Shown: one piece after another, positions 1 to 64,000 of the stretch
Numbering within the stretch: position 1 is the stretch's first letter
Layout: every line of letters begins with the position of its first letter
Assembly (NCBI GenBank): GCA_030446805.1
Contig: JAUJMO010000003.1
Span: 186,001 to 250,000 of the forward strand
DNA from: Caulobacteraceae bacterium
Lineage (GTDB): Bacteria > Pseudomonadota > Alphaproteobacteria > Caulobacterales > Caulobacteraceae
Reading direction: 5' to 3'
Length of the DNA stretch: 64,000 nt
Made by a program: the position numbers and the translations under genes
The notes under the pieces: model-generated
What the model was told of the DNA's origin: nothing
The model's database searches: none
What the model saw: the letters and a program-made list of their open reading frames with translations, nothing else

Positions 1-23
1 AGCTGGAAGGCCGTTGGAGGGCC

Positions 24-60
24 ACACTAGCCCCGGCGCGGGGTCGGTCAACCGGGATTC
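24..60 (-). promoter_or_regulatory. Leftward sigma70-type promoter, probably of the off-window dnaA gene
   Basis: On the minus strand TTGACC (46-51) and TAGTGT (24-29) are separated by 16 bp, a good housekeeping promoter reading off the left edge. A GANTC site (CcrM methylation target in Caulobacterales) lies just upstream at 56-60. In Caulobacter the gene after rpsT in this orientation is dnaA, so this is probably the dnaA promoter; the gene itself is outside the window, so that is inference. The rest of 1-262 holds one 7-bp hairpin (100-116, loop CGG) and no credible gene. Confidence 0.55.
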
Positions 61-262
61 TTAAGCGCCGCGAGCGATAAATTGGTTGACATCCGCAAGC
101 CCAAGCCGGGCTTGGGACTCCGGCGGAAACGGGCGCCGGAACGCCATAATGTCGCAGGGCCGACGTTCAGAGGGAGCGTTCCGGACAAGCGAAAGGCCGC
201 CGACGCGAACGCCGACGACCTTGAAATAGTTCAGTTATACAAGGCGAACGAGTGCGTCCGCC

Positions 263-535
263 TTAGGCGGCGACCGCGAGTCTGCGAAGCTGGGCCGACA
301 AACGGCTGACTTTGCGGGAGCCGGTGTTCTTGTGCACCACACCCTTGGACACCGCGCGCATCAGCTCGGACTCGGCCTCCACGAAGGCCAGCTTGGCCGC
401 CTGAGCGTCGCCCGCGGCCAGAGCGTCGTCGAACCGCTTCAGGAAGGTGCGAACGCGCGAGCGCCGCGCGCGGTTGACGGCGGTCCGACGTTCGATCTTG
501 CGGACCGCCTTCTTGGCGCCCGGCGTATTGGCCAT
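263..535 (-). CDS. rpsT: 30S ribosomal protein S20
   Basis: Small-subunit protein that binds 16S rRNA early in 30S assembly. The 90-aa product starts [13 protein letters not shown], is strongly basic, and has the normal S20 length with the typical [18 protein letters not shown] helix and an [12 protein letters not shown] segment. It lies downstream of an enoyl-CoA hydratase and mutM on the same strand and upstream of the presumed dnaA, the order known from Caulobacter. A 5-bp hairpin (CCGCC-TAA-GGCGG) overlaps the stop codon. The 147-nt gap to the next upstream gene should contain its own promoter. Nothing unusual in the protein. Confidence 0.97.
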
Positions 536-682
536 GGGAAGATACTCGAGTTGGATGTCTGGCGCGAAGAGGGCCGTGGCCCGGCGCGAAGCGGGCGCAT
601 ATAGCCGAGGCCTTGCCGGGGGTCAACGCCGGACGCCGATGGCGGCGGGGGCCGAGACGTCCGATCCCCGCCTGCGGAGATC

Positions 683-949
683 TCAGCGCTTGCCGCTCGG
701 GCTGTGGTAGCCCGGGTGCGACGGGTGTTTCTTGCTGGGAAAGTTCCCAAAGCCGGGGCCGCCCGCGTTCTTCTGGCCGCGGGAGCCCGATGAGGGCTTG
801 GCGCCGGGGTTCTGACCGTTCGGGCCCTTGGCGCCGAAGCCGCCCGGCTTTTGCGGGCCGGTGAATCCGGCGGGCGGCTGGCCGGCGAACACGGCGGCGG
901 GAGCGACGGCCAGGGCCAGGGCGGCCGCGGCGGCGAGTGCGATCTTCAT
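683..949 (-). CDS. Small exported Gly/Pro/Lys-rich protein
   Basis: The 88-aa product begins with a clear Sec signal peptide (MKIALAAAAALALAVAPAAVFA, probable cleavage after residue 22). The mature part is about 66 residues of low complexity: Gly, Pro, Ser, Lys and His with no predicted fold, ending in HPSHPGYHSPSGKR. A GGAGAG ribosome-binding site sits just ahead of the ATG. I recognise no family. The basic, disordered mature region would suit a periplasmic protein interacting with polyanions, but that is only a guess. It sits between rpsT and the enoyl-CoA hydratase, each gap being above 100 nt, so it is probably transcribed on its own. Confidence 0.75.
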   Translation of the reverse strand: MKIALAAAAALALAVAPAAVFAGQPPAGFTGPQKPGGFGAKGPNGQNPGAKPSSGSRGQKNAGGPGFGNFPSKKHPSHPGYHSPSGKR

Positions 950-1063
950 GGGTCTCTCCGGAATGTCGGGTCTTGCGACCGCCCAACAACCGGACAGGTC
1001 CGGGAAGGTTTCATTCGCCCGAAGGGCGAGCGGGCCGGATCGGGCTCCCGATCAGCGGCCCGG

Positions 1064-1855
1064 TCAGCGTCCCCGAAACTGCGGCTTGCGCTTCTCCACA
1101 AAGGCGGCCATGCCCTCTTTCTGGTCCTCAAAGGCGAACAGGCTGTGGAACAGCCGGCGTTCGAACTTGACGCCGGCGTCCAGCGTCATCTCCTGGGCGG
1201 CGGCCACCAATTCCTTGTTCATCATGGCGGCCAGCGGGGACTGGGCGGCGATCTTGCCGGCGGCGGCCAGGGTTTCGGCCATGAGCCGGTCTGCGGGGAC
1301 CACGCGGGCGACCAGGCCAGAGCGCTCGGCTTCCGCCGCGTCCATCATGCGGCCGGTCAGCATGAGGTCCATGGCCTTGGCCTTGCCCACGGCGCGGGTC
1401 ATGCGCTGGGTGCCGCCGATGCCCGGCGCCACGCCCAGGTTGATCTCCGGCTGGCCGAACTTGGCGGTCTCCGATGCGATGATGAAGTCGCACATCATCG
1501 CCAACTCGCAGCCGCCGCCGAGCGCATAGCCGCTGACGGCCGCGATCACCGGCTTGCGGCAACGGGCGACCGCCTCCGCCTCCCCGCCGAAGAAGTTGGA
1601 CTTGAACATGTCGGCATAGGATTGGCCCGCCATCTCCTTGATGTCGGCCCCTGCGGCGAAAGCCTTCTCGCTGCCGGTGACCACTAGGCAGCCGACCGCC
1701 TCGTCGGCTTCGGCCTCGCGCACCACGGCGGCCAGTTCGCCCATGAGCGTGCTGTTCAGCGCGTTCAGCGCCTCCGGGCGGTTGAGGCGGATCAGCAGCA
1801 CGCCGGGCGCACCCTCCGGGTCGCGTTCGACGATCAGGGTTGAGTAGTCCGCCAT
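1064..1855 (-). CDS. Enoyl-CoA hydratase/isomerase (crotonase) family protein
   Basis: 263-aa crotonase fold enzyme, expected to hydrate trans-2-enoyl-CoA in fatty-acid or branched-chain acid breakdown. The oxyanion-hole stretch AGADIKEM and the [14 protein letters not shown] helix are present, as is the [17 protein letters not shown] segment holding the first catalytic Glu. The second catalytic Glu of classical hydratases (AMEM.LTG) reads AMDLMLTG here, a Glu-to-Asp change, so the precise reaction is less sure. I start at the internal ATG ([10 protein letters not shown]) because the 17 upstream residues are unlike the family. Position next to rpsT is conserved in Caulobacterales. Confidence 0.9.
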
Positions 1856-1958
1856 CCCACATCTCCGCTTTTCCCCGCGGAGCGGGGCTCCGAGCTTTTT
1901 CTGCACGCGGCCGCGCTGTGCAAGCCATGGGTCGAAAAACGCCCGGGCGGACAGGTTC

Positions 1959-2798
1959 CTAAGGGCCTTCGACCTTGAAGCCCTTGGCGCGCAGCAGGGC
2001 GGGCAGCCCTTCCGGCCCAGCCATGTGACCGGCCCCCACCACGATCAGGATCTCGCCTGGGCGGTCCAGCATGGCTGCGATGGGCCCGACCCATCGACGG
2101 TTGCGATCCTCCAGAAACGCTCGTGCATAGCCCGGCTCGCGCGCCTTCATCCGGGCCACCGCCTCCTGTTCGAACAGGCGCGTGTTTCCGTTCAGCCAGG
2201 CCCGGGTGGTGGCCTTGAGCGGCTCCGGATCCAGCGGCGAGCGCAGATAGCCTTCCAGCTGCTGCAGCTGACGCGCCAGCGGCTCGCTGGCGACCAGGGC
2301 CAGGTGCTGTTCGGCGTTGGCGAAGGAGCGATGCTTCTCCGGCGGCACGGCGGCCTGGATGGTGGTCTCCACGCCGTGCCGCTGGTCGAGCCCGGTCTTG
2401 GCCCAGTAGCGCCGTGTGAGCTCCAGCAAGAGGGCCGAGACGGGTTGGGCGTCCACCGCCTCGGGGGAGCCGAAGGCCTGGACCGCGAGGCGGCGGCCCT
2501 CCGGCGAGAGCAGGGTGGAGGTCTTGGCGGTCTGTTTCGGGCGGGCGGCGTAGGCGCGGGCGTAGGCCTGGCGCATGCCCGGGGCGGCGAGGGATGGGAA
2601 CTCGAACCAGACTTCGTCGGCCGCCGCCATGGCGCGGTCGAGCTCGGGGGTGCGCCAGTCGGCGCCCGCGGGCAGCGCGTGCATGGAGCCGAACAGGGTC
2701 ACCGTGGTGTCCGCATCGGACAGCCGCCAGAGCGCGGGCGCGGCCCACGCGGGGGCGGCGGAAAGCAGCAAGATGAACAAGGGGAGGAGGCGTTTCAC
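1959..2798 (-). CDS. TraB/GumN family protein (exported)
   Basis: 279-aa protein of the TraB/GumN (haem-binding-like/putative protease) family, function poorly defined. Family landmarks are the N-terminal LFGSMHALP and C-terminal VGAGHMAG motifs, which carry the two conserved His residues. The GTG start at 2798 gives a good signal peptide ([19 protein letters not shown]), so the protein is exported. This start lies 7 nt after the mutM stop, making the two genes a likely operon; an ATG further upstream would run 38 residues into mutM and lose the signal peptide. Length is normal for the family. Confidence 0.85.
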
Positions 2799-2805
2799 CC
2801 GTCCC

Positions 2806-3672
2806 TCATCGCTGGCAGCGAGGGCAGAAGAATGTCGAACGGCCGCCCTGGGCGAAGCGGGCCACGGTTCCCGCACAGCCTGGCCGGATGCAGGGCTCGT
2901 CCTCGCGGCCATAGACGGCCCAGCTGTGCTGGAAGAGGCCGGACAGCCCGTCCGCCTGGGCGTAGTCGCGCAGGGTCGAACCGCCGGCGGTGATCGCCTC
3001 CTCCAGCACGACGCGAATCTCGTTCACGAGCCGAAGGGCGGCGGCCCGGCCCACCTTGCCGGCGGGACGGCGGGGGCTGACGCCCGAGCGATGCAGGGCT
3101 TCGCAGACGTAGATGTTGCCCAGCCCCGCCACGACGCGCTGGTCCAGCAGCACCGTCTTGACCGCCTGGCTGCGTCCCTTGAACGCCCGGAGCAGGTGAG
3201 CGGCGTCGAAGCCGGGCTCCAGCGGCTCCGGGCCGATCTCCGCGAACCAGGGGTGGCTTTTCAGCTCGGCTGTGGGGATCAGGCCCATGTAGCCGAAGCG
3301 ACGTGCGTCGAAAAAGGTGACCCGCGCGCCGGCGTCGGTCTCCAGTGCAAGGTGCGCGTGCTTGGCGCCCTCCGGTGCAGGGTGGGTGAAGCGGCCCGGG
3401 GACTGGCCCGGGACCTTGGGGCGCTCCACCAGGAAGCGCCCGGTCATGCCGAGGTGGGTGACCCAGGTCTCGCCGGTGTCGAGGGGGGCCAGCAGGTATT
3501 TGGCGCGGCGGAGGACCGCTTCGACGCGGGCGCCCGTGAGGCGCTGGGCGAAGCGGTCGGGGAAGGGAAACCGCAGGTCGGGCCGCCGCTGCTCGAGGCG
3601 CACCACCCGCGCGCCGCCCAGCACGGGCTGAAGGCCGCGCCGTACCGTCTCGACCTCGGGGAGTTCAGGCAT
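2806..3672 (-). CDS. mutM: Formamidopyrimidine-DNA glycosylase (8-oxoG repair)
   Basis: Bifunctional glycosylase/AP lyase that removes 8-oxoguanine and formamidopyrimidines from DNA. The 288-aa product starts MPELPEVETVRRGL, with the catalytic N-terminal Pro2 and Glu3. The middle carries the helix-two-turn-helix segment (GLGNIYVCEALHRSG) and the C-terminus has a zinc finger with two Cys pairs (CIRPGC ... CPRC) ending at Arg. Length and ends match the family. It is divergent from mmsA, and the TraB/GumN gene follows at 7 nt. In Caulobacter mutM also sits in this rpsT-proximal cluster, though its other flank is usually ubiE rather than mmsA. Confidence 0.96.
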   Translation of the reverse strand: MPELPEVETVRRGLQPVLGGARVVRLEQRRPDLRFPFPDRFAQRLTGARVEAVLRRAKYLLAPLDTGETWVTHLGMTGRFLVERPKVPGQSPGRFTHPAPEGAKHAHLALETDAGARVTFFDARRFGYMGLIPTAELKSHPWFAEIGPEPLEPGFDAAHLLRAFKGRSQAVKTVLLDQRVVAGLGNIYVCEALHRSGVSPRRPAGKVGRAAALRLVNEIRVVLEEAITAGGSTLRDYAQADGLSGLFQHSWAVYGREDEPCIRPGCAGTVARFAQGGRSTFFCPRCQR

Positions 3673-3785
3673 GGCGGGAAGCTAGGAACGAACCATTCGC
3701 CGCGACAGGGCTCCCGGCTTGGGCGCGGAAGGCCACTCCCCAAGCCTCGCGCGAGACGTTAGATGCACCCCCACAGGAGTTCCGC

Positions 3786-5294
3786 ATGCGCGACATCGAC
3801 CATTTCATCAGCGGCGGCCGTGTCGCCGGCGCCTCTGGCCGCTTCGGCGAGGTGTTCGATCCCAATACGGGATCGGTCCAGGCGCGCGTGCAGCTGGCCA
3901 CGGAAGGGGAGGTCGACCGGGCCGTCCAGGCGGCGCAGAGCGCCTTTGCGACCTGGCGCGAGGTGAACCCGCAGCGACGGGCGCGGGTCATGTTCGAGTT
4001 CAAGCGGCTGGTCGAAGCCAATATGAACGCGCTGGCCGAGCGGCTGTCCGCCGAGCACGGCAAGGTCATCGCCGACAGCAAGGGGGACATTCAGCGCGGG
4101 CTGGAGGTGATCGAGTTCAGCTGCGGCATCCCGCACGCGCTCAAGGGCGAATACACGGTCGGGGCCGGCCCCGGCATCGACGTCTATTCCATGCGGGTGC
4201 CCCTGGGGGTGTGTGCGGGCATCACGCCGTTCAACTTCCCAGCCATGATCCCGATGTGGATGTTCGGCACCGCCATCGCGGCCGGCAACACCTTCATCCT
4301 GAAGCCGTCGGAGCGCGACCCCTCCGTGCCGGTGCGGCTGGCGGAGCTGATGATGGAGGCCGGTGCGCCGGAGGGCGTGCTGAACGTCGTGCACGGCGAC
4401 AAGGCGGCGGTGGACGCCATCCTGACCCACCCTCTGATCCGGGCCGTGAGCTTCGTGGGCTCGTCCGACATCGCCCATTACGTTTATTCCACGGGAACGG
4501 CCCACGGAAAGCGCGTGCAGGCGTTCGGCGGGGCCAAGAACCACGGGATCGTGCTGCCGGACGCGGACATGGAGACCACCGTGCGCGACCTGGTGGGCGC
4601 CGCCTACGGCTCGGCGGGGGAGCGGTGCATGGCGCTGCCGGTCGTGGTGCCGGTCGGCCAGCGAACGGCGGACGAACTTCGCGAGCGGCTGGTTTCGGAG
4701 ATCGAGACCTTGAAGGTCGGCCATTCCACCGACCCGGAGGCGCAATACGGGCCGGTGGTGACGCAGCAGCATCGTGACCGCGTGGTGGGCTGGATCGACA
4801 CGGCCGTGGAGGAAGGCTCGGAGTTGGTGGTCGACGGCCGAGGCTTCAGCTTGCAGGGGTCCGAGAAGGGGTTCTTCATCGGGCCCACGCTGTTGGATCG
4901 GGTGAAGCCGGAGATGCGCTCCTACCAGGAGGAGATCTTCGGGCCGGTGCTGCAGATCGTGCGGGCGGCGGACTTCGAGGAGGCGCTCTCGCTGCCGACC
5001 AAGCACCAATACGGCAACGGCGTGGCCATCTTCACGCGCGACGGCCGTGCGGCGCGGGACTTCGCCGCGCGGGTGGAGGTCGGCATGGTGGGCATCAATG
5101 TGCCCATCCCGGTGCCGGTGGCCTACCACAGCTTCGGGGGGTGGAAGCGTTCGGGGTTCGGCGACACCAACCAGCATGGGATGGAAGGCGTCCGCTTCTG
5201 GACCAAGACCAAGACAGTGACGCAGCGCTTCCCCGAGACCGCGCTCGAAGGCGGCCACCAGGACTCGAGCTTCGTCATCCCCACGATGCGGTGA
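3786..5294 (+). CDS. mmsA: CoA-acylating methylmalonate-semialdehyde dehydrogenase
   Basis: 502-aa NAD-dependent aldehyde dehydrogenase that converts (methyl)malonate semialdehyde to propionyl- or acetyl-CoA in valine, thymine and inositol breakdown. Features specific to this subgroup are the ITPFNFPAMIPMWMF cofactor segment, the VGSSDIAHYVYSTG motif, the active-site Cys in GERCMALP, and the C-terminal KTKTVTQRF. The length of about 500 aa is typical. It starts 113 nt from the divergent mutM gene. No other valine-catabolism genes are adjacent, although the crotonase at 1064-1855 could belong to the same pathway. Confidence 0.93.
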   Translation: MRDIDHFISGGRVAGASGRFGEVFDPNTGSVQARVQLATEGEVDRAVQAAQSAFATWREVNPQRRARVMFEFKRLVEANMNALAERLSAEHGKVIADSKGDIQRGLEVIEFSCGIPHALKGEYTVGAGPGIDVYSMRVPLGVCAGITPFNFPAMIPMWMFGTAIAAGNTFILKPSERDPSVPVRLAELMMEAGAPEGVLNVVHGDKAAVDAILTHPLIRAVSFVGSSDIAHYVYSTGTAHGKRVQAFGGAKNHGIVLPDADMETTVRDLVGAAYGSAGERCMALPVVVPVGQRTADELRERLVSEIETLKVGHSTDPEAQYGPVVTQQHRDRVVGWIDTAVEEGSELVVDGRGFSLQGSEKGFFIGPTLLDRVKPEMRSYQEEIFGPVLQIVRAADFEEALSLPTKHQYGNGVAIFTRDGRAARDFAARVEVGMVGINVPIPVPVAYHSFGGWKRSGFGDTNQHGMEGVRFWTKTKTVTQRFPETALEGGHQDSSFVIPTMR

Positions 5295-5414
5295 GGACGC
5301 CTTGGCGGGAGTTCCTGCGCGGTTGAGGCGGCTGGACCCGCCGGGGGGCGTCGCCAGCGAGCGCCGGCCCCATCTCGCCGCCCGGCTTGCAGGCGTCCGG
5401 ATCGGAGAGCCGGC

Positions 5415-5528
5415 TTGACGGCTCGGGAGCGGCATCCTCGGACGCCCCGCCGCCCGGCCCTCTACTTCGCCGTGGCGGCGCTGGCGGCGGCCGTGGCGGC
5501 GGGGTCCGTCTGGAGCCTCTTAGGCTAG
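5415..5528 (+). CDS. Possible 37-aa single-span membrane peptide
   Basis: The 339-nt gap between mmsA and the EnvC-like gene contains a short frame from a TTG at 5415. A GGAGAG ribosome-binding site lies 5 nt upstream. The peptide has a basic N-terminus (about 13 residues rich in Arg) followed by one Ala/Val-rich span (ALYFAVAALAAAVAAGSV) and ends WSLLG. Basic-then-hydrophobic is the usual layout of bacterial mini-membrane proteins. No ATG or GTG exists in frame upstream, and high G+C DNA easily gives Ala-rich frames, so this may be chance. The rest of the gap shows nothing I can name. Confidence 0.3.
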   Translation: MTARERHPRTPRRPALYFAVAALAAAVAAGSVWSLLG

Positions 5529-5633
5529 GCGCCGGACGAGCCTGGCAGGCCGGGGGGACACCGTGGCTTCCTGGCCTCAGTCACCGGAAGAGCACAGCAT
5601 AAGGCTCTGGGCTGTGGTAATTCAGGCGTCTCC

Positions 5634-6722
5634 ATGCTCCGCCAAGCCCTCCTGAGCCTGACCATCCTGGCCGTCGCGGGCGGAGCGGCCGCAGCCGGCC
5701 TCCGAGGGGTCCAGCGGCCGCCGGCGCCGAGCGCGGAGACTGCGCGGCTGGACCGCGAATTGGCCGACCTCCGCGCCGAACTCGTGCGGCTGGGGCGCGC
5801 CCAGGCGGCGGGCGAGAACGAGGCGGCCGTGCGCCGCGCCCGCTTGCGATTGCTGGACGCCCGGGAGAATGCGCTCCGGGCCGAGATGGGCGGCAACCGG
5901 GTGCGGCTGGCCCGCCTTCTGGGGGCGCTGCAGCTGTATCAGCGCGATCCGCCCCCGCCGCTGTTCGTTCATGCAGGCCGGGCGCGGGACGCGGCCCGCG
6001 CGGCGGTGCTGATGAAGACGGTGGCGCCTGAGCTCGGCGCGCGCGGACGGGCGCTGAGCCGGCGGGCGGAGGCGCTTCGGCGTCTGCGCCGCGACCTGCT
6101 GCTGGCCAACGAGAGCCTCATGGTGGCTGAATCCGAACTTGCGGAGCGTCGGGCGGACATCGACGGGCTGCAGCTGGAGCAGGCCGGCTTGGAGCGGAGC
6201 CTGCCGGGGGTGGCGCAAGCCGAGGCGCGCGCCCGCGCGCTTGCCCGGTCCGGGTCGCTGAACGAACTGGTGGGCGGGCTGCAGGTCGCCAGCCGCACCC
6301 CCCAGTTGCCGCCCGCGCTCGCACTCCGTCCTCCAGTGGAGGGAGCGCTGGTGCGCCGCTTCGGACAACGGCCGACGGAGCTTTCGGGGGTCGTCGGAGG
6401 ACGTGCGTCGGGGCTCACCTGGCGCACCGCCCGCTCCGCCGAGGTGCTCGCGCCGGCGACCGCCCGCGTCGACTATGTGGGACCCTTGAAAGGCTATGGG
6501 CTCGTCGTGATCTTGACACCTTCCGAGCGCTTCCATCTCGTGCTTTCCGGGATGGATCAGGCCGCCGCCGGCGCCGGCCGGACCGTCCTGGCGGGAGAGC
6601 CCATCGGCCGCATGGCCGGCGGGGGCTCCTCCGACCTGTATCTGGAGGTCCGGGAAGGCGGCGAGCCGGTCGACCCGGCGCGTTGGTTGGCCGCAGGTCG
6701 TCCCCGGGGCGCAGGCGGATGA
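5634..6722 (+). CDS. EnvC-like murein hydrolase activator (degenerate LytM/M23)
   Basis: 362-aa periplasmic protein with a signal peptide (about residues 1-21), a long coiled coil (about 34-215, many Arg/Leu/Glu heptads) and a C-terminal LytM/M23 domain (about 235-350). This is the EnvC layout. The LytM zinc ligands are missing: the usual LHFE reads LYLEVREGGEPVDPARWL, and the HLxHL segment reads FHLVLSGMDQ. That fits a regulator that activates amidases during septum splitting rather than an enzyme. It is followed by ctpA, a divergent polysaccharide deacetylase and rppH, an order common in proteobacteria (envC-ctpA-yibQ). Confidence 0.88.
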   Translation: MLRQALLSLTILAVAGGAAAAGLRGVQRPPAPSAETARLDRELADLRAELVRLGRAQAAGENEAAVRRARLRLLDARENALRAEMGGNRVRLARLLGALQLYQRDPPPPLFVHAGRARDAARAAVLMKTVAPELGARGRALSRRAEALRRLRRDLLLANESLMVAESELAERRADIDGLQLEQAGLERSLPGVAQAEARARALARSGSLNELVGGLQVASRTPQLPPALALRPPVEGALVRRFGQRPTELSGVVGGRASGLTWRTARSAEVLAPATARVDYVGPLKGYGLVVILTPSERFHLVLSGMDQAAAGAGRTVLAGEPIGRMAGGGSSDLYLEVREGGEPVDPARWLAAGRPRGAGG

Positions 6723-6790
6723 GTGCTGGTAAAGTCGTTGCGATGTCGCGGTTGCTGTCATCGGCCCTCCACTGGGCCACTGGAGATCCC

Positions 6791-8182
6791 ATGCGGAAGT
6801 TGATCCTGACCGGAGCCTCCTGCTTCGCCCTGGGGGCCGGAGGCATGGCTCTGGTGAACCAGCAGGCCTGGGCTCGGCCGGGCGACGCCGAAACCTACCG
6901 CATGCTGGAGCTGTTCGGGGACGTGCTGTCGACCGTGCAGAACAACTACGTGGTGAAGGTGGACGACAAGAAGCTGATCGAGTCCGCCATCGACGGCATG
7001 CTGACCTCGCTGGATCCCCACAGCGGCTATCTGAACCTCGAAGCCTTTGACGAACTGCGCGAGAGCTCGCGCGGCGAATACGGCGGCCTGGGCCTGGAGG
7101 TCACGGCCGAGGAAGGCCTGGTCAAGGTGATCGCGCCGATGGACGACACCCCGGCCGGCCGCGCGGGGATCAAGGCCGGCGACTACATCACCGCCATCGA
7201 CGACCAGTCGATCGTGGGCATGAACCTGACCGAGGCGGTCAAGTCCATGCGCGGGCCCCCAGGGGCCAAGATCAAGCTCACCATCGCCCGCGACGGCGAG
7301 GAGGAGCCGATGGACCTGACCTTGGTCCGTGAGGTCATCCAGGTGAAGATCGTCAAGGCCCGGATGGAAGGCGACTATGGGGTCATCCGCCTGACCCAGT
7401 TCAACGAGGACGCCGGGGAGAAGACCGCCCAGGCGGTGCGCGACCTGCTGCGGCAGCGTCCGAACCTCAAGGGCTTCGTGCTCGATCTGCGGAACAACCC
7501 CGGCGGACTGCTGGACGAGTCGGTCGACGTCGCCGACGTCTTCCTGGACGGCGGCGAGGTGGTGAGCCAGCGCGGCCGTGATCCCCGCGACATCGTGCGG
7601 TACAACGCCAAGCCCGGCGACCTGACGGGCGGCAAGCCGGTGGTGGTCCTGGTCAACTACGGTTCAGCCTCGGCTTCGGAGATCGTGGCGGGCGCTCTGC
7701 AGGACCGTAAGCGCGCCTCGGTGGTGGGCCTGACCACCTTCGGCAAGGGTTCAGTGCAAACCGTGATCCCGCTCCGCAACGGGCTGGACGGGGCGCTGAA
7801 GCTGACCACCGACCGCTACTTCACGCCCTCGGGCCGCTCCATCCAGCGCACCGGCATCGAGCCGGATCTGGAGGTCGCCCGCGACGAGCGCGAGGCCAAG
7901 CAGGTGGCCCGGCTTTCGGCGCGTGGCGAGGCCAGCTACCGCAACGCGCTGGACGCCGAGGCCGGCAAGGCGCGCCGCGAGGCTCACGACCCGGCCGAGA
8001 TTCCGCCGTCCACCTTCGACGCCAAGGCCAAGGACGCCGACTTCCAGCTCGTCCGCGCCGTGGACGTCTTGAAGTACGGTTCGGTGCGGGCTGTGCCCAA
8101 GCTGCCGACGCTCAAGGTCGCCGGCGCCAAGGCTCCGGTCACGGCCGCGGTGAAGCCCGCCCCGGCGCAGAAGCGGAACTGA
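6791..8182 (+). CDS. ctpA: C-terminal processing peptidase, S41 family
   Basis: 463-aa exported serine protease that trims periplasmic or membrane protein C-termini and often controls peptidoglycan hydrolases. It has an N-terminal membrane/signal segment (MRKLILTGASCFALGAGGMAL), a PDZ domain (about 85-160, GLGLEVTAEEGLVKVIAPM onward), and the S41 catalytic core with Ser in GSASASEIVAGAL and Lys in FGKGSVQT. I choose the ATG at 6791; the frame stays open upstream but there overlaps the EnvC-like gene and lacks a signal peptide. A tail of about 100 residues after the core is Ala/Lys-rich. A likely terminator follows at 8193-8224. Confidence 0.93.
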   Translation: MRKLILTGASCFALGAGGMALVNQQAWARPGDAETYRMLELFGDVLSTVQNNYVVKVDDKKLIESAIDGMLTSLDPHSGYLNLEAFDELRESSRGEYGGLGLEVTAEEGLVKVIAPMDDTPAGRAGIKAGDYITAIDDQSIVGMNLTEAVKSMRGPPGAKIKLTIARDGEEEPMDLTLVREVIQVKIVKARMEGDYGVIRLTQFNEDAGEKTAQAVRDLLRQRPNLKGFVLDLRNNPGGLLDESVDVADVFLDGGEVVSQRGRDPRDIVRYNAKPGDLTGGKPVVVLVNYGSASASEIVAGALQDRKRASVVGLTTFGKGSVQTVIPLRNGLDGALKLTTDRYFTPSGRSIQRTGIEPDLEVARDEREAKQVARLSARGEASYRNALDAEAGKARREAHDPAEIPPSTFDAKAKDADFQLVRAVDVLKYGSVRAVPKLPTLKVAGAKAPVTAAVKPAPAQKRN

Positions 8183-8192
8183 TCCGGCCAGT

Positions 8193-8224
8193 CTCCTCCT
8201 CGCTATAGGCAGGGGAGGAGTTTT
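8193..8224 (+). terminator. Probable Rho-independent terminator after ctpA
   Basis: CTCCTCC (8193-8199) pairs with GGAGGAG (8214-8220) across a 14-nt loop and is followed directly by TTTT. It starts 11 nt after the ctpA stop. The loop is rather long and the T-run short, so confidence is moderate. Confidence 0.5.
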
Positions 8225-8365
8225 GAGCGGCGGGCCGGAGTCGGAACCGGATCGAGAGCGGCCGTTCCTGTTCCGGCCGCCTCGGCCCGCCGCTCCCGGC
8301 TCCGCAGGGGGCCGAGCTCCGCCGGTGTTTCCCCAACCTTAACCCTGTTCGGGCACGGTCCGGAC

Positions 8366-9601
8366 ATGCTCCCAATCCTTCGCCGCAAGCCTTCGCTGGC
8401 CCGCATCGGGATCGCCGCGCCGCAGCGCGCGAGGCCCGACCTGCGCGCCGCGCTCAAGAAACCGGCCGTGGCCGGATCCGGCGCGGCCTCCCTGATCGCC
8501 ATCTGCGCCGTGATCGGCATTTCGGTGGCGGGCGACCCGGCGGCCGGCGCGCCCAGCGTGCGCATCCCCCTTCAGGGTCCGGGCGCGCCTGCCTTGCCGT
8601 CCGGCTGGCGGGACAGCCTCCCGCCCGAAGCGCCTGAGCCGGGGGTGACCCTCGACACCCTGACGCTGGGCGCCGACGTGGGCATGGCGGGCGTGCAGCC
8701 CCTGGACGCTCAGCCCATTCCCATGGCCGCCGCTTCGGCGGTGATCACCCTGCCCGGGGGCGGGCGCATCCTGGGTTCGGCAGAACCCGAACACGCCGGT
8801 CCACGTCGGGTGTTCGCCTCCAACCCCCTGGCGGCCGCGCCCCTGGCCGGCCTGTCCGCCCAGGGGCCCGAAGGGCCTCTGCCCATCATCGGCTCCGACG
8901 GGCGCACCCCGGCCCAGGCGTACGCCCGCCCCTTCCAGGACAACGGCAAGCCCAAGGTTTCGCTGGTGATCGGCGGACTGGGCCTGAACGCCGCCGCCAC
9001 CCGCTCGGCGATCGAGACCCTGCCGCCCGAAGTCACCCTGTCCTTCGTCCCCTATGCGGACGGCCTGCAGGGGTGGATCGACCTGGCGCGGGCCAACGGC
9101 CACGAGGTGCTGCTGGAGATCCCCATGGAGCCCATGGATTATCCGGCCAACGACCCCGGCCCCTACACCTTGCTGGCCCAGGCGGAGCCGGCCGATCTGG
9201 GCAAGCGGATGGACTGGCTGCTGTCGCGCGCCCAGGGCTATTTCGGCGTGACCAACTATCTGGGTGGCCGGTTCCTGGCCTCCGATGCGGGCGTGGGCGT
9301 CTTCGCCGGCACGGTCAAGAAGCGCGGCCTGGCCTTCCTGGACGACGGCCAGGTGCGGAGCAGCCAGGCGGCCGCGGGCCTTCCGCGCGCCTCGGCGGAC
9401 CGCGTGCTGGACGACCAGCTCTCGCCCGAGAGCATCAGCCGCGAACTGGCCGGGCTCGAGACCACGGCCCGCGACCGCGGCCATGCCCTGGGCTCCGGCT
9501 TCGCCTATCCGCTCACTCTGCAGCAAGTGGCGCGTTGGGCGGACGGCCTGTCGGGGCGTGGCTTCCAACTCGCTCCGGCATCGGCCATGACCCGCGGGTG
9601 A
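8366..9601 (+). CDS. Divergent polysaccharide deacetylase family protein (YibQ/DUF610)
   Basis: 411-aa protein with a short cytoplasmic N-terminus, one membrane span (about 34-58) and a proline-rich linker of some 130 residues. A C-terminal divergent polysaccharide deacetylase domain follows (about 193-411). The domain opens with KPKVSLVIGGLGLN and contains LSFVPYAD and EIPMEPMDYP, as in the YibQ family. It is probably periplasmic and acts on envelope glycan, but its substrate is unknown. It follows envC-like and ctpA, as in many proteobacteria, and its last codons overlap the rppH start by 4 nt (GTGA), so the two are translationally coupled. Confidence 0.88.
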   Translation: MLPILRRKPSLARIGIAAPQRARPDLRAALKKPAVAGSGAASLIAICAVIGISVAGDPAAGAPSVRIPLQGPGAPALPSGWRDSLPPEAPEPGVTLDTLTLGADVGMAGVQPLDAQPIPMAAASAVITLPGGGRILGSAEPEHAGPRRVFASNPLAAAPLAGLSAQGPEGPLPIIGSDGRTPAQAYARPFQDNGKPKVSLVIGGLGLNAAATRSAIETLPPEVTLSFVPYADGLQGWIDLARANGHEVLLEIPMEPMDYPANDPGPYTLLAQAEPADLGKRMDWLLSRAQGYFGVTNYLGGRFLASDAGVGVFAGTVKKRGLAFLDDGQVRSSQAAAGLPRASADRVLDDQLSPESISRELAGLETTARDRGHALGSGFAYPLTLQQVARWADGLSGRGFQLAPASAMTRG

Positions 9602-10074
9602 ACCGCCCCACCCATCGTCCCAACGTCGGGATCGTCCTCTTCTCGCGCTCCGGCCAGGTCTGGCTGGGGCGGCGTGCGGGAACCCGCGGACCCTTGAACT
9701 GGCAGTTCCCGCAGGGAGGCGTGGATCCGGGCGAGGACCTGGAAGCTGCCGCCCGCCGCGAGTTGCACGAGGAGACGGGGGTCCGTTCGGTCCAGGTGCT
9801 GGACCGAACGCGCGAGCCCATCACCTATGATTTCCCGCCCGAGGTCCTGGCGCGGCCCGACACCCGGGGCTTTCGTGGCCAGAGCCAGACCTGGTTCGCC
9901 ATGCGCTTCATGGGCGAGGACTCCGAGATCGACCTGGCGGCCGTGCCGCCCGTCGAGTTCGACGCCTGGCGCTGGGCCACCCTGGAGGAGGCGCTGGTGT
10001 CGGTGGTCCCGTTCAAGCGGGAAACCTACGGCCGCCTGGCCCAGGACTTCCGCCGTTTCGCCGAACCGGGCTAA
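9598..10074 (+). CDS. rppH: RNA pyrophosphohydrolase (Nudix)
   Basis: 158-aa Nudix hydrolase that removes pyrophosphate from mRNA 5' ends to start decay. The Nudix box is intact (GGVDPGEDLE then RELHEETGV), preceded by the family-typical VGIVLFSRSGQVWLGRR and LNWQFPQGG, and followed by a QTWFAMRF strand. The GTG start at 9598 overlaps the upstream stop. Length matches alphaproteobacterial RppH/InvA proteins. murI follows after 10 nt. Confidence 0.93.
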   Translation: MNRPTHRPNVGIVLFSRSGQVWLGRRAGTRGPLNWQFPQGGVDPGEDLEAAARRELHEETGVRSVQVLDRTREPITYDFPPEVLARPDTRGFRGQSQTWFAMRFMGEDSEIDLAAVPPVEFDAWRWATLEEALVSVVPFKRETYGRLAQDFRRFAEPG

Positions 10075-10084
10075 GCCCCCCGCC

Positions 10085-10936
10085 ATGGCCATCGGCGTTT
10101 TCGACTCCGGCATCGGCGGGCTGTCCGTCCACCACGCCCTGGTGGACCGCTTTTCGCAGACCGACTTCGTCTATCTGGGCGACCAGGCGCACGCCCCCTA
10201 TGGCCCCCGCGCCGGCCCGGAGATCGTGGAGCTGACCCGCGCGGGCTGCGGGACGCTGTTCGCACGCGGCTGCGACCTGGTGGTCCTGGCCTGCAACACC
10301 GCCAGCGCCATCGCGCTCCGCCGACTGCAGCAGGACTGGCTCCCCGGGGAGCGCGCGCGGCTGGGCCGGCCGGTCAACGTCCTGGGCATCATCGTGCCCA
10401 CCATCGAGGCGGCCACCGGCGTGCAATGGGAGCAGAACCCGCCGCCCCGAGGCGAGAAGCTGGAGCAGCTGGACGTCATCGGCGTCTTCTGCACCCGCGC
10501 CACCGCCGCCAGCCGCGTCTATGAGATCGAGATCGACAAGCGCCGTACGGACGTGGCCGCCTTTTCGGAGCCCTGCGTCAGCCTGGCCGGCTTGATCGAG
10601 TCCGGCGCGCCGCGGGCCGAGCTCAAGGCCCTGGTGGATCGGCATGTGGAGGCCCTGACCCGCCGCATCGGCCGGGCGCCGGACCGGGCCATCCTGGGCT
10701 GCACCCATTATGAGATCACCGCCGATCTGTTCACCGACGCCCTGCCGCCGGGCACGCCCTTGATCCATCAGCCCGGGGCGACGGCCGACGCCCTGGCCCG
10801 CTATCTCCAGCGCCGCCCGGACTATGCGGCCGGCGGTTCGGGGCTACGGACCTTTCTGACGACCGGGACGCCGGGCGCCCAGCACGCGCTGGCGGAGGCC
10901 TTCTGGGGCGCTCCCCTCAGCTTCGAAGCCGTCTGA
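10085..10936 (+). CDS. murI: Glutamate racemase
   Basis: Makes D-glutamate for peptidoglycan. The 283-aa product carries FDSGIGGLSV at the N-terminus, the first catalytic Cys in LACNTASA and the second in LGCTHYE, the two diagnostic racemase motifs, plus YLGDQAHAPYG. The ATG at 10085 is 10 nt after rppH. The final 93 nt overlap the 3' end of the convergent XRE regulator gene. With envC-like, ctpA and the deacetylase homologue it forms a cell-envelope block. Confidence 0.92.
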   Translation: MAIGVFDSGIGGLSVHHALVDRFSQTDFVYLGDQAHAPYGPRAGPEIVELTRAGCGTLFARGCDLVVLACNTASAIALRRLQQDWLPGERARLGRPVNVLGIIVPTIEAATGVQWEQNPPPRGEKLEQLDVIGVFCTRATAASRVYEIEIDKRRTDVAAFSEPCVSLAGLIESGAPRAELKALVDRHVEALTRRIGRAPDRAILGCTHYEITADLFTDALPPGTPLIHQPGATADALARYLQRRPDYAAGGSGLRTFLTTGTPGAQHALAEAFWGAPLSFEAV

Positions 10937-11167
10937 GGCGTCCGCCTCGTCGGAGTCCGGCGGCCCCGGCTCGAACACCAGCAGGTCGCCGGGTTGGCAG
11001 TCCAGCGCACGGCAGAGCGCGTCCAGGGTCGAGAAGCGGACCGCACGCGCCTTGCCCGTCTTGAGGATGGACAGATTGGCCAGGGTCACCCCCACGCGGT
11101 CGGCCAGCTCCGTCAGGCTCATCCGCCGTTCCACCAGCATCCGGTCCAGCCTCACGCGGATCGGCAT
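10844..11167 (-). CDS. XRE-type helix-turn-helix regulator (partner of DUF2975 protein)
   Basis: 107-aa protein with a Cro/CI helix-turn-helix in residues about 1-70: MPIRVRLDRMLVERRMSL, then LADRVGVTLANLSILKTGKA and CRALDCQPGDLLVFEP. This YozG-like type is nearly always encoded next to a DUF2975 membrane protein, as here: its ATG overlaps the DUF2975 stop by one base (TGATG). The C-terminal extension of about 35 residues is low complexity and overlaps the murI 3' end by 93 nt on the other strand, so the tail may be an accident of a lost stop. Targets are unknown; autoregulation of the pair is likely. Confidence 0.85.
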   Translation of the reverse strand: MPIRVRLDRMLVERRMSLTELADRVGVTLANLSILKTGKARAVRFSTLDALCRALDCQPGDLLVFEPGPPDSDEADASDGFEAEGSAPEGLRQRVLGARRPGRQKGP

Positions 11168-11793
11168 CAGATGGTCAGCTCCGCCTCGCGCCGCAGCCGC
11201 GCGCCTTCGCGGAACACCTCGGCCAGCACGAACACCACTGCGACCGAGAACCAGGCGGTGAAGTTGAAGTTCAGGCCCAGGTCGCGCTCGCCCACCCCGT
11301 CGGGCAGCAGCACAAAGACGACGTCGGGCGCGAGCTGGTTCAACAGCTCGAGCGCGCCCAGGCAGAAGCCGATCCAGCGAAGGCGCCGGGCGTTCTCGGG
11401 ATGAAAGGGGTCGCCCCGCGTCAGGGTCACGAACACCCGGCGGAGCCGTCCCGTGATGGCGGCCAGGGCGCCGAGATAGGCGATCAGAAAGGCGCAACCG
11501 ACGGGGATGGCCGGGCCACGAAGCAGCGCCACCACCTGGTCCCGCGTGAGTTCGCTGTTATTGACGGTGATCCGGTTTTCGTCGCCTCGCGGCGGGGCCG
11601 AGCCGGCGTCCTCCACCTGGATCTGGCTGAGCAGGGCGTCGCCGGCCTCGCCGTAGAGAAAGGGCTGGGCGATCAAGGTGCCCAGAAAGACCAGGCTGAA
11701 GAAGATCAAGCCGATCCAGACGATCACATTGGCCGCGTCCAGGGCCGCCTTGAGGACGCTGGAGACCGATCCGGGGCCGAGCGCGCGAAGCAT
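11167..11793 (-). CDS. DUF2975 domain membrane protein
   Basis: 208-aa integral membrane protein with four predicted spans (about 22-44, 95-118, 140-160 and 172-192) and a polar loop between the first two. It shows the DUF2975 signature around LTRGDPFHPENARRLRWIGF. Function is unknown; the strict pairing with a small XRE regulator suggests a membrane sensor controlling the regulator, which is inference. It is the first gene of the two-gene minus-strand unit, 78 nt from the downstream end of the small peptide gene at 11872. Confidence 0.85.
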   Translation of the reverse strand: MLRALGPGSVSSVLKAALDAANVIVWIGLIFFSLVFLGTLIAQPFLYGEAGDALLSQIQVEDAGSAPPRGDENRITVNNSELTRDQVVALLRGPAIPVGCAFLIAYLGALAAITGRLRRVFVTLTRGDPFHPENARRLRWIGFCLGALELLNQLAPDVVFVLLPDGVGERDLGLNFNFTAWFSVAVVFVLAEVFREGARLRREAELTI

Positions 11794-11871
11794 GACCTTG
11801 GTTCTAGGCCGGGTCGCGACCGGCGCCCATACAGAAGGCGCCGGCCGCCGCTCCGGCCCGGAGGCTCACCT

Positions 11872-11991
11872 TCAGAGAACGCCGGAGTTGAGGACGAACA
11901 TCACGCCGCCCAGCGGCAGGCCGGCCACCATGATGGCGAGGATGACGGGAGCGGCGAAGCGGTCGAGCGTGTTGCTGAGGGAATTGGTCAT
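11872..11991 (-). CDS. 39-aa single-span membrane peptide
   Basis: The peptide MTNSLSNTLDRFAAPVILAI... has an amphipathic start and one hydrophobic span (about 13-36), ending in LNSGVL. A strong AGGAGAG ribosome-binding site lies 8 nt before the ATG at 11991, which is why I prefer it to a more distant in-frame ATG. I recognise no family. The upstream DNA (12000-12181) is unusually A+T-rich for this window and contains a CtrA-like site, suggesting real regulation of a real gene. Confidence 0.65.
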   Translation of the reverse strand: MTNSLSNTLDRFAAPVILAIMVAGLPLGGVMFVLNSGVL

Positions 11992-12120
11992 GGAAGTCTC
12001 TCCTTTGAATTGCTGCACTGCACCAGTGCGGTTTAGATTTGATTTAGAAGCGGTTTCGCCGAGGTTCCGTCGTTCCGTCTTCGCCAAGAACGGATACGCC
12101 AGCCTTATGGCCAAGCCTAA

Positions 12121-12135
12121 TTACATATCGTTTAA
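12121..12135. promoter_or_regulatory. CtrA-like site (TTAC-N7-TTAA)
   Basis: TTAC-ATATCGT-TTAA differs at one base from the Caulobacter CtrA consensus TTAA-N7-TTAA. It sits in an A+T-rich divergent spacer between the 39-aa membrane peptide gene and rdgB, 47 nt ahead of rdgB. One mismatch and the short motif leave a real chance of coincidence. Confidence 0.35.
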
Positions 12136-12181
12136 CGGCATGAAGCTTCCGTAATGTCCTACAGGGCTGTAATGCAGCCGC

Positions 12182-12781
12182 ATGGCCCTGACCCTGTCCG
12201 GCGTGACCCGCCTGCTCCTCGCCACCCACAATCGGGGCAAGGCGCGCGAGATCGCCGCCCTGCTGGACGGGCGCTTCGAGATCGTGACTGCGGGCGAGCT
12301 GAACCTGGCCGAGCCGGAGGAGACGGAGGCCACCTTCGTGGGCAACGCCGTGCTCAAGGCGCGGGCGGCCGCCGACGCTTCCGGCGCCGTGGCGCTGGCC
12401 GACGACAGCGGCCTGTCCGTGGCGGCGCTGGGCGGGGCGCCCGGCGTGCTCTCGGCGCGCTGGGCGGGGGAGTTCAAGGACTTCGCTGCGGCCACCGCGC
12501 GGGTGGAGGCGGAGTGGCGGGCCCTGGCCGCCCCCGACCGTTCGGCCTGGTTCACCTGCGCGCTTGCGGTCGCCTGGCCCGCGGGGGCCTGCGTGGCGGT
12601 GGAGGGGCGGGTCGACGGCGAGCTGGTGTTTCCCGGCCGGGGCGGGCGCGGCTTCGGTTACGACCCCATCTTCCGCTTGCCGGACGCGGAGCTCACCTTC
12701 GGCGAAATGGACCCTGATGTGAAACACGCGGTCGGCCACCGGGCCGCGGCCTTCTCCAAGCTGAAGGCCGCATTGTTTTGA
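12182..12781 (+). CDS. rdgB: XTP/dITP diphosphatase (non-canonical purine NTP hydrolase)
   Basis: 199-aa house-cleaning enzyme that hydrolyses ITP, dITP and XTP to monophosphates, keeping deaminated purines out of nucleic acids. Motifs: [14 protein letters not shown] at the N-terminus, [10 protein letters not shown] with the catalytic Asp pair, and [10 protein letters not shown] plus [10 protein letters not shown] near the C-terminus. First gene of an operon in which rdgB, hemW, rsmI, yraN, sirB1-like and gshB all overlap by 1 to 4 nt. Its TGA overlaps the TTG start of hemW. Confidence 0.95.
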
Positions 12782-13926
12782 GCGCGCCGCCGCCGATCGG
12801 CGTTTATCTGCACTGGCCGTACTGCGCCCGCATCTGTCCCTATTGCGACTTCAACGTCCGCCGCGACCGGGGGCAGGTGGAGGAGCAGGCGTCGCTGGTG
12901 CGCGCCATGGTGGCCGATCTGGAGAACCAGGCGCGCCTGACCGGGCCGCGAACGCTGGTGTCCGTCTTCCTGGGCGGCGGCACCCCGTCGCTGATGCGGC
13001 CGGAATCGGCCGCCGAGCTGGTGGAGACCGCGCGCCGGCTCTGGACCCCGGCCGCCCAACTCGAGGTGACGTTGGAGGCCAATCCCACCGACGCCGAGGC
13101 CGAGCGGTTCGGGGCCTTCGCCGCGGCAGGGGTGAACCGCCTTTCGCTGGGGGTCCAGTCGCTGGACGAGGCCGAGCTGCAGTTCCTGGGGCGCAACCAT
13201 GACGCGGGCGCGGCGCGCCGGGCGGTGGCGCTGGGCCACGCCGCCTTTCGGCGGCTCTCGGTGGATCTGATCTATGCCCTGCCGGGGCAGACGCGGCAGC
13301 TCTGGGGCGCCCGGTTGGAGGCCGCGCTGGCCGAGCTCGCCCCCGAGCATGTCTCGGCCTATCAGCTGGGCGTCGAGCCTGGGACGGCCTTTCACCGGGC
13401 GGTCGGGCGGGGGATCTGGAGCCCCGCCGACCCTGACCGAGCGGCCGACCTCTACCAGCTCACCCAGGACCGCTTGGGCCGCTCCGGTTTCGACGCCTAC
13501 GAGATTTCGAACCACGCCCGCGGCGAGGCGGCTCGCTCGCGCCACAACCTCGTCTACTGGCGCGGCGAGGACTATGCGGCGGCCGGGCCCGGCGCGCACG
13601 CGCGGCTCACCGTGGGGGGCGTGCGCCACTCCGGCATGGGCCGGAGGCGGCCTGCCGACTACCTCCGTTCCGTGGGCGAGAGCGGCTCGGGTTTCGAGGC
13701 GTTGGAGGCGCTGGACGCCCGCGACACCGCTCTGGAGCGGTTGATCCTGGGCCTGCGGACGGTGGAGGGCGCGCCCCTGGACGAACTCTCCAGCCTGCCG
13801 CTCAACGATGGGGCGCTGCGGGGGCTGAGCCGCCGGCGCCTGGTTCAGGTCCGCGACGGGCGCCTCACAGCCACGCCGCGGGGCCGCCTTGTGCTGGACC
13901 GCCTTTGCATGGAGCTTGCGGCCTGA
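12778..13926 (+). CDS. hemW: Radical SAM haem chaperone HemW
   Basis: 382-aa radical SAM protein that binds haem and delivers it to membrane respiratory proteins; formerly called oxygen-independent coproporphyrinogen oxidase-like. The Fe4S4 motif is [10 protein letters not shown] (CxxxCxxC), with the extra downstream Cys of true coproporphyrinogen dehydrogenase absent. GGGTPSL and [19 protein letters not shown] are family-typical. It starts at a TTG that shares bases with the rdgB stop (TTGA), so it depends on coupling. The rdgB-hemW pair is a widely conserved order. Confidence 0.94.
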
Positions 13927-14795
13927 TGCCCGCCCAGCGGCCTAATCTCGAGCTGACCGAGGCCAAGCCGCTGCAGCCGGGCCTGCACATCGTCTCCACG
14001 CCGATCGGCAACCTGCGCGACATCACCTTGCGGGCGCTGGACACCCTGGCCGCCGCGGATCGGGTCTTCGCCGAGGACACGCGCACCGCGGCCAAACTGC
14101 TGTCCGCCTTCGGCCTGAAGAACCGGCTGGAATCGTATCACGACCACAATGGCGAGGCGGCCCGCCCGCGGGTTCTGGCGGCGCTGGCGGCGGGGGAAGG
14201 CGTGGCGCTCGTCTCCGAAGCGGGCACGCCGCTCATCTCCGACCCCGGTTTCAAACTGGTGCGCGAGGCCGCCGCAGCGGGTCACCCGGTCTATGCGGTG
14301 CCCGGTCCTTCCGCCGTGCTGGCCGCCCTGACCGTAGCCGGCCTGCCCACCGACCGCTTCCTGTTCGCAGGTTTCCTGCCGCCCAAGTCGGTCGCCCGCC
14401 GCCGAGCCTTGGAGGAGTTGGCCGCGGTTCGGGCCACCCTGGTGCTGTTCGAGAGCGGGCCGCGGCTGCCCGACCTCTTGCGCGACATGGCCGAGGTGCT
14501 GGGCGCGCGGGAGGCCGCCGTCGCGCGCGAACTGACCAAGCTCTACGAGAGCTGCGTGCGGGCGCCCCTGCCCGAGTTGGCCGCCGATCCGCGGTTCGGA
14601 ACCGTCAAGGGCGAGATCGTGGTCCTGGCCGCCCCCGGTGAGGCCAGTGCGGAGCCGGCCGACGCCGATGCCGCCCTGCGCGAAGCTCTGGGGCGGCTGT
14701 CGCCGGGCGAGGCCGCCGGCGAGGTGGCCCGAGCGCTCAATCTGCCGCGTCGGGACCTGTACCGCCGCGCCCTGGCCCTCAAGGTCGAGGAGTGA
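13926..14795 (+). CDS. rsmI: 16S rRNA (cytidine1402-2'-O)-methyltransferase
   Basis: 289-aa SAM-dependent methyltransferase of the tetrapyrrole-methylase fold that modifies C1402 in the ribosomal P site. Diagnostic segments are VSTPIGNLRDITLRAL, AEDTRTAAKLL, GTPLISDPGF and VPGPSAVLAAL. The ATG at 13926 overlaps the hemW stop by one base, so I prefer it to an ATG 7 codons upstream. yraN follows with a 4-nt overlap, the usual rsmI-yraN pairing. Confidence 0.96.
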   Translation: MPAQRPNLELTEAKPLQPGLHIVSTPIGNLRDITLRALDTLAAADRVFAEDTRTAAKLLSAFGLKNRLESYHDHNGEAARPRVLAALAAGEGVALVSEAGTPLISDPGFKLVREAAAAGHPVYAVPGPSAVLAALTVAGLPTDRFLFAGFLPPKSVARRRALEELAAVRATLVLFESGPRLPDLLRDMAEVLGAREAAVARELTKLYESCVRAPLPELAADPRFGTVKGEIVVLAAPGEASAEPADADAALREALGRLSPGEAAGEVARALNLPRRDLYRRALALKVEE

Positions 14796-15193
14796 GGCCG
14801 GCGGCCGCCAGGGTTCGACGCGGCGCCGCGGCGCGCCGCTCCGGCCGGGGCGCCGAGGTGCTGGCGGCCGTCTGGTTGATGGCCAAGGGCTATCGCATCC
14901 TGGGCTTCCGGCTGCGCACGCCCCATGGCGAGATCGACCTCTTGGCGCTGCGCGGCCCCGTGCTCGCCGTGGTGGAGGTGAAACGCCGCCGGACCCTGGA
15001 CGAGGCCCGCTTGGCCGTTTCGCTGGACCAGCGCCGCCGCCTGATCCGCGCGGCCACGGCGGTGGCGGGGTCCAGGCGGGCGCTCCACGGGCGTCGCATC
15101 CGCCTGGACCTGTTCGCTCTCGCGCCCGGCGCGCGTCCGTGCCACATTGCGGACGCATGGGTTGATGTGACGGGCCAGGGGTTTACGCCTTGA
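14792..15193 (+). CDS. yraN: YraN family endonuclease-like protein (UPF0102)
   Basis: 133-aa protein with the restriction-endonuclease-like fold of UPF0102. The conserved stretch is GEIDLLALRGPVLAVVEVKRR, containing the Glu/Asp...E.K catalytic-like residues. The basic N-terminus (RPAAARVRRG) is common. Biological role is not established; it is thought to act on nucleic acids. The GTG start overlaps rsmI by 4 nt and its own stop overlaps the next TTG start, so it lies mid-operon. Confidence 0.9.
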   Translation: MRPAAARVRRGAAARRSGRGAEVLAAVWLMAKGYRILGFRLRTPHGEIDLLALRGPVLAVVEVKRRRTLDEARLAVSLDQRRRLIRAATAVAGSRRALHGRRIRLDLFALAPGARPCHIADAWVDVTGQGFTP

Positions 15194-16002
15194 GCATGAC
15201 GCGTGGAGAAGCGGAAACGGCGTTGGAGGCCCTGGGGCGCCGTTCTGAGGCCGAGTTCGTGCTGTGGGACGCGGCCCTGCTCTGCGCCCAGCACGACGAC
15301 CCCGCGCGCGATTGCGCGGGAGCTCGCGCCGTGGTGGCGGAAGCGGCCGACCGGCTGTCGCGCCGTCTGGAGCGCCAGCCCTGCGACGAAGCGCTGGCGG
15401 ACGCGCTCTGCGGCGATCTCGATTTCTCGGGCGACGTGCTGAATTACGACGACTTGGCCAATGCGGACATGATCAGCGTCTGCCAGCGCCGCAAAGGCCT
15501 GCCGGTGGCGCTGGGCGTGGTGTTCCTGACGGCGGCTCGGGCTTGCGGCCTGGACCTGCAGGGGGCGGACTTCCCGGCCCACTTCCTGCTCCGCCTGGAG
15601 CACGAGGAAGGACCGCTGGCGGTGGACCCCTTCGCGGGCGGGCGCGTGGTGATGCCCTCCGAACTGGTCCGCCGGGCGTTGCACGCCGGGCTCACGCCCG
15701 GTGCGGCGGACGATCTCGAGACGCTGATGAACCCCATTCCGGATCGGCGCGTGCTGATCCGCTTGCAAAACAATGTCTATGCGCGAGCCTGGCACGCTGG
15801 CGACTACGCCCGAGCGGAGCGGACCGCCATTCGCCGCGCCCTGCTGGACCCGGCCGATCACCGTCCCTGGATCGATGTGGCCGCGGCGCGCGAGGCGCAA
15901 GGCGCGCTGAACGGGGCCATGGACGCCTTTTCCCGCGCCGCGGAGCTGGGCGGCGCGCCCGCCGGGCCCGCCCGCCACCGCCTCCGTCTCAAGTTGAACT
16001 GA
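15190..16002 (+). CDS. SirB1/transglutaminase-like protein with TPR tail
   Basis: 270-aa cytoplasmic protein of the SirB1 N-terminal (transglutaminase-like, DUF1347-type) family. The core includes [19 protein letters not shown], the [13 protein letters not shown] segment, and HFLLRLE with VDPFAGG. The C-terminal 80 residues form a TPR-like helical repeat. The canonical Cys of active transglutaminases is not obvious (SVCQRRKG holds one Cys). The TTG at 15190 is preferred over an ATG two codons later because an AGGGG site lies 8 nt ahead of it and it overlaps the yraN stop. Function unknown. Confidence 0.82.
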
Positions 16003-16985
16003 TGCCCCAACCCCGAAGTCTCGCCGTGGCCCTCCAGATGGATCCGCTGGAGGCGGTGAAGGTGGACGCCGACACCACCTTCATGATGGCCATGGAGGCC
16101 CAGAACCGGGGCCACCGTTTGTGGGTCTACGGACCGGAGCGCCTGGCGCTGGAGGCCGACGGCGCGGCTGTGCGGCTGTTCGCGCGGGCCCGCTCCGTCC
16201 GTATCCGTCCGGTCCAGGGCGAGCATGCCGACTTCGGCCCCGAGGAACGCGTCGACCTGGGGACGATGGACGTGATCCTGATGCGGCAGGATCCGCCCTT
16301 CGACATGGCCTATGTCACCGCCACCCACCTGCTGGAGACCATCCACCCGCGAACCCTGGTGGTGAACGATCCAAAGGCGGTCCGGGACGCTCCCGAGAAG
16401 CTGTTCGTCCTCGGGTATCCGGAACTCACGCCCCCGACGCTGGTCTCGCGCGATCCGGGCGCCATCGCCGACTTCCGCGCCCGGCACGGGGACATCGTGC
16501 TGAAGCCGCTCTATTTCGGCGCGGGCTCGGGCGTGGCCCGGGTCAAGGCCGACGATCCCAACCTGGACGCCTTGCTGGAGCTGCACGGGCAGCTCGGCCG
16601 CGAACCGGTGATCGCCCAAGCCTTCCTGCCGGCCGTGACCCGGGGCGACAAACGCATACTGCTGATCGACGGCGAACCGGTGGGCGGCATCAACCGCGTG
16701 CCCGCGGCAGGCCAGATCCGCTCCAACATGGCGGTCGGCGGGCGCGCCGAGCCGGTGGAGCTGGATGCACGGGACCGCGAAATCTGCGCGGCGATCGGGC
16801 CGGAGCTGAAGCGCCGCGGGCTTTTGTTCGTGGGCATCGACGTGATCGGGGGCATGCTGACGGAGGTGAACGTCACCTCGCCCACGGGCGCCCAGCAGCT
16901 AAAGCGCTTCGGCGGGGCGGACGCGGCCATGGCCCTCTGGGATCGGATCGAGGCGATCCGAAGCGCTCCGTCCACGGGAAGGTGA
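16002..16985 (+). CDS. gshB: Glutathione synthetase
   Basis: 327-aa ATP-grasp ligase joining gamma-glutamylcysteine and glycine. Family landmarks: [19 protein letters not shown] at the N-terminus, [33 protein letters not shown] (ATP loop) and [10 protein letters not shown] with the metal-binding Asn near the C-terminus. The length is normal. ATG overlaps the sirB1-like stop by one base. Last gene of the rdgB operon: a 127-nt gap with a LexA box separates it from comM. Confidence 0.96.
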
Positions 16986-17038
16986 GTTGTCGGGCCTCCG
17001 ACCATCTTCCTTTCAGATGGCTTAACAATACCGCTTGC

Positions 17039-17053
17039 GTTCTCTACCTGTTC
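17039..17053 (+). promoter_or_regulatory. LexA (SOS) box upstream of comM
   Basis: GTTC-TCTACCT-GTTC exactly matches the alphaproteobacterial SOS box GTTC-N7-GTTC. It lies 60 nt ahead of the comM start, where it could block a promoter. To my recollection comM belongs to the LexA regulon in Caulobacter, which supports the call. Confidence 0.8.
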
Positions 17054-17112
17054 TTGTTCTGCTCCGCCCGTCTGAGTTAGCGTGTGGATAAGTAGCTCAA
17101 CCGGAGGACGGC

Positions 17113-18678
17113 ATGGTCGCGCGGGTGGTCACGGTGGCGTTCGAAGGGGTCGAGCCCCGGCGTGTGGACGTCGAAGTCCAGCTGATGGGCGCCGTCCAGC
17201 CGCGTTTCGCGGTGGTGGGATTGGCGGACAAGGCCGTGGCGGAAAGCCGCGAAAGGGTCCGCGGCGCGTTCGCCGGGCTGGGGCTGGCCATGCCCGGCAA
17301 GACCATTGTGGTGAACCTTTCGCCGGCGGACCTCCCCAAGGAGGGCAGCCACTACGACCTGCCCATCGCCCTGGCCTTGATGGCGGCCATGGGGGTGCTG
17401 CCGGCCGACAGCCTGTCGGAGTGGCTGGCGATCGGCGAGCTCAGCCTTGACGGCCGGGTGCTCCCGGTGGCGGGAACCCTGCCCGCGGCGGTGGCCGCCC
17501 ACCAGTTCGGGCTGGGGCTGATCTGCCCGGAGGCGAGCGGGCCGGAGGCGGCCTGGGCGGGCGACGTCTCCATCCTGCCCGCACGCTCGCTGATCGCGCT
17601 GGTGAACCACTTCCGCGGCTCTCAGGTGATCTCGCCGCCCAAGCCCGGGCCGGTGGTGGAGGCGCAGGGCGTGCCCGACCTCCGCGACGTCAAGGGGCAG
17701 GAGCACGCCAAGCGGGCGCTGGAGATCGCGGCTGCGGGCGGCCACAACCTGTTGTTCGTGGGCCCCCCGGGGTCGGGCAAGTCCATGCTGGCGCAACGCC
17801 TGCCGGGCCTGCTGCCGCCGCTGACCCCGGGCGAGCTGCTGGAGACCTCCATGGTGCATTCGGTGGCGGGGCTGATCGCCAAGGGCGCGCTCACGCGCTC
17901 GCGCCCCTTCCGCGCGCCGCACCACAGCGCCAGCATGGCCGCGCTCACCGGAGGCGGGCTGAAGGTCAAGCCGGGCGAGGTCTCCCTGGCGCACAACGGG
18001 GTGCTGTTCCTGGACGAACTGCCGGAGTTCACGCCGGCGGTGCTGGATTCGCTGCGGGCGCCGCTGGAGACGGGCGAGGTGCTGGTCGCGCGCGCCAACG
18101 CCCATGTGCGCTATCCGGCGCGGGTGCAGCTGGTCGCGGCCATGAACCCGTGCCGCTGCGGCGCCGGCGGGGGCGGGCGCGGCGCCTGCGGCAAGGCTCC
18201 GCGCTGCCAGCGGGACTACCAGATGCGCGTCTCCGGTCCCCTGATGGACCGCATCGACCTGCAGATCGACGTGCCGCCGGTGACGCCCGCCGACCTGGCC
18301 CTGCCGCCCCCGGCGGAGGGCACGGCCGAGGCCGCCGCCCGGGTGGGCGCCGCCCGCGCGGCCCAGGCTGAACGCGCGGGCGAAGGCGCCGTCAACGCCC
18401 GGCTCGAGGGCGACCTGCTGGAGCGCCACGCCCAGCCGGACGCGCCCGGGCGCGCCCTGCTGTCCCGCGCGGCGGAGGCCGGCGGTCTCACGGCCCGCGG
18501 CTGGACCCGGACCCTGCGGGTCGCCCGCACCGTGGCCGACCTGGACGGCGCGCCCGGCGTGCGCCGGCTGCATGTGGCCGAAGCGCTGAGCTATCGCCGA
18601 ACGGCGCCCGGAGTGGAGGCGGAGGGGAGCCGGGGGCGCTTTACGGCAGGGGCATGGGCGGGGGAGAGTGCACGCTGA
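17113..18678 (+). CDS. comM: YifB/ComM family Mg-chelatase-like AAA+ ATPase
   Basis: 521-aa hexameric helicase-like protein; in naturally competent bacteria ComM promotes branch migration during integration of foreign DNA. The N-terminal domain (about 1-170) is Lon-protease-like (VVGLADKAVAESRERVR). The AAA+ core has Walker A GPPGSGKS and Walker B VLFLDELPEF, then the CRCG ... CQRDYQMRVSGPLMDRIDLQ segment with conserved Cys residues. The C-terminal Mg-chelatase domain ends with AEALSYRR plus a short tail. A perfect LexA box lies upstream, so damage induction is likely. Confidence 0.95.
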   Translation: MVARVVTVAFEGVEPRRVDVEVQLMGAVQPRFAVVGLADKAVAESRERVRGAFAGLGLAMPGKTIVVNLSPADLPKEGSHYDLPIALALMAAMGVLPADSLSEWLAIGELSLDGRVLPVAGTLPAAVAAHQFGLGLICPEASGPEAAWAGDVSILPARSLIALVNHFRGSQVISPPKPGPVVEAQGVPDLRDVKGQEHAKRALEIAAAGGHNLLFVGPPGSGKSMLAQRLPGLLPPLTPGELLETSMVHSVAGLIAKGALTRSRPFRAPHHSASMAALTGGGLKVKPGEVSLAHNGVLFLDELPEFTPAVLDSLRAPLETGEVLVARANAHVRYPARVQLVAAMNPCRCGAGGGGRGACGKAPRCQRDYQMRVSGPLMDRIDLQIDVPPVTPADLALPPPAEGTAEAAARVGAARAAQAERAGEGAVNARLEGDLLERHAQPDAPGRALLSRAAEAGGLTARGWTRTLRVARTVADLDGAPGVRRLHVAEALSYRRTAPGVEAEGSRGRFTAGAWAGESAR

Positions 18679-18734
18679 AGGGGGACGGCGCGCCAGGGGT
18701 GCGCCGGGTTGTTCGCGGAACGGACTTGGGCGGT

Positions 18735-19358
18735 CTAGTTGGCGCTTGCCGAAACCGGCGGGTCCCCGTTGGTCCTGAACGAAGCCTTGAACGCGCCCAA
18801 GCTCGTCTGGGCTGAACAGGTCACCCTCCCGGCCCCTTCGGGATTGGCATGACGGCATGAACCGACCGCTTCCACGGGCGTAGGCGGCTCCCCGGTGCGA
18901 ACTCGGGCGAAGATGACGAGGTCGAGAGGCCGCACCACCGTGTCGCCGTCGCGCAGAGCGGCGGCGCTTATCCCGGAGAATGTGACGAGGGCCTCATTCG
19001 CGGCGATGAAGATGAAGCCGCTGCGACCCGTCTGGTGACTCGAACTGGTTATCTCACCCACGCACCCCGGTGTTGCGACGCCGGCGATGATCAGCTCGGT
19101 GCACTCTCCCGACAACGAAACCAGATCCTGCACCTGGCTGAGGTCTGGGGTCGGACGGGTCTGACGGGCGCTCGGGGCGCTGTCCCGGGCGGCGGAGCTC
19201 GGGGTGGGCGTCGCGGCGGGCTCCGCATCATCTTGCGCCGGCAGTCCCGCACGCGCAGCGATGATGAGCGCAGCCAGGCCGATCAGGCCGACGCCGGCGA
19301 CAATCCAGGGCCGCCGCCTTGATGGCGCTCGCGCCCCCGGCCGCGACCTTTCTCCCAT
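18735..19358 (-). CDS. Orphan single-span anchored exported protein
   Basis: 207-aa protein with a basic N-terminus (MGERSRPGARAPSRRRPW), one membrane span (about 19-41) and a Pro/Ala/Ser/Thr linker. A small extracytoplasmic domain follows (about 75-205), with Cys residues at ECTEL, TPGCVGE, SCRHAN and TCSAQ that could form two disulphides. The last part (AGRVTCSAQTSLGAFKASFRTNG) looks beta-stranded. A GGGAGGA site 9 nt upstream supports the ATG at 19358. I recognise no family. It opens the accessory stretch and diverges, across 310 nt, from a LexA-boxed gene. Confidence 0.75.
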   Translation of the reverse strand: MGERSRPGARAPSRRRPWIVAGVGLIGLAALIIAARAGLPAQDDAEPAATPTPSSAARDSAPSARQTRPTPDLSQVQDLVSLSGECTELIIAGVATPGCVGEITSSSHQTGRSGFIFIAANEALVTFSGISAAALRDGDTVVRPLDLVIFARVRTGEPPTPVEAVGSCRHANPEGAGRVTCSAQTSLGAFKASFRTNGDPPVSASAN

Positions 19359-19668
19359 GACGGCGTCCTCCCATCGGTCAGAATGGACGCTGGGAGCTTG
19401 CCCGCCAAGCGGCTGGATCAGAAACGCGGCCGTAAACCCGCCTCGGCTGATTTTGTTGGCGATGTTCCGTTCTGTCTCGGGAACACCGATCGCCGCCAGC
19501 CCGCACTCGCCCGTGGGACGTACGGTGGCCATGCCGATGGAGGAGGAGCCGACCGACACCGCTCGTGTCCGGGCCGACCGAAGCTGTCGTCCACAGAATA
19601 CAGAACAGGACGCGAACATAGAGGTCGCTTCATCGCCGCCGCGGCCCTACCCAGCGGGTGGAGGATCG
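19359..19668. other. 310-nt divergent spacer with a LexA box
   Basis: Spacer between the anchored orphan (minus) and the 99-aa orphan (plus). Apart from the LexA box at 19603-19617 and ribosome-binding sites at each end, I see no RNA gene, repeat or credible ORF. Open frames continue through it on both strands but lack starts with ribosome-binding sites. Confidence 0.5.
19603..19617 (+). promoter_or_regulatory. LexA (SOS) box upstream of the 99-aa orphan gene
   Basis: GAAC-AGGACGC-GAAC, the reverse complement of GTTC-N7-GTTC, is a perfect alphaproteobacterial SOS box. It ends 51 nt before the ATG at 19669, the usual operator distance. The other divergent gene starts 245 nt away, so the plus-strand gene is the likelier target. 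Confidence 0.7.
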
Positions 19669-19968
19669 ATGGTCAAGGTCAGGTACACAGGGCTGGGTGA
19701 CCCGAAGGGCGCCTTCGATGCGCTGCGTCCGTTCCGCGATGAGCTGGTCCGAATGAGCGGCCGGTATTTCCCTTTCGGCCCGGAGTATCTCGTCATCTTG
19801 CAAGTCAAACAGGCGCTCGATCGCGCGGCCGCCCACTTTACGGGGGATCCCACCTTCTACGGTGGCAAGATCAAGCCAGAACCCGGTCCGACGGAGCGAG
19901 TCCTCGAACCGCGCGATAATGAGGGAGCGGCTGACGGCGCCGCCAAGCCCGACGTCGGCAGTGGTTAG
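19669..19968 (+). CDS. 99-aa orphan protein, probably SOS-regulated
   Basis: Small soluble protein, MVKVRYTGLGDPKGAFDALR..., with a GGAGG ribosome-binding site 5 nt before the ATG. Residues 1-70 look folded: a beta strand, a helix (FDALRPFRDELVRM), then FPFGPEYLVILQVKQALDRAAAHF, a long helix. The C-terminal 30 residues are charged and probably disordered. I recognise no family, and no catalytic motif is visible. A perfect LexA box 51 nt upstream suggests DNA-damage induction. Size and context would fit a small checkpoint or repair-accessory protein such as the SOS-induced division inhibitors of Caulobacter, but it lacks their membrane span, so that is speculation. Confidence 0.7.
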   Translation: MVKVRYTGLGDPKGAFDALRPFRDELVRMSGRYFPFGPEYLVILQVKQALDRAAAHFTGDPTFYGGKIKPEPGPTERVLEPRDNEGAADGAAKPDVGSG

Positions 19969-20150
19969 CTGTCCCATGCGCGGGTCCGAGTCTGGCGAGA
20001 CAGACTCGCCCGCTCCGCGCCGCCACGAGCGGCCCCTGGACGACCAGCCAGAAGCGGACTCTATGGTTATCGTTCGTTCCCAATGAAGCGAACCTCCTCG
20101 CCGTAGCGCAACCGCTGCGCTAATCTCGCTCGTAAAGGTCCAATATCCGT

Positions 20151-20411
20151 ATGAACGAGCGCTTCTCACCCGACGACATGGCTCGAATGGCCCTGGCGGT
20201 ATTCAGGCACTTTGGGTCGCGCCCCAAGGACTCGCTTCGCGCAGACAACTTCGAGACCTTCGCTCCACGCAGAGGCTGGGCCCCAGAGGATCTGATGGCC
20301 GGCATCGAGCACGGGAAGGTGCTCGGGTGGTTCGAAGACGGTCCGAACGAGTCCGTTCGCCTCACTAACGTGGGGTTCGTGCAGATTGAGCCCACGACCA
20401 CCAGCAGGTGA
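20151..20411 (+). CDS. 86-aa orphan, possibly winged-helix-like
   Basis: Small soluble protein, MNERFSPDDMARMALAVFRHFG..., with helices about 7-20, 28-35 and 46-57 and a C-terminal VRLTNVGFVQIEP. The ending V.LT..GF resembles the wing of many winged-helix proteins. An AAAGG site lies about 13 nt upstream, so the start is acceptable but not strong. A long antisense frame also covers this stretch, but its sequence looks like a shadow. Unknown function. Two GANTC sites (20410-20414, 20423-20427) form an inverted repeat overlapping and following its stop codon. Confidence 0.55.
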   Translation: MNERFSPDDMARMALAVFRHFGSRPKDSLRADNFETFAPRRGWAPEDLMAGIEHGKVLGWFEDGPNESVRLTNVGFVQIEPTTTSR

Positions 20412-20630
20412 CTCGCAGCACTGAGTCGTCCGAAGTTGTAGAAGGCTGGGGCGCAGGCCAAGGCCATCGGGTCGCCGAAATCGGGCAGACGGGGAGCAAG
20501 CCAGCCCACGCCGCCTGAGATTTAGATCGCCGCTCAGCGACCCGCGCGTTAGGCATAGGCATTGTCGGCTTGAGCAACGGCTGCCGACAACAGAGAGACG
20601 CTGCTGCGCTTCCGCCCTCCAGGGAAGCGC

Positions 20631-21019
20631 ATGTCCGACAACCACCTTGTGCCCATGCTTTATGTCGACGACGAGCCTCTCATCCAGGACTTGGTGGAGG
20701 CCGCGCTGCACGAGGCCGGGTTCGGCGTCATTCTGGCGGCCACGCCGGCGGAGGCGTTGGAAGCCATCAAGTCGCCGGGCCTGCGGGGCGTGGTGACGGA
20801 CATCAACCTCGCCGACCCGATGGATGGCTGGGAGGTCGCGCGCCATGCGCGAGCGACCCACCCCCAGAGGCCCGTGGTCTACGTGAGCGGCCTCTGCGAG
20901 AGCGAGTGGATCGTCAAAGGGTCCCGCAAAGCCTGATGATCGCAAAGCCGTTCGCGGCTGCGCAGATCATCGTCGCCCTGTCCACGCTTAGGGTCACGCC
21001 CACTTCGAGGATCATCTAA
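20631..21019 (+). pseudogene. Frameshifted single-domain response regulator
   Basis: Receiver domain, MSDNHLVPMLYVDDEPLIQ..., with the acidic pair (VDDE) and the phosphoacceptor Asp in VVTDINLAD. Translation ends early at 20936 with GSRKA. The adjacent frame continues exactly where homologous receivers go on: VPQSLMIAKPFAAAQIIVALSTL, including the invariant Lys (AKPF). Adding one G to the GGG at about 20918-20920 would restore a receiver of about 130 aa. The truncated form lacks the conserved Lys and the last helix, so it is probably inactive. It resembles receivers paired with HWE/LOV sensor kinases, and a decayed kinase lies just downstream. Confidence 0.75.
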
Positions 21020-21104
21020 CCGTCCCCGGCCTTTCGAGCGCGGCGGCGCCTGCAGGCCCCGCCCGTGTTCGCCGCGCCGACCCTCGGGAGAGAACCAGGA
21101 CCTC

Positions 21105-21376
21105 GCCCATTAGCGAGTCCTGGAAGCGGTCGTCGACACGCTCGAGCGCACGCGCGGCGATAAGCACATCGAGTGAGTGCGCCAGCAGGGCGGCCTTTCG
21201 TGGAGGCCGTTCGCGTCACCCGCATGCCTATGGTGGTCACCGAGCAGCGTCGCCGGCAGACAAACCCGCTCGTCACCGTCCCCCTGCAGGAGCCGGAGAA
21301 TCGCATCCGCGCCATGGCCTGGGTGCTCGACCAGAATCCCGCTCCGCCGTCGCGCCTTCCCGCTCGCTGGTTTTGA
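21105..21376 (+). pseudogene. Decayed PAS/LOV-type sensor kinase remnant
   Basis: The stretch between the broken receiver and the hybrid kinase encodes, in pieces, what looks like the N-terminus of a LOV/HWE-type sensor: LEAVVDTLERTRGDKHIE, a stop where a Trp codon (TGG to TGA, 21174-21176) would be expected, VRQQGG, then a frame change in CTTTC (21195-21199), then FVEAVRVTRMPMVVT and NPLV. Such proteins typically read ...RTRMPMVVTDP..DNPIVF. A later piece, ENRIRAMAWVL, faintly resembles an HWE-kinase H-box, implying internal deletion. The expected start reads ATT AGC GAG TCC. Identification is by eye and uncertain in detail; that it is non-coding now is clear. Confidence 0.5.
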
Positions 21377-21410
21377 GCCGGCGTTAAGGCCCGCCGGTCA
21401 TGCTGGCCTT

Positions 21411-23117
21411 GTGACATCCTCCGATCCCCGCGCCGATCTGCTGGCCGCCTTTGACGAGCCCTGCGCCCTGCTCGACCGGCAGGGCGGGCTGCTTCACGCC
21501 AACCCGGCCTTCGCCGCCCTGGACGGGCCTGCACAGGCCGAGGCGATGGCGGGCCCTGCGCCCTGGTCGGTCCGGACGCTGGGCGACGGGAGCCGGCTGC
21601 TCCGCCGGGCGGCGGACGACCAGCGGCTCAAGGCGCGCGAACAGTTCCTGACGGTGATGAGCCACGAGATCCGCACGCCCTTGAACGGGGTGCTGGGCAT
21701 GGCGGGGCTGCTGTCGCAGACGCGGCTGGACGCCTCTCAGCGGACCTATCTCGCGGCGGTGCGGGATTCCGGCGATCACCTGCTCGGGCTGGTCGACCAG
21801 TTGCTGGACATGGCCAAGCTCGACGCCAGCGGCGTGCGGCTGGAGTCCGAGCCCGTGAATGTCGAACAGCTGCTGCAAAGCGTGTGCGAATTGCTGAGCC
21901 CTCGAGCCTACGCCAAGGGCCTGGAGATCGCCTGGGCGGCGGACTTCGACCTGCCCCCCGTTCTGGGCGACGACGGACGGCTGAAGCAGATCCTGTTCAA
22001 CCTGGCCGGCAATGCGGTGAAGTTCACGCCCGCGGGCGGGGTGCTGATCACCGCCGAGCGCCGCCCGAGCGTTCATCGCGAGCTGCGGCTCCGCTTCGCG
22101 GTCACCGACACGGGCGAGGGCGTCAGCCCCGGGGCGCGGGAGCGGGTGTTCGACGCCTTTGTCCAGGCCGAGTCGGGCCAGGTGCACGGGGGCGTGGGCC
22201 TGGGCCTGGCCGTGGTGCGCCGGCTGGCCGAGGCCATGGGGGGCGAGGTCGGGCTGGACACGCCGGCGGCGGGCGGCGCCGAATTCTGGTTCGAAGCCCC
22301 GTTCCGCTCGGTGGGCGCCACGGAGCTGGCCTCCCCGCTGAAGGGCGTGACGGTGGCGGTGATCTCGCCTTCGGCGGTGGTGCGCGAGGCCGCGGCGCGT
22401 CAGGTCGAGGCGGCCGGCGGCCGGGCGCGGGGCCACCTGGAGCTGCCGGGGCGCGAACTGGCCGCCGACGTGCTCCTGATCGATCACGGCCTGGGAGGTC
22501 GAAAGGTGGCGCCCCGGCCCAAATCGGTCCCGGCCCTGGTGCTGCTGGCCCCCGAGCAGCGCGATCGTATCCCCCGCTATCGTGCGGCCGGCTACGCGGG
22601 CTATCTGATCAAGCCGTTGCGCCGCGCTTCGGTCGCCGAACGCATCCGGGCGGTGCTGGCCTCCCCTGCCGAGGCTCCGGCCCCGGTCCCGACCCCGCTG
22701 GAGGACGAGCGCGCCCGGGCCGCGCCCGCGAGCGGCGCCCGGGTCCTTCTGGTGGAGGACAATCCGGTGAATGCGCTCCTGGCCATGAGCCTGCTCAAGC
22801 GGGAAGGCTGCTTGGTGGACCGGGCCGCTTCCGGAGAGGAGGCCTTGGCCGCCCTGGTCCGCGCGCCCTACGACCTGGTGCTGATGGACGTGCGCATGCC
22901 GGGCATGGACGGTCTGCAGGCCACACGGATCATGCGCGCGCGGGGCGACCGTACGCCCGTGATCGCGCTCACCGCCAACGCCTTCGAGGAGGATCGCCGC
23001 GCCTGCCTGGACGCCGGCATGGACGACTACCTCACCAAGCCGCTGGACGTGAACCAGCTCCGCGCCGCCGTGACCCGCTGGACGCAAACCCCGATGCAGG
23101 ACAGACTCGCGAGTTGA
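21411..23117 (+). CDS. Hybrid sensor histidine kinase/response regulator
   Basis: 568-aa soluble hybrid kinase. Order: a short PAS-like segment (about 5-60), HisKA with the phospho-His in MSHEIRTPLNGVLGM (about 82-145), HATPase (about 195-310; NLAGNAVKFT, GVGLGLAVVRRLAEAMGG), a degenerate receiver lacking the acidic pair (about 315-415), and a complete receiver (about 445-560; VEDN, phospho-Asp in LMDVRMPG, Thr in ALTAN, Lys in TKPL). No transmembrane segment. The GTG at 21411 is preferred since upstream codons run into the kinase remnant. Signal and output are unknown; the final receiver should relay phosphate to an Hpt protein encoded elsewhere. Confidence 0.92.
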   Translation: MTSSDPRADLLAAFDEPCALLDRQGGLLHANPAFAALDGPAQAEAMAGPAPWSVRTLGDGSRLLRRAADDQRLKAREQFLTVMSHEIRTPLNGVLGMAGLLSQTRLDASQRTYLAAVRDSGDHLLGLVDQLLDMAKLDASGVRLESEPVNVEQLLQSVCELLSPRAYAKGLEIAWAADFDLPPVLGDDGRLKQILFNLAGNAVKFTPAGGVLITAERRPSVHRELRLRFAVTDTGEGVSPGARERVFDAFVQAESGQVHGGVGLGLAVVRRLAEAMGGEVGLDTPAAGGAEFWFEAPFRSVGATELASPLKGVTVAVISPSAVVREAAARQVEAAGGRARGHLELPGRELAADVLLIDHGLGGRKVAPRPKSVPALVLLAPEQRDRIPRYRAAGYAGYLIKPLRRASVAERIRAVLASPAEAPAPVPTPLEDERARAAPASGARVLLVEDNPVNALLAMSLLKREGCLVDRAASGEEALAALVRAPYDLVLMDVRMPGMDGLQATRIMRARGDRTPVIALTANAFEEDRRACLDAGMDDYLTKPLDVNQLRAAVTRWTQTPMQDRLAS

Positions 23118-23146
23118 GCGGGGGCGCTCCAGTCCAAGGCCGAACC

Positions 23147-24907
23147 ATGAGCGTTGAGTCAAGCACCGAGCCAGAGCAGTACATCGCCGGTCCGCCGCCA
23201 GCGAAGCTGGGCTTCTGGAGCTCCCTGCGCGTGTTCGCCGAACGGCGCACCCTGGTGATGCTGGCGCTCGGCTTCGCCGCCGGCCTGCCCAACCTCCTCA
23301 TCTTCGACACGCTGTCGGCGTGGCTGCGAGAAGCCGGCCTCTCGTTGGAGGTGATCGGCTTCTTTGCGCTCGCCACTTTCACCTATGCCTTGAAGTTCGT
23401 CTGGGCCCCGCTGGTCGACCGCACGACCATCCCTGTCCTCACCGGCCTGATCGGTCATCGCCGCAGCTGGATGCTTGTCGCCCAGGCGTTCGTCATCCTC
23501 GGGCTTTGGTCCATCGCGGGCCAGAACCCGGCGGAAAGCCTCCCAGCGGTCGCCGCCTTCGCCGTCCTGGTCGGCTTCGCCGGCGCCACGCAGGATATCG
23601 TCATTGACGCGTGGCGTATCGAGGCGGCCGACGAGTCCCGTCAGGGCGCAATGGCCGCCGCCTATCAGTGGGGCTATCGCGGAGCCATGATCACGGCGGG
23701 CGCGCTCCCGCTGATCCTGGCCGAAGCGTACAATTGGAACCTGTCCTACGCGGTTATGGGCGCGCTGATGGGGATCGGCGTGGCCGCCGTCCTGCTCGCG
23801 CCCCGCGAGCGCCAGCATGTCATCCGCACGATCCCGACCGGCGATCTCCCGTCCCGTCCCGCGCTCGGCGCCTTGGAGTGGGCGATCCGGCTAGCGCTGA
23901 TTGTCTTCGCCGGACTGGTGATCGGCACCGGCTTGACGGGCTCCAGCGCCCTGCTCGGCCCGGTGCTCGGCGGCTCCGAGCGGCTGGGCGCCGCGTTGGA
24001 AGCCGAGGGCGGAGCCGGCGTGCTCTTGCAGTTCGGGTTCGTCCTGGCGGGGCTCGGAGTCCTGGTCGCCGCCTGCTGGCCCATCCCTGGCTACCCAACG
24101 CGCCCAGGAGTTTACCTCGCCGGTTCTTTCGGTTCGCCGTTCGCTGACTTCTTCCGCCGCTTCGGCAGGCTGGGCGCACTCATCCTGGCGCTGATCTGCA
24201 TCTATCGCCTGTCGGACTTCGTCCTGAACATCATGAACCCGTTCTACATCGACCTCGGCTTCACCAAGACCGAGATCGCGGAGGTGCGGAAGGTGTTTGG
24301 GGTGTTGATGACCACACTCGGCGTCTTTCTGGCGGGATGGTCCGTGGCCCAGCTCGGCATCCTGCGGACCCTGGTGATCGGGGCTTTCGTGGGGCCGATC
24401 AGCAATCTCGTGTTCGCCTGGCTGGCGACCCAGGGCTCGTCGGTGCCCGCCCTGTTCGTTGCCATCGGCGTGGACAACAGCTCGGGCGGCTACGCGGGGA
24501 CGGCGCTGATCGTCTACATGTCCAGCCTGACCAGCCTTGGCTTCACCGCCACCCAGTACGCGCTTTTTACTTCGCTTTACGCCCTGCCCGGGAAGTTGCT
24601 GGCGTCGCAATCGGGACGGATCGTGGAGGCCTCGGCGCGGCAGGCTGAGGCCGGCGGTTTCTCGGCGCCGTTGATCGGCTTCTTCGACCGGCTGCCGCCG
24701 GACGCGCTGGTTGAGGGCGCCCGAACCGCCGCGGTGGGGCCGGCCAGTCTCGGCGCCGGCTATGTCGCCTTCTTTCTTTACACCGCCGCCATCGGCGTGG
24801 CGGCCATCCTGCTGACCTTTGTCGTCGTGCGCCGCCAGGCTCAGCCCCAGCCCTCCGATCAGCCGGTCGGCACCGAGGACGCGGCCCCCGCCTCCGTACC
24901 GTCATAG
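23147..24907 (+). CDS. AmpG-like muropeptide permease (MFS)
   Basis: 586-aa MFS transporter with 12 to 14 predicted spans. The N-terminal pattern LVMLALGFAAGLPNLLIFDTLSAWL, then KFVWAPLVDR, and later GATQDIVIDAWRIE match AmpG, which imports anhydro-muropeptides for peptidoglycan recycling and can feed beta-lactamase induction. It is somewhat long for AmpG, with an extra loop about 230-300. The ATG at 23147 lies 29 nt after the kinase gene. Its last 49 nt overlap the convergent maeB 3' end. Base composition is slightly lower in G+C than its neighbours. Confidence 0.85.
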   Translation: MSVESSTEPEQYIAGPPPAKLGFWSSLRVFAERRTLVMLALGFAAGLPNLLIFDTLSAWLREAGLSLEVIGFFALATFTYALKFVWAPLVDRTTIPVLTGLIGHRRSWMLVAQAFVILGLWSIAGQNPAESLPAVAAFAVLVGFAGATQDIVIDAWRIEAADESRQGAMAAAYQWGYRGAMITAGALPLILAEAYNWNLSYAVMGALMGIGVAAVLLAPRERQHVIRTIPTGDLPSRPALGALEWAIRLALIVFAGLVIGTGLTGSSALLGPVLGGSERLGAALEAEGGAGVLLQFGFVLAGLGVLVAACWPIPGYPTRPGVYLAGSFGSPFADFFRRFGRLGALILALICIYRLSDFVLNIMNPFYIDLGFTKTEIAEVRKVFGVLMTTLGVFLAGWSVAQLGILRTLVIGAFVGPISNLVFAWLATQGSSVPALFVAIGVDNSSGGYAGTALIVYMSSLTSLGFTATQYALFTSLYALPGKLLASQSGRIVEASARQAEAGGFSAPLIGFFDRLPPDALVEGARTAAVGPASLGAGYVAFFLYTAAIGVAAILLTFVVVRRQAQPQPSDQPVGTEDAAPASVPS

Positions 24908-27168
24908 GCCGCAAAGGTGGCCAGGGTCAGGAGCTGGCTGACGTTGGCCGACAAGGGCGCGATCTGGACGGACTTGGAGGCGCCTAGCAGCAGAGGGCCG
25001 ATCACGGTGGCGGCGCCCAACGACTGAATGAGGCGGGTGGCGATCGAGGCCGAGTGAATCGCGGGCATGACCAGGACGTTGGCGGGCTCGCTCAGGCGCA
25101 GGAAGGGGTAGTTGGCGCGAGCCAAAGCGGGGTCCAGCGCCACCTCGGGCGGCATCTCGCCGTCGTACTCGAAGTCGACGTCCGTGCGCCGGTCCATCAG
25201 CTCCACCGCCTGGTGGATGCGGTCGCCGCGTTCGCCCGGCGGATTGCCGAATGCGGAGTAGCTGAGGAAGGCCACCCGCGGCGTATAACCCATGGCGCGG
25301 ACGGCCCGCGCGGCGCCCACCGCGATGGAGACCAGCTCCTCCGGGCTGGGCAGCTCGTTCACCGTGGTGTCGGCCACGAAGATCGGCTGGCCCTTGGCCA
25401 GGACGATGCTCATGCCCATCAGCCGTTGGTCCGGCGCGGGCTCGATGATGCGGCTCACCTCCGCCAGCGCCTGGTCGAAGCTGCGGGTCACCCCCGTGAC
25501 CAGGGCGTCGGCGTGGCCCAGGGCGAGCATGGAGGCGGCGAAGCTGTTGCGGTCCTGGTTGATCAGCCGCTGAACGTCGCGGCGGAGGAAGCCCTGGCGC
25601 TGCAGCTTGCCGTAGATGTGGTCCACGAACTCCTCGTTGCGCTCCGACAGCCGCGCGTTGATCACCTCGATCTTCGAGCAGTCGGCGGGGTCCACGCCGG
25701 CGCTGCGCATGTTCTCCAGGATCAGCTCCTCGCGGCCCACCAGGATGGCGTGGCCCAGGCCCTGCGCCTCGAAGGCGCAGGCGGCGCGGATGACGGCCGG
25801 ATCCTCGCCTTCGGCGAAGACCACGCGCTTGGGAGGCGCGGCCTGCACGGCGCCCGTGATCTTCTGCAGAAAGGCCGCGGTCGGATCGAGGCGCTGCGCC
25901 AGCCGCTCGCGATAGGCGTCCATGTCGGGGATGGGCGTGCGGGCCACGCCCGTGTCCATGGCCGCCTGGGCCACGAAGGGCGGAACATAGGAGATCAGCC
26001 GCGGGTCGAAGGGGGTGGGGATGATGTATTCGGGCCCGAACTTGAGCCGGCGCCCCGCATAGGCTGCGGCCACCTCGTCCGGCACGTCCTCGCGCGCCAG
26101 CCGGGCCAGGGCCCGGGCGCAGGCGATCTTCATCTCATGGTTCACGCGCCGGGCGCGCACGTCCAAGGCGCCCCGGAAGATGTAGGGGAAGCCCAGGACG
26201 TTGTTGACCTGGTTGGGATAGTCCGACCGGCCCGTGGCCACGATCGCGTCCTGGCGGACCGCATGGACCTCCTCCGGCGTGATCTCCGGGTCGGGATTGG
26301 CCATGGCGAAGATGATCGGCCGGGGCGCCATGGTCCGGACCAGATCGGGGGTGAGCGCGCCCTTGACGGACAGGCCGATGAAACAATCGGCGCCGTCCAG
26401 CGCTTCCGCCAGGGTGCGCTTGTCCGTGTCCACGGCGTGGGCGGACTTCCACTGGTTCATGTCCTCGGGGCGGCCCGTCCACAGCACGCCCTTGCGGTCC
26501 ACGGCCAGCACGTTCTCGTGGCGGACGCCCAGGGCCTTGATCAGCTCCAGGGTGGCGATGCCCGCTGCGCCCGGGCCGTTCAGCACGACGGTGACGTCCT
26601 CGATCCGCCGACCGGTGATGTGGCAGGCGTTGATCAGGCCGGCGGCGGTGATGATGGCCGTGCCGTGCTGGTCGTCGTGGAAGACAGGAATGTCGAGCAG
26701 TTCCTGCAGCTGCTGCTCGATGATGAAGCATTCAGGGGACTTGATGTCCTCCAGATTGATGCCGCCGAAGGTCGGGCCGATGTTCTTGACCACGGTGATG
26801 AGTTCGTCGGGGTCCCTGGTGCTCACCTCGATGTCGATGCTGTCGACATCGGCGAACCGTTTGAAGAGGACGGACTTGCCCTCCATCACCGGCTTGGAGG
26901 CCAAGGCGCCCAGGTCGCCCAGGCCAAGGATGGCGGTGCCGTTGGAGATCACGGCCACGAGGTTGCCCTTGGAGGTGTATTCGTAGGCGAGATCCGCGTC
27001 CGCAGCGATCGCGCGAACGGGGACGGCGACGCCCGGAGAGTAGGCCAGCGACAGGTCGCGCTGGGTGGCCATGGGCTTGGTTGCGGCCACGCCGATCTTG
27101 CCGGGCGTGGGCCAGCGATGGAAGTGGAGCGCCTCCTCGTCGGTGAAGGTCTTCTTCTCGGTGTCCAT
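24859..27168 (-). CDS. maeB: NADP-dependent malic enzyme with phosphotransacetylase-like domain
   Basis: 769-aa MaeB-type enzyme: oxidative decarboxylation of malate to pyruvate with NADPH. Malic-enzyme N-terminal and NAD-binding domains fill residues about 1-420 (YEYTSKGNLVAVISNGTA, VFHDDQHGTAI, VVLNGPGAAGIA). A C-terminal phosphotransacetylase-like regulatory domain follows (about 430-765; VFAEGEDPAVIRAA). The start MDTEKKTFTDEEALHFHRWP is typical. Its 3' end overlaps the convergent permease gene by 49 nt, so no terminator can fit between them. Confidence 0.96.
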   Translation of the reverse strand: MDTEKKTFTDEEALHFHRWPTPGKIGVAATKPMATQRDLSLAYSPGVAVPVRAIAADADLAYEYTSKGNLVAVISNGTAILGLGDLGALASKPVMEGKSVLFKRFADVDSIDIEVSTRDPDELITVVKNIGPTFGGINLEDIKSPECFIIEQQLQELLDIPVFHDDQHGTAIITAAGLINACHITGRRIEDVTVVLNGPGAAGIATLELIKALGVRHENVLAVDRKGVLWTGRPEDMNQWKSAHAVDTDKRTLAEALDGADCFIGLSVKGALTPDLVRTMAPRPIIFAMANPDPEITPEEVHAVRQDAIVATGRSDYPNQVNNVLGFPYIFRGALDVRARRVNHEMKIACARALARLAREDVPDEVAAAYAGRRLKFGPEYIIPTPFDPRLISYVPPFVAQAAMDTGVARTPIPDMDAYRERLAQRLDPTAAFLQKITGAVQAAPPKRVVFAEGEDPAVIRAACAFEAQGLGHAILVGREELILENMRSAGVDPADCSKIEVINARLSERNEEFVDHIYGKLQRQGFLRRDVQRLINQDRNSFAASMLALGHADALVTGVTRSFDQALAEVSRIIEPAPDQRLMGMSIVLAKGQPIFVADTTVNELPSPEELVSIAVGAARAVRAMGYTPRVAFLSYSAFGNPPGERGDRIHQAVELMDRRTDVDFEYDGEMPPEVALDPALARANYPFLRLSEPANVLVMPAIHSASIATRLIQSLGAATVIGPLLLGASKSVQIAPLSANVSQLLTLATFAAYDGTEAGAASSVPTG

Positions 27169-27235
27169 GAACGCAGCTTCCGTAAGGGCGCGAGGAGGCT
27201 AGAGGGGCGGGCCGCAGGGAGCAACCGGGGCGGCG

Positions 27236-27703
27236 CTAGGCGCGGTGGTAAGGCGAGCCGGCCAGGATGGTGGTGGCCCGATAGAGCTGTTCCGCCAGGA
27301 GAACGCGCACCAGGGCGTGGGGCCAGGTCTGGGGACCAAAGGCGATCAACTCGGCGGCGGCCTGGCGGACCGGCGCGGAAAGGCCGTCGGCCCCCCCGAT
27401 CAAAAAAGCCAGGCGCCGCTCGCCGTCGTCTCGAAGCCGGCCAAGCCGATCGGCGAAGGGAACGGACGGCCAGGCGCGGCCGCCTTCGTCGCAGGCGATC
27501 AGGCGGACGCCGGGCGGCAGGGCCGTCAGGAGCGCCTCGCCTTCAGCGTCGCGACCGGGCTTGCGGCCTTCGACCTCCATGACCTCGACCGGGCCGAGGC
27601 CCAGCACGCGGCCTGCAGCGGTTGCGCGCTCGGCGTAATCCTGGGCCAGGGCGCCCTCGGTGGTGCGTCCCAGCCGACCCACCGCCAGAATGGTGATGCG
27701 CAC
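27236..27703 (-). CDS. rlmH: 23S rRNA (pseudouridine1915-N3)-methyltransferase
   Basis: 155-aa SPOUT methyltransferase that modifies pseudouridine 1915 in helix 69. The SAM-binding knot shows as LAFLIGGADGLS and the C-terminus as WPHALVRVLLAEQLYRATTILAGSPYHRA, the strongly conserved RlmH ending. It follows rsfS after 8 nt, the near-universal rsfS-rlmH pair, in the run obgE-nadD-rsfS-rlmH. Confidence 0.96.
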   Translation of the reverse strand: MRITILAVGRLGRTTEGALAQDYAERATAAGRVLGLGPVEVMEVEGRKPGRDAEGEALLTALPPGVRLIACDEGGRAWPSVPFADRLGRLRDDGERRLAFLIGGADGLSAPVRQAAAELIAFGPQTWPHALVRVLLAEQLYRATTILAGSPYHRA

Positions 27704-27711
27704 CGGCCGGC

Positions 27712-28128
27712 TTAGATGCCGGCGGCCACGTGCGTCCGGTGCGGCGCGTCCACCGCCCAGATCTTCTCGAGGTTGTAAAAGGCGCGGACCTCGGGGCGGA
27801 ACAGGTGCACGATCACGTCGCCCGCGTCGATCAGGACCCAGTCGCAGTGAGGCAGGCCCTCGACCCGCGCCTTGCCCAGGCCGGCGTCCTTGAGAGCGCG
27901 CAGGAGGTGGTCGGCCATGGCGCCCACATGCCGGTGCGAGCGCCCGGAGGCCACGATCATGTGGTCGGCCACCGAAGATTTGTCGCGGAGGTCGATGCGG
28001 ACGATCTCCTGCGCCTTGTCGTCGTCGAGGCGGGACTCGATCAGCGCGGCGAGGTCGTCGGGGGCGATGGCCTGCGTCGCCTCGAGAGGAGCGGCCGGGT
28101 GCGCGAGGTGCGCGGCGTCGTCAGTCAG
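27712..28128 (-). CDS. rsfS: Ribosomal silencing factor RsfS, apparent CTG start
   Basis: Binds L14 on the large subunit and blocks subunit joining when nutrients are short. The conserved domain reads LDDDKAQEIVRIDLRDKSSV, then ADHMIVASGRS, HCDWVLIDAGDVIVHLF and the ending RAFYNLEKIW. The first ATG/GTG in frame (GTG at 27972) would remove the domain's N-terminal strand and helix, leaving 86 aa. No ATG, GTG or TTG occurs between that codon and well beyond 28128. A CTG at 28128 with AGGGAG 6 nt upstream begins (L/M)TDDAAHLAHPAAPLEATQ and gives 138 aa, the normal length. I therefore call CTG as start. Confidence 0.85.
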   Translation of the reverse strand: MTDDAAHLAHPAAPLEATQAIAPDDLAALIESRLDDDKAQEIVRIDLRDKSSVADHMIVASGRSHRHVGAMADHLLRALKDAGLGKARVEGLPHCDWVLIDAGDVIVHLFRPEVRAFYNLEKIWAVDAPHRTHVAAGI

Positions 28129-28186
28129 CGTGAGCTCCCTGCGGGATCGTCCCGAGGCTGGGATATAGCACGGCTCCGGGCGGAAA

Positions 28187-31939
<3,753 letters not shown>

Positions 31940-31985
31940 GGGCCCGCTTGCCGAGTTGGGCCGCCGCCCGTAAGCCGAACGGGTC

Positions 31986-32669
31986 ATGCCAACCCCGCCC
32001 ATTATCGCGCCGTCGCTTCTGTCGGCGGACTTCGCGCGCCTCGGCGAGGAGGTGCGCGCGATCGAGGCCGCCGGGGCCGACTGGCTTCACCTGGATGTGA
32101 TGGATGGGCGCTTCGTACCCAACATCAGCTTCGGCCCGGGCGTCATCGGGGCGCTCCGGCCGCATACGGCCCTGCCGTTCGACGTGCATCTCATGATCGC
32201 GCCGGCGGACCCGCACCTGGAGGCTTTCCGCGAGGCCGGCGCGGATTGGATCAGCGTGCATCCCGAAGCGGGACCGCACCTGCACCGCACCCTGCGCCGC
32301 ATCCGCGAGCTGGGCGCCCGAGCGGGGGTGGTGCTGAACCCGGGCACGCCCGCAGAGGTGGTCGACAATGTGTTGGATGAACTCGATCTGGTGCTGGTGA
32401 TGTCCGTCAACCCGGGCTTCGGTGGGCAGTCGTTCATCGAGGGGCAGTTACGCAAGATTTCGCGCATCCGGCGGATGCTGGACCAGGCGGGGCGGAGCGA
32501 AGTCGTGCTGCAGGTGGATGGAGGCGTGAACGCGGACACCGCGCGGCGGTGCGTCGAGGCCGGGGCGACGGCGCTGGTGGCCGGTTCGGCGGCCTTCCGC
32601 GGGGGTCCCGACCGGTACCGCGACAACATCGCGGCCCTGCGAAGCGCGCCCGAGCGCGCGGCGGCCTGA
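31986..32669 (+). CDS. rpe: Ribulose-phosphate 3-epimerase
   Basis: 227-aa TIM barrel enzyme interconverting ribulose-5-P and xylulose-5-P. Typical segments: [54 protein letters not shown] and [10 protein letters not shown], which include the metal-binding His/Asp residues. It sits between rsmB and a heparinase-like gene, and starts 46 nt after rsmB. Confidence 0.96.
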
Positions 32670-32676
32670 GCCGAGC

Positions 32677-34434
32677 ATGACGGGGGGCGCGCCGCCCGAC
32701 TGGAGCCTGCCCTTGCTGGCCGCGGGAGCCCGCGTTCGCCGGCAGGCCGGCTATGAATGGCGGGGCTCTGCGCCGGCTGAGGCCTTGCGTCGGCGACTGA
32801 CCGCGCCAGGGCTGGCGGGCGCCCCACGGAGCTTTCGCCCGGCGGACCCGGAACGTGGCCTGGACATCCTGGACGGCCGCTGGCGGCTCGCCGGCGCACT
32901 GCTCGATGTGGGCCAGGGCGGCGACCCCTGGGACCGGAGCAGCCCGACCAAGCGGTTCGCGGAGGCGCTGCACCGGTTCTGCTGGATGTGCGACCTGCTG
33001 GCTGGAGGCGAACCGGGGGCGCGGGAGGGATTGCGTCTGTTCCTGGACTGGGAGCGGAGTTTCGGGCGGTGGTCGGCCTTTAGCTGGTCGGGGCCGGTGA
33101 TGGGCCGCCGGGTGATGCAGCTGGCCTGCGCGGCGCGCCGGCTGGGCGGCGTTGCGGACCCTGAAGCGCGGGGCGTGCTGCTGGCCAGCCTGCTGCGCCA
33201 GGCGGACGGGCTGGTGCGCGAGGAGGGGGAGCCGGTCGGGGCGGCCGAGCGGGCCTGCGCGGCCGCCGTGGCCGCCTCGGCGCTGGAAGGCGAGGCCGCG
33301 GGCCGGGTCGGCGCCCAGGCGCTTGCACGCCTGGTCAAGGCGCTGGAGGTGGCGGTGCTCCCGGATGGCGGGCACCGTTCGCGCTCGCCTCAGGCCGCCC
33401 TGGAGCTGTTGTTGGATCTCATGACGCTGGACGACCTGCTGCTGCAGCGCGGGCGCGAGGCGCCCGCGGCCGTCAGCCGCGCGCTCGACCGGCTGGGGGC
33501 GGCGGTGCGGTTCTTCACCCTGGGCGACGGCCGGTTGGCGGTGTTCCAGGGCGGCGAGGCCGGAGCAGCGGCGGCGGTGGCCGCCACCCAGGCCGAGGCG
33601 GAGGAGGAGACGCTGCGGCCCCGGCCCTTCGGCTATGCGCCGCACAGTCGCTACCAACGGCTGCAGGGGAGCCGGCTGCAGTTGATGGTGGATGCGGGAC
33701 CGCCGGCCGCCGGGGCCTGGAGCACGGCGGCCTGCGCCCAGCCGCTGGCCATCGATGTCAGTGGCGACGGCGACCGACTGATCACCAACGGCGGCTGGAG
33801 CCCGGAGGCGGCGGGACCGCAGGCCTGGCGCTTGTCGGGCGCGGGCTCGACGGTGACCGTGGACGACGCCAGTCCGGGCGCGCCAGTCGCGGCGGGGCTG
33901 GCCGGGGTGCTGGGCCCGCGGCTGCTTGGCGGCGCGCGGCGGGTCGAGGCTCGGCGCAATGAGGTGACGGGCGGCGTCTGGCTGACGCTCAGCCACGACG
34001 GCTGGGCGCCCGCCTATGGGCTGATGCACGAGCGCCGCCTGTTCCTGGACGCCGCCGCTGACGAGCTGCGCGGCGAGGATCGGCTGGCCCCCGTCGGCGG
34101 ACGCCCCACCGCCTCGGCGCCGTACCAGGCGCGCTTTCACCTGCATCCCGACGTCAAGGCGAGCCTGGCCCGTGACGGACGTAGCGTGCTGCTGTTCGGA
34201 CCGTCCGAGCGCGGCTGGTGGTTCCGTAACGACTCTTCCGACGTGCAGCTGGAGGCTTCCGCCCATTTCGAAGGCGGGCTGGCGCGTCGGTCCACCCAGA
34301 TCGTGCTGCGCGGCCAAACGCGGGGCGGGACGGGCGCGCGGGTCAGATGGAAGCTGGCCCCCGCCGAGTCGGAGGCGGGCCGGAGCCTGGGCGGCGGCGC
34401 GGCGGCGGCGCCTGCCGAGGAGGTTAGACGGTGA
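32677..34434 (+). CDS. Heparinase II/III-family protein
   Basis: 585-aa protein with an N-terminal alpha/alpha-barrel (about 100-330; WDRSSPTKRFAEALHRFCWMCDLL) and a C-terminal beta-sandwich heparinase II/III domain (about 330-560; VMVDAGPPAAGAWSTAACAQPLAIDVSG variant, DDASP, HDGW, ERRLFLDAAADELRGED, RFHLHPDV). There is no signal peptide, as in other alphaproteobacterial members. It probably cleaves an acidic polysaccharide or acts in its synthesis; substrate unknown. It starts 7 nt after rpe and overlaps the CapD-like gene by 4 nt, linking it with sugar metabolism. Confidence 0.88.
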   Translation: MTGGAPPDWSLPLLAAGARVRRQAGYEWRGSAPAEALRRRLTAPGLAGAPRSFRPADPERGLDILDGRWRLAGALLDVGQGGDPWDRSSPTKRFAEALHRFCWMCDLLAGGEPGAREGLRLFLDWERSFGRWSAFSWSGPVMGRRVMQLACAARRLGGVADPEARGVLLASLLRQADGLVREEGEPVGAAERACAAAVAASALEGEAAGRVGAQALARLVKALEVAVLPDGGHRSRSPQAALELLLDLMTLDDLLLQRGREAPAAVSRALDRLGAAVRFFTLGDGRLAVFQGGEAGAAAAVAATQAEAEEETLRPRPFGYAPHSRYQRLQGSRLQLMVDAGPPAAGAWSTAACAQPLAIDVSGDGDRLITNGGWSPEAAGPQAWRLSGAGSTVTVDDASPGAPVAAGLAGVLGPRLLGGARRVEARRNEVTGGVWLTLSHDGWAPAYGLMHERRLFLDAAADELRGEDRLAPVGGRPTASAPYQARFHLHPDVKASLARDGRSVLLFGPSERGWWFRNDSSDVQLEASAHFEGGLARRSTQIVLRGQTRGGTGARVRWKLAPAESEAGRSLGGGAAAAPAEEVRR

Positions 34435-36287
34435 GCCGGCGTCCCTTGTTGTTCGAGTCCAGCCCGCGGCTGATCTACGCCCACGACCTGTTCATGGCCG
34501 GTTCGGCGATGGCGCTGACTCTGGTCACCCGGTTCGCCTTGGAGGGCAAGCCGATCCCGGGCTCCCTCCTGCCAACCAGCATTCTCGTCTTTGTGCTGAT
34601 CTGCGCCGTGATCTTCCCGCTGTTCGGGCTCGGCAAGGGCATCTGGCGCTACACGGCGGTGCGCGACGTATGGCGGATCTTCCTGGCGACCGCCGCAGCC
34701 AATCTGCTGACGCTGCTGATCATGTTCCTGTTCACCCGGGCGGCGGAATTTCCCCGATCCACCCCGATCGTGGTCACCCTGCTGGCCACCGCGCTGTTGA
34801 GCGCCGGGCGGGTGCTTGCCGTGGCGCTGTCCACTGGAGGGCGGCTGCTGGGCTGGGGGTTCGAGGACCGGAGCCGGCCGGCCTCGGTGATCGTGGGCGA
34901 CCCGGAGATGGTGGCCGAGTATCTGACCGGCACCCGGGCCAAGCTGTCCCGCGCAGCGCCGATCGCGGGCATGGTGACCCTGGGGCCGGCCCGGAGCGGC
35001 CGCACCGTCCGCGGCGTGCCGCTGCTGGGGGACATCCGCAATCTTGCGGCGATCCTGAAGGCGGTGACCGCGCGGGACGCCCGGCCTCCACAGGTGGTGG
35101 TGGCCGATCCCCGCCCCACCCGGGCGGTGCTGGACGCGGTGGTCACGGCTGCGAGTGAGGCCGGCGCCACCGTGGCGCGCGCTCGACCGACCAGCGGCGG
35201 TGAGACCCAGCTTTCGCCCGTCCAGGCGGCCGACCTGCTGGCGCGTCCGCCGCGCAAGCTGGATCCGGAGCGGGCGAGGCGGCTGATCAATGGACGGCGC
35301 GTGCTGGTGACGGGCGCGGGCGGCACCATCGGCGGCGAGCTGACCCGGCAGGCCGCGCGACTGGGGCCGGCGCATCTGATCCTGGTGGATGCGTCCGAAT
35401 TCAACCTTTACGCCATCGACGCCCAGCTTCGAGAGGAGAAGCTGGAGGTCCCTTGGACAGCGGCGCTGGGCGACATCCGCGATCCCGCACGAATGAAGGA
35501 GGTGTTCGACCTGGGACGCCCGGACGTGGTGCTGCACGCCGCCGCCCTGAAGCACGTGCCGTTGATGGAGACCCACCCGGCCGAGGCCGTGCTGACCAAT
35601 GTCGCCGGCGCCATCTATGTGATGCAGCTCGCGCGCGAGCGGTGCGAGGCCTTTGTGTTCATCTCCACCGACAAGGCGGTGAACCCGACCAACGTCATGG
35701 GAGCCACCAAGCGCGTTGCCGAACGTGCGGTGCGGGCGCTGGCAGCGGGCGGTCGCGCGCGGACGGCGGTGGTGCGGTTCGGCAATGTGCTGGGTTCGGC
35801 CGGTTCGGCCGTTCCCTTGTTCGAGCGGCAGATCGCGCACGGCGGGCCGGTCACCATAACCGACCCGCAGATGGTGCGCTGGTTCATGACGGTGCAGGAG
35901 GCCGCAGCCCTGGTGCTCGAAGCCGGCGCCCTGCCCGAGGCCGACGACGCCGGAGCGGTGTTCGTGCTGGACATGGGCGATCCGGTGCGGATCGACGACC
36001 TGGCGCGCCAGCTGATCCGGCTGCACGGCCTGACGCCCGACCGGGACATCCCGATCCGCTACACGGGGCTGCGCCCCGGCGAGAAGCTGTCGGAGGAGAT
36101 CTTCTACGCCGCGGAGGCCGTGCGCCCGACAGCGGCGGACGGCGTGCTGGCGGCGGTGGACCCCGCCCCGGACTGGGCGGTGTTGGAGCCGGAGGTGCGG
36201 GTGCTGATCCATGCGGCCGAGCGACGCGACGAGTCCGCCGTGTTGGCCGCCTTGCAACGGCTGGAGCCCGCGTTCCGGCCGGGTTAG
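34431..36287 (+). CDS. CapD/FlaA1-like membrane nucleotide-sugar dehydratase
   Basis: 618-aa polysaccharide-biosynthesis protein with four N-terminal spans (about 10-130) and a CoA-binding-like domain (about 140-270). A C-terminal Rossmann SDR domain follows (about 285-600; [17 protein letters not shown]). The active-site region is [17 protein letters not shown]: Met stands at the usual catalytic Tyr, as in FlaA1/CapD/PglF UDP-GlcNAc 4,6-dehydratases. Likely product is a 4-keto-6-deoxy UDP-sugar for surface glycan or flagellin glycosylation. The GTG start overlaps the heparinase-like gene by 4 nt. A cytidylyltransferase at 39288-39974 could belong to the same pathway. Confidence 0.9.
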
Positions 36288-36295
36288 AGGGCCGC

Positions 36296-37882
36296 ATGAG
36301 CCCATCCTTTCCGCCGCCTCCCGACCAGCTGCCCGTGCGACGGGCCCTGATCTCCGTGTCGAACAAGACGGGGCTGGTCGAGGCCGGCCGCAGGCTGGCC
36401 GCGCTTGGCGTGGAACTGATCTCCACAGGCGGCACCCGGGCGGCGCTGCAGGCGGCGGGTCTCCGCGTGCGCGACGTGGCCGAACTGACCGGGTGGCCTG
36501 AGATGATGGACGGGCGGGTCAAGACGCTGCACCCGGCCGTGCATGGCGGGCTGCTGGGCGTGCGAAACGCACCAACTCACGCCGAAGCCATGGAGCGGCA
36601 CGGCATCGGCGGGATCGACCTGCTGTGGGTCGACCTTTACCCCTTCGAGCGGAGCGTTGCGGGCGGGGCGGCGCTCGAGCAAGCCGTGGAGCAGATCGAC
36701 ATCGGTGGGCCGGCCATGATCCGTTCGGCGGCCAAGAACCACGGATTTGTGGCGGCGTGCACCTCGGCCGCGGATGTGGAAGCTGTGCTGGGCGCCTTGG
36801 AGGCGGACGGCGGGACCTCGCTGGCCCTGCGACGGCGTCTGGCGGCCGGGGCGTTCGCGCGGACCGCGGCTTATGACGCGGCGATCTCCGGGTGGTTCTC
36901 GGGGCAGGTTGGGGAGACGGCGCCGACGCAAAAGGCGGTGGCCGGCGCGCTGGTGGAGGCGCTGCGCTACGGCGAGAACCCGCATCAGGCGGCCGCCTTT
37001 TATCGGACCGGCGAGGTCCGCCCGGGAGTGGCCTCCGCGCACCAGGTGCAGGGCAAGGCGCTGAGCTACAACAACATCGCGGACACGGACGCCGCCTTTG
37101 AGCTTGTGGCCGAGTTCGACCGCGCGGCCGGGGCGGCGGTGGCCATCATCAAGCACGCCAATCCGTGCGGGGCGGCCACGGGGACCGATGTGCTGGAGGC
37201 CTACCGGCGCGCGCTGGAGTGCGATCCCGTGTCGGCCTTCGGCGGGATCGTGGCCAGCAACCGGTCGCTGGACCGGGCTGCGGCCGAGGCCATCGTTCAG
37301 GTCTTCACCGAGGTCGTGATCGCGCCGGAGGCGGACGACGCCGCGCTGTCCGTGTTCGCGGGCAAGAAGAACCTGCGCCTGCTGCTTACGGGCGCCCTGC
37401 CGGATCCGCTCGCAGGCGGGGAGGTGTTCCGCAGCGTTGCGGGCGGTTTCCTCGTCCAGGCGCGCGACGACGCCCGGGTCACGGCGGAGGACCTGAGGGT
37501 CGTAACCCGTCGCCCGCCCACGGCGGCCGAGGTCGCCGACATGCTGTTCGCCTTCACCGTGGCCAAGCACGTCAAGTCCAACGCCATCGTCTATGCTCGG
37601 AACGGCCAGACGCTGGGGGTGGGCGCGGGGCAGATGAACCGAAAGGACTCCGCCCGGATCGCCGCGCTGCGGGCGGCCGACTTCGGGCTCGACCTGCGCG
37701 GCTGCGCCTGCGCGTCGGAGGCCTTCTTCCCTTTTGCGGACGGGTTGCTGGAGGCTGCGGCGGCGGGGGCCACGGCGGTGATCCAGCCGGGCGGCTCGGT
37801 GCGGGATGCGGAGGTGATCGCCGCCGCCGACGAGGCCGGGATCACCATGGCCTTCACCGGCGTGCGGGTGTTCCGCCATTAG
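36296..37882 (+). CDS. purH: Bifunctional AICAR transformylase/IMP cyclohydrolase
   Basis: 528-aa enzyme for the last two steps of IMP synthesis. N-terminal IMP cyclohydrolase (about 10-200; [38 protein letters not shown]) and C-terminal AICAR transformylase (about 205-528; [48 protein letters not shown]). ATG at 36296 is 8 nt after the CapD-like stop. An Arg-free start [14 protein letters not shown] precedes the conserved core. Confidence 0.96.
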
Positions 37883-37928
37883 GGCGCCGCCCACCACCGC
37901 CGAGCTCTGGGCGCGACTGGAGCCGCAC

Positions 37929-38660
37929 ATGGAGGTGCACGGCCCGACCGACGAGCTTCGCCGGCCGGCGGTGCTGTTGTTTCACGGCTGCGGCGGGGTG
38001 CGGGGACATATGGCGGAGTACGCGCAGGCGGCCGCGGCGGCCGGCGTCCGGGCCTTCATCATCGACAGCTTCGCGCCGCGAGGCTGGGGCTTTGGCTTCG
38101 GGGTCGCCTTTGTGTGCACGGGCGCCCGGTTCTGGGGACGGGAGCGGGCCGGCGACGTGCTGGCGGCGCTCTGGGGCCTGACCCGGCGGGCGGATGTGGA
38201 TCCGGAGCGGCTCTGCCTGGCGGGTTGGAGCCACGGCGGCTGGACGATCATGGATCTCATGACCATGCCCCTCACGCAGCCGGGAGAGGCGGCGCTGGCC
38301 GATCCGAACCCAGGGCTCCTGGCCGGCGTCCGCAGCCTGTTCCTCGCCTATCCCTACGGCGGGTTCGGCGCGTTGAGCCGGCGACGGCGGTGGCTGCGGA
38401 GCCCGGAGGTGCTGGGCGTGGTCCCATCGTGGGACCACGTCACCTGCCGCGCGGACGTGAAGTCGATCTATGCTCCGGTCCGGCGGGGCGGCGGAGCGCT
38501 CGAGCTTTGGGAGATGCAAGCCGGGTCGCACAGCTTCGACGAGCCCGCGCCGCACTTCCCGATGCGCCGTCATCCGGAGATGGCTGGAGAATCGCGGCGG
38601 CGGTTCGCCGCCTTTCTGGCGCGAACGCTGGAGCCTCAGCCCGCCATACAGTCGACGTAA
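37929..38660 (+). CDS. Alpha/beta hydrolase (dienelactone hydrolase-like)
   Basis: 243-aa alpha/beta-hydrolase: oxyanion motif LLFHGCGGVRGH (about 17-28), nucleophile Ser in LAGWSHGGW (about 97-105), acidic residue near the SIYAPVRRG/LELWEMQ strand, and catalytic His in AGSHSFDEPA. It resembles the dienelactone hydrolase/prolyl oligopeptidase-like proteins of unknown substrate. No signal peptide. About 16 conserved-looking codons (PPTTAELWARLEPH) precede the ATG in frame but contain no ATG/GTG/TTG, so the true start might be an unusual codon upstream. Its 3' end overlaps the MliC gene by 25 nt. Confidence 0.82.
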   Translation: MEVHGPTDELRRPAVLLFHGCGGVRGHMAEYAQAAAAAGVRAFIIDSFAPRGWGFGFGVAFVCTGARFWGRERAGDVLAALWGLTRRADVDPERLCLAGWSHGGWTIMDLMTMPLTQPGEAALADPNPGLLAGVRSLFLAYPYGGFGALSRRRRWLRSPEVLGVVPSWDHVTCRADVKSIYAPVRRGGGALELWEMQAGSHSFDEPAPHFPMRRHPEMAGESRRRFAAFLARTLEPQPAIQST

Positions 38661-39076
38661 GGGCCGTCGCCCAGGCCGGTGAGGGTGGCGCCGGCGCCTT
38701 CGGCCGACAGGGTGGCGCCGGAAGCGTCGTCGGTGAAAAGCACGGTGTCCGAAGCGCCCTTGTGCGCCAGGATGCGGACGTCGCCGGCGGCGGCGACCAC
38801 CACCGAATTGCCGTGCTCGGGGAAGGTGGCGGTGAAGCTGCGGTCGTCCGAGCAGCGGTAGTTCACCGGCATGACCAGGGCGTCCTCCGCGTCGGCCACC
38901 TGCACCAGCAGGCCCTGGGGCTGGAGTTCGGCCACCGATGCCTCCACAGCGGGCGTTTCGGCCAGCGGGGCGGCGGCGGTGGAGGCGATCTCGGCTTCCG
39001 GCGAGGCGCAGGCGGCCAGCACCAGCAGGGCGGAGGCGAGGGCGGCGGAGGAGAGGCTGCGGATCACGTCGTTCAC
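38636..39076 (-). CDS. MliC-type lysozyme inhibitor lipoprotein
   Basis: 146-aa lipoprotein: signal peptide with lipobox VLAAC (Cys at about residue 23), an Ala/Glu-rich linker, then an MliC domain (about 65-146). That domain contains VNYRCSDDRSFTATFPE, VVVAAAGDVRILAHKG and a final Cys in YVDCMAG that should pair with the first domain Cys. MliC proteins bind C-type lysozyme through a conserved Ser/Lys loop, here near SDTVLFTDDASGATL. It diverges from the cytidylyltransferase gene across a repeat-rich spacer. Confidence 0.83.
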   Translation of the reverse strand: MNDVIRSLSSAALASALLVLAACASPEAEIASTAAAPLAETPAVEASVAELQPQGLLVQVADAEDALVMPVNYRCSDDRSFTATFPEHGNSVVVAAAGDVRILAHKGASDTVLFTDDASGATLSAEGAGATLTGLGDGPYVDCMAG

Positions 39077-39143
39077 CGTTCGCTAAGGTTCACGAATGAG
39101 TAACCAAACCGGAGCCGTCCGGTTCCCGAGATTGCAGCAACAA

Positions 39144-39226
39144 TCGTGGTTAACAGCCAAATGAACGAACTGCTCGTGGTTCGTTAACAGTTGTTGAGCA
39201 AGACTAGCATTAACGAAGACCTTAAC
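39144..39226. repeat. Cluster of TTAAC repeats in a divergent promoter region
   Basis: TTAAC occurs at 39150, 39184, 39210 and 39222 in an A+T-rich spacer. Two copies lie in a longer direct repeat: TCGTGGTTAACAG (39144-39156) and TCGTGGTTCGTTAACAG (39174-39190). The last two are TTAA-N8-TTAA, one base longer than a CtrA site. It probably holds operators for the MliC lipoprotein and/or the cytidylyltransferase gene. Confidence 0.5.
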
Positions 39227-39287
39227 GGGCGGGGTGCGGGAGCCGGGAGCGGCTCCGATCCAGTCCTGCCGATCGGGAGTTGGCGCC

Positions 39288-39974
39288 GTGATCTTGGGTG
39301 TGCTGCACGCGCGAATGTCGTCCAACCGGATGCCCGGCAAGGTGCTGGCCCCGATCCTCGGCGAGCCCATGATCATCCGGCAGTTGGAGCGCATACGTCG
39401 GGCCCGAACCCTGGATCAGGTCGTCGTCGCCACCACCCGCGATCACGGCGACGACCCCCTGGCCGCCTATCTGGCCCAGCGCGACATCCCCGTGTTCCGC
39501 GGCAGCGCGGACGATGCGGTGCTGCGATGCGCCAAGGCGGCCGAGGGCGCCGAAGACGTCACCCACGTGGCCCGCTTCTTTTGCGACAATCCCCTGATCG
39601 ACCCCGACGCGATCGACGCTGCCGTGACCCTGGCCCGCGTGTCAGGCGCCGCCTACGTCGGTACGGGTGAACACGGCGGGGTGGAGGTGATCGCCGCGGA
39701 CGCGCTGGCCGAGGCCGCCGCCGAGCCGCGGGGGGCGCGCGACCGGCGCGACCTGCGCTTCTTCTTCGGGCCACGAGCGGACCGCTTCGCCCGGGCTGAG
39801 TTGGACGACGGCGCCCCCCGGTGGACCGTGGACACCCCCGGCGATTTCGCCTTTGTGCGGGCGGCCTATGAGGCGCTGCACCCGACCAAGCCCGACTTCG
39901 GCGCCCAGGACGTGTTGGACTGGCTTTGCGCTCGCGAAGGCGCGGGCGTCCGCCCGGCCAGCAAGGCGGCCTGA
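39288..39974 (+). CDS. SpsF/NeuA-like cytidylyltransferase domain protein
   Basis: 228-aa nucleotidyltransferase of the SpsF/CMP-sugar synthetase type. N-terminal LGVLHARMSSNRMPGKVLAPILGEPMI carries the Arg-Met/Lys nucleotide-binding loop, with RFFCDNPLIDPDAID in the middle. Such enzymes activate acidic or other sugars for surface glycans or flagellin glycosylation. The GTG at 39288 has GGGAG 9 nt upstream and begins VILGVLHAR, as in relatives. It is a single gene between a repeat-rich promoter and a convergent DUF937 gene. Exact sugar unknown. Confidence 0.8.
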   Translation: MILGVLHARMSSNRMPGKVLAPILGEPMIIRQLERIRRARTLDQVVVATTRDHGDDPLAAYLAQRDIPVFRGSADDAVLRCAKAAEGAEDVTHVARFFCDNPLIDPDAIDAAVTLARVSGAAYVGTGEHGGVEVIAADALAEAAAEPRGARDRRDLRFFFGPRADRFARAELDDGAPRWTVDTPGDFAFVRAAYEALHPTKPDFGAQDVLDWLCAREGAGVRPASKAA

Positions 39975-39989
39975 GCCCGTTCGGAGCGG

Positions 39990-40829
39990 TCAGGACCCCG
40001 GGACTCGCCCGGGGGCTGCAGCCTCTGGAGGAATGGCCGCCGGCGCCGCGGGCTCAACGGCCTGGGTGTCGAAAAATCCGCGGAGCAGGAAGAAGAGCAC
40101 GCCCAGCAGGATGAGCGCCGCCAGCAGCGGCAGCAGCCACCTGGGCAGCCCGCCGCCGCTGGTCGAGTCCGGAGCGCGCGTGGCGGGCGGCTGCGCAGCC
40201 GGCGCCGGACCGGGCGCGGGGAACAGGACGGCCTCTCCCCCTCCGGAAGCCGCCGCCGCTTCGGCGGCGACGACACGGTCGACCGCGTCCGCCAGGACGG
40301 GGGCGGCCGTGCGCTCGGGAGCGGTCGCGGGGGTGGGCGGCTCCGCGCCGCGCAGGTCGAAGCCCGGCGGGAAGGCGCGTTCCACATTGTTTTCCTGTTC
40401 GCGCAGGGTGCGGCCCAGGGTGTCGGCGTTCAGCGGCGTGGGGGCGATCCGCGCGAAGGCGCCCAGCGCCAAGGGCGTGAGCATCGCCAGCAGGGCCGCG
40501 GCGGACTCCGGACGGATGCGCGCGAAGCCGGCGAGCCGGTCTTCGAGGTCGTCGGCCAGAAGGTCCGGGTCAGGACGGGCGTCGGCCTGCAGCCGGCTCA
40601 GCGGGTCGGCCAGCGCGCGCGCCGCCCCCGTTCGGCGCATGGCGCCCAGGAGAGCGTCCGCCCCGCCCGGCGCGCGCCCCCGCTCGATCAAGCGCCAGAG
40701 CACGGCGGGAATCGCGGCGCTCGCGGCGCGTCCCAGCGTGTTCGATTCCTCGTTCAAGCGTTCGCCGGCCCGGGAGAGCACGTCCGGGCCCAGCGCCCCT
40801 TGGACCAGGTCCACGACATTGGGGGTCAT
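39990..40829 (-). CDS. DUF937 domain protein with C-terminal membrane anchor
   Basis: 279-aa protein. The N-terminal half (about 1-150) matches DUF937: LVQGALGPDVLSRAGERLNEE, then AASAAIPAVLWRLIERG and a repeat-like helical array (LLAMLTPLALGAFAR). A Pro/Ala-rich linker leads to one span (about 228-250, WLLPLLAALILLGVLFFLL) and a short tail. Relatives include YidB; no biochemical role is firm. Convergent with the cytidylyltransferase gene, 15 nt away. Confidence 0.83.
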   Translation of the reverse strand: MTPNVVDLVQGALGPDVLSRAGERLNEESNTLGRAASAAIPAVLWRLIERGRAPGGADALLGAMRRTGAARALADPLSRLQADARPDPDLLADDLEDRLAGFARIRPESAAALLAMLTPLALGAFARIAPTPLNADTLGRTLREQENNVERAFPPGFDLRGAEPPTPATAPERTAAPVLADAVDRVVAAEAAAASGGGEAVLFPAPGPAPAAQPPATRAPDSTSGGGLPRWLLPLLAALILLGVLFFLLRGFFDTQAVEPAAPAAIPPEAAAPGRVPGS

Positions 40830-40895
40830 CTCGGCTCCTGCTCACCGCTCAGCGCCCTTAGCGCGAAGCTCCGGTCGGTGTTCCCCGCGTCCAGC

Positions 40896-40925
40896 AAAAA
40901 GGCCCAGGAGCGGTGCTCCGGGGCC
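40896..40925 (-). terminator. Rho-independent terminator of ald
   Basis: On the minus strand GGCCC-C-GGAGC-ACC-GCTCC-T-GGGCC is followed by TTTTT: two 5-bp G+C stems flanking one mismatch, a 3-nt loop and a T5 run. It lies about 140 nt downstream of the ald stop, and is the best intrinsic terminator in the window. Confidence 0.85.
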
Positions 40926-40952
40926 TCGTCTTGCTCTGAACTGGGCGGCTGG

Positions 40953-41030
40953 GAGCATGAAGTCGTCCGCAGCCGCACTGTTCGTGCCGATCAGCACAAA
41001 CGCGAGGTCCGCATCCATGTTCGTGTCGCC
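40953..41030 (-). pseudogene. Possible remnant of an RTX-type protein C-terminus
   Basis: Between the ald stop and its terminator the minus strand reads GDTNMDADLAFVLIGTNSAA then ADDFML. This resembles the closing D.NGDG.AD...L.G...L...DF.L segment of serralysin/hemolysin-type calcium-binding proteins. The frame runs on without a stop into the terminator hairpin, and no upstream part exists, so if real it is a gene scrap. The similarity is short and judged by eye. Confidence 0.3.
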
Positions 41031-41065
41031 TACGACGACACGCCTCACGAGCTAGCGACGCCGGC

Positions 41066-42187
41066 TCAGGCCGCCTGGGCCCAAGCCCCATAGGGGTCCA
41101 CGAACTCCGCCCCCATCGCCTGCGCCACCGCCGGGTGGGCCAGCTTGCCGCCCAGCACGTTGAGGCCGCGCGCCAGGTGCTTGTCGCGTCGCAGCGCCTC
41201 CAGGCCGTGGTCGGCCAGCGCCAGACCGAAGGGCAGGGTGGCGTTGTTCAGCGCCTCGGACGAGGTGCGCGGCGCCGCTCCAGGCATGTTGGCCACGCAA
41301 TAGTGGACCACGCCGTCGATGGTATAGGTGGGGTCGTTGTGGGTGGTGGGCCGCGAGGTCTCGAAGCAGCCGCCCTGGTCGATGGACACATCCACGAGAA
41401 CCGAGCCCGGCTTCATGCGCGACAGGTGCTCGCGCCGGACCAGCTTGGGCGCATTGGCGCCCGGGATCAGCACGGCCCCGATCACGACGTCCGCCTTGAG
41501 AATCTCCTCCTCCACCGCCGCGATGGAGCTGTAGCGCGTCAGCACCCGGCCCATGAAGATGTCGTCCAGTTCGCGCATGCGGGGGATGGAGCGCTCCATC
41601 ACCACCACCTCGGCGTTCAGGCCCATGGCCATCCGCGCGGCGTTCATGCCCACCACGCCGCCGCCCAGCACGACCACGCGGGCGGGCGCCACGCCCGGCA
41701 CGCCCGACAGGAGCAGGCCCATGCCGCCATTGTGCTTCAGCAGGGTTTCGGCCGCGGAGAAGACCGCGATCCGTCCGGCCACCTCCGACATGGGCGCCAG
41801 CAGCGGCAGCCCGTTGCGATTGTCCGTCACCGTTTCATAGGCGATGGCCGCGCAGCCGCTTTCCAGGAGGCCTTTGGTCTGGTCGGGGTCGGGCGCCAGG
41901 TGAAGGTAGGTGAACAGGATGTGCTGCGGCCCCAGCCGCTTCCATTCCACGCCCTGCGGCTCCTTCACCTTTACGATCATGTCGCTGTCGCGGAAGACGG
42001 ATTCCACGTCCGGCTCCAGCCTGGCTCCGGCCTTGACAAAATCGTCGTCGCTGAAGCCTGCGCCCAGGCCCGCACCGGTCTGCACCATGACCTGGTGGCC
42101 GTGCGAGACGTATTCGCGGACTGCGGTAGGGGTCAGCCCCACCCGGTATTCGTCGGACTTGATCTCGCTGGGCACGCCTACGCGCAT
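41066..42187 (-). CDS. ald: Alanine dehydrogenase
   Basis: 373-aa NAD-dependent enzyme converting L-alanine to pyruvate and ammonia. N-terminal [20 protein letters not shown], substrate-binding Arg and Lys (VKVKEPQ), catalytic His in YLHLAPD, NAD-binding [13 protein letters not shown], and signature SIDQGGC / YCVANMPGA are all present. ATG at 42187 matches the family start. A strong terminator lies at 40896-40925. It is divergent from gabD across 203 nt; both feed central carbon metabolism. Confidence 0.97.
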
Positions 42188-42390
42188 GGTTTCACTCCCG
42201 GGGTGGTGTTTGCTGGGACGCTTAGACCCTCCGAGAGCGGGAGCAAAGCGGGGCGGGCCGGTGCACCGCAAGAGTCGCCGCTGACGGACGCCCCCCCGAC
42301 TACGCTCGCCCGCCTCCTCGGCGCCCGGAAGGGCGGACGCTCGGAACAAGTCTCCAAGTGAGGTTCTAAGTGGGAAGCAGGGAGATCGGC

Positions 42391-43842
42391 ATGGATTGGG
42401 CGGACCAAGGGCGGGCACTCGTCCGCGAGCATGGGCTGATCGCGGGGCGCCCGGTCACGGCTGCCGAGACCATCCGCGTTGACGACCCTGCGGAAGGGAC
42501 CATGCTGGGCGCCGTGCCCAAGCTCTCGGCCGAGCAGGTGGAGTCCGCTGTGGCCGCGGCCGCCGGCGGCTTTCCCGCCTGGGCCGCGACACCGGCCTTC
42601 GAGCGTGCGGGGGTGCTGCGTCGGTGGGCCGCGTTGATCGAGCAGCATACCGATGCGCTGGCCGCCGTCATGTCGCTGGAGAACGGCAAGCCGTTCGGCG
42701 AGGCTCGCGGCGAGATCGCCTACGCCAATCAGTTCGTGCACTGGTTCGCCGGCGAGGCGGAACGCATGGGCGGTCACGCCATCGAAAGCTGGAGCGGCGC
42801 CGACCGGGTCGTCACCTTCAAGGAACCCGTGGGGCCTGTCGCGGCGATCACACCCTGGAACTTTCCCGCGGCCATGGTGACGCGCAAGCTCGCGCCCGCC
42901 CTGGCCGCCGGCTGCACGGTGGTGCTGAAACCGGCTTCGGCCACCCCCTTCACCGCCATCGCCTTGGTGGAGCTGGCGTTGGAGGCGGGAGCACCGCCGG
43001 CCGCGCTGAACGTGGTCACGGGGGATAGCGGGACGGTCGGCCGCGTGCTGACCGGCTCGCCGGACATCCGCAAGCTCAGCTTCACGGGCTCCACTCCGGT
43101 GGGGCGCAAGCTGATGGCCGACTGCGCGCCCACCTTGAAGCGGCTGTCCATGGAGCTGGGCGGCTCCGCGCCGGGGATCGTCTTCGACGACGCGGACCTG
43201 GAACGGGCGGTCGACGGCGTGACCAAGGGCAAGTTCCGCAACACGGGCCAGAGCTGCGTGTCGATCAATCGGGTTTATGTGCAGCGGCCGTTGCTGGAAG
43301 CCTTTGTGGCCGGAGTGGAGGCGCGCATGCGCACGCTCAAGGTGGGTCGCCCCTTTGAGGAGGGGGTCGAGATCGGCCCGCTGATCGACGAAAACGGCGT
43401 GCGCAAGGTCGAGGAGCATGCGGCGGGCCTGCGGGAGGGCGGCGCGCGTTTGGTGATGGGGGGCGGACGGCACCCGCTGGGCGGCCTGTTCTTCCAGCCG
43501 ACGCTGCTGGTGGGCGGCGACGACGCCCTTCTGCGCGGCGAGGAGACCTTTGGCCCGCTGATGGCGGTGTTCCCTTTCGACAGTGAGGTCGAGATCCTGC
43601 AGCGGGCCGACGCCACTGAGTTCGGGCTCGCGTCCTACGTTTTCACCGAAAGCCTGGACCGGGCGTTCCGGGCCGCCCGCCGGATCGAGGCGGGCATGGT
43701 GGGCGTCAACACGGGCGTGATCAGCCACGCCGCCAACCCTTTCGGCGGGATCAAGCAGTCGGGGTTCGGGCGCGAAGGCTCGATCCACGGCCTGGACGAG
43801 TATCTGCAGATCAAGGCGGTGACGCTGGCGGGGATGGGTTAG
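42391..43842 (+). CDS. gabD: NAD(P)-dependent succinate-semialdehyde dehydrogenase
   Basis: 483-aa aldehyde dehydrogenase. TPWNFPAAMVTRKLAPALAAGC, KPASATPFTAIAL, FTGSTPVGR, catalytic Glu in MELGGSAPGIVF and catalytic Cys in NTGQSCVSINR are typical of the GabD/SSADH subgroup, which finishes GABA breakdown by forming succinate. ATG at 42391 has AGGGAG 6 nt ahead, better than a GTG 7 codons upstream. No GABA transaminase is adjacent, so a related aldehyde could be the substrate. Confidence 0.88.
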   Translation: MDWADQGRALVREHGLIAGRPVTAAETIRVDDPAEGTMLGAVPKLSAEQVESAVAAAAGGFPAWAATPAFERAGVLRRWAALIEQHTDALAAVMSLENGKPFGEARGEIAYANQFVHWFAGEAERMGGHAIESWSGADRVVTFKEPVGPVAAITPWNFPAAMVTRKLAPALAAGCTVVLKPASATPFTAIALVELALEAGAPPAALNVVTGDSGTVGRVLTGSPDIRKLSFTGSTPVGRKLMADCAPTLKRLSMELGGSAPGIVFDDADLERAVDGVTKGKFRNTGQSCVSINRVYVQRPLLEAFVAGVEARMRTLKVGRPFEEGVEIGPLIDENGVRKVEEHAAGLREGGARLVMGGGRHPLGGLFFQPTLLVGGDDALLRGEETFGPLMAVFPFDSEVEILQRADATEFGLASYVFTESLDRAFRAARRIEAGMVGVNTGVISHAANPFGGIKQSGFGREGSIHGLDEYLQIKAVTLAGMG

Positions 43843-43878
43843 CCGGACGTCGCCGATCCTCCCCGTGAACGGACGATG

Positions 43879-44499
43879 TCATGACGCGAACACCCGGTCG
43901 AAGTCGTCACGGCTGCTGACCGATACCTGCAGGTCGGTGATCAGGCCGGTGTGAAGGGAATAGATCCAGCCGTGGACGCACAAGGCCTGGCCCCGCGCCC
44001 AGGCGTCCTGGACGAAGACGTCGGACGCGACGTTCTCGACCTGGCGCACCACATTCAGCTCGCACAGCCGGTTCTGTCGCGCACCTGGGTCGGCGATGGC
44101 CGCCAGCTCCTCGCGGCGCTCATCCGCGATGCGGCGGATGGGGTGCAGCCAATGGTCGATCAAGCCGTGGCGCTCGCCGTCCACGCTGGCGATCACGCCG
44201 CCGCAGCCGTAGTGGCCGGTGACGATGATGTCGCGGACCTGGAGCACCTCCACCGCGAACTGGAGCACGGAAAGATAGTTGGCGTCTTGCGGCGGGGCCT
44301 GGTTGGCGACATTGCGGTGGACGAACACCTCGCCGGGATCCAGCCCCACGATCTGATTGGCGGGCACGCGCGAGTCCGAGCAGCCGATCCACAGGTATCG
44401 GGGCCGCTGTTGCCGGGCCAGCCGGGCGAAGAAGTCGGGGTCGGCGTCCAGGCGGGCGGCGGCCCAGTGGCGGTTGTTCTCGAGCAGATGGGCGACCAT
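43879..44499 (-). CDS. can: Beta-class carbonic anhydrase
   Basis: 206-aa zinc enzyme interconverting CO2 and bicarbonate. Zinc ligands are Cys in LWIGCSDSRVPANQI, and His and Cys in VTGHYGCGGV; the Asp-Arg dyad (SDSR) is intact. HRNVANQ and VHGWIYSLHTGLI are typical of the Can/plant-like beta subgroup. Length is normal. Monocistronic on the minus strand, convergent with gabD. Confidence 0.95.
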   Translation of the reverse strand: MVAHLLENNRHWAAARLDADPDFFARLARQQRPRYLWIGCSDSRVPANQIVGLDPGEVFVHRNVANQAPPQDANYLSVLQFAVEVLQVRDIIVTGHYGCGGVIASVDGERHGLIDHWLHPIRRIADERREELAAIADPGARQNRLCELNVVRQVENVASDVFVQDAWARGQALCVHGWIYSLHTGLITDLQVSVSSRDDFDRVFAS

Positions 44500-44540
44500 G
44501 GCCGGTGTCTAGGCGGGACGGGCGCCCGGCGGCAAGCGCC

Positions 44541-44654
44541 TCAGCGGGACAGGCGCACCTCGATCAGCAGGGTGATCGGTAGAAGGGCCACGGCCATGTA
44601 GAGCCCCATGGAGCCGCCGCGGTCAGAGGCGAGCCGTTGGAGAGTGTTGCGCAC
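44541..44654 (-). CDS. Possible 37-aa membrane peptide in the 347-nt gap
   Basis: The gap between maiA and the carbonic anhydrase gene contains a short minus-strand frame from a GTG at 44654: MRNTLQRLASDRGGSMGLYM, a hydrophobic stretch (about 16-31, AVALLPITLLI) and a basic end VRLSR. The ribosome-binding site is poor. SDRGGSM followed by a hydrophobic run recalls pilin-like or TadE-like N-termini, but the match is too short to trust. The rest of the gap (44655-44846) shows nothing I can support. Confidence 0.28.
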   Translation of the reverse strand: MRNTLQRLASDRGGSMGLYMAVALLPITLLIEVRLSR

Positions 44655-44846
44655 GAGGGCGGTCTCTGCGCCGCGTCCTGCGGCTTCGACCGGGAGCTTA
44701 GCTGGACGCGCGTTTCCGCTCCGTCACGGCTCGGCCCAGCGCTCAGGTCCAGGTGCAGCCGACCGGGGGGGACCCGGCGTCACCCCCCCTGTCGCCGCGC
44801 GGCTGTCCTCCTCCGCGAGTTGCGAGAGAGGAACGGCGCTATCTGG

Positions 44847-45497
44847 TCAGCTGGCCCGGTCCACGTCCGGCTGGGTGTCCGGATGGGCTTGAACGAAGGC
44901 AGGGTGTAGAGCCGCCCGCTCCGCCGCCGCGCGCAGGCGCGGCCAGGGCGCGAGGTCCAGGCCGAAGCGGCCCGCGGAGTAGATCTGCGGGGCCAGATAG
45001 ACGTCGGCCAGCGTCAGCGCGTCCTCGAAGGCGTAATTCCCTCCGCGCCGCTCGACCAGACGCTCCAGGGCGTCGAAGCCGGCCGTGATCCAGCGGCGCG
45101 GCCAGGCCTGGACCGCCGCCTCATCCGCTCCGTAGTCGGCGCGGAGCGTTTTTAGCACGCGCAGGTTCTGCAGCGGATGGATGTCGCAGCCGATCAGGGC
45201 GCACATGGCCCGCACCTCCCCCCGCGCGAAGGGCGCGGTGGGCAGCAGCGGCGGATGGGGATAGGCCTCCTCCAGCCACTCGAGAATGGCCGGACTTTGG
45301 GTCAGCACCCCCTCGGGGGTCACCAGAGCCGGCACCAGCCCCTGGGGATTGAGTTCGGTGAAGCCGGCCTCGGACTGGGCGCCCGTGCGCAGGTCCACGC
45401 CCACCTGACGGTAGGCGAGGTTCTTCAGATTGAGCGCAATGCGGGCGCGGTAGCTGGTGCCGGAGCGCCAGTAACCGTGCAGCACCAGTTCGCTCAC
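44847..45497 (-). CDS. maiA: Maleylacetoacetate isomerase (zeta-class GST)
   Basis: 216-aa glutathione-dependent isomerase of tyrosine/phenylacetate breakdown. N-terminal thioredoxin-like domain with YWRSGTSYRARIALNLK (the zeta-class SSxxSxRVRIAL motif), then NPQGLVPAL and QSPAILEWLEE. The all-helical C-terminal domain contains GCDIHPLQNLRVL and LADVYLAPQIY. GTG at 45497 overlaps the gdhZ stop by 3 nt (GTGA), so it is co-translated with the glutamate dehydrogenase. Other tyrosine-pathway genes are absent nearby, so a generic GST role cannot be excluded. Confidence 0.87.
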   Translation of the reverse strand: MSELVLHGYWRSGTSYRARIALNLKNLAYRQVGVDLRTGAQSEAGFTELNPQGLVPALVTPEGVLTQSPAILEWLEEAYPHPPLLPTAPFARGEVRAMCALIGCDIHPLQNLRVLKTLRADYGADEAAVQAWPRRWITAGFDALERLVERRGGNYAFEDALTLADVYLAPQIYSAGRFGLDLAPWPRLRAAAERAALHPAFVQAHPDTQPDVDRAS

Positions 45498-48400
45498 GCG
45501 GCCAGCTCGCGCAGGGCCGCGTTGGCGATGGTCAGCTTGGCGAAGCTCCAGCCCCCGCCCGAGGCTTCCACCTCCTCGACGTTCCTGAGCGCGCGCCGGG
45601 TCTGGGCCTCCCGGCCGGCGATCCACGCCTCCACGGCCGCGCACGCGGCTTCGTTGCTGGCGCCCGCTTCGGGCGGCGCTTCCGCGATCACGGCGGCGGC
45701 CAGGGCGGACTGTTCGGCCAGCATGTCCTCGATCAGCCGGCGCACGGCCAGCCGTTCGAAATGGTCGCTCCGGGCCACCCCTCCGGCCGCGAAACGCAGC
45801 CGGTCGAAGCCGAAGGCGGCGCCCGTCTGGTGATATAGCCGCGCGACCTCCTCCACCGGTCGGCCGGCCTCGCGGGCGAGGTCGGCGATGTCCGTTGTTG
45901 CCGTGAGGGGCCGCAGCACCGCCACTTCGCGCGCCAGGGCTTCGGGTGCGCCCAGCTTGACGAATCGCTCCACCCGCCGCTCGACCTGCACGGTCTCGAA
46001 GTCCGACAAGGGCTCGGCGCCCAGGGCCTGCAGCGCGTCGGCCGGGGCGCGGTAGGCGTCGATCAGCCCCTGCACCGTGGCGTCCGTGCGGCCAACGCCG
46101 CGGGCCAGCCAGAAGGACTGACGGCGCAGCACGCGCGATATCTCCAGGTACAACGCCGTTTGCGCCTCGGCGGGAACCTGCAGATCGAGCGAGGACACCG
46201 CGTCCCAGGCCTTGCCCAGGCGGAAGATGCTGCGCGCGGCTTCGAAGGCGATCACCAGGGTGGCCGTGTCGCACTCCGCGCTGGCCCGCAAACGGGGCGC
46301 GAAGGTGGGTCCGCCCATGTTGACGATCTCATTGGCCAGAACCGTGGAGATGATCTCGCGCCGCAGCCGGTGCCGCTTCATGGCCTCTTCGTAGCGGGCC
46401 AGAGGCTCGGGAAAGTAGGCGCTCAGCGTCGTCTCGAACCAGGGGTCGTCCGGCGCGGTGGAGCCGACCACGTCCTCGAACAGGGTGAGCTTGCCATAGG
46501 CCAGCAGCACGGCGAGCTCCGGCCGGGTCAGGCCCTTGTTCTGCGCCTGGAGCTCCAGCACAGCGGCGGCGTCCGGCAGGCCTTCGACGTGACGGTCGAG
46601 CTTTCCGGCGGATTCCAGCTCGGCCATGAAGCGGGCCTGAGAGTCGAGGTCGGCGCGCGCGGCGGCCTCCATCAGCGAAAGCGCCAGGGTCTGATCGTAG
46701 TTGTGTTGCAGCACCTTGGCCGCGACCTCGTCCGTCATGGAGGCCAGCAGGCTGTTGCGGGCCGGACGGTCCAGCTGGCCCGCAGCCTCGACCCCGCCTG
46801 TCAGGATCTTGATGTTGACCTCGTGGTCGGAACTGTCGACCCCCGCGGAGTTGTCGATGGCGTCCGTGTTGATCCGCCCGCCGCTGCGCGCAAAGGCGAT
46901 CCGGCCGGCCTGCGTCAGGCCCAGGTTGGCGCCTTCTCCCACGACCTTGACCCTGAGCTCCGGGCCGTCGAGGCGGATGGCGTCGTTGGCCTTGTCGCCG
47001 ACCTCGGCCTGGGTCTCCTCCGGCGCCTTCACATAGGTGCCGATGCCGCCCAGGTAGAGCAGCTCGGCCGGTGCCCGCAGGATGGCGCGCATCACTTCGG
47101 CCGGCGTGGGCGTCGCGGACGTGATCTCCAGCAGAGCGCGGGCTTGCGGCGACATGGCCACGGTCTTGGCCCCCCGGGGATAGACGCCGCCCCCGGGCGA
47201 GATCTTGCTGCGGTCGTAGTCGTCCCACGACGAGCGCGGCAGCTCGAACATGCGCTTGCGCTCGTCCCAGCTGGTGGCCGGATCGGGGTCGGGGTCGATG
47301 AAGATGTGCCGGTGGTCGAAGGCGGCCAGCAAGCGGATCTGTTTGGAGAGCAACATGCCGTTGCCGAACACGTCGCCGCTCATGTCGCCCACTCCCACCA
47401 CGGTGAAGGGTTCGGACTGGATGTCCTTGCCCATCTCGCGGAAGTGCCGCTTGACCGCCTCCCAGGCGCCCCGGGCGGTGATGCCCATCACCTTGTGGTC
47501 GTAGCCGGCCGAGCCGCCGGAAGCGAAGGCGTCGCCCAGCCAGAACCCGTAGTCGCCCGACACCCGATTGGCGATGTCCGAGAAGGTGGCCGTTCCCTTG
47601 TCCGCGGCGACCACCAGGTACGGATCGTCGCCTTCGTGCGCGATCACCTGCGGCGGCCGGACCACCTCGCCCGAGGCGGTGATGTTGTCCGTCAAGTCCA
47701 GCAAACCGCAAAGAAAGATTTTGTAAGCGGCGATGGCGGCTGCGCGGATCTCCTCGTTCGACCCGCCCCGCGGCAGCGCCTTGGGATAGAAGCCCCCCTT
47801 CGAGCCTACGGGCACGATCACCGCATTCTTGACCTGCTGCGCCTTGACCAGGCCCAGCACCTCCGTGCGGAAGTCGTCGCGCCGGTCGCTCCAGCGCAGC
47901 CCCCCGCGCGCGACCGGGCCGAAGCGCAGGTGCACGCCTTCGACATGCGGAGCCCAGACGAAGACCTCCCGGTATGGCTTGGGCGCGGGCAGCTCCTCCA
48001 GCTCGCGGCTGGCCACCTTGAAGCTGATGTACGGCTTAGCGGAGCCGGTCGCGTCCGGCTGATAGAAGTTGGTCCGTTTCAGCGCGCGCACCAGAAGCGC
48101 GAGGCGCCGTAGCACGCGGTCGTGGTCCAGGCTCTGCACCGTCTGCAGCGCCTCGACGATGGAGCTGAAGGTGATCTCCGCGGTCGCCGCCCGGTCCTCC
48201 AGGCTCATGTCCAGCGCAGGGTCGAACTTGATGCGGAAGAGCTCCAGGATCAGGCGCACCACGCCCGGGTGTTCGGACAGCGCCTCCTCCTGCACCGCCT
48301 GGCTGGGGTCCAATCCTGACTGGCCGCGGTAGCGAGCCAGGGCGCGCACCAGGGCCGCCTGCCGCCAGGGGACGCCCAGCTCCAGCACCAGCCGATTGAA

Positions 48401-50344
48401 GCCGTCGTTCTCCGTTTCCCCGCGCCAAACGGCTTCCACCGTGTCCTCGAAAGCGGCCTTGACCTCCTCGAACACCAGCTCCTCGCCTCGTGGGTCGCTC
48501 AGCTCGAATTCGTGAACCCAGGTCACGGACTCCGAACCGTCGGCCAGCCGCCGACGTATGGGGAAGCCTTCTTCCTGCTGCGCCTTCAGCCCCAGGCTCT
48601 CCAGAATGGGCAGAACGTCGGCCAGCGGCGCCGGCTTCTCGGGCCGGTAAAGCTTGAACCGGAACACGGTCGGGCCGTCCTCGGGGCCTCGCCAGGCCCG
48701 CACCCGCACCGCCTCCTCCGCCCGCAGTGATTCGATCACCGCGACGTCCGCCAGAGCTTCCGCCGCGTCGTACAGGTCCTGGTAGCCCACCTCGAAGGCG
48801 TCCGGACCGTAACGCCCCAACAGGTCGGTCGCGGGCACACCGTCCACCCGGCCCTGCTCGCGCACCACCTCGTCGAAACGGTCGCGCCAGTTGCGGGACG
48901 CTTCCGCCAAGGCGGCCTCGAGCGCGACCAGATCGGGCTCCCGGTGCTCCCCGGGCTTAACCCCGATGATGAAATGCACCCGCACCAGCCCCGTCTCCGT
49001 GTGGAACGGATACCAGGCCGACACATGCCCGCCCCACGCCTCCGCGAGGATCTCGCCGGCGCGCGCGCGCAGGTCGCTGTCGTAGCGGTCGCGCGGAAAG
49101 AAGGCGAGCGCCGAGATGAACCGGTCGAACGGGTCGCGTCGCACGAACAACCGCGCTCTCGGGCGGTCGTACAGGTGCAGGATGCCCAGCGAGGTCTCGA
49201 GCAGCTCGTCCTCGGTGGCCTGGAAGAGCTCGTCGCGCGGGTAGTTCTCGACGATGTTGCGCAGCCGCTTGGCGTTGTGCCCGCCCGGCATACGCACCGC
49301 GCGCTCCAGGATCCGCGCCGCCTTACGCCGGATCAGCGGCACCTCCAGGACCGGCCGGTCGTAGGCTTCGGCGGTGAACAGGCCCACCACGCGCACTTCG
49401 CCCGAGGGGCGACCGTCAGGCCCGTACCGGCGGATGGAGATGTAGTCCATCTTGGTCCGGCGATGGACCCGGCTGTTCAGGTTGGACTTGCCCACCGTCA
49501 CCGGCTCGTCGAGGTCGATCTCGCGCTGCAGCTGGGCCGTCAGCACCGCCGGCTCGTTGGCGCGCCGCAGAATGAGCCGCTCCGGATCCCGGAGCACGCC
49601 CAGGCAGGTTTCCGGGGGCGTGTTCAGCACCGCTTGGGCCTCATAGCCGCCTTCCGCGGTGCGCGGATAGTCGTAGGCCCGCGCGCCCAGGAACACGAAG
49701 TGGTCCGCCGACAGCCACCGCAGGAAGCCCACGGCCTCTTCCAGCGCTTCGGGGTCCTTGCGCGGGGCGGCTTGCTGCAGCTCGGCGGTGGCGTGCTCCA
49801 CCAGCGCGACCATCTCGGGAAAGTCGGTCACGGAGGCGCGGACGTCCGCCAGGGTCTCCTGCACGCCCTGGATCAAAGCCTCCCCGCGATCCTCGCCGAC
49901 GGGCTCCAGCCAGACCTGGATCAGGCTCTCCGGTCCGGCGCTTCGGCTGTCCAGCTCCACCACCGGGTGGAACATGGCCCGAACCCGCATCCCTTGCGCC
50001 CCGAGTTCGCCCATCACGCTGTCCACCAGGAAAGGCGCATCGGGCTGCACCACCTCCAGCCGGTCACGTTTCAGGTCGCGGCCGTCCGCTCCAAGGGTGG
50101 GAGCCAGGCGGACCCTGGGGTCGAAGCCGCCGGAGGTCGAAGCTTCCTGGGCGAAGCGCCAGAACTCCAACAGGGCCGCGGCCAGGTCCTGCGCGTTCAT
50201 GTCCGGGAACTCGCCCGGGCCGCAGTCCTCGTGCACCTGGTCCAGGAAAGCCGCTTGGTCCGCGCCCAGACCGGCTCCGGTCAGGGCCGTAAAGGCCGCC
50301 GCCAGGGTCGAGCGGGAGAAGCAGAACTGGGAAGCGCCGTCCAT
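45494..50344 (-). CDS. gdhZ: Large NAD-dependent glutamate dehydrogenase
   Basis: 1616-aa tetrameric catabolic glutamate dehydrogenase, the L-GDH180 class; in Caulobacter the GdhZ enzyme also restrains FtsZ and ties nutrient status to division. The N-terminal half (about 1-700) carries ACT-like and regulatory segments (QPDAPFLVDSVMGEL, HPVV). The catalytic domain (about 715-1250) shows RFGPVARGGLRWSDRRDDFR, KNAVIVPVGSKGGF with the catalytic Lys, NAD-binding GVGDMSGDVFGNGML, and GEGANLGLTQAGRI. A helical C-terminal region follows. Full length is present with no frameshift. Its 5' side is a 361-nt spacer filled with inverted repeats. Confidence 0.95.
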   Translation of the reverse strand: MDGASQFCFSRSTLAAAFTALTGAGLGADQAAFLDQVHEDCGPGEFPDMNAQDLAAALLEFWRFAQEASTSGGFDPRVRLAPTLGADGRDLKRDRLEVVQPDAPFLVDSVMGELGAQGMRVRAMFHPVVELDSRSAGPESLIQVWLEPVGEDRGEALIQGVQETLADVRASVTDFPEMVALVEHATAELQQAAPRKDPEALEEAVGFLRWLSADHFVFLGARAYDYPRTAEGGYEAQAVLNTPPETCLGVLRDPERLILRRANEPAVLTAQLQREIDLDEPVTVGKSNLNSRVHRRTKMDYISIRRYGPDGRPSGEVRVVGLFTAEAYDRPVLEVPLIRRKAARILERAVRMPGGHNAKRLRNIVENYPRDELFQATEDELLETSLGILHLYDRPRARLFVRRDPFDRFISALAFFPRDRYDSDLRARAGEILAEAWGGHVSAWYPFHTETGLVRVHFIIGVKPGEHREPDLVALEAALAEASRNWRDRFDEVVREQGRVDGVPATDLLGRYGPDAFEVGYQDLYDAAEALADVAVIESLRAEEAVRVRAWRGPEDGPTVFRFKLYRPEKPAPLADVLPILESLGLKAQQEEGFPIRRRLADGSESVTWVHEFELSDPRGEELVFEEVKAAFEDTVEAVWRGETENDGFNRLVLELGVPWRQAALVRALARYRGQSGLDPSQAVQEEALSEHPGVVRLILELFRIKFDPALDMSLEDRAATAEITFSSIVEALQTVQSLDHDRVLRRLALLVRALKRTNFYQPDATGSAKPYISFKVASRELEELPAPKPYREVFVWAPHVEGVHLRFGPVARGGLRWSDRRDDFRTEVLGLVKAQQVKNAVIVPVGSKGGFYPKALPRGGSNEEIRAAAIAAYKIFLCGLLDLTDNITASGEVVRPPQVIAHEGDDPYLVVAADKGTATFSDIANRVSGDYGFWLGDAFASGGSAGYDHKVMGITARGAWEAVKRHFREMGKDIQSEPFTVVGVGDMSGDVFGNGMLLSKQIRLLAAFDHRHIFIDPDPDPATSWDERKRMFELPRSSWDDYDRSKISPGGGVYPRGAKTVAMSPQARALLEITSATPTPAEVMRAILRAPAELLYLGGIGTYVKAPEETQAEVGDKANDAIRLDGPELRVKVVGEGANLGLTQAGRIAFARSGGRINTDAIDNSAGVDSSDHEVNIKILTGGVEAAGQLDRPARNSLLASMTDEVAAKVLQHNYDQTLALSLMEAAARADLDSQARFMAELESAGKLDRHVEGLPDAAAVLELQAQNKGLTRPELAVLLAYGKLTLFEDVVGSTAPDDPWFETTLSAYFPEPLARYEEAMKRHRLRREIISTVLANEIVNMGGPTFAPRLRASAECDTATLVIAFEAARSIFRLGKAWDAVSSLDLQVPAEAQTALYLEISRVLRRQSFWLARGVGRTDATVQGLIDAYRAPADALQALGAEPLSDFETVQVERRVERFVKLGAPEALAREVAVLRPLTATTDIADLAREAGRPVEEVARLYHQTGAAFGFDRLRFAAGGVARSDHFERLAVRRLIEDMLAEQSALAAAVIAEAPPEAGASNEAACAAVEAWIAGREAQTRRALRNVEEVEASGGGWSFAKLTIANAALRELAA

Positions 50345-50463
50345 GTACCATGCCCTTGCGATCGGGTCCCGACCCTAGCGGGCGGCGGGCCTCAGTCCAA
50401 GCTGGGACTTCGGCGCTTGTCATGGGGAATTGCTGGTCGCGGCCGGTTGGGCGAAATCGCGTC

Positions 50464-50652
50464 CGACGGGGGTCAGCCCCCGTCGCTCACCCCGCCATAC
50501 GAAAGCGCCGTCGGACGCGGGGGCGTCCGACGGGCCGCGGGTCAGGCCGCCGAAGGGGGGAACGGCGGCCGGGACCGTGGGGCGCCTCCGGTCTCGGAAA
50601 GACGGGGAGACGAGGCGCCTTGGCCCGGGCTACAGGGGGGGACGGCCCGGGC
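50464..50652. repeat. Five consecutive strong inverted repeats upstream of gdhZ
   Basis: The 361-nt gap 50345-50705 has no gene but holds, in order: a 9-bp stem with TCAG loop (50464-50485); an 11-bp stem with GGGG loop (50508-50533); an 8-bp stem GGCCGCCG/CGGCGGCC with 10-nt loop (50545-50570); an 8-bp plus 5-bp stem with a 2-nt bulge (50581-50619); and GCCCGGGC/GCCCGGGC (50623-50652). GCGTCCGACGGG occurs twice as a direct repeat (50459-50470 and 50523-50534). No T-runs follow. It could be a structured leader of gdhZ, the 3' end of the AI-2E transporter mRNA, or a small RNA. Confidence 0.75.
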
Positions 50653-50705
50653 TTGGCGAGGAGATAGGCGCGCGTCTGCAGGGTGGAAGACCGGGCCGGA
50701 ACCCA

Positions 50706-51875
50706 TCACGCCTTCGTGTTGGGGCCCATTCGCCCTAGCGCCCGCGACCGGCTCGAAGCGGGCTTGGCGTGAGCGACGTCTCCCCTTGCGCCGTTCTCGT
50801 TCGGGTCGGGGTTGCCGTCCTGGGACAGCAGAATGGCGATCCAGCGGGACCCCTGGAACTGCGCCAGCAGGATCATGGCCACCACCGTCAGCGGCGTGGA
50901 CAGAAAGGCGCCCGTGATTCCCCACAGCGCGCTCCAAAAGGCCAGGGAGAGCAGCACCACCACCGAGTCCACGTTCAGCCCCCTGGACTGCATGCGCGGA
51001 TAGATGACGTTGCCCACGAAGAAGTTCACCGCCTGGTTGCCCGCGAACACGAGCAGCGGCGGCCCATAGCCCTCGAACTGCACCAGGGCGAACACGGCCG
51101 GCAACGCCGTCCCCAGCGCGGGCCCGACGATGGGGATATAGCCGGTCAGGAAGATGAAAAAGGCCCAGAACAGCGCCCGGTCCAGCCCCACCGCCAGCAT
51201 GACCACGTAGCAGGCCACCGCGATCATCGCCCCCGTGACCGTCTGGATCCACAGATACTGCTGCGCGCCCGAACGGATCTCGTCGAAGATGCGCCCGGCC
51301 TCTCGCCGATCCTCGCGCGAACCGAACAGGGCGCGCTGCTTGGCCTGGAAGCTCCGGCGCGAGGCCAGCAGGAAGCCCAGGTAGATCAGGATAAAGAGCG
51401 CGTCGGAGGCCAGCCCCTGGATGGCCGCCACGAACGGACCCAAGAAGCGTTGCGGGTTCAGCTGACGAAACAGCTCGCGCAGGGTAGGCGCCTCGTCGAT
51501 ACCCACCAGCCGGGCGACGTCGCCGATCAGCCCGTTCAGCCGGGTCGCATAGCTGTTCTGCCCGCCGGGCCCGGTGGTGGTCAGGTCGCCCGCGAAGCTC
51601 GCAATGTTGGAGGCCACCACATAGACCGAAACGCCGAAGGCCAGCAGGATCAGGCCGATCGCCACCGCCAGGGGCGCCCACCCGGGCAGCCGGGGCAGCC
51701 GCTGGCGGATCTTTCCTTCCAGCCCGTCGATCATGATCAGGAGGAAAAAGGCCAGGGCGAAGGGCGTGAGAATGCCGCGCAGCCAGTACAGCGCCGCCCC
51801 CGCAACCACCACGGCGATCACCACGTCGGCGTTGCGACTGGTCGGCGAGGCGGCGGGGACGTCCGGAGGGCTCAT
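50706..51875 (-). CDS. AI-2E family transporter
   Basis: 389-aa membrane protein of the AI-2E/PerM/TqsA family with about eight spans. N-terminal pair (ADVVIAVVVAGAALYWLRGI, LTPFALAFFLLIMIDGLE), a large extracytoplasmic region (about 90-160), and the C-terminal set with GYIPIVGPALGTALPAVFAL, GNVIYPRMQSRGLNVDSVVVLLSL and GAFLSTPLTVV, the family hallmarks. Substrate is unknown; relatives export autoinducer-2, Na+ or other small solutes. A polar tail of 50 residues ends the protein. It follows the RimB-like gene after 9 nt. Confidence 0.9.
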   Translation of the reverse strand: MSPPDVPAASPTSRNADVVIAVVVAGAALYWLRGILTPFALAFFLLIMIDGLEGKIRQRLPRLPGWAPLAVAIGLILLAFGVSVYVVASNIASFAGDLTTTGPGGQNSYATRLNGLIGDVARLVGIDEAPTLRELFRQLNPQRFLGPFVAAIQGLASDALFILIYLGFLLASRRSFQAKQRALFGSREDRREAGRIFDEIRSGAQQYLWIQTVTGAMIAVACYVVMLAVGLDRALFWAFFIFLTGYIPIVGPALGTALPAVFALVQFEGYGPPLLVFAGNQAVNFFVGNVIYPRMQSRGLNVDSVVVLLSLAFWSALWGITGAFLSTPLTVVAMILLAQFQGSRWIAILLSQDGNPDPNENGARGDVAHAKPASSRSRALGRMGPNTKA

Positions 51876-51884
51876 GGCCGGACC

Positions 51885-52307
51885 TTAACGCAAGACTCCT
51901 GCCGAGGTCGCTCCTGGATCAACCAGAACGCTCCATCCCGCCAGCGCCTCGCGTCCCACCAGCAGCCGAAAGCGCATCAGCGGCCTGGCCGTGAGTGAGA
52001 TCTCCACCTCCCGAGCCGGCAGCCCGGCCAGGCTCAGCGCGGTGCGGATAAAGGGGCGCGCCTCGCCGACGCCGTTGGAGCTGGTCACACGCCGGCGGTC
52101 CGCCAGGGCGGCCTCGCATCCCAGGATGCAATCGGGAGTCCCGGGCCAGGGATGCAGAGTGAAACGCACCCGATCGCCGTGCACGGCGATGTCGGTGGCG
52201 TGCAGGGCTGTCCCGCGCGCGCCCGTGTCGAGCTTGGCCGCCAGGGCCGCGGCGCCCAGCTCCGGCAAGCCGGCCGTCTCACGCCAGGACAGGACGATCC
52301 GGGTCAG
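51885..52307 (-). CDS. RimB-like aspartic protease (Zn_protease family), apparent CTG start
   Basis: 140-aa retropepsin-like protein of the family formerly called ATP-dependent zinc protease, often linked to RimK-type ATP-grasp ligases. Motifs: LSWRETAGLPELG, AAKLDTGARGTALHA (the DTGA catalytic Asp) and FRLLVGREAL. Homologues begin a few residues before WREW..LP. No ATG, GTG or TTG occurs in frame there; the frame continues open into tRNA-Gly. CTG at 52307 yields (L/M)TRIVLSWRETAG, a fitting N-terminus, though no ribosome-binding site is clear. Tail ends SAGVLR. Confidence 0.78.
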   Translation of the reverse strand: MTRIVLSWRETAGLPELGAAALAAKLDTGARGTALHATDIAVHGDRVRFTLHPWPGTPDCILGCEAALADRRRVTSSNGVGEARPFIRTALSLAGLPAREVEISLTARPLMRFRLLVGREALAGWSVLVDPGATSAGVLR

Positions 52308-52321
52308 GTGGGTTTCACGAC

Positions 52322-52427
52322 AGAAGATTGGAGCGGGCGAAGAGATTCGAACTCTCGACCCCAACCTTGGCAAGAGAAGATTGGAGCGGGCGAAGAGATT
52401 CGAACTCTCGACCCCAACCTTGGCAAG
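52322..52427. repeat. Exact 53-bp tandem duplication of the tRNA-Gly 3' half
   Basis: 52322-52374 and 52375-52427 are identical, head to tail. The unit runs from the tRNA anticodon loop through the T-arm, acceptor strand and CCA to 7 nt of 3' flank. The outer copy (52375-52427) belongs to the intact tRNA gene; the other is an orphan 3' half between it and the RimB-like gene. Bases immediately outside the repeats differ, which fixes the boundaries. Confidence 0.95.
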
Positions 52428-52456
52428 GTTGTGCTCTACCACTGAGCTACGCCCGC
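52382..52456 (-). tRNA. tRNA-Gly (GCC anticodon), CCA encoded
   Basis: 75 nt on the minus strand. Acceptor GCGGGCG/CGCCCGC, D-arm GCTC/GAGC, anticodon stem CAACC/GGTTG with loop TTGCCAA (anticodon GCC), T-arm closing TTCGAAT, discriminator T and genomically encoded CCA. All stems pair, so the gene looks functional. The partial copy of its 3' half lies immediately downstream. Confidence 0.96.
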
Positions 52457-52638
52457 TTGGCGCCGGACGAACCCGTCCGCGGTCTGGGCGGCGCTTATGG
52501 CGGGAAAGTTTCAGGAAGGCAAGCGGTTGTCCGGGTTCAGCACATATGAGAGGGCGGGAACTCTCCGGCCCGGAGCTTGGCGGTGTGGACCCTGGGAGTC
52601 CGTCGACCAGGGCGGCGTGAGGCCACCCCTCCCATGGA

Positions 52639-52656
52639 CCCCGGCCTCCGCCGGGG
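52639..52656. repeat. REP-like hairpin CCCCGGC-CTCC-GCCGGGG
   Basis: A perfect 7-bp stem with 4-nt loop in the gap between tRNA-Gly and the DUF6065 gene, set within ATGGACCCCGGCCTCCG. Short repeats of this type are scattered in Caulobacterales intergenic DNA, to my recollection. It may act as a terminator for the DUF6065 gene (50 nt after its stop), though no T-run follows. Only one copy is seen here. Confidence 0.4.
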
Positions 52657-52706
52657 AGAGCGGCAAGGGTGGGATGGGACACCCTTCATGCGGGCGAACC
52701 TGAGAG

Positions 52707-53450
52707 TTACCGCCCGAGCCGAGGCGGCTTCAGTCGGCGCTTGTTGGTATGGGTCGGCGGCGCCTTGCCGAGGTCCTCGGGAACCTCTCCTTTGAAATAG
52801 AAGCGCTGCCAGGCGTCGCGCATGGCGCCGGGCTCCTGGTTGTGCAGGGACTTGTTGAAAGCGTCGCGTGAGGTGCGCCAGGCCTCGTACTGCTTGTTCA
52901 ACGGAAGATCGCTCGCCAGCGAGCGGCGGACTGGCTGCACGGCGTCCAGCGGCTGCGACTGCACTAGCGTGAGAAAACAAAAGGGCTCCCCCTTTTCGAA
53001 GCGGATCCGCCCCGGGCGGGTGAAGATCCAGTTCATGGTGAAGGGAAAGGGCAGCCAGTCGGTTTCGACCAGCCCCGTGAGCGGATAGACGCCGTCCTTG
53101 GGCAGGTTAGGCGGGCCTGAGGTCCACACCGACCACCCGGGGGGCGTGCGGAACAGATAGCCCGTGTGAAAGGTCAGCACGCCGTGGCTGAAGTGCGATG
53201 ACACATACTCGCCCGCCTGCGCGTTCGGCCGGTCGGGGGTGATGGTGATGTCTCGCTGGTGCGTGCCGCCGTTCCACTCGGCGCTGAAGCCGAACGGAGT
53301 CAGGATCTCCCAGCCGGAGGTGTTGGCCATCGTCAGCGGCAGGCAGCGATAGGGATGGCGCGCGCTGAAGTGGTCCATCCATTGACGCGCCGGCCCGCCC
53401 GGCACCAGCTCCGGCGGCCGCGCCACCACCGAAAAACACTCAAGCTCCAT
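52707..53450 (-). CDS. DUF6065 family protein
   Basis: 247-aa soluble protein, start [13 protein letters not shown] with GGAGG 8 nt ahead. Conserved-looking parts are [34 protein letters not shown] and [19 protein letters not shown], which I associate with DUF6065, a family often found near oxygenase or natural-product genes but lacking a known function. The C-terminal tail (after about 205) is basic, ending [11 protein letters not shown]. No signal peptide. It stands alone between tRNA-Gly and the divergent YbaK gene. Confidence 0.7.
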
Positions 53451-53611
53451 CCGCAGACCTCCAGGGCGCGAGGGGCCGAGCCCCTTGGCCTCGCCAGTTT
53501 GCGCGGGGCCGTCCTGGCGGATCAAGCGGTTGGGGGCGAAAAGACGCGGCGGAAACCCTCGCCGAGGCTGGCCGGGTTATCACCGGTCCCGAAGTGGGTT
53601 CAGGAGGTGTC

Positions 53612-54193
53612 TTGGAGAAAGAGTCCGCAGACCGTCGCGTGCTTCTCGACCGGAACGGCCCCGACGCCCGAGCCGGGCTGTTCGCCTTTCTGGACCGGCA
53701 CGGGATCGCGCACCGCACCCTGGAGCATCCGCCCGTGTTCCGTGTGGAGGAAGGCCGAGAGATCAAGGCCGCCCTGCCGGGCGGGCACACCAAGAACCTG
53801 TTTCTCAAGGACGCCAAAGGCCGGCTCTGGCTGGTCTGTGCTCTAGGCGACACCCGCGTGGACCTGAAAGCGCTTCCCGCGGCGATCGGCTCGGCCCGGC
53901 TGTCCTTCGGCTCCGCCGAGCTCATGAGGGAAGTGCTGGGCGTGGAGCCGGGGTCGGTCACGGTCTTCGCCCTGTTGAACGACCTGGGGGGGCGCGTGTC
54001 CTTGGTGCTGGACCGGGCGCTGATGGACGCCGATCCCGTCAACTTCCACCCCCTCTCCAACGACGCCACCACCGCCCTGTCGCAGGCGGGCCTGCAAGCC
54101 TTTCTCCGGGCCCTGGGCGCCGAAGCGCCCGTGGTGGACTTCTCCGGCGCGGCGCCCCTCCGTTGCGGGACGGCGCCCACGGGACCATCTTGA
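53612..54193 (+). CDS. YbaK/ProX-type aminoacyl-tRNA deacylase
   Basis: 193-aa trans-editing protein of the YbaK/PrdX family, which hydrolyses mischarged (often Ala-) tRNA-Pro. Visible motifs: [15 protein letters not shown], the catalytic Lys in [16 protein letters not shown]-like [26 protein letters not shown] and [11 protein letters not shown] at 53612 with AGGAGG just ahead is preferred to a GTG at 53594 with no ribosome-binding site; both leave the domain whole. The CnoX gene follows 26 nt later. Confidence 0.9.
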
Positions 54194-54219
54194 GCGTGGA
54201 TCACGGGAGCAGAGATTCC

Positions 54220-55134
54220 ATGCTGGGCGGCGCGCAGAACACGACCGGAGGCGGCAACAGCGGCCATATCAAGGACAGCGGCGACGCCGGCTTCCTGGCC
54301 GACGTGATCGAGGCCTCGCGTAGCCAGCCCGTGATCGTCGATTTCTGGGCGCCCTGGTGCGGTCCCTGTCGCCAGCTGACCCCCGCGCTCGAAAAACAGG
54401 TCAACGCCGCCAAGGGCGCCGTTAAGCTGGTCAAGATCGACATCGACAAGAACCCGCGCGTGGCGACCCAACTGCGCATCCAGTCGATCCCGACCGTCTA
54501 CGCCTTTGTGGACGGCCAGCCGGTGGACGGCTTCCAAGGAGCCCTGCCCGAAAGCCAGATCAAGGCCTTCATCGACCGTCTGTCAAAGGCCGGGCCCGGC
54601 GCAGACGGCGCGGCCGACCTCGAGGCGCTGCTGGCCATGGCGGCCGAGTCCGCCCAGCTCGGGGACCTCGGCGGCGCGGCCCAGGCCTACGCCCAACTGC
54701 TGCAGCTGGACCCCGAGAACGCCAAGGCCATCGCCGGCCTGGCGCGTGTCTACCTCTCCGGCGGTGACCTGGAGCGCGCGGAAGAGATTCTGTCCATGGC
54801 GCCGGCAGGCGCGAAAGACCCCGAGCTGGACAGCGTTCGCGCCGCCCTGAAGCTCGCCAGCGCGGCCCCGGCTTCGGACTTCGCCGAGTTCGAGGATCGG
54901 CTCAAAGCGGATCCGAACGACCACCAGACCCGCTACGCCCTGGCCGAGGCCCTGGCCGCCTCCGGGCGGCTGGACGAGGCCGTGGACGCGCTGCTGCACA
55001 TCTTCGCCCGCGACCGCGAATGGAACGGCGGCGCGGCCCGCGCCAAGCTGGTGGAGATCTTCGAAGCCGCAGGCCCAAACAGCGACGTGGCCAAGACCGG
55101 CCGCCGGCGCCTCTCGTCCTTGATGTTCAGCTGA
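54220..55134 (+). CDS. Thioredoxin-TPR protein (CnoX/YbbN-like)
   Basis: 304-aa protein with a thioredoxin domain (about 20-125; VIVDFWAPWCGPCRQLTP, IQSIPTVYAF with the cis-Pro) and TPR-like helical repeats (about 135-300). This is the CnoX layout, a holdase/redox chaperone that passes clients to GroEL. The active site is WCGPC, so redox activity is expected, unlike the E. coli protein (SxxC). ATG at 54220 is chosen over a TTG at 54190. Its TGA overlaps the ATG of the Lon-N gene. Confidence 0.9.
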   Translation: MLGGAQNTTGGGNSGHIKDSGDAGFLADVIEASRSQPVIVDFWAPWCGPCRQLTPALEKQVNAAKGAVKLVKIDIDKNPRVATQLRIQSIPTVYAFVDGQPVDGFQGALPESQIKAFIDRLSKAGPGADGAADLEALLAMAAESAQLGDLGGAAQAYAQLLQLDPENAKAIAGLARVYLSGGDLERAEEILSMAPAGAKDPELDSVRAALKLASAAPASDFAEFEDRLKADPNDHQTRYALAEALAASGRLDEAVDALLHIFARDREWNGGAARAKLVEIFEAAGPNSDVAKTGRRRLSSLMFS

Positions 55135-55814
55135 TGAGCGCGGGCGCGATCGCGGGAGGCTCTGCGCGGGTGGAGGACCTGCCGGCGATCCTGCCCGTCT
55201 TCCCGCTGGACGGGGCCCTGCTGTTGCCCCGGGGCGGTCTGCCGCTCAACATCTTCGAGCCGCGCTATCTGAACATGGTGGACGACGCCATGGCTGCCGA
55301 TCGCAGCATCGGCATGATCGCCACCCAGCCGGGCGGCGACCGTGCACGCCCGGCGCTGGCTCCTTTGGGCTGCCTGGGCCGGATCACCAGCTTCAGCGAG
55401 ACCGCCGACGGGCGCTACCTGATCACGCTCACCGGCGTCTGCCGCTTCGCCGTGGTGGAGGAACTGCCTGTCACCACACCCTACCGGCAGGTTCGGGCCC
55501 ACTATTCCGCCTTTAGGGAGGACCTGGAGCCTGCACCCTTCGACCTGGAGTTCGGCCGCGACCGCCTGCTGGAGGCGCTTCGCGCCTACCTTGACCGGCG
55601 CGGCCTGGAAATCGAGTGGGACACCGCTCGCGGCGCTCCGGCCGAAGCCTTGATCAACAGCCTGTCGATGGCGCTGCCCTTCGCCTCCGCCGAGAAGCAG
55701 GCTCTGCTTGCGGCGGCCGACCTGATGGAGCGCGAAACGGCTCTCGTAGCCCTGCTCGAGATCGAAGCCGCGGGCTTCGACGACGACGACGACGGCCCTC
55801 AAACCCTGCAGTGA
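55134..55814 (+). CDS. Lon protease N-terminal (LAN) domain protein
   Basis: 226-aa stand-alone Lon substrate-binding domain: [30 protein letters not shown], then [27 protein letters not shown]. It lacks ATPase and protease parts, as in the YbbA-adjacent/cereblon-like stand-alone forms of alphaproteobacteria. It ends in an acidic stretch DDDDDG. The ATG overlaps the cnoX-like stop and Trm112 follows after 4 nt, the conserved trx-lonN-trm112 order; a role in proteostasis is probable. Confidence 0.9.
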
Positions 55815-55818
55815 TCCC

Positions 55819-56025
55819 ATGACGGACGCCCCAGCGAGACCGCACCACCAGCCTCAGGTCGACCCCCGGCTGTTGGAGGTGCTTGTTTGCCCCGTCACCC
55901 ACGGCCCGCTCGAGTACGACCGCGAAGCGGGGGAGCTGATCAGCCGCAGCGCCCGCTTGGCCTACCCGATCCGCGACGGCGTCCCCGTCATGCTCCCGGA
56001 AGAGGCTCGCGAGCTGACGGACTAG
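55819..56025 (+). CDS. Trm112 family protein
   Basis: 68-aa zinc-ribbon-like protein: [20 protein letters not shown] and [17 protein letters not shown], typical of bacterial Trm112/YcaR. Only one Cys of the usual set remains (VCPVTHG), common in this lineage. In other domains Trm112 activates methyltransferases; the bacterial role is not firm. It overlaps the convergent ubiH-like gene by 4 nt. Confidence 0.88.
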
Positions 56026-57269
56026 ACCGGCTCGCCTCGCAGCAGCCGGGGCAGGTCGCCCACCGCGCCCCCCGCCTCGGACATGAAGAAACGGCGGGCG
56101 GGCCCGATCCGGTTCACCGCCGCCAGGCCCAGGCCCCGGGCCAGCCGCAGGGGCGGGAAGTCGTTGCTGAACAAGCGGGTGAAGGCGTCCGTCGCTCCCG
56201 CCAGGGCCACGGTGTCGAACCGCCGCCAGGCGGCGTAGCGCTCCACCACCGCTTCCGCCCCGATGTCCTCGCCGCGCCGGCCCGCGTCGGCCAGGGTCTC
56301 GGCCAGAGCGGCCACGTCTTTCAGCCCAAGATTCAACCCCTGCCCGGCGATCGGATGGATGGCGTGCGCCGCGTCGCCCAGCAGCGCCACCCGGGGCGCC
56401 GTCCATTGCTCCGCCAGCAGCAGCCCCAGCGGGTAGGTGAAGCGCGGCCCCTCGACCCCGACCTCGCCCAGGAAGTCGCCGAACCGCCGGCGCAGGTGCG
56501 CCTCGAAGGCCTCGGGGGAGGCCGCGGCCAAGGCCTCCGCCCGCCGTTGCGGTTCCGTCCAGACCAGGCTTGCACGGTTCTCCGTCAGGGGCAGGATCGC
56601 GAAGGGCCCGCCTGGCAGGAAGTGCTCGTAGGCCACCCCGCCGTGCGGGCGCGCGTGTTGCACGGTGGCGACCACGCCGGACTGCCTATAGCTCCAGCCC
56701 GTCACGCCGATCCCGGCCAGGCTTCGAACCGTGCTGCCCCGCCCCTCCGCGCCCACAACCAGCACCGCCTCCAGCGCGCGCCCATCGGCCAGCCGCACCC
56801 GCGCCGAAGCCGGCCCAACCTCGACGGCCTCCACCCGAGCAGGCGTCAGAACGGCGACGTCCGAGGCCGCCACCGCCTCGGCCAGCGCGGCTCGGATCCG
56901 GCGGTTCTCGACCATATAGCCCAGCGGCTCACCTCCGGACCGGCCGGCGATCTCGTCGGCGGCGAAGCGCAGGTGGAAGGGCGGGGGGCTTCCCGCTGCG
57001 GCGCCGGGCGCGCGCCCGTCGGTGACCAAGATCTGCTCGATCCGGCACGCCTGCGGCTCCAGGACCTCGCCCGCTCCCAGCGTGCGCAGCATGCGAAAGC
57101 TGCTGTAGGCGATCGCCGAGGCCCGTCCGTCAAAGGTGGGCGCCAGCTGTTGTTCGAAGGGGTGGGGATCGACCAGCGCCACGCGGAAACCGGCGGCCGC
57201 CAGGGCCAGGGCGGCGCTGGCGCCCGTCATCCCGGCTCCCGCGACGACGATGTCGAACCGCTCGGTCAC
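56022..57269 (-). CDS. UbiH/UbiF/COQ6 FAD-dependent hydroxylase
   Basis: 415-aa flavin monooxygenase for a hydroxylation step of ubiquinone synthesis. FAD motif [20 protein letters not shown] at the N-terminus, middle motif [17 protein letters not shown], and [26 protein letters not shown], the family fingerprint. Which ring position it attacks cannot be told from sequence. Start overlaps the stop of the beta-lactamase-like gene by 4 nt, a surprising operon partner. Confidence 0.9.
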
Positions 57270-58399
57270 GGGGCGGGCGCGCTCGGCCCCTCAGCCACCT
57301 GGGTCGCCGGCGTGCGCGTCCGTTCCCAGTGCGTCGCCACGGCGCGGGCCACGCTCGCAATCAGCTGCTGGCGCTCGCGGACCTGCCGATCCGTCCGGCC
57401 GATGTAGACCGCCACCGCATAGGTGCGGCCGTCCGGGGCGACCATCACGCCCACGTCATTGTAGCCGGCCGTGGTCTCGCGCCAGTCCGGCCCTGTGCCC
57501 GTCTTGTGCGACAAGCGCCAGCCTTCGGGGAGTCCCGCCTTGAGCCGAGCGGCCCCTGCGCGGCTTTCGAACATGATGCGCAGCAGGCGCTCGGTCGACT
57601 CCGGCGAGAGCAGCTTGCCTTCGTAGAGCATCTGCAGCGCATTCACCGTGCCGACCGGGGTGGCGCCGTCCGGCGGCGCCCGCAGATACTGGTCCAGCGC
57701 TTGGTCGCGCACTTCGTCGGGCACCCGGTCCCGGGCGCGGTTGAACAGGTCGCCGTCGATGTACTCCGGCCGCCACTCCAGGCCCGAGATGCGCGGCTGC
57801 AGCAAGCGCTCCTCCACGCCCACGCGCACGCCGCGGAGGCCTTTGCGCTCCAGCACCGCCTGGACCGCCGGTCCTCCACCGAGGCGGCGCATGAGGATGT
57901 CGGTCGCGGCGTTGTCGCTCTTGCTGATCGCCCACAGCAGCAGGCGGTCGATGGTGGTCTCCATCCGACCGGTCTTCAGCGTCAGAGGTCGGACCATAGG
58001 CGAGTTGAACAGGCTGAGGTCGGGCGGCGTGATCACAACCGTTTCGTCCAGACTGAGCTGGCCGCGATCCACGGCGTCCAACACGGCGACGGCCAGCCAC
58101 ACCTTCATGGTGCTCTGCTGGGGAAAGGCCTTGTCGCCTTGCCAGGTCGCCGCCCAACCCTGCTGCAGGTCCTTGACCGCCACGCCCACGTCGCCGTCGA
58201 AGGGTCGAACCGCAGCCTCGATCTCACTCTGAAAGCCCGGGGGGGCGGGCGTGGGCGGCGGCGGGGGCTCCAGCGAAGCGGCTTCGGCCGAAGGCGCTGC
58301 GGCGGACAAGGCCCGATCGGCGATGTTCTCCTGATCGGGCCCGCTGCAGGCCGCGCAGGCGGTCGCCAGGAGCAGGGCGGCGACGGTGGCGAGCCTCAT
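57266..58399 (-). CDS. Class A beta-lactamase-like serine hydrolase
   Basis: 377-aa exported protein: signal peptide (about 1-18, ending ACAAC, an imperfect lipobox), Pro-rich linker, then a serine beta-lactamase fold (about 60-360). Ser-x-x-Lys is QSTMK, the second motif SDNAA and the third KTGTG. The omega-loop of class A (RxEPELN) is not present in standard form; the corresponding region is longer and reads RISGLEWRPEYIDGDLF, so the general-base Glu is uncertain and hydrolysis of beta-lactams is unproven. It starts 1 nt beyond the 3' end of trmB with a 4-nt overlap. Confidence 0.82.
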   Translation of the reverse strand: MRLATVAALLLATACAACSGPDQENIADRALSAAAPSAEAASLEPPPPPTPAPPGFQSEIEAAVRPFDGDVGVAVKDLQQGWAATWQGDKAFPQQSTMKVWLAVAVLDAVDRGQLSLDETVVITPPDLSLFNSPMVRPLTLKTGRMETTIDRLLLWAISKSDNAATDILMRRLGGGPAVQAVLERKGLRGVRVGVEERLLQPRISGLEWRPEYIDGDLFNRARDRVPDEVRDQALDQYLRAPPDGATPVGTVNALQMLYEGKLLSPESTERLLRIMFESRAGAARLKAGLPEGWRLSHKTGTGPDWRETTAGYNDVGVMVAPDGRTYAVAVYIGRTDRQVRERQQLIASVARAVATHWERTRTPATQVAEGPSAPAP

Positions 58400-59058
58400 A
58401 CGCGGACGAACTCCAGAAACAGGGGGGCCGAATCGCCGAGGCGCTTGGCTTCATAACGCGTGGAGACGTGGTCGCTGGGCGCCTCGCGCCAATCCGCCGC
58501 GCTCTCCGCCGTCCAGCGAAACTGGGGCGAACCGTGCATCCGCTCAAGGGTCCAGGCTGCGTAATCCCGCCAGTCGGTGACGAAACGGAGGACGCCTCCC
58601 GGGCGAAGCACGCGGGCCAGTTCGGCGACAAAGGGTTGGGTCATGAGGCGTCGCTTGTGGTGTCTGGCTTTGGGCCAGGGATCGGGGAATAGGATGAACA
58701 CTCTGTTCACCACGTCCTCGGGAAGCGCTTCCATCAGCTCACGGGCGTCGCCCGCATGCAGGCGCACATTGGTCAGCGCCCGTTCGTCGATGTGGCGGAC
58801 CGCGCTGGCCACGCCGTTCTGGAACGGCTCGGCTCCGATCAGCAGAACGTCTGGGTGGCGGGCCGCCTGTTCCGCCAGATGCTCGCCACCGCCGAAGCCG
58901 ATCTCAAGCCAGACGGGACGGTGGTCCAAAGCCGGACGGTCGTCCAGGCGCCAGATCAGTTCGGGCAAGCGCCTCTCGACCAGGCCGGCTTGGCGCGGCT
59001 TGATCGGCCTGGACTTGATCCGGCCGTAGGAGCGGATCGGCCCATGCTGGTGGGTCAG
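58396..59058 (-). CDS. trmB: tRNA (guanine46-N7)-methyltransferase, apparent CTG start
   Basis: 220-aa SAM enzyme making m7G46. N-terminal [18 protein letters not shown] motif [33 protein letters not shown] and the C-terminal STRYEAKRL are diagnostic. The frame between the metK stop and the conserved Arg-rich start has no ATG, GTG or TTG. CTG at 59058 shares bases with the metK TGA (CTGA), the same coupling geometry as ATGA elsewhere here, and gives (L/M)[12 protein letters not shown], the expected N-terminus. A downstream TTG would delete the conserved GR.K.RPxKPRQ segment. Confidence 0.9.
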
Positions 59059-60221
59059 GCCAAGCCTCGCAGCTGGTCGACCAGGTCGGTGCGTTCCCAG
59101 GAGAAGCCTCCATCCGCGTCGGGCAGACGACCGAAATGACCATAAGCGGCCGAGCGCTGATAGATGGCCCGGTTCAGTTCCAAGCGTTCGCGGATGCCGC
59201 GGGGCGTCAGCCCGCCGATGAGGTCCGGCAGCGCCGATTCCAGCTTGGCCGGATCGATCTCGCCGGTGTCGTGCAGGTTGACGTAGAAGGAAAGCGGCCG
59301 GCTTACGCCGATGGCGTAACTGACCTGCAGGGTGCAGCGGCGCGCCAGGCCGGCCGCCACCACGTTCTTGGCCAGATAACGGAGCGCGTAGGCGGCCGAT
59401 CGGTCGACCTTGGTGGGGTCCTTGCCCGAGAAGGCGCCCCCGCCGTGCGGAGCCGCCCCGCCGTAGGTGTCCACGATGATCTTGCGGCCCGTCAGACCCG
59501 CGTCGCCGTCCGGCCCGCCGATCTGGAAGGCGCCCGTCGGATTGACCATCCACTCGGTCTCGTCCGTCAGCAGACCTTCGGGCATCACCGCGCGGACGTG
59601 CGGCTCGATGAGCGCGCGTACCTCCCCGCTCTCCAACCGGTCCGTCGTCTGGTGCGAGACCACGATCTTGAGCGCCCGCACCGGGCGACCGTCCTCGTAC
59701 TGGAGCGTGACCTGGCTCTTGGCGTCCGGCTGCAGCGCGCGCTCGCCTCCATGGCGCACCTCCGCCAGCCGGCGCAGGATGTTGTGGCTGTATTGCAGGG
59801 TGGCCGGCATCAGCTCGGGCGTTTCGTCAACCGCATAGCCGAACATGATGCCCTGGTCGCCCGCGCCCTCGTCCTTGTTGCCCGCCGCGTCCACGCCTTG
59901 GGCGATCTCGGCGGACTGGGCGTGCAGGTGGCTGGCGAAGTCGGCCTGCTCCCAGTGGAAGCCCTCCTGCTCATAGCCGATCTCGCGCACGGCCGCGCGA
60001 GCGCGCTCTTCCAGCAGCTCAGGCGTGACCGAGGCCGGGCCCCGGACCTCGCCCGCCAGCACGATCCGATTGGTCGTCACCAGGGTCTCACAGGCTACCC
60101 TCGCCTGCGGGTCGGCTTCCAGAAAGGCGTCAACCACCGTGTCGCTGATGCGGTCGGCGACCTTGTCGGGATGCCCTTCGGACACGCTTTCGCTGGTGAA
60201 AATGTATGACGGACGGATCAA
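59055..60221 (-). CDS. metK: S-adenosylmethionine synthetase
   Basis: 388-aa enzyme making SAM from methionine and [23 protein letters not shown], the [17 protein letters not shown] loop and [19 protein letters not shown] are all intact. Start is TTG at 60221 ([12 protein letters not shown]), with GGGAGAG 7 nt upstream and no ATG nearby. A perfect palindrome (60256-60271) sits 35 nt ahead, probably an operator. An XRE regulator lies directly upstream and trmB overlaps its stop, an order kept in Caulobacterales. Confidence 0.97.
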
Positions 60222-60255
60222 AAGCGGGCTCTCCCGGCGGGGACGAGCCGCCGGT

Positions 60256-60271
60256 ATAAAGATATCTTTAT
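60256..60271. promoter_or_regulatory. Perfect 16-bp palindrome, probable methionine-cycle operator
   Basis: ATAAAGATATCTTTAT, flanked by CCGG on both sides, lies between the XRE regulator stop and the metK start. It is strikingly A+T-rich against this background. From memory it resembles operators of ArsR-family SAM/SAH-responsive regulators (SahR/SamR type) found before metK, metH or ahcY in Proteobacteria. Confidence 0.75.
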
Positions 60272-60293
60272 GTCCGGCAAGCGGCGGGGCGCC

Positions 60294-60779
60294 TCAGCCC
60301 GTCCGGTCGTCCGATCCTTCAGCCCCCTCGCCGGCCAGCTCCCTTACGAGTTCGAGGACCCGGCGACGCATGCGCTTGCGGGTGATCGAGCGGAAGGCGG
60401 CCAGCAACTCCGCCTCGTCTGGCGTGCGGCTCAGCGCGTCAAAGGCGGGCGGGTCGACCTCGGACGCTGCCTCCAACGGTTCCCCGGGCGTCAGGCCGTC
60501 GAAGAAGAAGGGGATGTCGACCTGCAGTGCGGCGGCCGTATCGAAGAGTTTGGAGGCGCTGATCCGATTGGCGCCCCGCTCGTACTTCTGCACCTGCTGG
60601 AAGGTGAGCCCCAGGGCGTCGGCCAGGCGATCCTGACTGAGCCCCAGCTGTTTGCGGCGGGCGCGCACGCGCTCGCCGACGTGGCGGTCCACAAGATTGG
60701 GCTGACGGTCCCCCGGCGGCCGCGTCCGTGGCGGCTTGCCGCCTGCTGTCGAGGACACCGGTATCTTAGGTTCAGCCAT
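60294..60779 (-). CDS. XRE-family transcriptional regulator upstream of metK
   Basis: 161-aa protein with a basic Pro-rich N-terminus and a Cro/CI helix-turn-helix (about 31-90; GERVRARRKQLGLSQDRLADALGLT and QQVQKYERGANRISASKLF). A helical tail with VRELAGEGAEGS ends it. Similar proteins precede metK in Caulobacter relatives. The conserved QQVQKYERG is typical of the alphaproteobacterial XRE type often acting on cell-cycle or motility genes, but targets here are unknown. It follows lnt after 61 nt. Confidence 0.9.
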   Translation of the reverse strand: MAEPKIPVSSTAGGKPPRTRPPGDRQPNLVDRHVGERVRARRKQLGLSQDRLADALGLTFQQVQKYERGANRISASKLFDTAAALQVDIPFFFDGLTPGEPLEAASEVDPPAFDALSRTPDEAELLAAFRSITRKRMRRRVLELVRELAGEGAEGSDDRTG

Positions 60780-60840
60780 TCCGTTTCAGCCTCCTTGCGG
60801 ACCCTCTCTAAGCCTCGAAAGCGGCGATTTGTCACGCATT

Positions 60841-62418
60841 TTACGTTGTCCGCCGGCGAAAGCGTGGCGGCAGCGCGACAAGCGCCCCGGCCGCGACGAA
60901 AATCCAGAAAGGCAGGTTCCCCCAGCGATTGAAAAGCGTCGGGCGGATCGGGGCGGGAAGGGCGGCGTCGATCACGCCTGCCTGCCCGATGCCCAGCACC
61001 TGGCCGGCGGGTATGCGGCCGTAGGGATCGATCATGGCCGACACGCCGGTCGGCGCAGACCGTACGATCGGAACTCCGTGCTCGATGGCGCGATAGGCGC
61101 CCAGGTTCAGGTGCTGCCAGGGACCGCTTGTGGCGCCGTACCAGCTGTCATTGGAGGGCAGGACCATCCAAGCGGGCCTGGGTCCGCGCCCGCCCACCGC
61201 ATCCATGAAGATGCTCTCATAGCAGATCATGGGTTGCAGCAACGGCAAACCGGGCAATGCGATCGGCGCCGGCGGCGGTCCGGGCGCATAGTCGGCCGGC
61301 ATGTTCACGAGCGAGCGCACGCCCAGCCGCGTCATCAGCTCGCCCAGCGGCAGGTACTCGCCGAAGGGCAGGAGGTGGTGCTTGTCGTAGAAGCCGTTCA
61401 CCCGCAATCCGGCGCGCTCGCGTTGCAGAAAGGCGAGGCTGTTGAAGTAGTAGGCGCCGCCTGGGCCGGCGCGGCTGACGCCCATGAACAGGTGCTGCCC
61501 GGGGCGGAGCGCATCCGGGATGCGGCGACCTAGCTCCACGCCCGGGGACGCGGGGTCGAACAGGTACTCCAGCGAGGCGGGCAGGGCGCCCTCCGGCCAG
61601 ACCACCACGTCGATGGTCTCCAGCCCTGGCGACTGGCTGAGACGCACATGGGTGTCCACGATCCCGGGCAGCGCACCTTCGCGCCACTTCTCCGCTTGCG
61701 GGATGTTAGCCTGGACGATGCGGATCCGGGTGTCCGTGGCGCGAACCTCGGCCCCGGACAGCCGCCAGGCGCCCCAGCCCCACATGGCGGTGAGCGCCAA
61801 GGCGGCTGCGGCGACCGTGCCCAGGCGAGCCCGGCGCGAGCCGGTTCCGGCCAGCACCGCGGGCGCCCCGGTGATCAGCAGGGTGATCACGGTCAGACCC
61901 AGCGCCCCGAACAGGGCCGCGTTCTGCGAGATCGCGCCGCCGGCGGTCCAGGTCTGGCCCGCCATGTTCCAGGGAAAGCCGGTGAGCAGCCAATTCCGCA
62001 GCCACTCGAGCACGCCGAAGCTGGCGCCGAACACCAAGAGCCGGGCCGGTCCGGCAACGGCTAAGCGGCGGTACAGAACCGCGGCGGTCCCCCAGAACAG
62101 GCCCATGCCCGCGGGCAGCACGCAAACGATGATGGGCGCCATCCAGCCGTGCTGCTCGGCGTCGACCAGAAAAGCCTCCACCACCCACCAGGTGCCCACC
62201 AGGAAGTAGGCGAGGGAGAACCACCAGGCGCGCCAGAAAGCGGAGCGGAGCGGACGCTGCGGCTCCCGCTTGCCCCGCCCGTCCAGCAACCAGAGCAGCC
62301 CGGCCCATCCCAGGACGCCCGGCAGGATGTCGAAAGGCGGATGGGCGAAGCCGGCCGCCGCGCCGAAGCCCAGGGCCAACAGAGCCGAGCCCGCCCGGCT
62401 CAGGGCGGGGTGCGTCAT
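60841..62418 (-). CDS. lnt: Apolipoprotein N-acyltransferase
   Basis: 525-aa integral membrane enzyme that adds the third acyl chain to lipoproteins. N-terminal spans (about 10-220) precede the nitrilase domain (about 225-480), with catalytic Glu in VVWPEGALPASL, Lys in DKHHLLPFGEYLPL, and Cys in PMICYESIF. Length and topology are normal. ATG overlaps the corC stop (ATGA). Part of the phoH-ybeY-corC-lnt unit. Confidence 0.96.
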   Translation of the reverse strand: MTHPALSRAGSALLALGFGAAAGFAHPPFDILPGVLGWAGLLWLLDGRGKREPQRPLRSAFWRAWWFSLAYFLVGTWWVVEAFLVDAEQHGWMAPIIVCVLPAGMGLFWGTAAVLYRRLAVAGPARLLVFGASFGVLEWLRNWLLTGFPWNMAGQTWTAGGAISQNAALFGALGLTVITLLITGAPAVLAGTGSRRARLGTVAAAALALTAMWGWGAWRLSGAEVRATDTRIRIVQANIPQAEKWREGALPGIVDTHVRLSQSPGLETIDVVVWPEGALPASLEYLFDPASPGVELGRRIPDALRPGQHLFMGVSRAGPGGAYYFNSLAFLQRERAGLRVNGFYDKHHLLPFGEYLPLGELMTRLGVRSLVNMPADYAPGPPPAPIALPGLPLLQPMICYESIFMDAVGGRGPRPAWMVLPSNDSWYGATSGPWQHLNLGAYRAIEHGVPIVRSAPTGVSAMIDPYGRIPAGQVLGIGQAGVIDAALPAPIRPTLFNRWGNLPFWIFVAAGALVALPPRFRRRTT

Positions 62419-63305
62419 GCGGCCGTGTCGCTCACGGCCGGCCGCTCCAGCCGGCGCACCCGCAGCCGTTTCACGCGGCGCGGATCGGCGTCGACGACGT
62501 CGAACTCATATCCGGCGGGGTGGGCCACGATCTCGCCGCGTTGGGGCACGCGCCCGGCCAGGGTGGCGACCAGCCCGCCGACCGTGTCGACCTCCTCTTC
62601 GTGATCCTCCAGCGCCAGGCTTTCGCCCGCCATGGCCTCCAGGTCTTCGAGCGGGGCCCGCGCGTCGGCCTCCCAGCCTCCCGGGCGCTCGATGATCTCC
62701 GGCGTGGTCTCCACATCGTGCTCGTCTTCGATCTCGCCCACCACCGCTTCCAGCAGATCTTCAATAGTGACCAAGCCGTCGGTGCCGCCGAATTCGTCGA
62801 TGACCAGGGCCATGTGGATGCGGGTGGACTGCATGCGGACCAGAAGGTCGGCCGCGCGCATGGAGGCGGGAACATAGAGCGCCTCTCGCCGGAGCCCGTC
62901 CAGGACGGCCGCGCTCCAGTCCGGCGCCGCGTGCTCGGGGCCGGGGGTGAGCAGCTTGACCAAGTCCTTGATGTGGACGACGCCCAGCGGCTCATCCAGG
63001 GTCTCGCGGAACACCGGCATGCGCGAGTGTTCGGTTTCAGCGAAGCGGCGCCAGACCTCGTCCAGCGGCGTGTCGAGATCCAGGGCGGCCACGTCGGCGC
63101 GGGGCGTCATGACGTCCTGGACGCGGATGCTCTGAAAGGCTTGAGCCTGATCGACCAGGTCGCGTTCGGCTTCCGACACGGGCCGGGCGGCCTCGTCGGA
63201 CTCGCTTTCCCCCAGCGCCCAGCGCCCCAGCACCCGCAGAATGCCCGGTCTTCGGGCGGACTCGTTCCCGGGACTCGGGCTTGTTGAACTGTCTGTGTCA
63301 GCCAT
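62415..63305 (-). CDS. corC: CorC/HlyC-family CBS-domain protein
   Basis: 296-aa soluble protein with a CBS pair (about 62-180; VQDVMTPRADVAAL, EHSRMPVFRETLDEPLGVVHIKDLV, LVRMQSTRIHMALVIDEFGGTDGLVTIEDLLE split across the domain) and a C-terminal CorC_HlyC transporter-associated domain (about 205-290). Often annotated as a Mg/Co efflux or haemolysin-like protein; role unsure. It overlaps ybeY by 8 nt. Confidence 0.93.
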   Translation of the reverse strand: MADTDSSTSPSPGNESARRPGILRVLGRWALGESESDEAARPVSEAERDLVDQAQAFQSIRVQDVMTPRADVAALDLDTPLDEVWRRFAETEHSRMPVFRETLDEPLGVVHIKDLVKLLTPGPEHAAPDWSAAVLDGLRREALYVPASMRAADLLVRMQSTRIHMALVIDEFGGTDGLVTIEDLLEAVVGEIEDEHDVETTPEIIERPGGWEADARAPLEDLEAMAGESLALEDHEEEVDTVGGLVATLAGRVPQRGEIVAHPAGYEFDVVDADPRRVKRLRVRRLERPAVSDTAA

Positions 63306-63762
63306 GGGGAGGGACGTCGCGATCGCGATAAGGGTCCGGCGCGCCCAGCCCGGCGAGGATCAGGCGCTCGCGCCCTTCCATCGCCTCGGCCTCCGCCTCG
63401 GTCATGTGGTCCCACCCTAGCAGATGAAGCACGCCGTGCGCCACCAGGTGCTGCAGATGGTGCTCCAGCCTCTTGCCCTGATCGGCCGCTTCGCGCGCGC
63501 AGGTCTCGCGAGCCAGGGCGATGTCCCCAAGGTGGGGCGCCGCCGAAGGGGCGGCGGGGAAGGACAGGACGTTGGTGGGCCCGTCGCGACCCCGGTGATC
63601 GCGGTTCAGTTGGTGAACGCCCGCGTCGTCCGTGAGCAGCACGACGACGTCGCCCGTCGCCGCCCGATCGGAGAGAACCGCCTCCGCCGCGGCCCGTACC
63701 AGGCTTTCGACCTGGGGCAGGGCGGCGGTCCAGCTGTCCGCCTCGATCTCGACCTCGATCAT
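63298..63762 (-). CDS. ybeY: Endoribonuclease YbeY (rRNA maturation factor)
   Basis: 154-aa metalloprotein needed for 16S rRNA 3'-end maturation and 70S quality control. The zinc motif is [11 protein letters not shown] (HxxxHxxxxxH), preceded by [17 protein letters not shown], both diagnostic. Start ATG overlaps the phoH stop by 4 nt (ATGA). Conserved cluster phoH-ybeY-corC-lnt. Confidence 0.97.
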
Positions 63763-64000
63763 TCGATGGGCTGGCCTGCGCGCCGGGCCGCATCGGCGTC
63801 ATAGGCCTTGACGATGCGCTCGACGAGCGGGTGGCGCACCACGTCCTCGGCGGCGAAACGAGCGATGGCCACGCCCTCGACCCCGTCCAGAATGCCCAGA
63901 GCGTGGGCCAGGCCGCTGTCGCGCGGATTGACCAGGTCCACCTGCGTGGGATCGCCGGTGACCACCATGCGGGCGCCTTCGCCCAGGCGGGTCAGCACCA
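63759..64000 (-). CDS. phoH: PhoH-family ATPase, C-terminal part only
   Basis: The last 79 residues of a PhoH-like protein whose start lies beyond the right edge. [19 protein letters not shown] (Walker B-like GDxxQ) and [29 protein letters not shown] are typical of PhoH C-termini. The window edge cuts the gene; there is no sign of damage. ybeY follows with a 4-nt overlap. Confidence 0.93.

Follow-up and report, generated by a model that had tools for sequence, protein, structure and literature searches.

The SOS regulon of Caulobacter comprises 47 genes, and the LexA operator of Alphaproteobacteria, GTTCN7GTTC, mostly occurs as a single box near the gene start (both from the consulted sections of PMC12700426). 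Many SOS genes are without a known role. The ImuA-ImuB-DnaE2 mutasome, as presented in the consulted part of PMC12926913, combines a LexA box, the error-prone polymerase DnaE2 and an operon organisation. Furthermore, SRAP genes adjoin DnaE2 and small zinc-chelating proteins, and SRAP-Ku operons carry two uncharacterized Zn-ribbon-like domains (Aravind et al. 2013, PMC3765255, sections consulted). The locus analyzed here lies in a 64-kb stretch of DNA (64,000 nucleotides, hereafter the window) from a member of the Caulobacteraceae and consists of a LexA-type operator and the gene of a 99-residue protein (Table 1). We suggest that this protein belongs to an undescribed family of soluble helical hairpins of Caulobacterales that would be LexA-repressed, damage-derepressed and act as accessory or adaptor factors in DNA-damage tolerance, an account that we consider reasonably probable. 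The operator is conserved in two families of the order, and some members are linked by neighbourhood to DnaE2, SRAP and zinc-ribbon genes, so that the proposal is concrete and testable.

Table 1. Features of the window and of selected regions that carry relatives of the 99-residue protein.
Feature	Region	Position	Strand	Remarks
LexA-type operator GAAC-N7-GAAC	window	19603-19617	.	GAACAGGACGCGAAC; other-strand reading GTTCGCGTCCTGTTC; exact match
GGAGG ribosome-binding site	window	19660-19664	+	from the sequence; 4 nt 5' of the ATG
Gene of the 99-aa protein	window	19669-19968	+	translation, homologues, alignment and model; TAG stop 19966-19968
Family domain of the 99-aa protein	window	residues 1-70		tail 71-99 variable, low-confidence
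comM	window	17113-18678
LexA-type box of comM	window	17039-17053		exact; 59 nt before the start
DUF6471 fragment	window	19410-19499	-	residues 41-70 of ORF 18735-19619; E 9.3e-11; profile positions 27-56 of 65
86-aa ORF, accessory stretch	window	20151-20411		no Pfam match
Small response regulator, accessory stretch	window	20631-20936
Three more exact GTTC-N7-GTTC boxes	window	4663-4677, 34490-34504, 49970-49984
Extra dnaE2 copy	L167	8395-11589		without imuA-imuB
Extra dnaE2 copy	L168	9370-12561		without imuA-imuB
Extra dnaE2 copy	L169	5060-8254		without imuA-imuB
100-103-aa CxxC...CxxC protein	L172	6717-7028		at or a few nt from the family gene stop
100-103-aa CxxC...CxxC protein	L171	7037-7345		at or a few nt from the family gene stop
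100-103-aa CxxC...CxxC protein	L182	8575-8886		at or a few nt from the family gene stop
Family member on viral contig IMGVR_UViG_3300036800_000528 (L069)	L166	10001-10213		own box at -72

The layout described in the sequence-only reading, an exact box 51 nt before the ATG of a 99-codon gene with a GGAGG ribosome-binding site, was confirmed. On its own, a single box is weak evidence, since the window contains five exact boxes where shuffled sequences have 1.26 on average (five are reached in 2 of 100 shuffles), and its conservation before homologues hence decides. In the whole genome (3.04 Mb), 95 exact boxes compare with 44 for the reversed control pattern. A random box next to a spurious or unrelated ORF would be a rival account of the locus, with which the low codon score of the gene (11) would agree. 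Its relatives point the other way, as the window protein shares up to 54% identity with proteins of other genera and dN/dS is well below 1 (0.02-0.22 in eight pairs of family members), from which it follows that the ORF is constrained as a protein.

The ORF is conserved and patchily distributed. Within the bacterial family of the window, the single protein had matches in 38 of 299 genomes (E 0.01) and a profile in 44 of 390 (E 0.001). At the level of the order, another profile (A4) picked up 19 of 299 genomes, 12 of these in a second family. Class-wide searches yielded three and five of 385 genomes, the window's own genome counted in each, and among these matches G479 alone, with a box at -47, is convincing; the remaining matches, weak and partial (L071, L281-L283), are not treated as family members. 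The sequences of the broad alignment varied too much to support a pattern scan; a subset of closer sequences yielded nine named loci and one viral contig. Among the named carriers are the strains Phenylobacterium haematophilum DSM 21793 and Caulobacter ginsengisoli DSM 18695, and the others comprise two Phenylobacterium bins, three Caulobacteraceae bins and two bins with less precise names; these names mark the bacterial family as Caulobacteraceae. No match came up when named genomes, viral contigs, plasmids and phages were searched with a single sequence, and two further viral scans returned the same single viral contig and nothing else. Family members measure about 70-100 residues, with a core of about 65 residues and, among closer members, the pattern Y-x-G-[LV]-x-DP...F..LRP...(R/K)PFG..[DE]Y...A...AAYHFT..P.FY; in one part of the genus to which Phenylobacterium belongs, a single protein contains the domain twice (135-164 residues). 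One match (L222 in G049) falls in an unusual ORF and is possibly a degraded copy.

Upstream DNA was inspected for the box in 63 gene regions, drawn from 10 genera plus a viral contig. They include near relatives, 14 being from the second family of the order, and amount to 61 distinct regions, with L173/L197 and L216/L217 identical over the first 150 nt. Left aside were a partial match with a stop in G069 (L081), a fragment on G294:C155, and G025, G058 and G207, matched by the single sequence only (E 0.007-0.010). In 56 of the 63 regions an exact GTTC-N7-GTTC, in either orientation (29 one way, 27 the other), precedes the domain by no more than 220 nt, and in 59 by no more than 400 nt; the median distance is 42 nt, and distances refer to the extrapolated first profile position and not to newly called starts. 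Box density upstream is 3.93 per kb, compared with 0.052 per kb over the other 785 kb of these regions (75-fold), figures that rest on a count of 55 of 63 with the start of L172 shifted by a spurious extra domain match. In nine of ten genera at least one member has the box within 400 nt, and in the tenth it precedes the first gene of the operon. Of the four regions outside these 59, L195 features a one-mismatch box at -78, L206 has its box before the first gene of the operon, L200 has just 243 nt of upstream DNA, and L203 has no box upstream. For the family, box density, purifying selection and the box before 59 of 63 regions refute the chance reading, which as an explanation of the locus we regard as extremely improbable.

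The distance from box to start varies and is no fixed multiple of three, so the box encodes no conserved peptide. Three start codons are possible in L218 and in L219, and there the box overlaps the first one, which counts against our explanation, as does the GC-rich spacer of the window box (GCGTCCT), given that family spacers are 71% A+T (commonest GTTCTGCTTTTGTTC, 11 of 56). Of ten genomes tested, all have an exact box in front of lexA and nine have one in front of recA. The window genome carries two at lexA (G000:C1:533253; -69 and -44) and one at its imuA-imuB-dnaE2 locus, where imuA and imuB were recognised by eye. Its recA has no exact box, and the one other genome of its genus (93% complete) lacks the gene; both observations speak against the preferred account. 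Judged from these upstream sequences, a LexA-type operator is conserved before the family, as it is, in the genomes examined here, before lexA, recA, imuA and comM, and from this conservation we infer LexA control and regulon membership. LexA would repress the gene, and RecA-dependent LexA cleavage after DNA damage would switch it on. With operator and ORF both conserved, the suggestion of the sequence-only reading that the gene is a member of the DNA-damage response is supported at this level, and two of the refuting conditions named in that reading, a box lacking before every homologue and an unconserved ORF, do not apply.

The window protein matches no described family. It found no match in Pfam, NCBIfam or PADLOC and an insignificant best match in PHROGs (E 0.078), which bears out the earlier statement that it is of no known family. 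According to Pfam and NCBIfam, the 99 residues contain neither an ImuA RecA-like nor an ImuB Y-polymerase-like domain; the SRAP domain (PF02586) does not match the window protein and occurs as a neighbour in relatives only, and no enzyme motif was recognised in the protein. An AlphaFold2 model built on ten sequences features helices at residues 12-17, 20-30 and 38-58 and a low-confidence tail (pLDDT block means 90-95 for residues 11-60, overall mean 75, pTM 0.53). The predicted fold is a helical hairpin without membrane segment. Foldseek found nothing significant in the PDB (best E 2.2 for SrfA, 7xnj, on which no paper was among the literature matches listed) or among viral models (best E 0.16), and the best VIA-align Z of 6.2 is within the range of common helical arrangements. 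No activity is readable from these fold searches, a further point against our explanation. One segment of a family-B DNA polymerase (5mdn, residues 472-512), presumably its fingers, appeared in a sequence search at E 0.019 (0.17 for the segment itself; Foldseek E 3.0), and we take it as a lead and not as homology. As no catalytic or membrane feature was recognised, the protein probably has an accessory or adaptor role.

SidA and DidA are single-pass membrane peptides. They resemble the family protein in being small and damage-related, but the latter has no membrane segment: the best mean hydropathy over 19 residues is 0.63 for the window protein and 0.59-0.99 across the five members tested, and by these values a membrane peptide is unlikely. 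Small size, SOS operator and Caulobacterales host would all suit a factor that, in the manner of SidA, is SOS-induced and inhibits cell division or acts as a checkpoint. The SidA of Caulobacter is itself LexA-controlled (PMC12700426, in the part consulted), and division inhibitors had been brought up in the sequence-only reading. This remark found no support, as none of the five members tested has a hydrophobic segment and the recurring neighbours are damage-tolerance genes; by eye, no recurring division gene was recognised in the predicted genes of 24 regions. Given the absence of a membrane segment, we consider a division inhibitor quite improbable, and less likely than an accessory damage-tolerance factor.

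The gene neighbourhoods suggest that the family probably helps cells to tolerate damaged DNA. SOS-type partners, i.e., SRAP, small CxxC proteins and DnaE2, lie near the family gene in 15 of 63 regions, a lower bound given that 13 regions have less than 4 kb of DNA on one side; the gene finder used a home-made codon score and may miss small genes. In the other 48 regions, the window included, none of these partners was detected, and this argues against our explanation. The window gene (L226) stands alone, with no SRAP, DnaE2 or CxxC partner within about 6 kb, so that any partners would have to act in trans; its genome encodes both DnaE2 and SRAP at other places. SRAP proteins of the YedK/HMCES type shield abasic sites. 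Their genes are near the family gene in nine of 63 regions, compared with an expectation of about 0.4 that was calculated from the 26 SRAP matches of 12 genomes (about 52 Mb); these genomes were not randomly drawn, and several of them have SRAP near the gene. The SRAP of G133 was missed by the Pfam search and found by a local profile, and L170 shows a truncated SRAP-like start (MCNEY, 79 residues) that was excluded from the nine. Together with DnaE2, SRAP and small zinc-ribbon proteins, the family protein would then act in damage tolerance.

In L174 and L178 a member, a CxxC protein (100 residues in L174, 65 in L178) and SRAP follow each other on one strand; in L182 a member and a 103-residue CxxC protein face SRAP on the opposite strand, and in L206 the box is followed by the CxxC protein, the member and then SRAP. 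The CxxC protein of 100-103 residues is located directly 3' of the family gene in eight regions, L199 included, and found no match in Pfam (L172 and L062 copies) or NCBIfam (L172 copy). In L198, a second copy of the CxxC protein occurs about 2 kb further. Three regions (L167-L169) share the order box, two-domain member, dnaE2, one or two small CxxC proteins and, on the other strand, SRAP (Pfam PF02586 in L167). The polymerase of L167 is error-prone DnaE2 according to Pfam and to NCBIfam PRK05672 (1399 bits, cut-off 939). Over the first 500 polymerase residues the three cassettes are 81-88% identical; they are hence close relatives and not independent, which weakens our explanation, as does the patchy occurrence of the family.

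In contrast to the ImuA-ImuB-DnaE2 mutasome, the helical protein precedes dnaE2 in these three regions instead of imuA-imuB, and the dnaE2 genes concerned are second copies, each of the three genomes holding a further dnaE2 behind an imuB-like gene (by eye). The overlap that would mark a subunit of a DnaE2 mutasome, with the dnaE2 start overlapping the family gene stop, is limited to these three of 63 regions, and the dnaE2 of the window genome lies elsewhere (G000:C4:447679). We may speculate that on mobile elements of Caulobacteraceae the two-domain member replaces ImuA-ImuB and recruits the second DnaE2, along with zinc ribbons and SRAP, to lesions as a minimal mutasome, that conjugation spreads this damage-induced mutator module, and that single-domain members modulate the resident polymerase. 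We deem this unlikely. If functional, such cassettes with a second DnaE2 and without imuA-imuB would be transferable mutagenesis modules of a composition unlisted in the DnaE2 section of PMC12926913, a survey of 2026 that names no such helical partner there.

Mobile-type genes accompany the three cassettes, namely MobC and DUF736 in L167, a DUF736 homologue in L168 and a relaxase in L169, and by eye L206 also has a DUF736-like gene. On the viral contig, the member with its own box is found at the contig end behind structural genes, two genes after a DNA-ejection gene. Mobile elements and prophages might thus use the family as an SOS gene that is selfish or modulates the host, e.g., an anti-SOS factor or modulator of RecA or LexA, whose induction serves transfer or prophage release instead of repair, and its patchy distribution would be in agreement with this. 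However, many copies reside among ordinary-looking chromosomal genes (by eye), the position on one strand with the genes of DnaE2, SRAP and CxxC proteins, or the overlap with them, speaks for repair, and purifying selection is strong within one genus of the second family. We hence consider a gene in the service of mobile elements somewhat unlikely.

The LexA operator, SOS-regulated accessory genes and the associations of SRAP with DnaE2 and with zinc ribbons (2013, PMC3765255, sections consulted) are already known. Like the operons described there, some of the regions analyzed here have SRAP beside DnaE2 and small zinc-chelating proteins; the helical-hairpin family differs in being without mention in these sections. 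Neither the family nor DnaE2 cassettes that begin with it are mentioned in the consulted parts of PMC3765255, PMC12700426 and PMC12926913, and no title on either was among the literature matches listed, a scope that excludes subscription papers and supplementary tables. The protein is unnamed in the consulted text of PMC12700426, supplementary gene tables aside, and the family may be an unnamed locus in the published Caulobacter SOS list.

The window copy itself sits in a locally inserted stretch, in line with the accessory location given in the sequence-only reading. In two related genera (G008 and G002), comM and a homologous hybrid kinase gene are about 0.1 kb apart, whereas in the window they are separated by about 2.7 kb (18679-21410) that is absent in G008 and G002, and GC content falls to 64.2% at 19300-20600 (70.6% for the window). 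The DUF6471 fragment seems to be a relic within this inserted DNA. We take chlI (ccna_00139) of C. crescentus to be comM. This chlI gene is listed as a late SOS gene (PMC12700426, in the part consulted), and the box of comM in the window is in keeping with chlI of Caulobacter being under SOS control. The comM genes of two related genera (L285, L286) likewise have an exact box just upstream.
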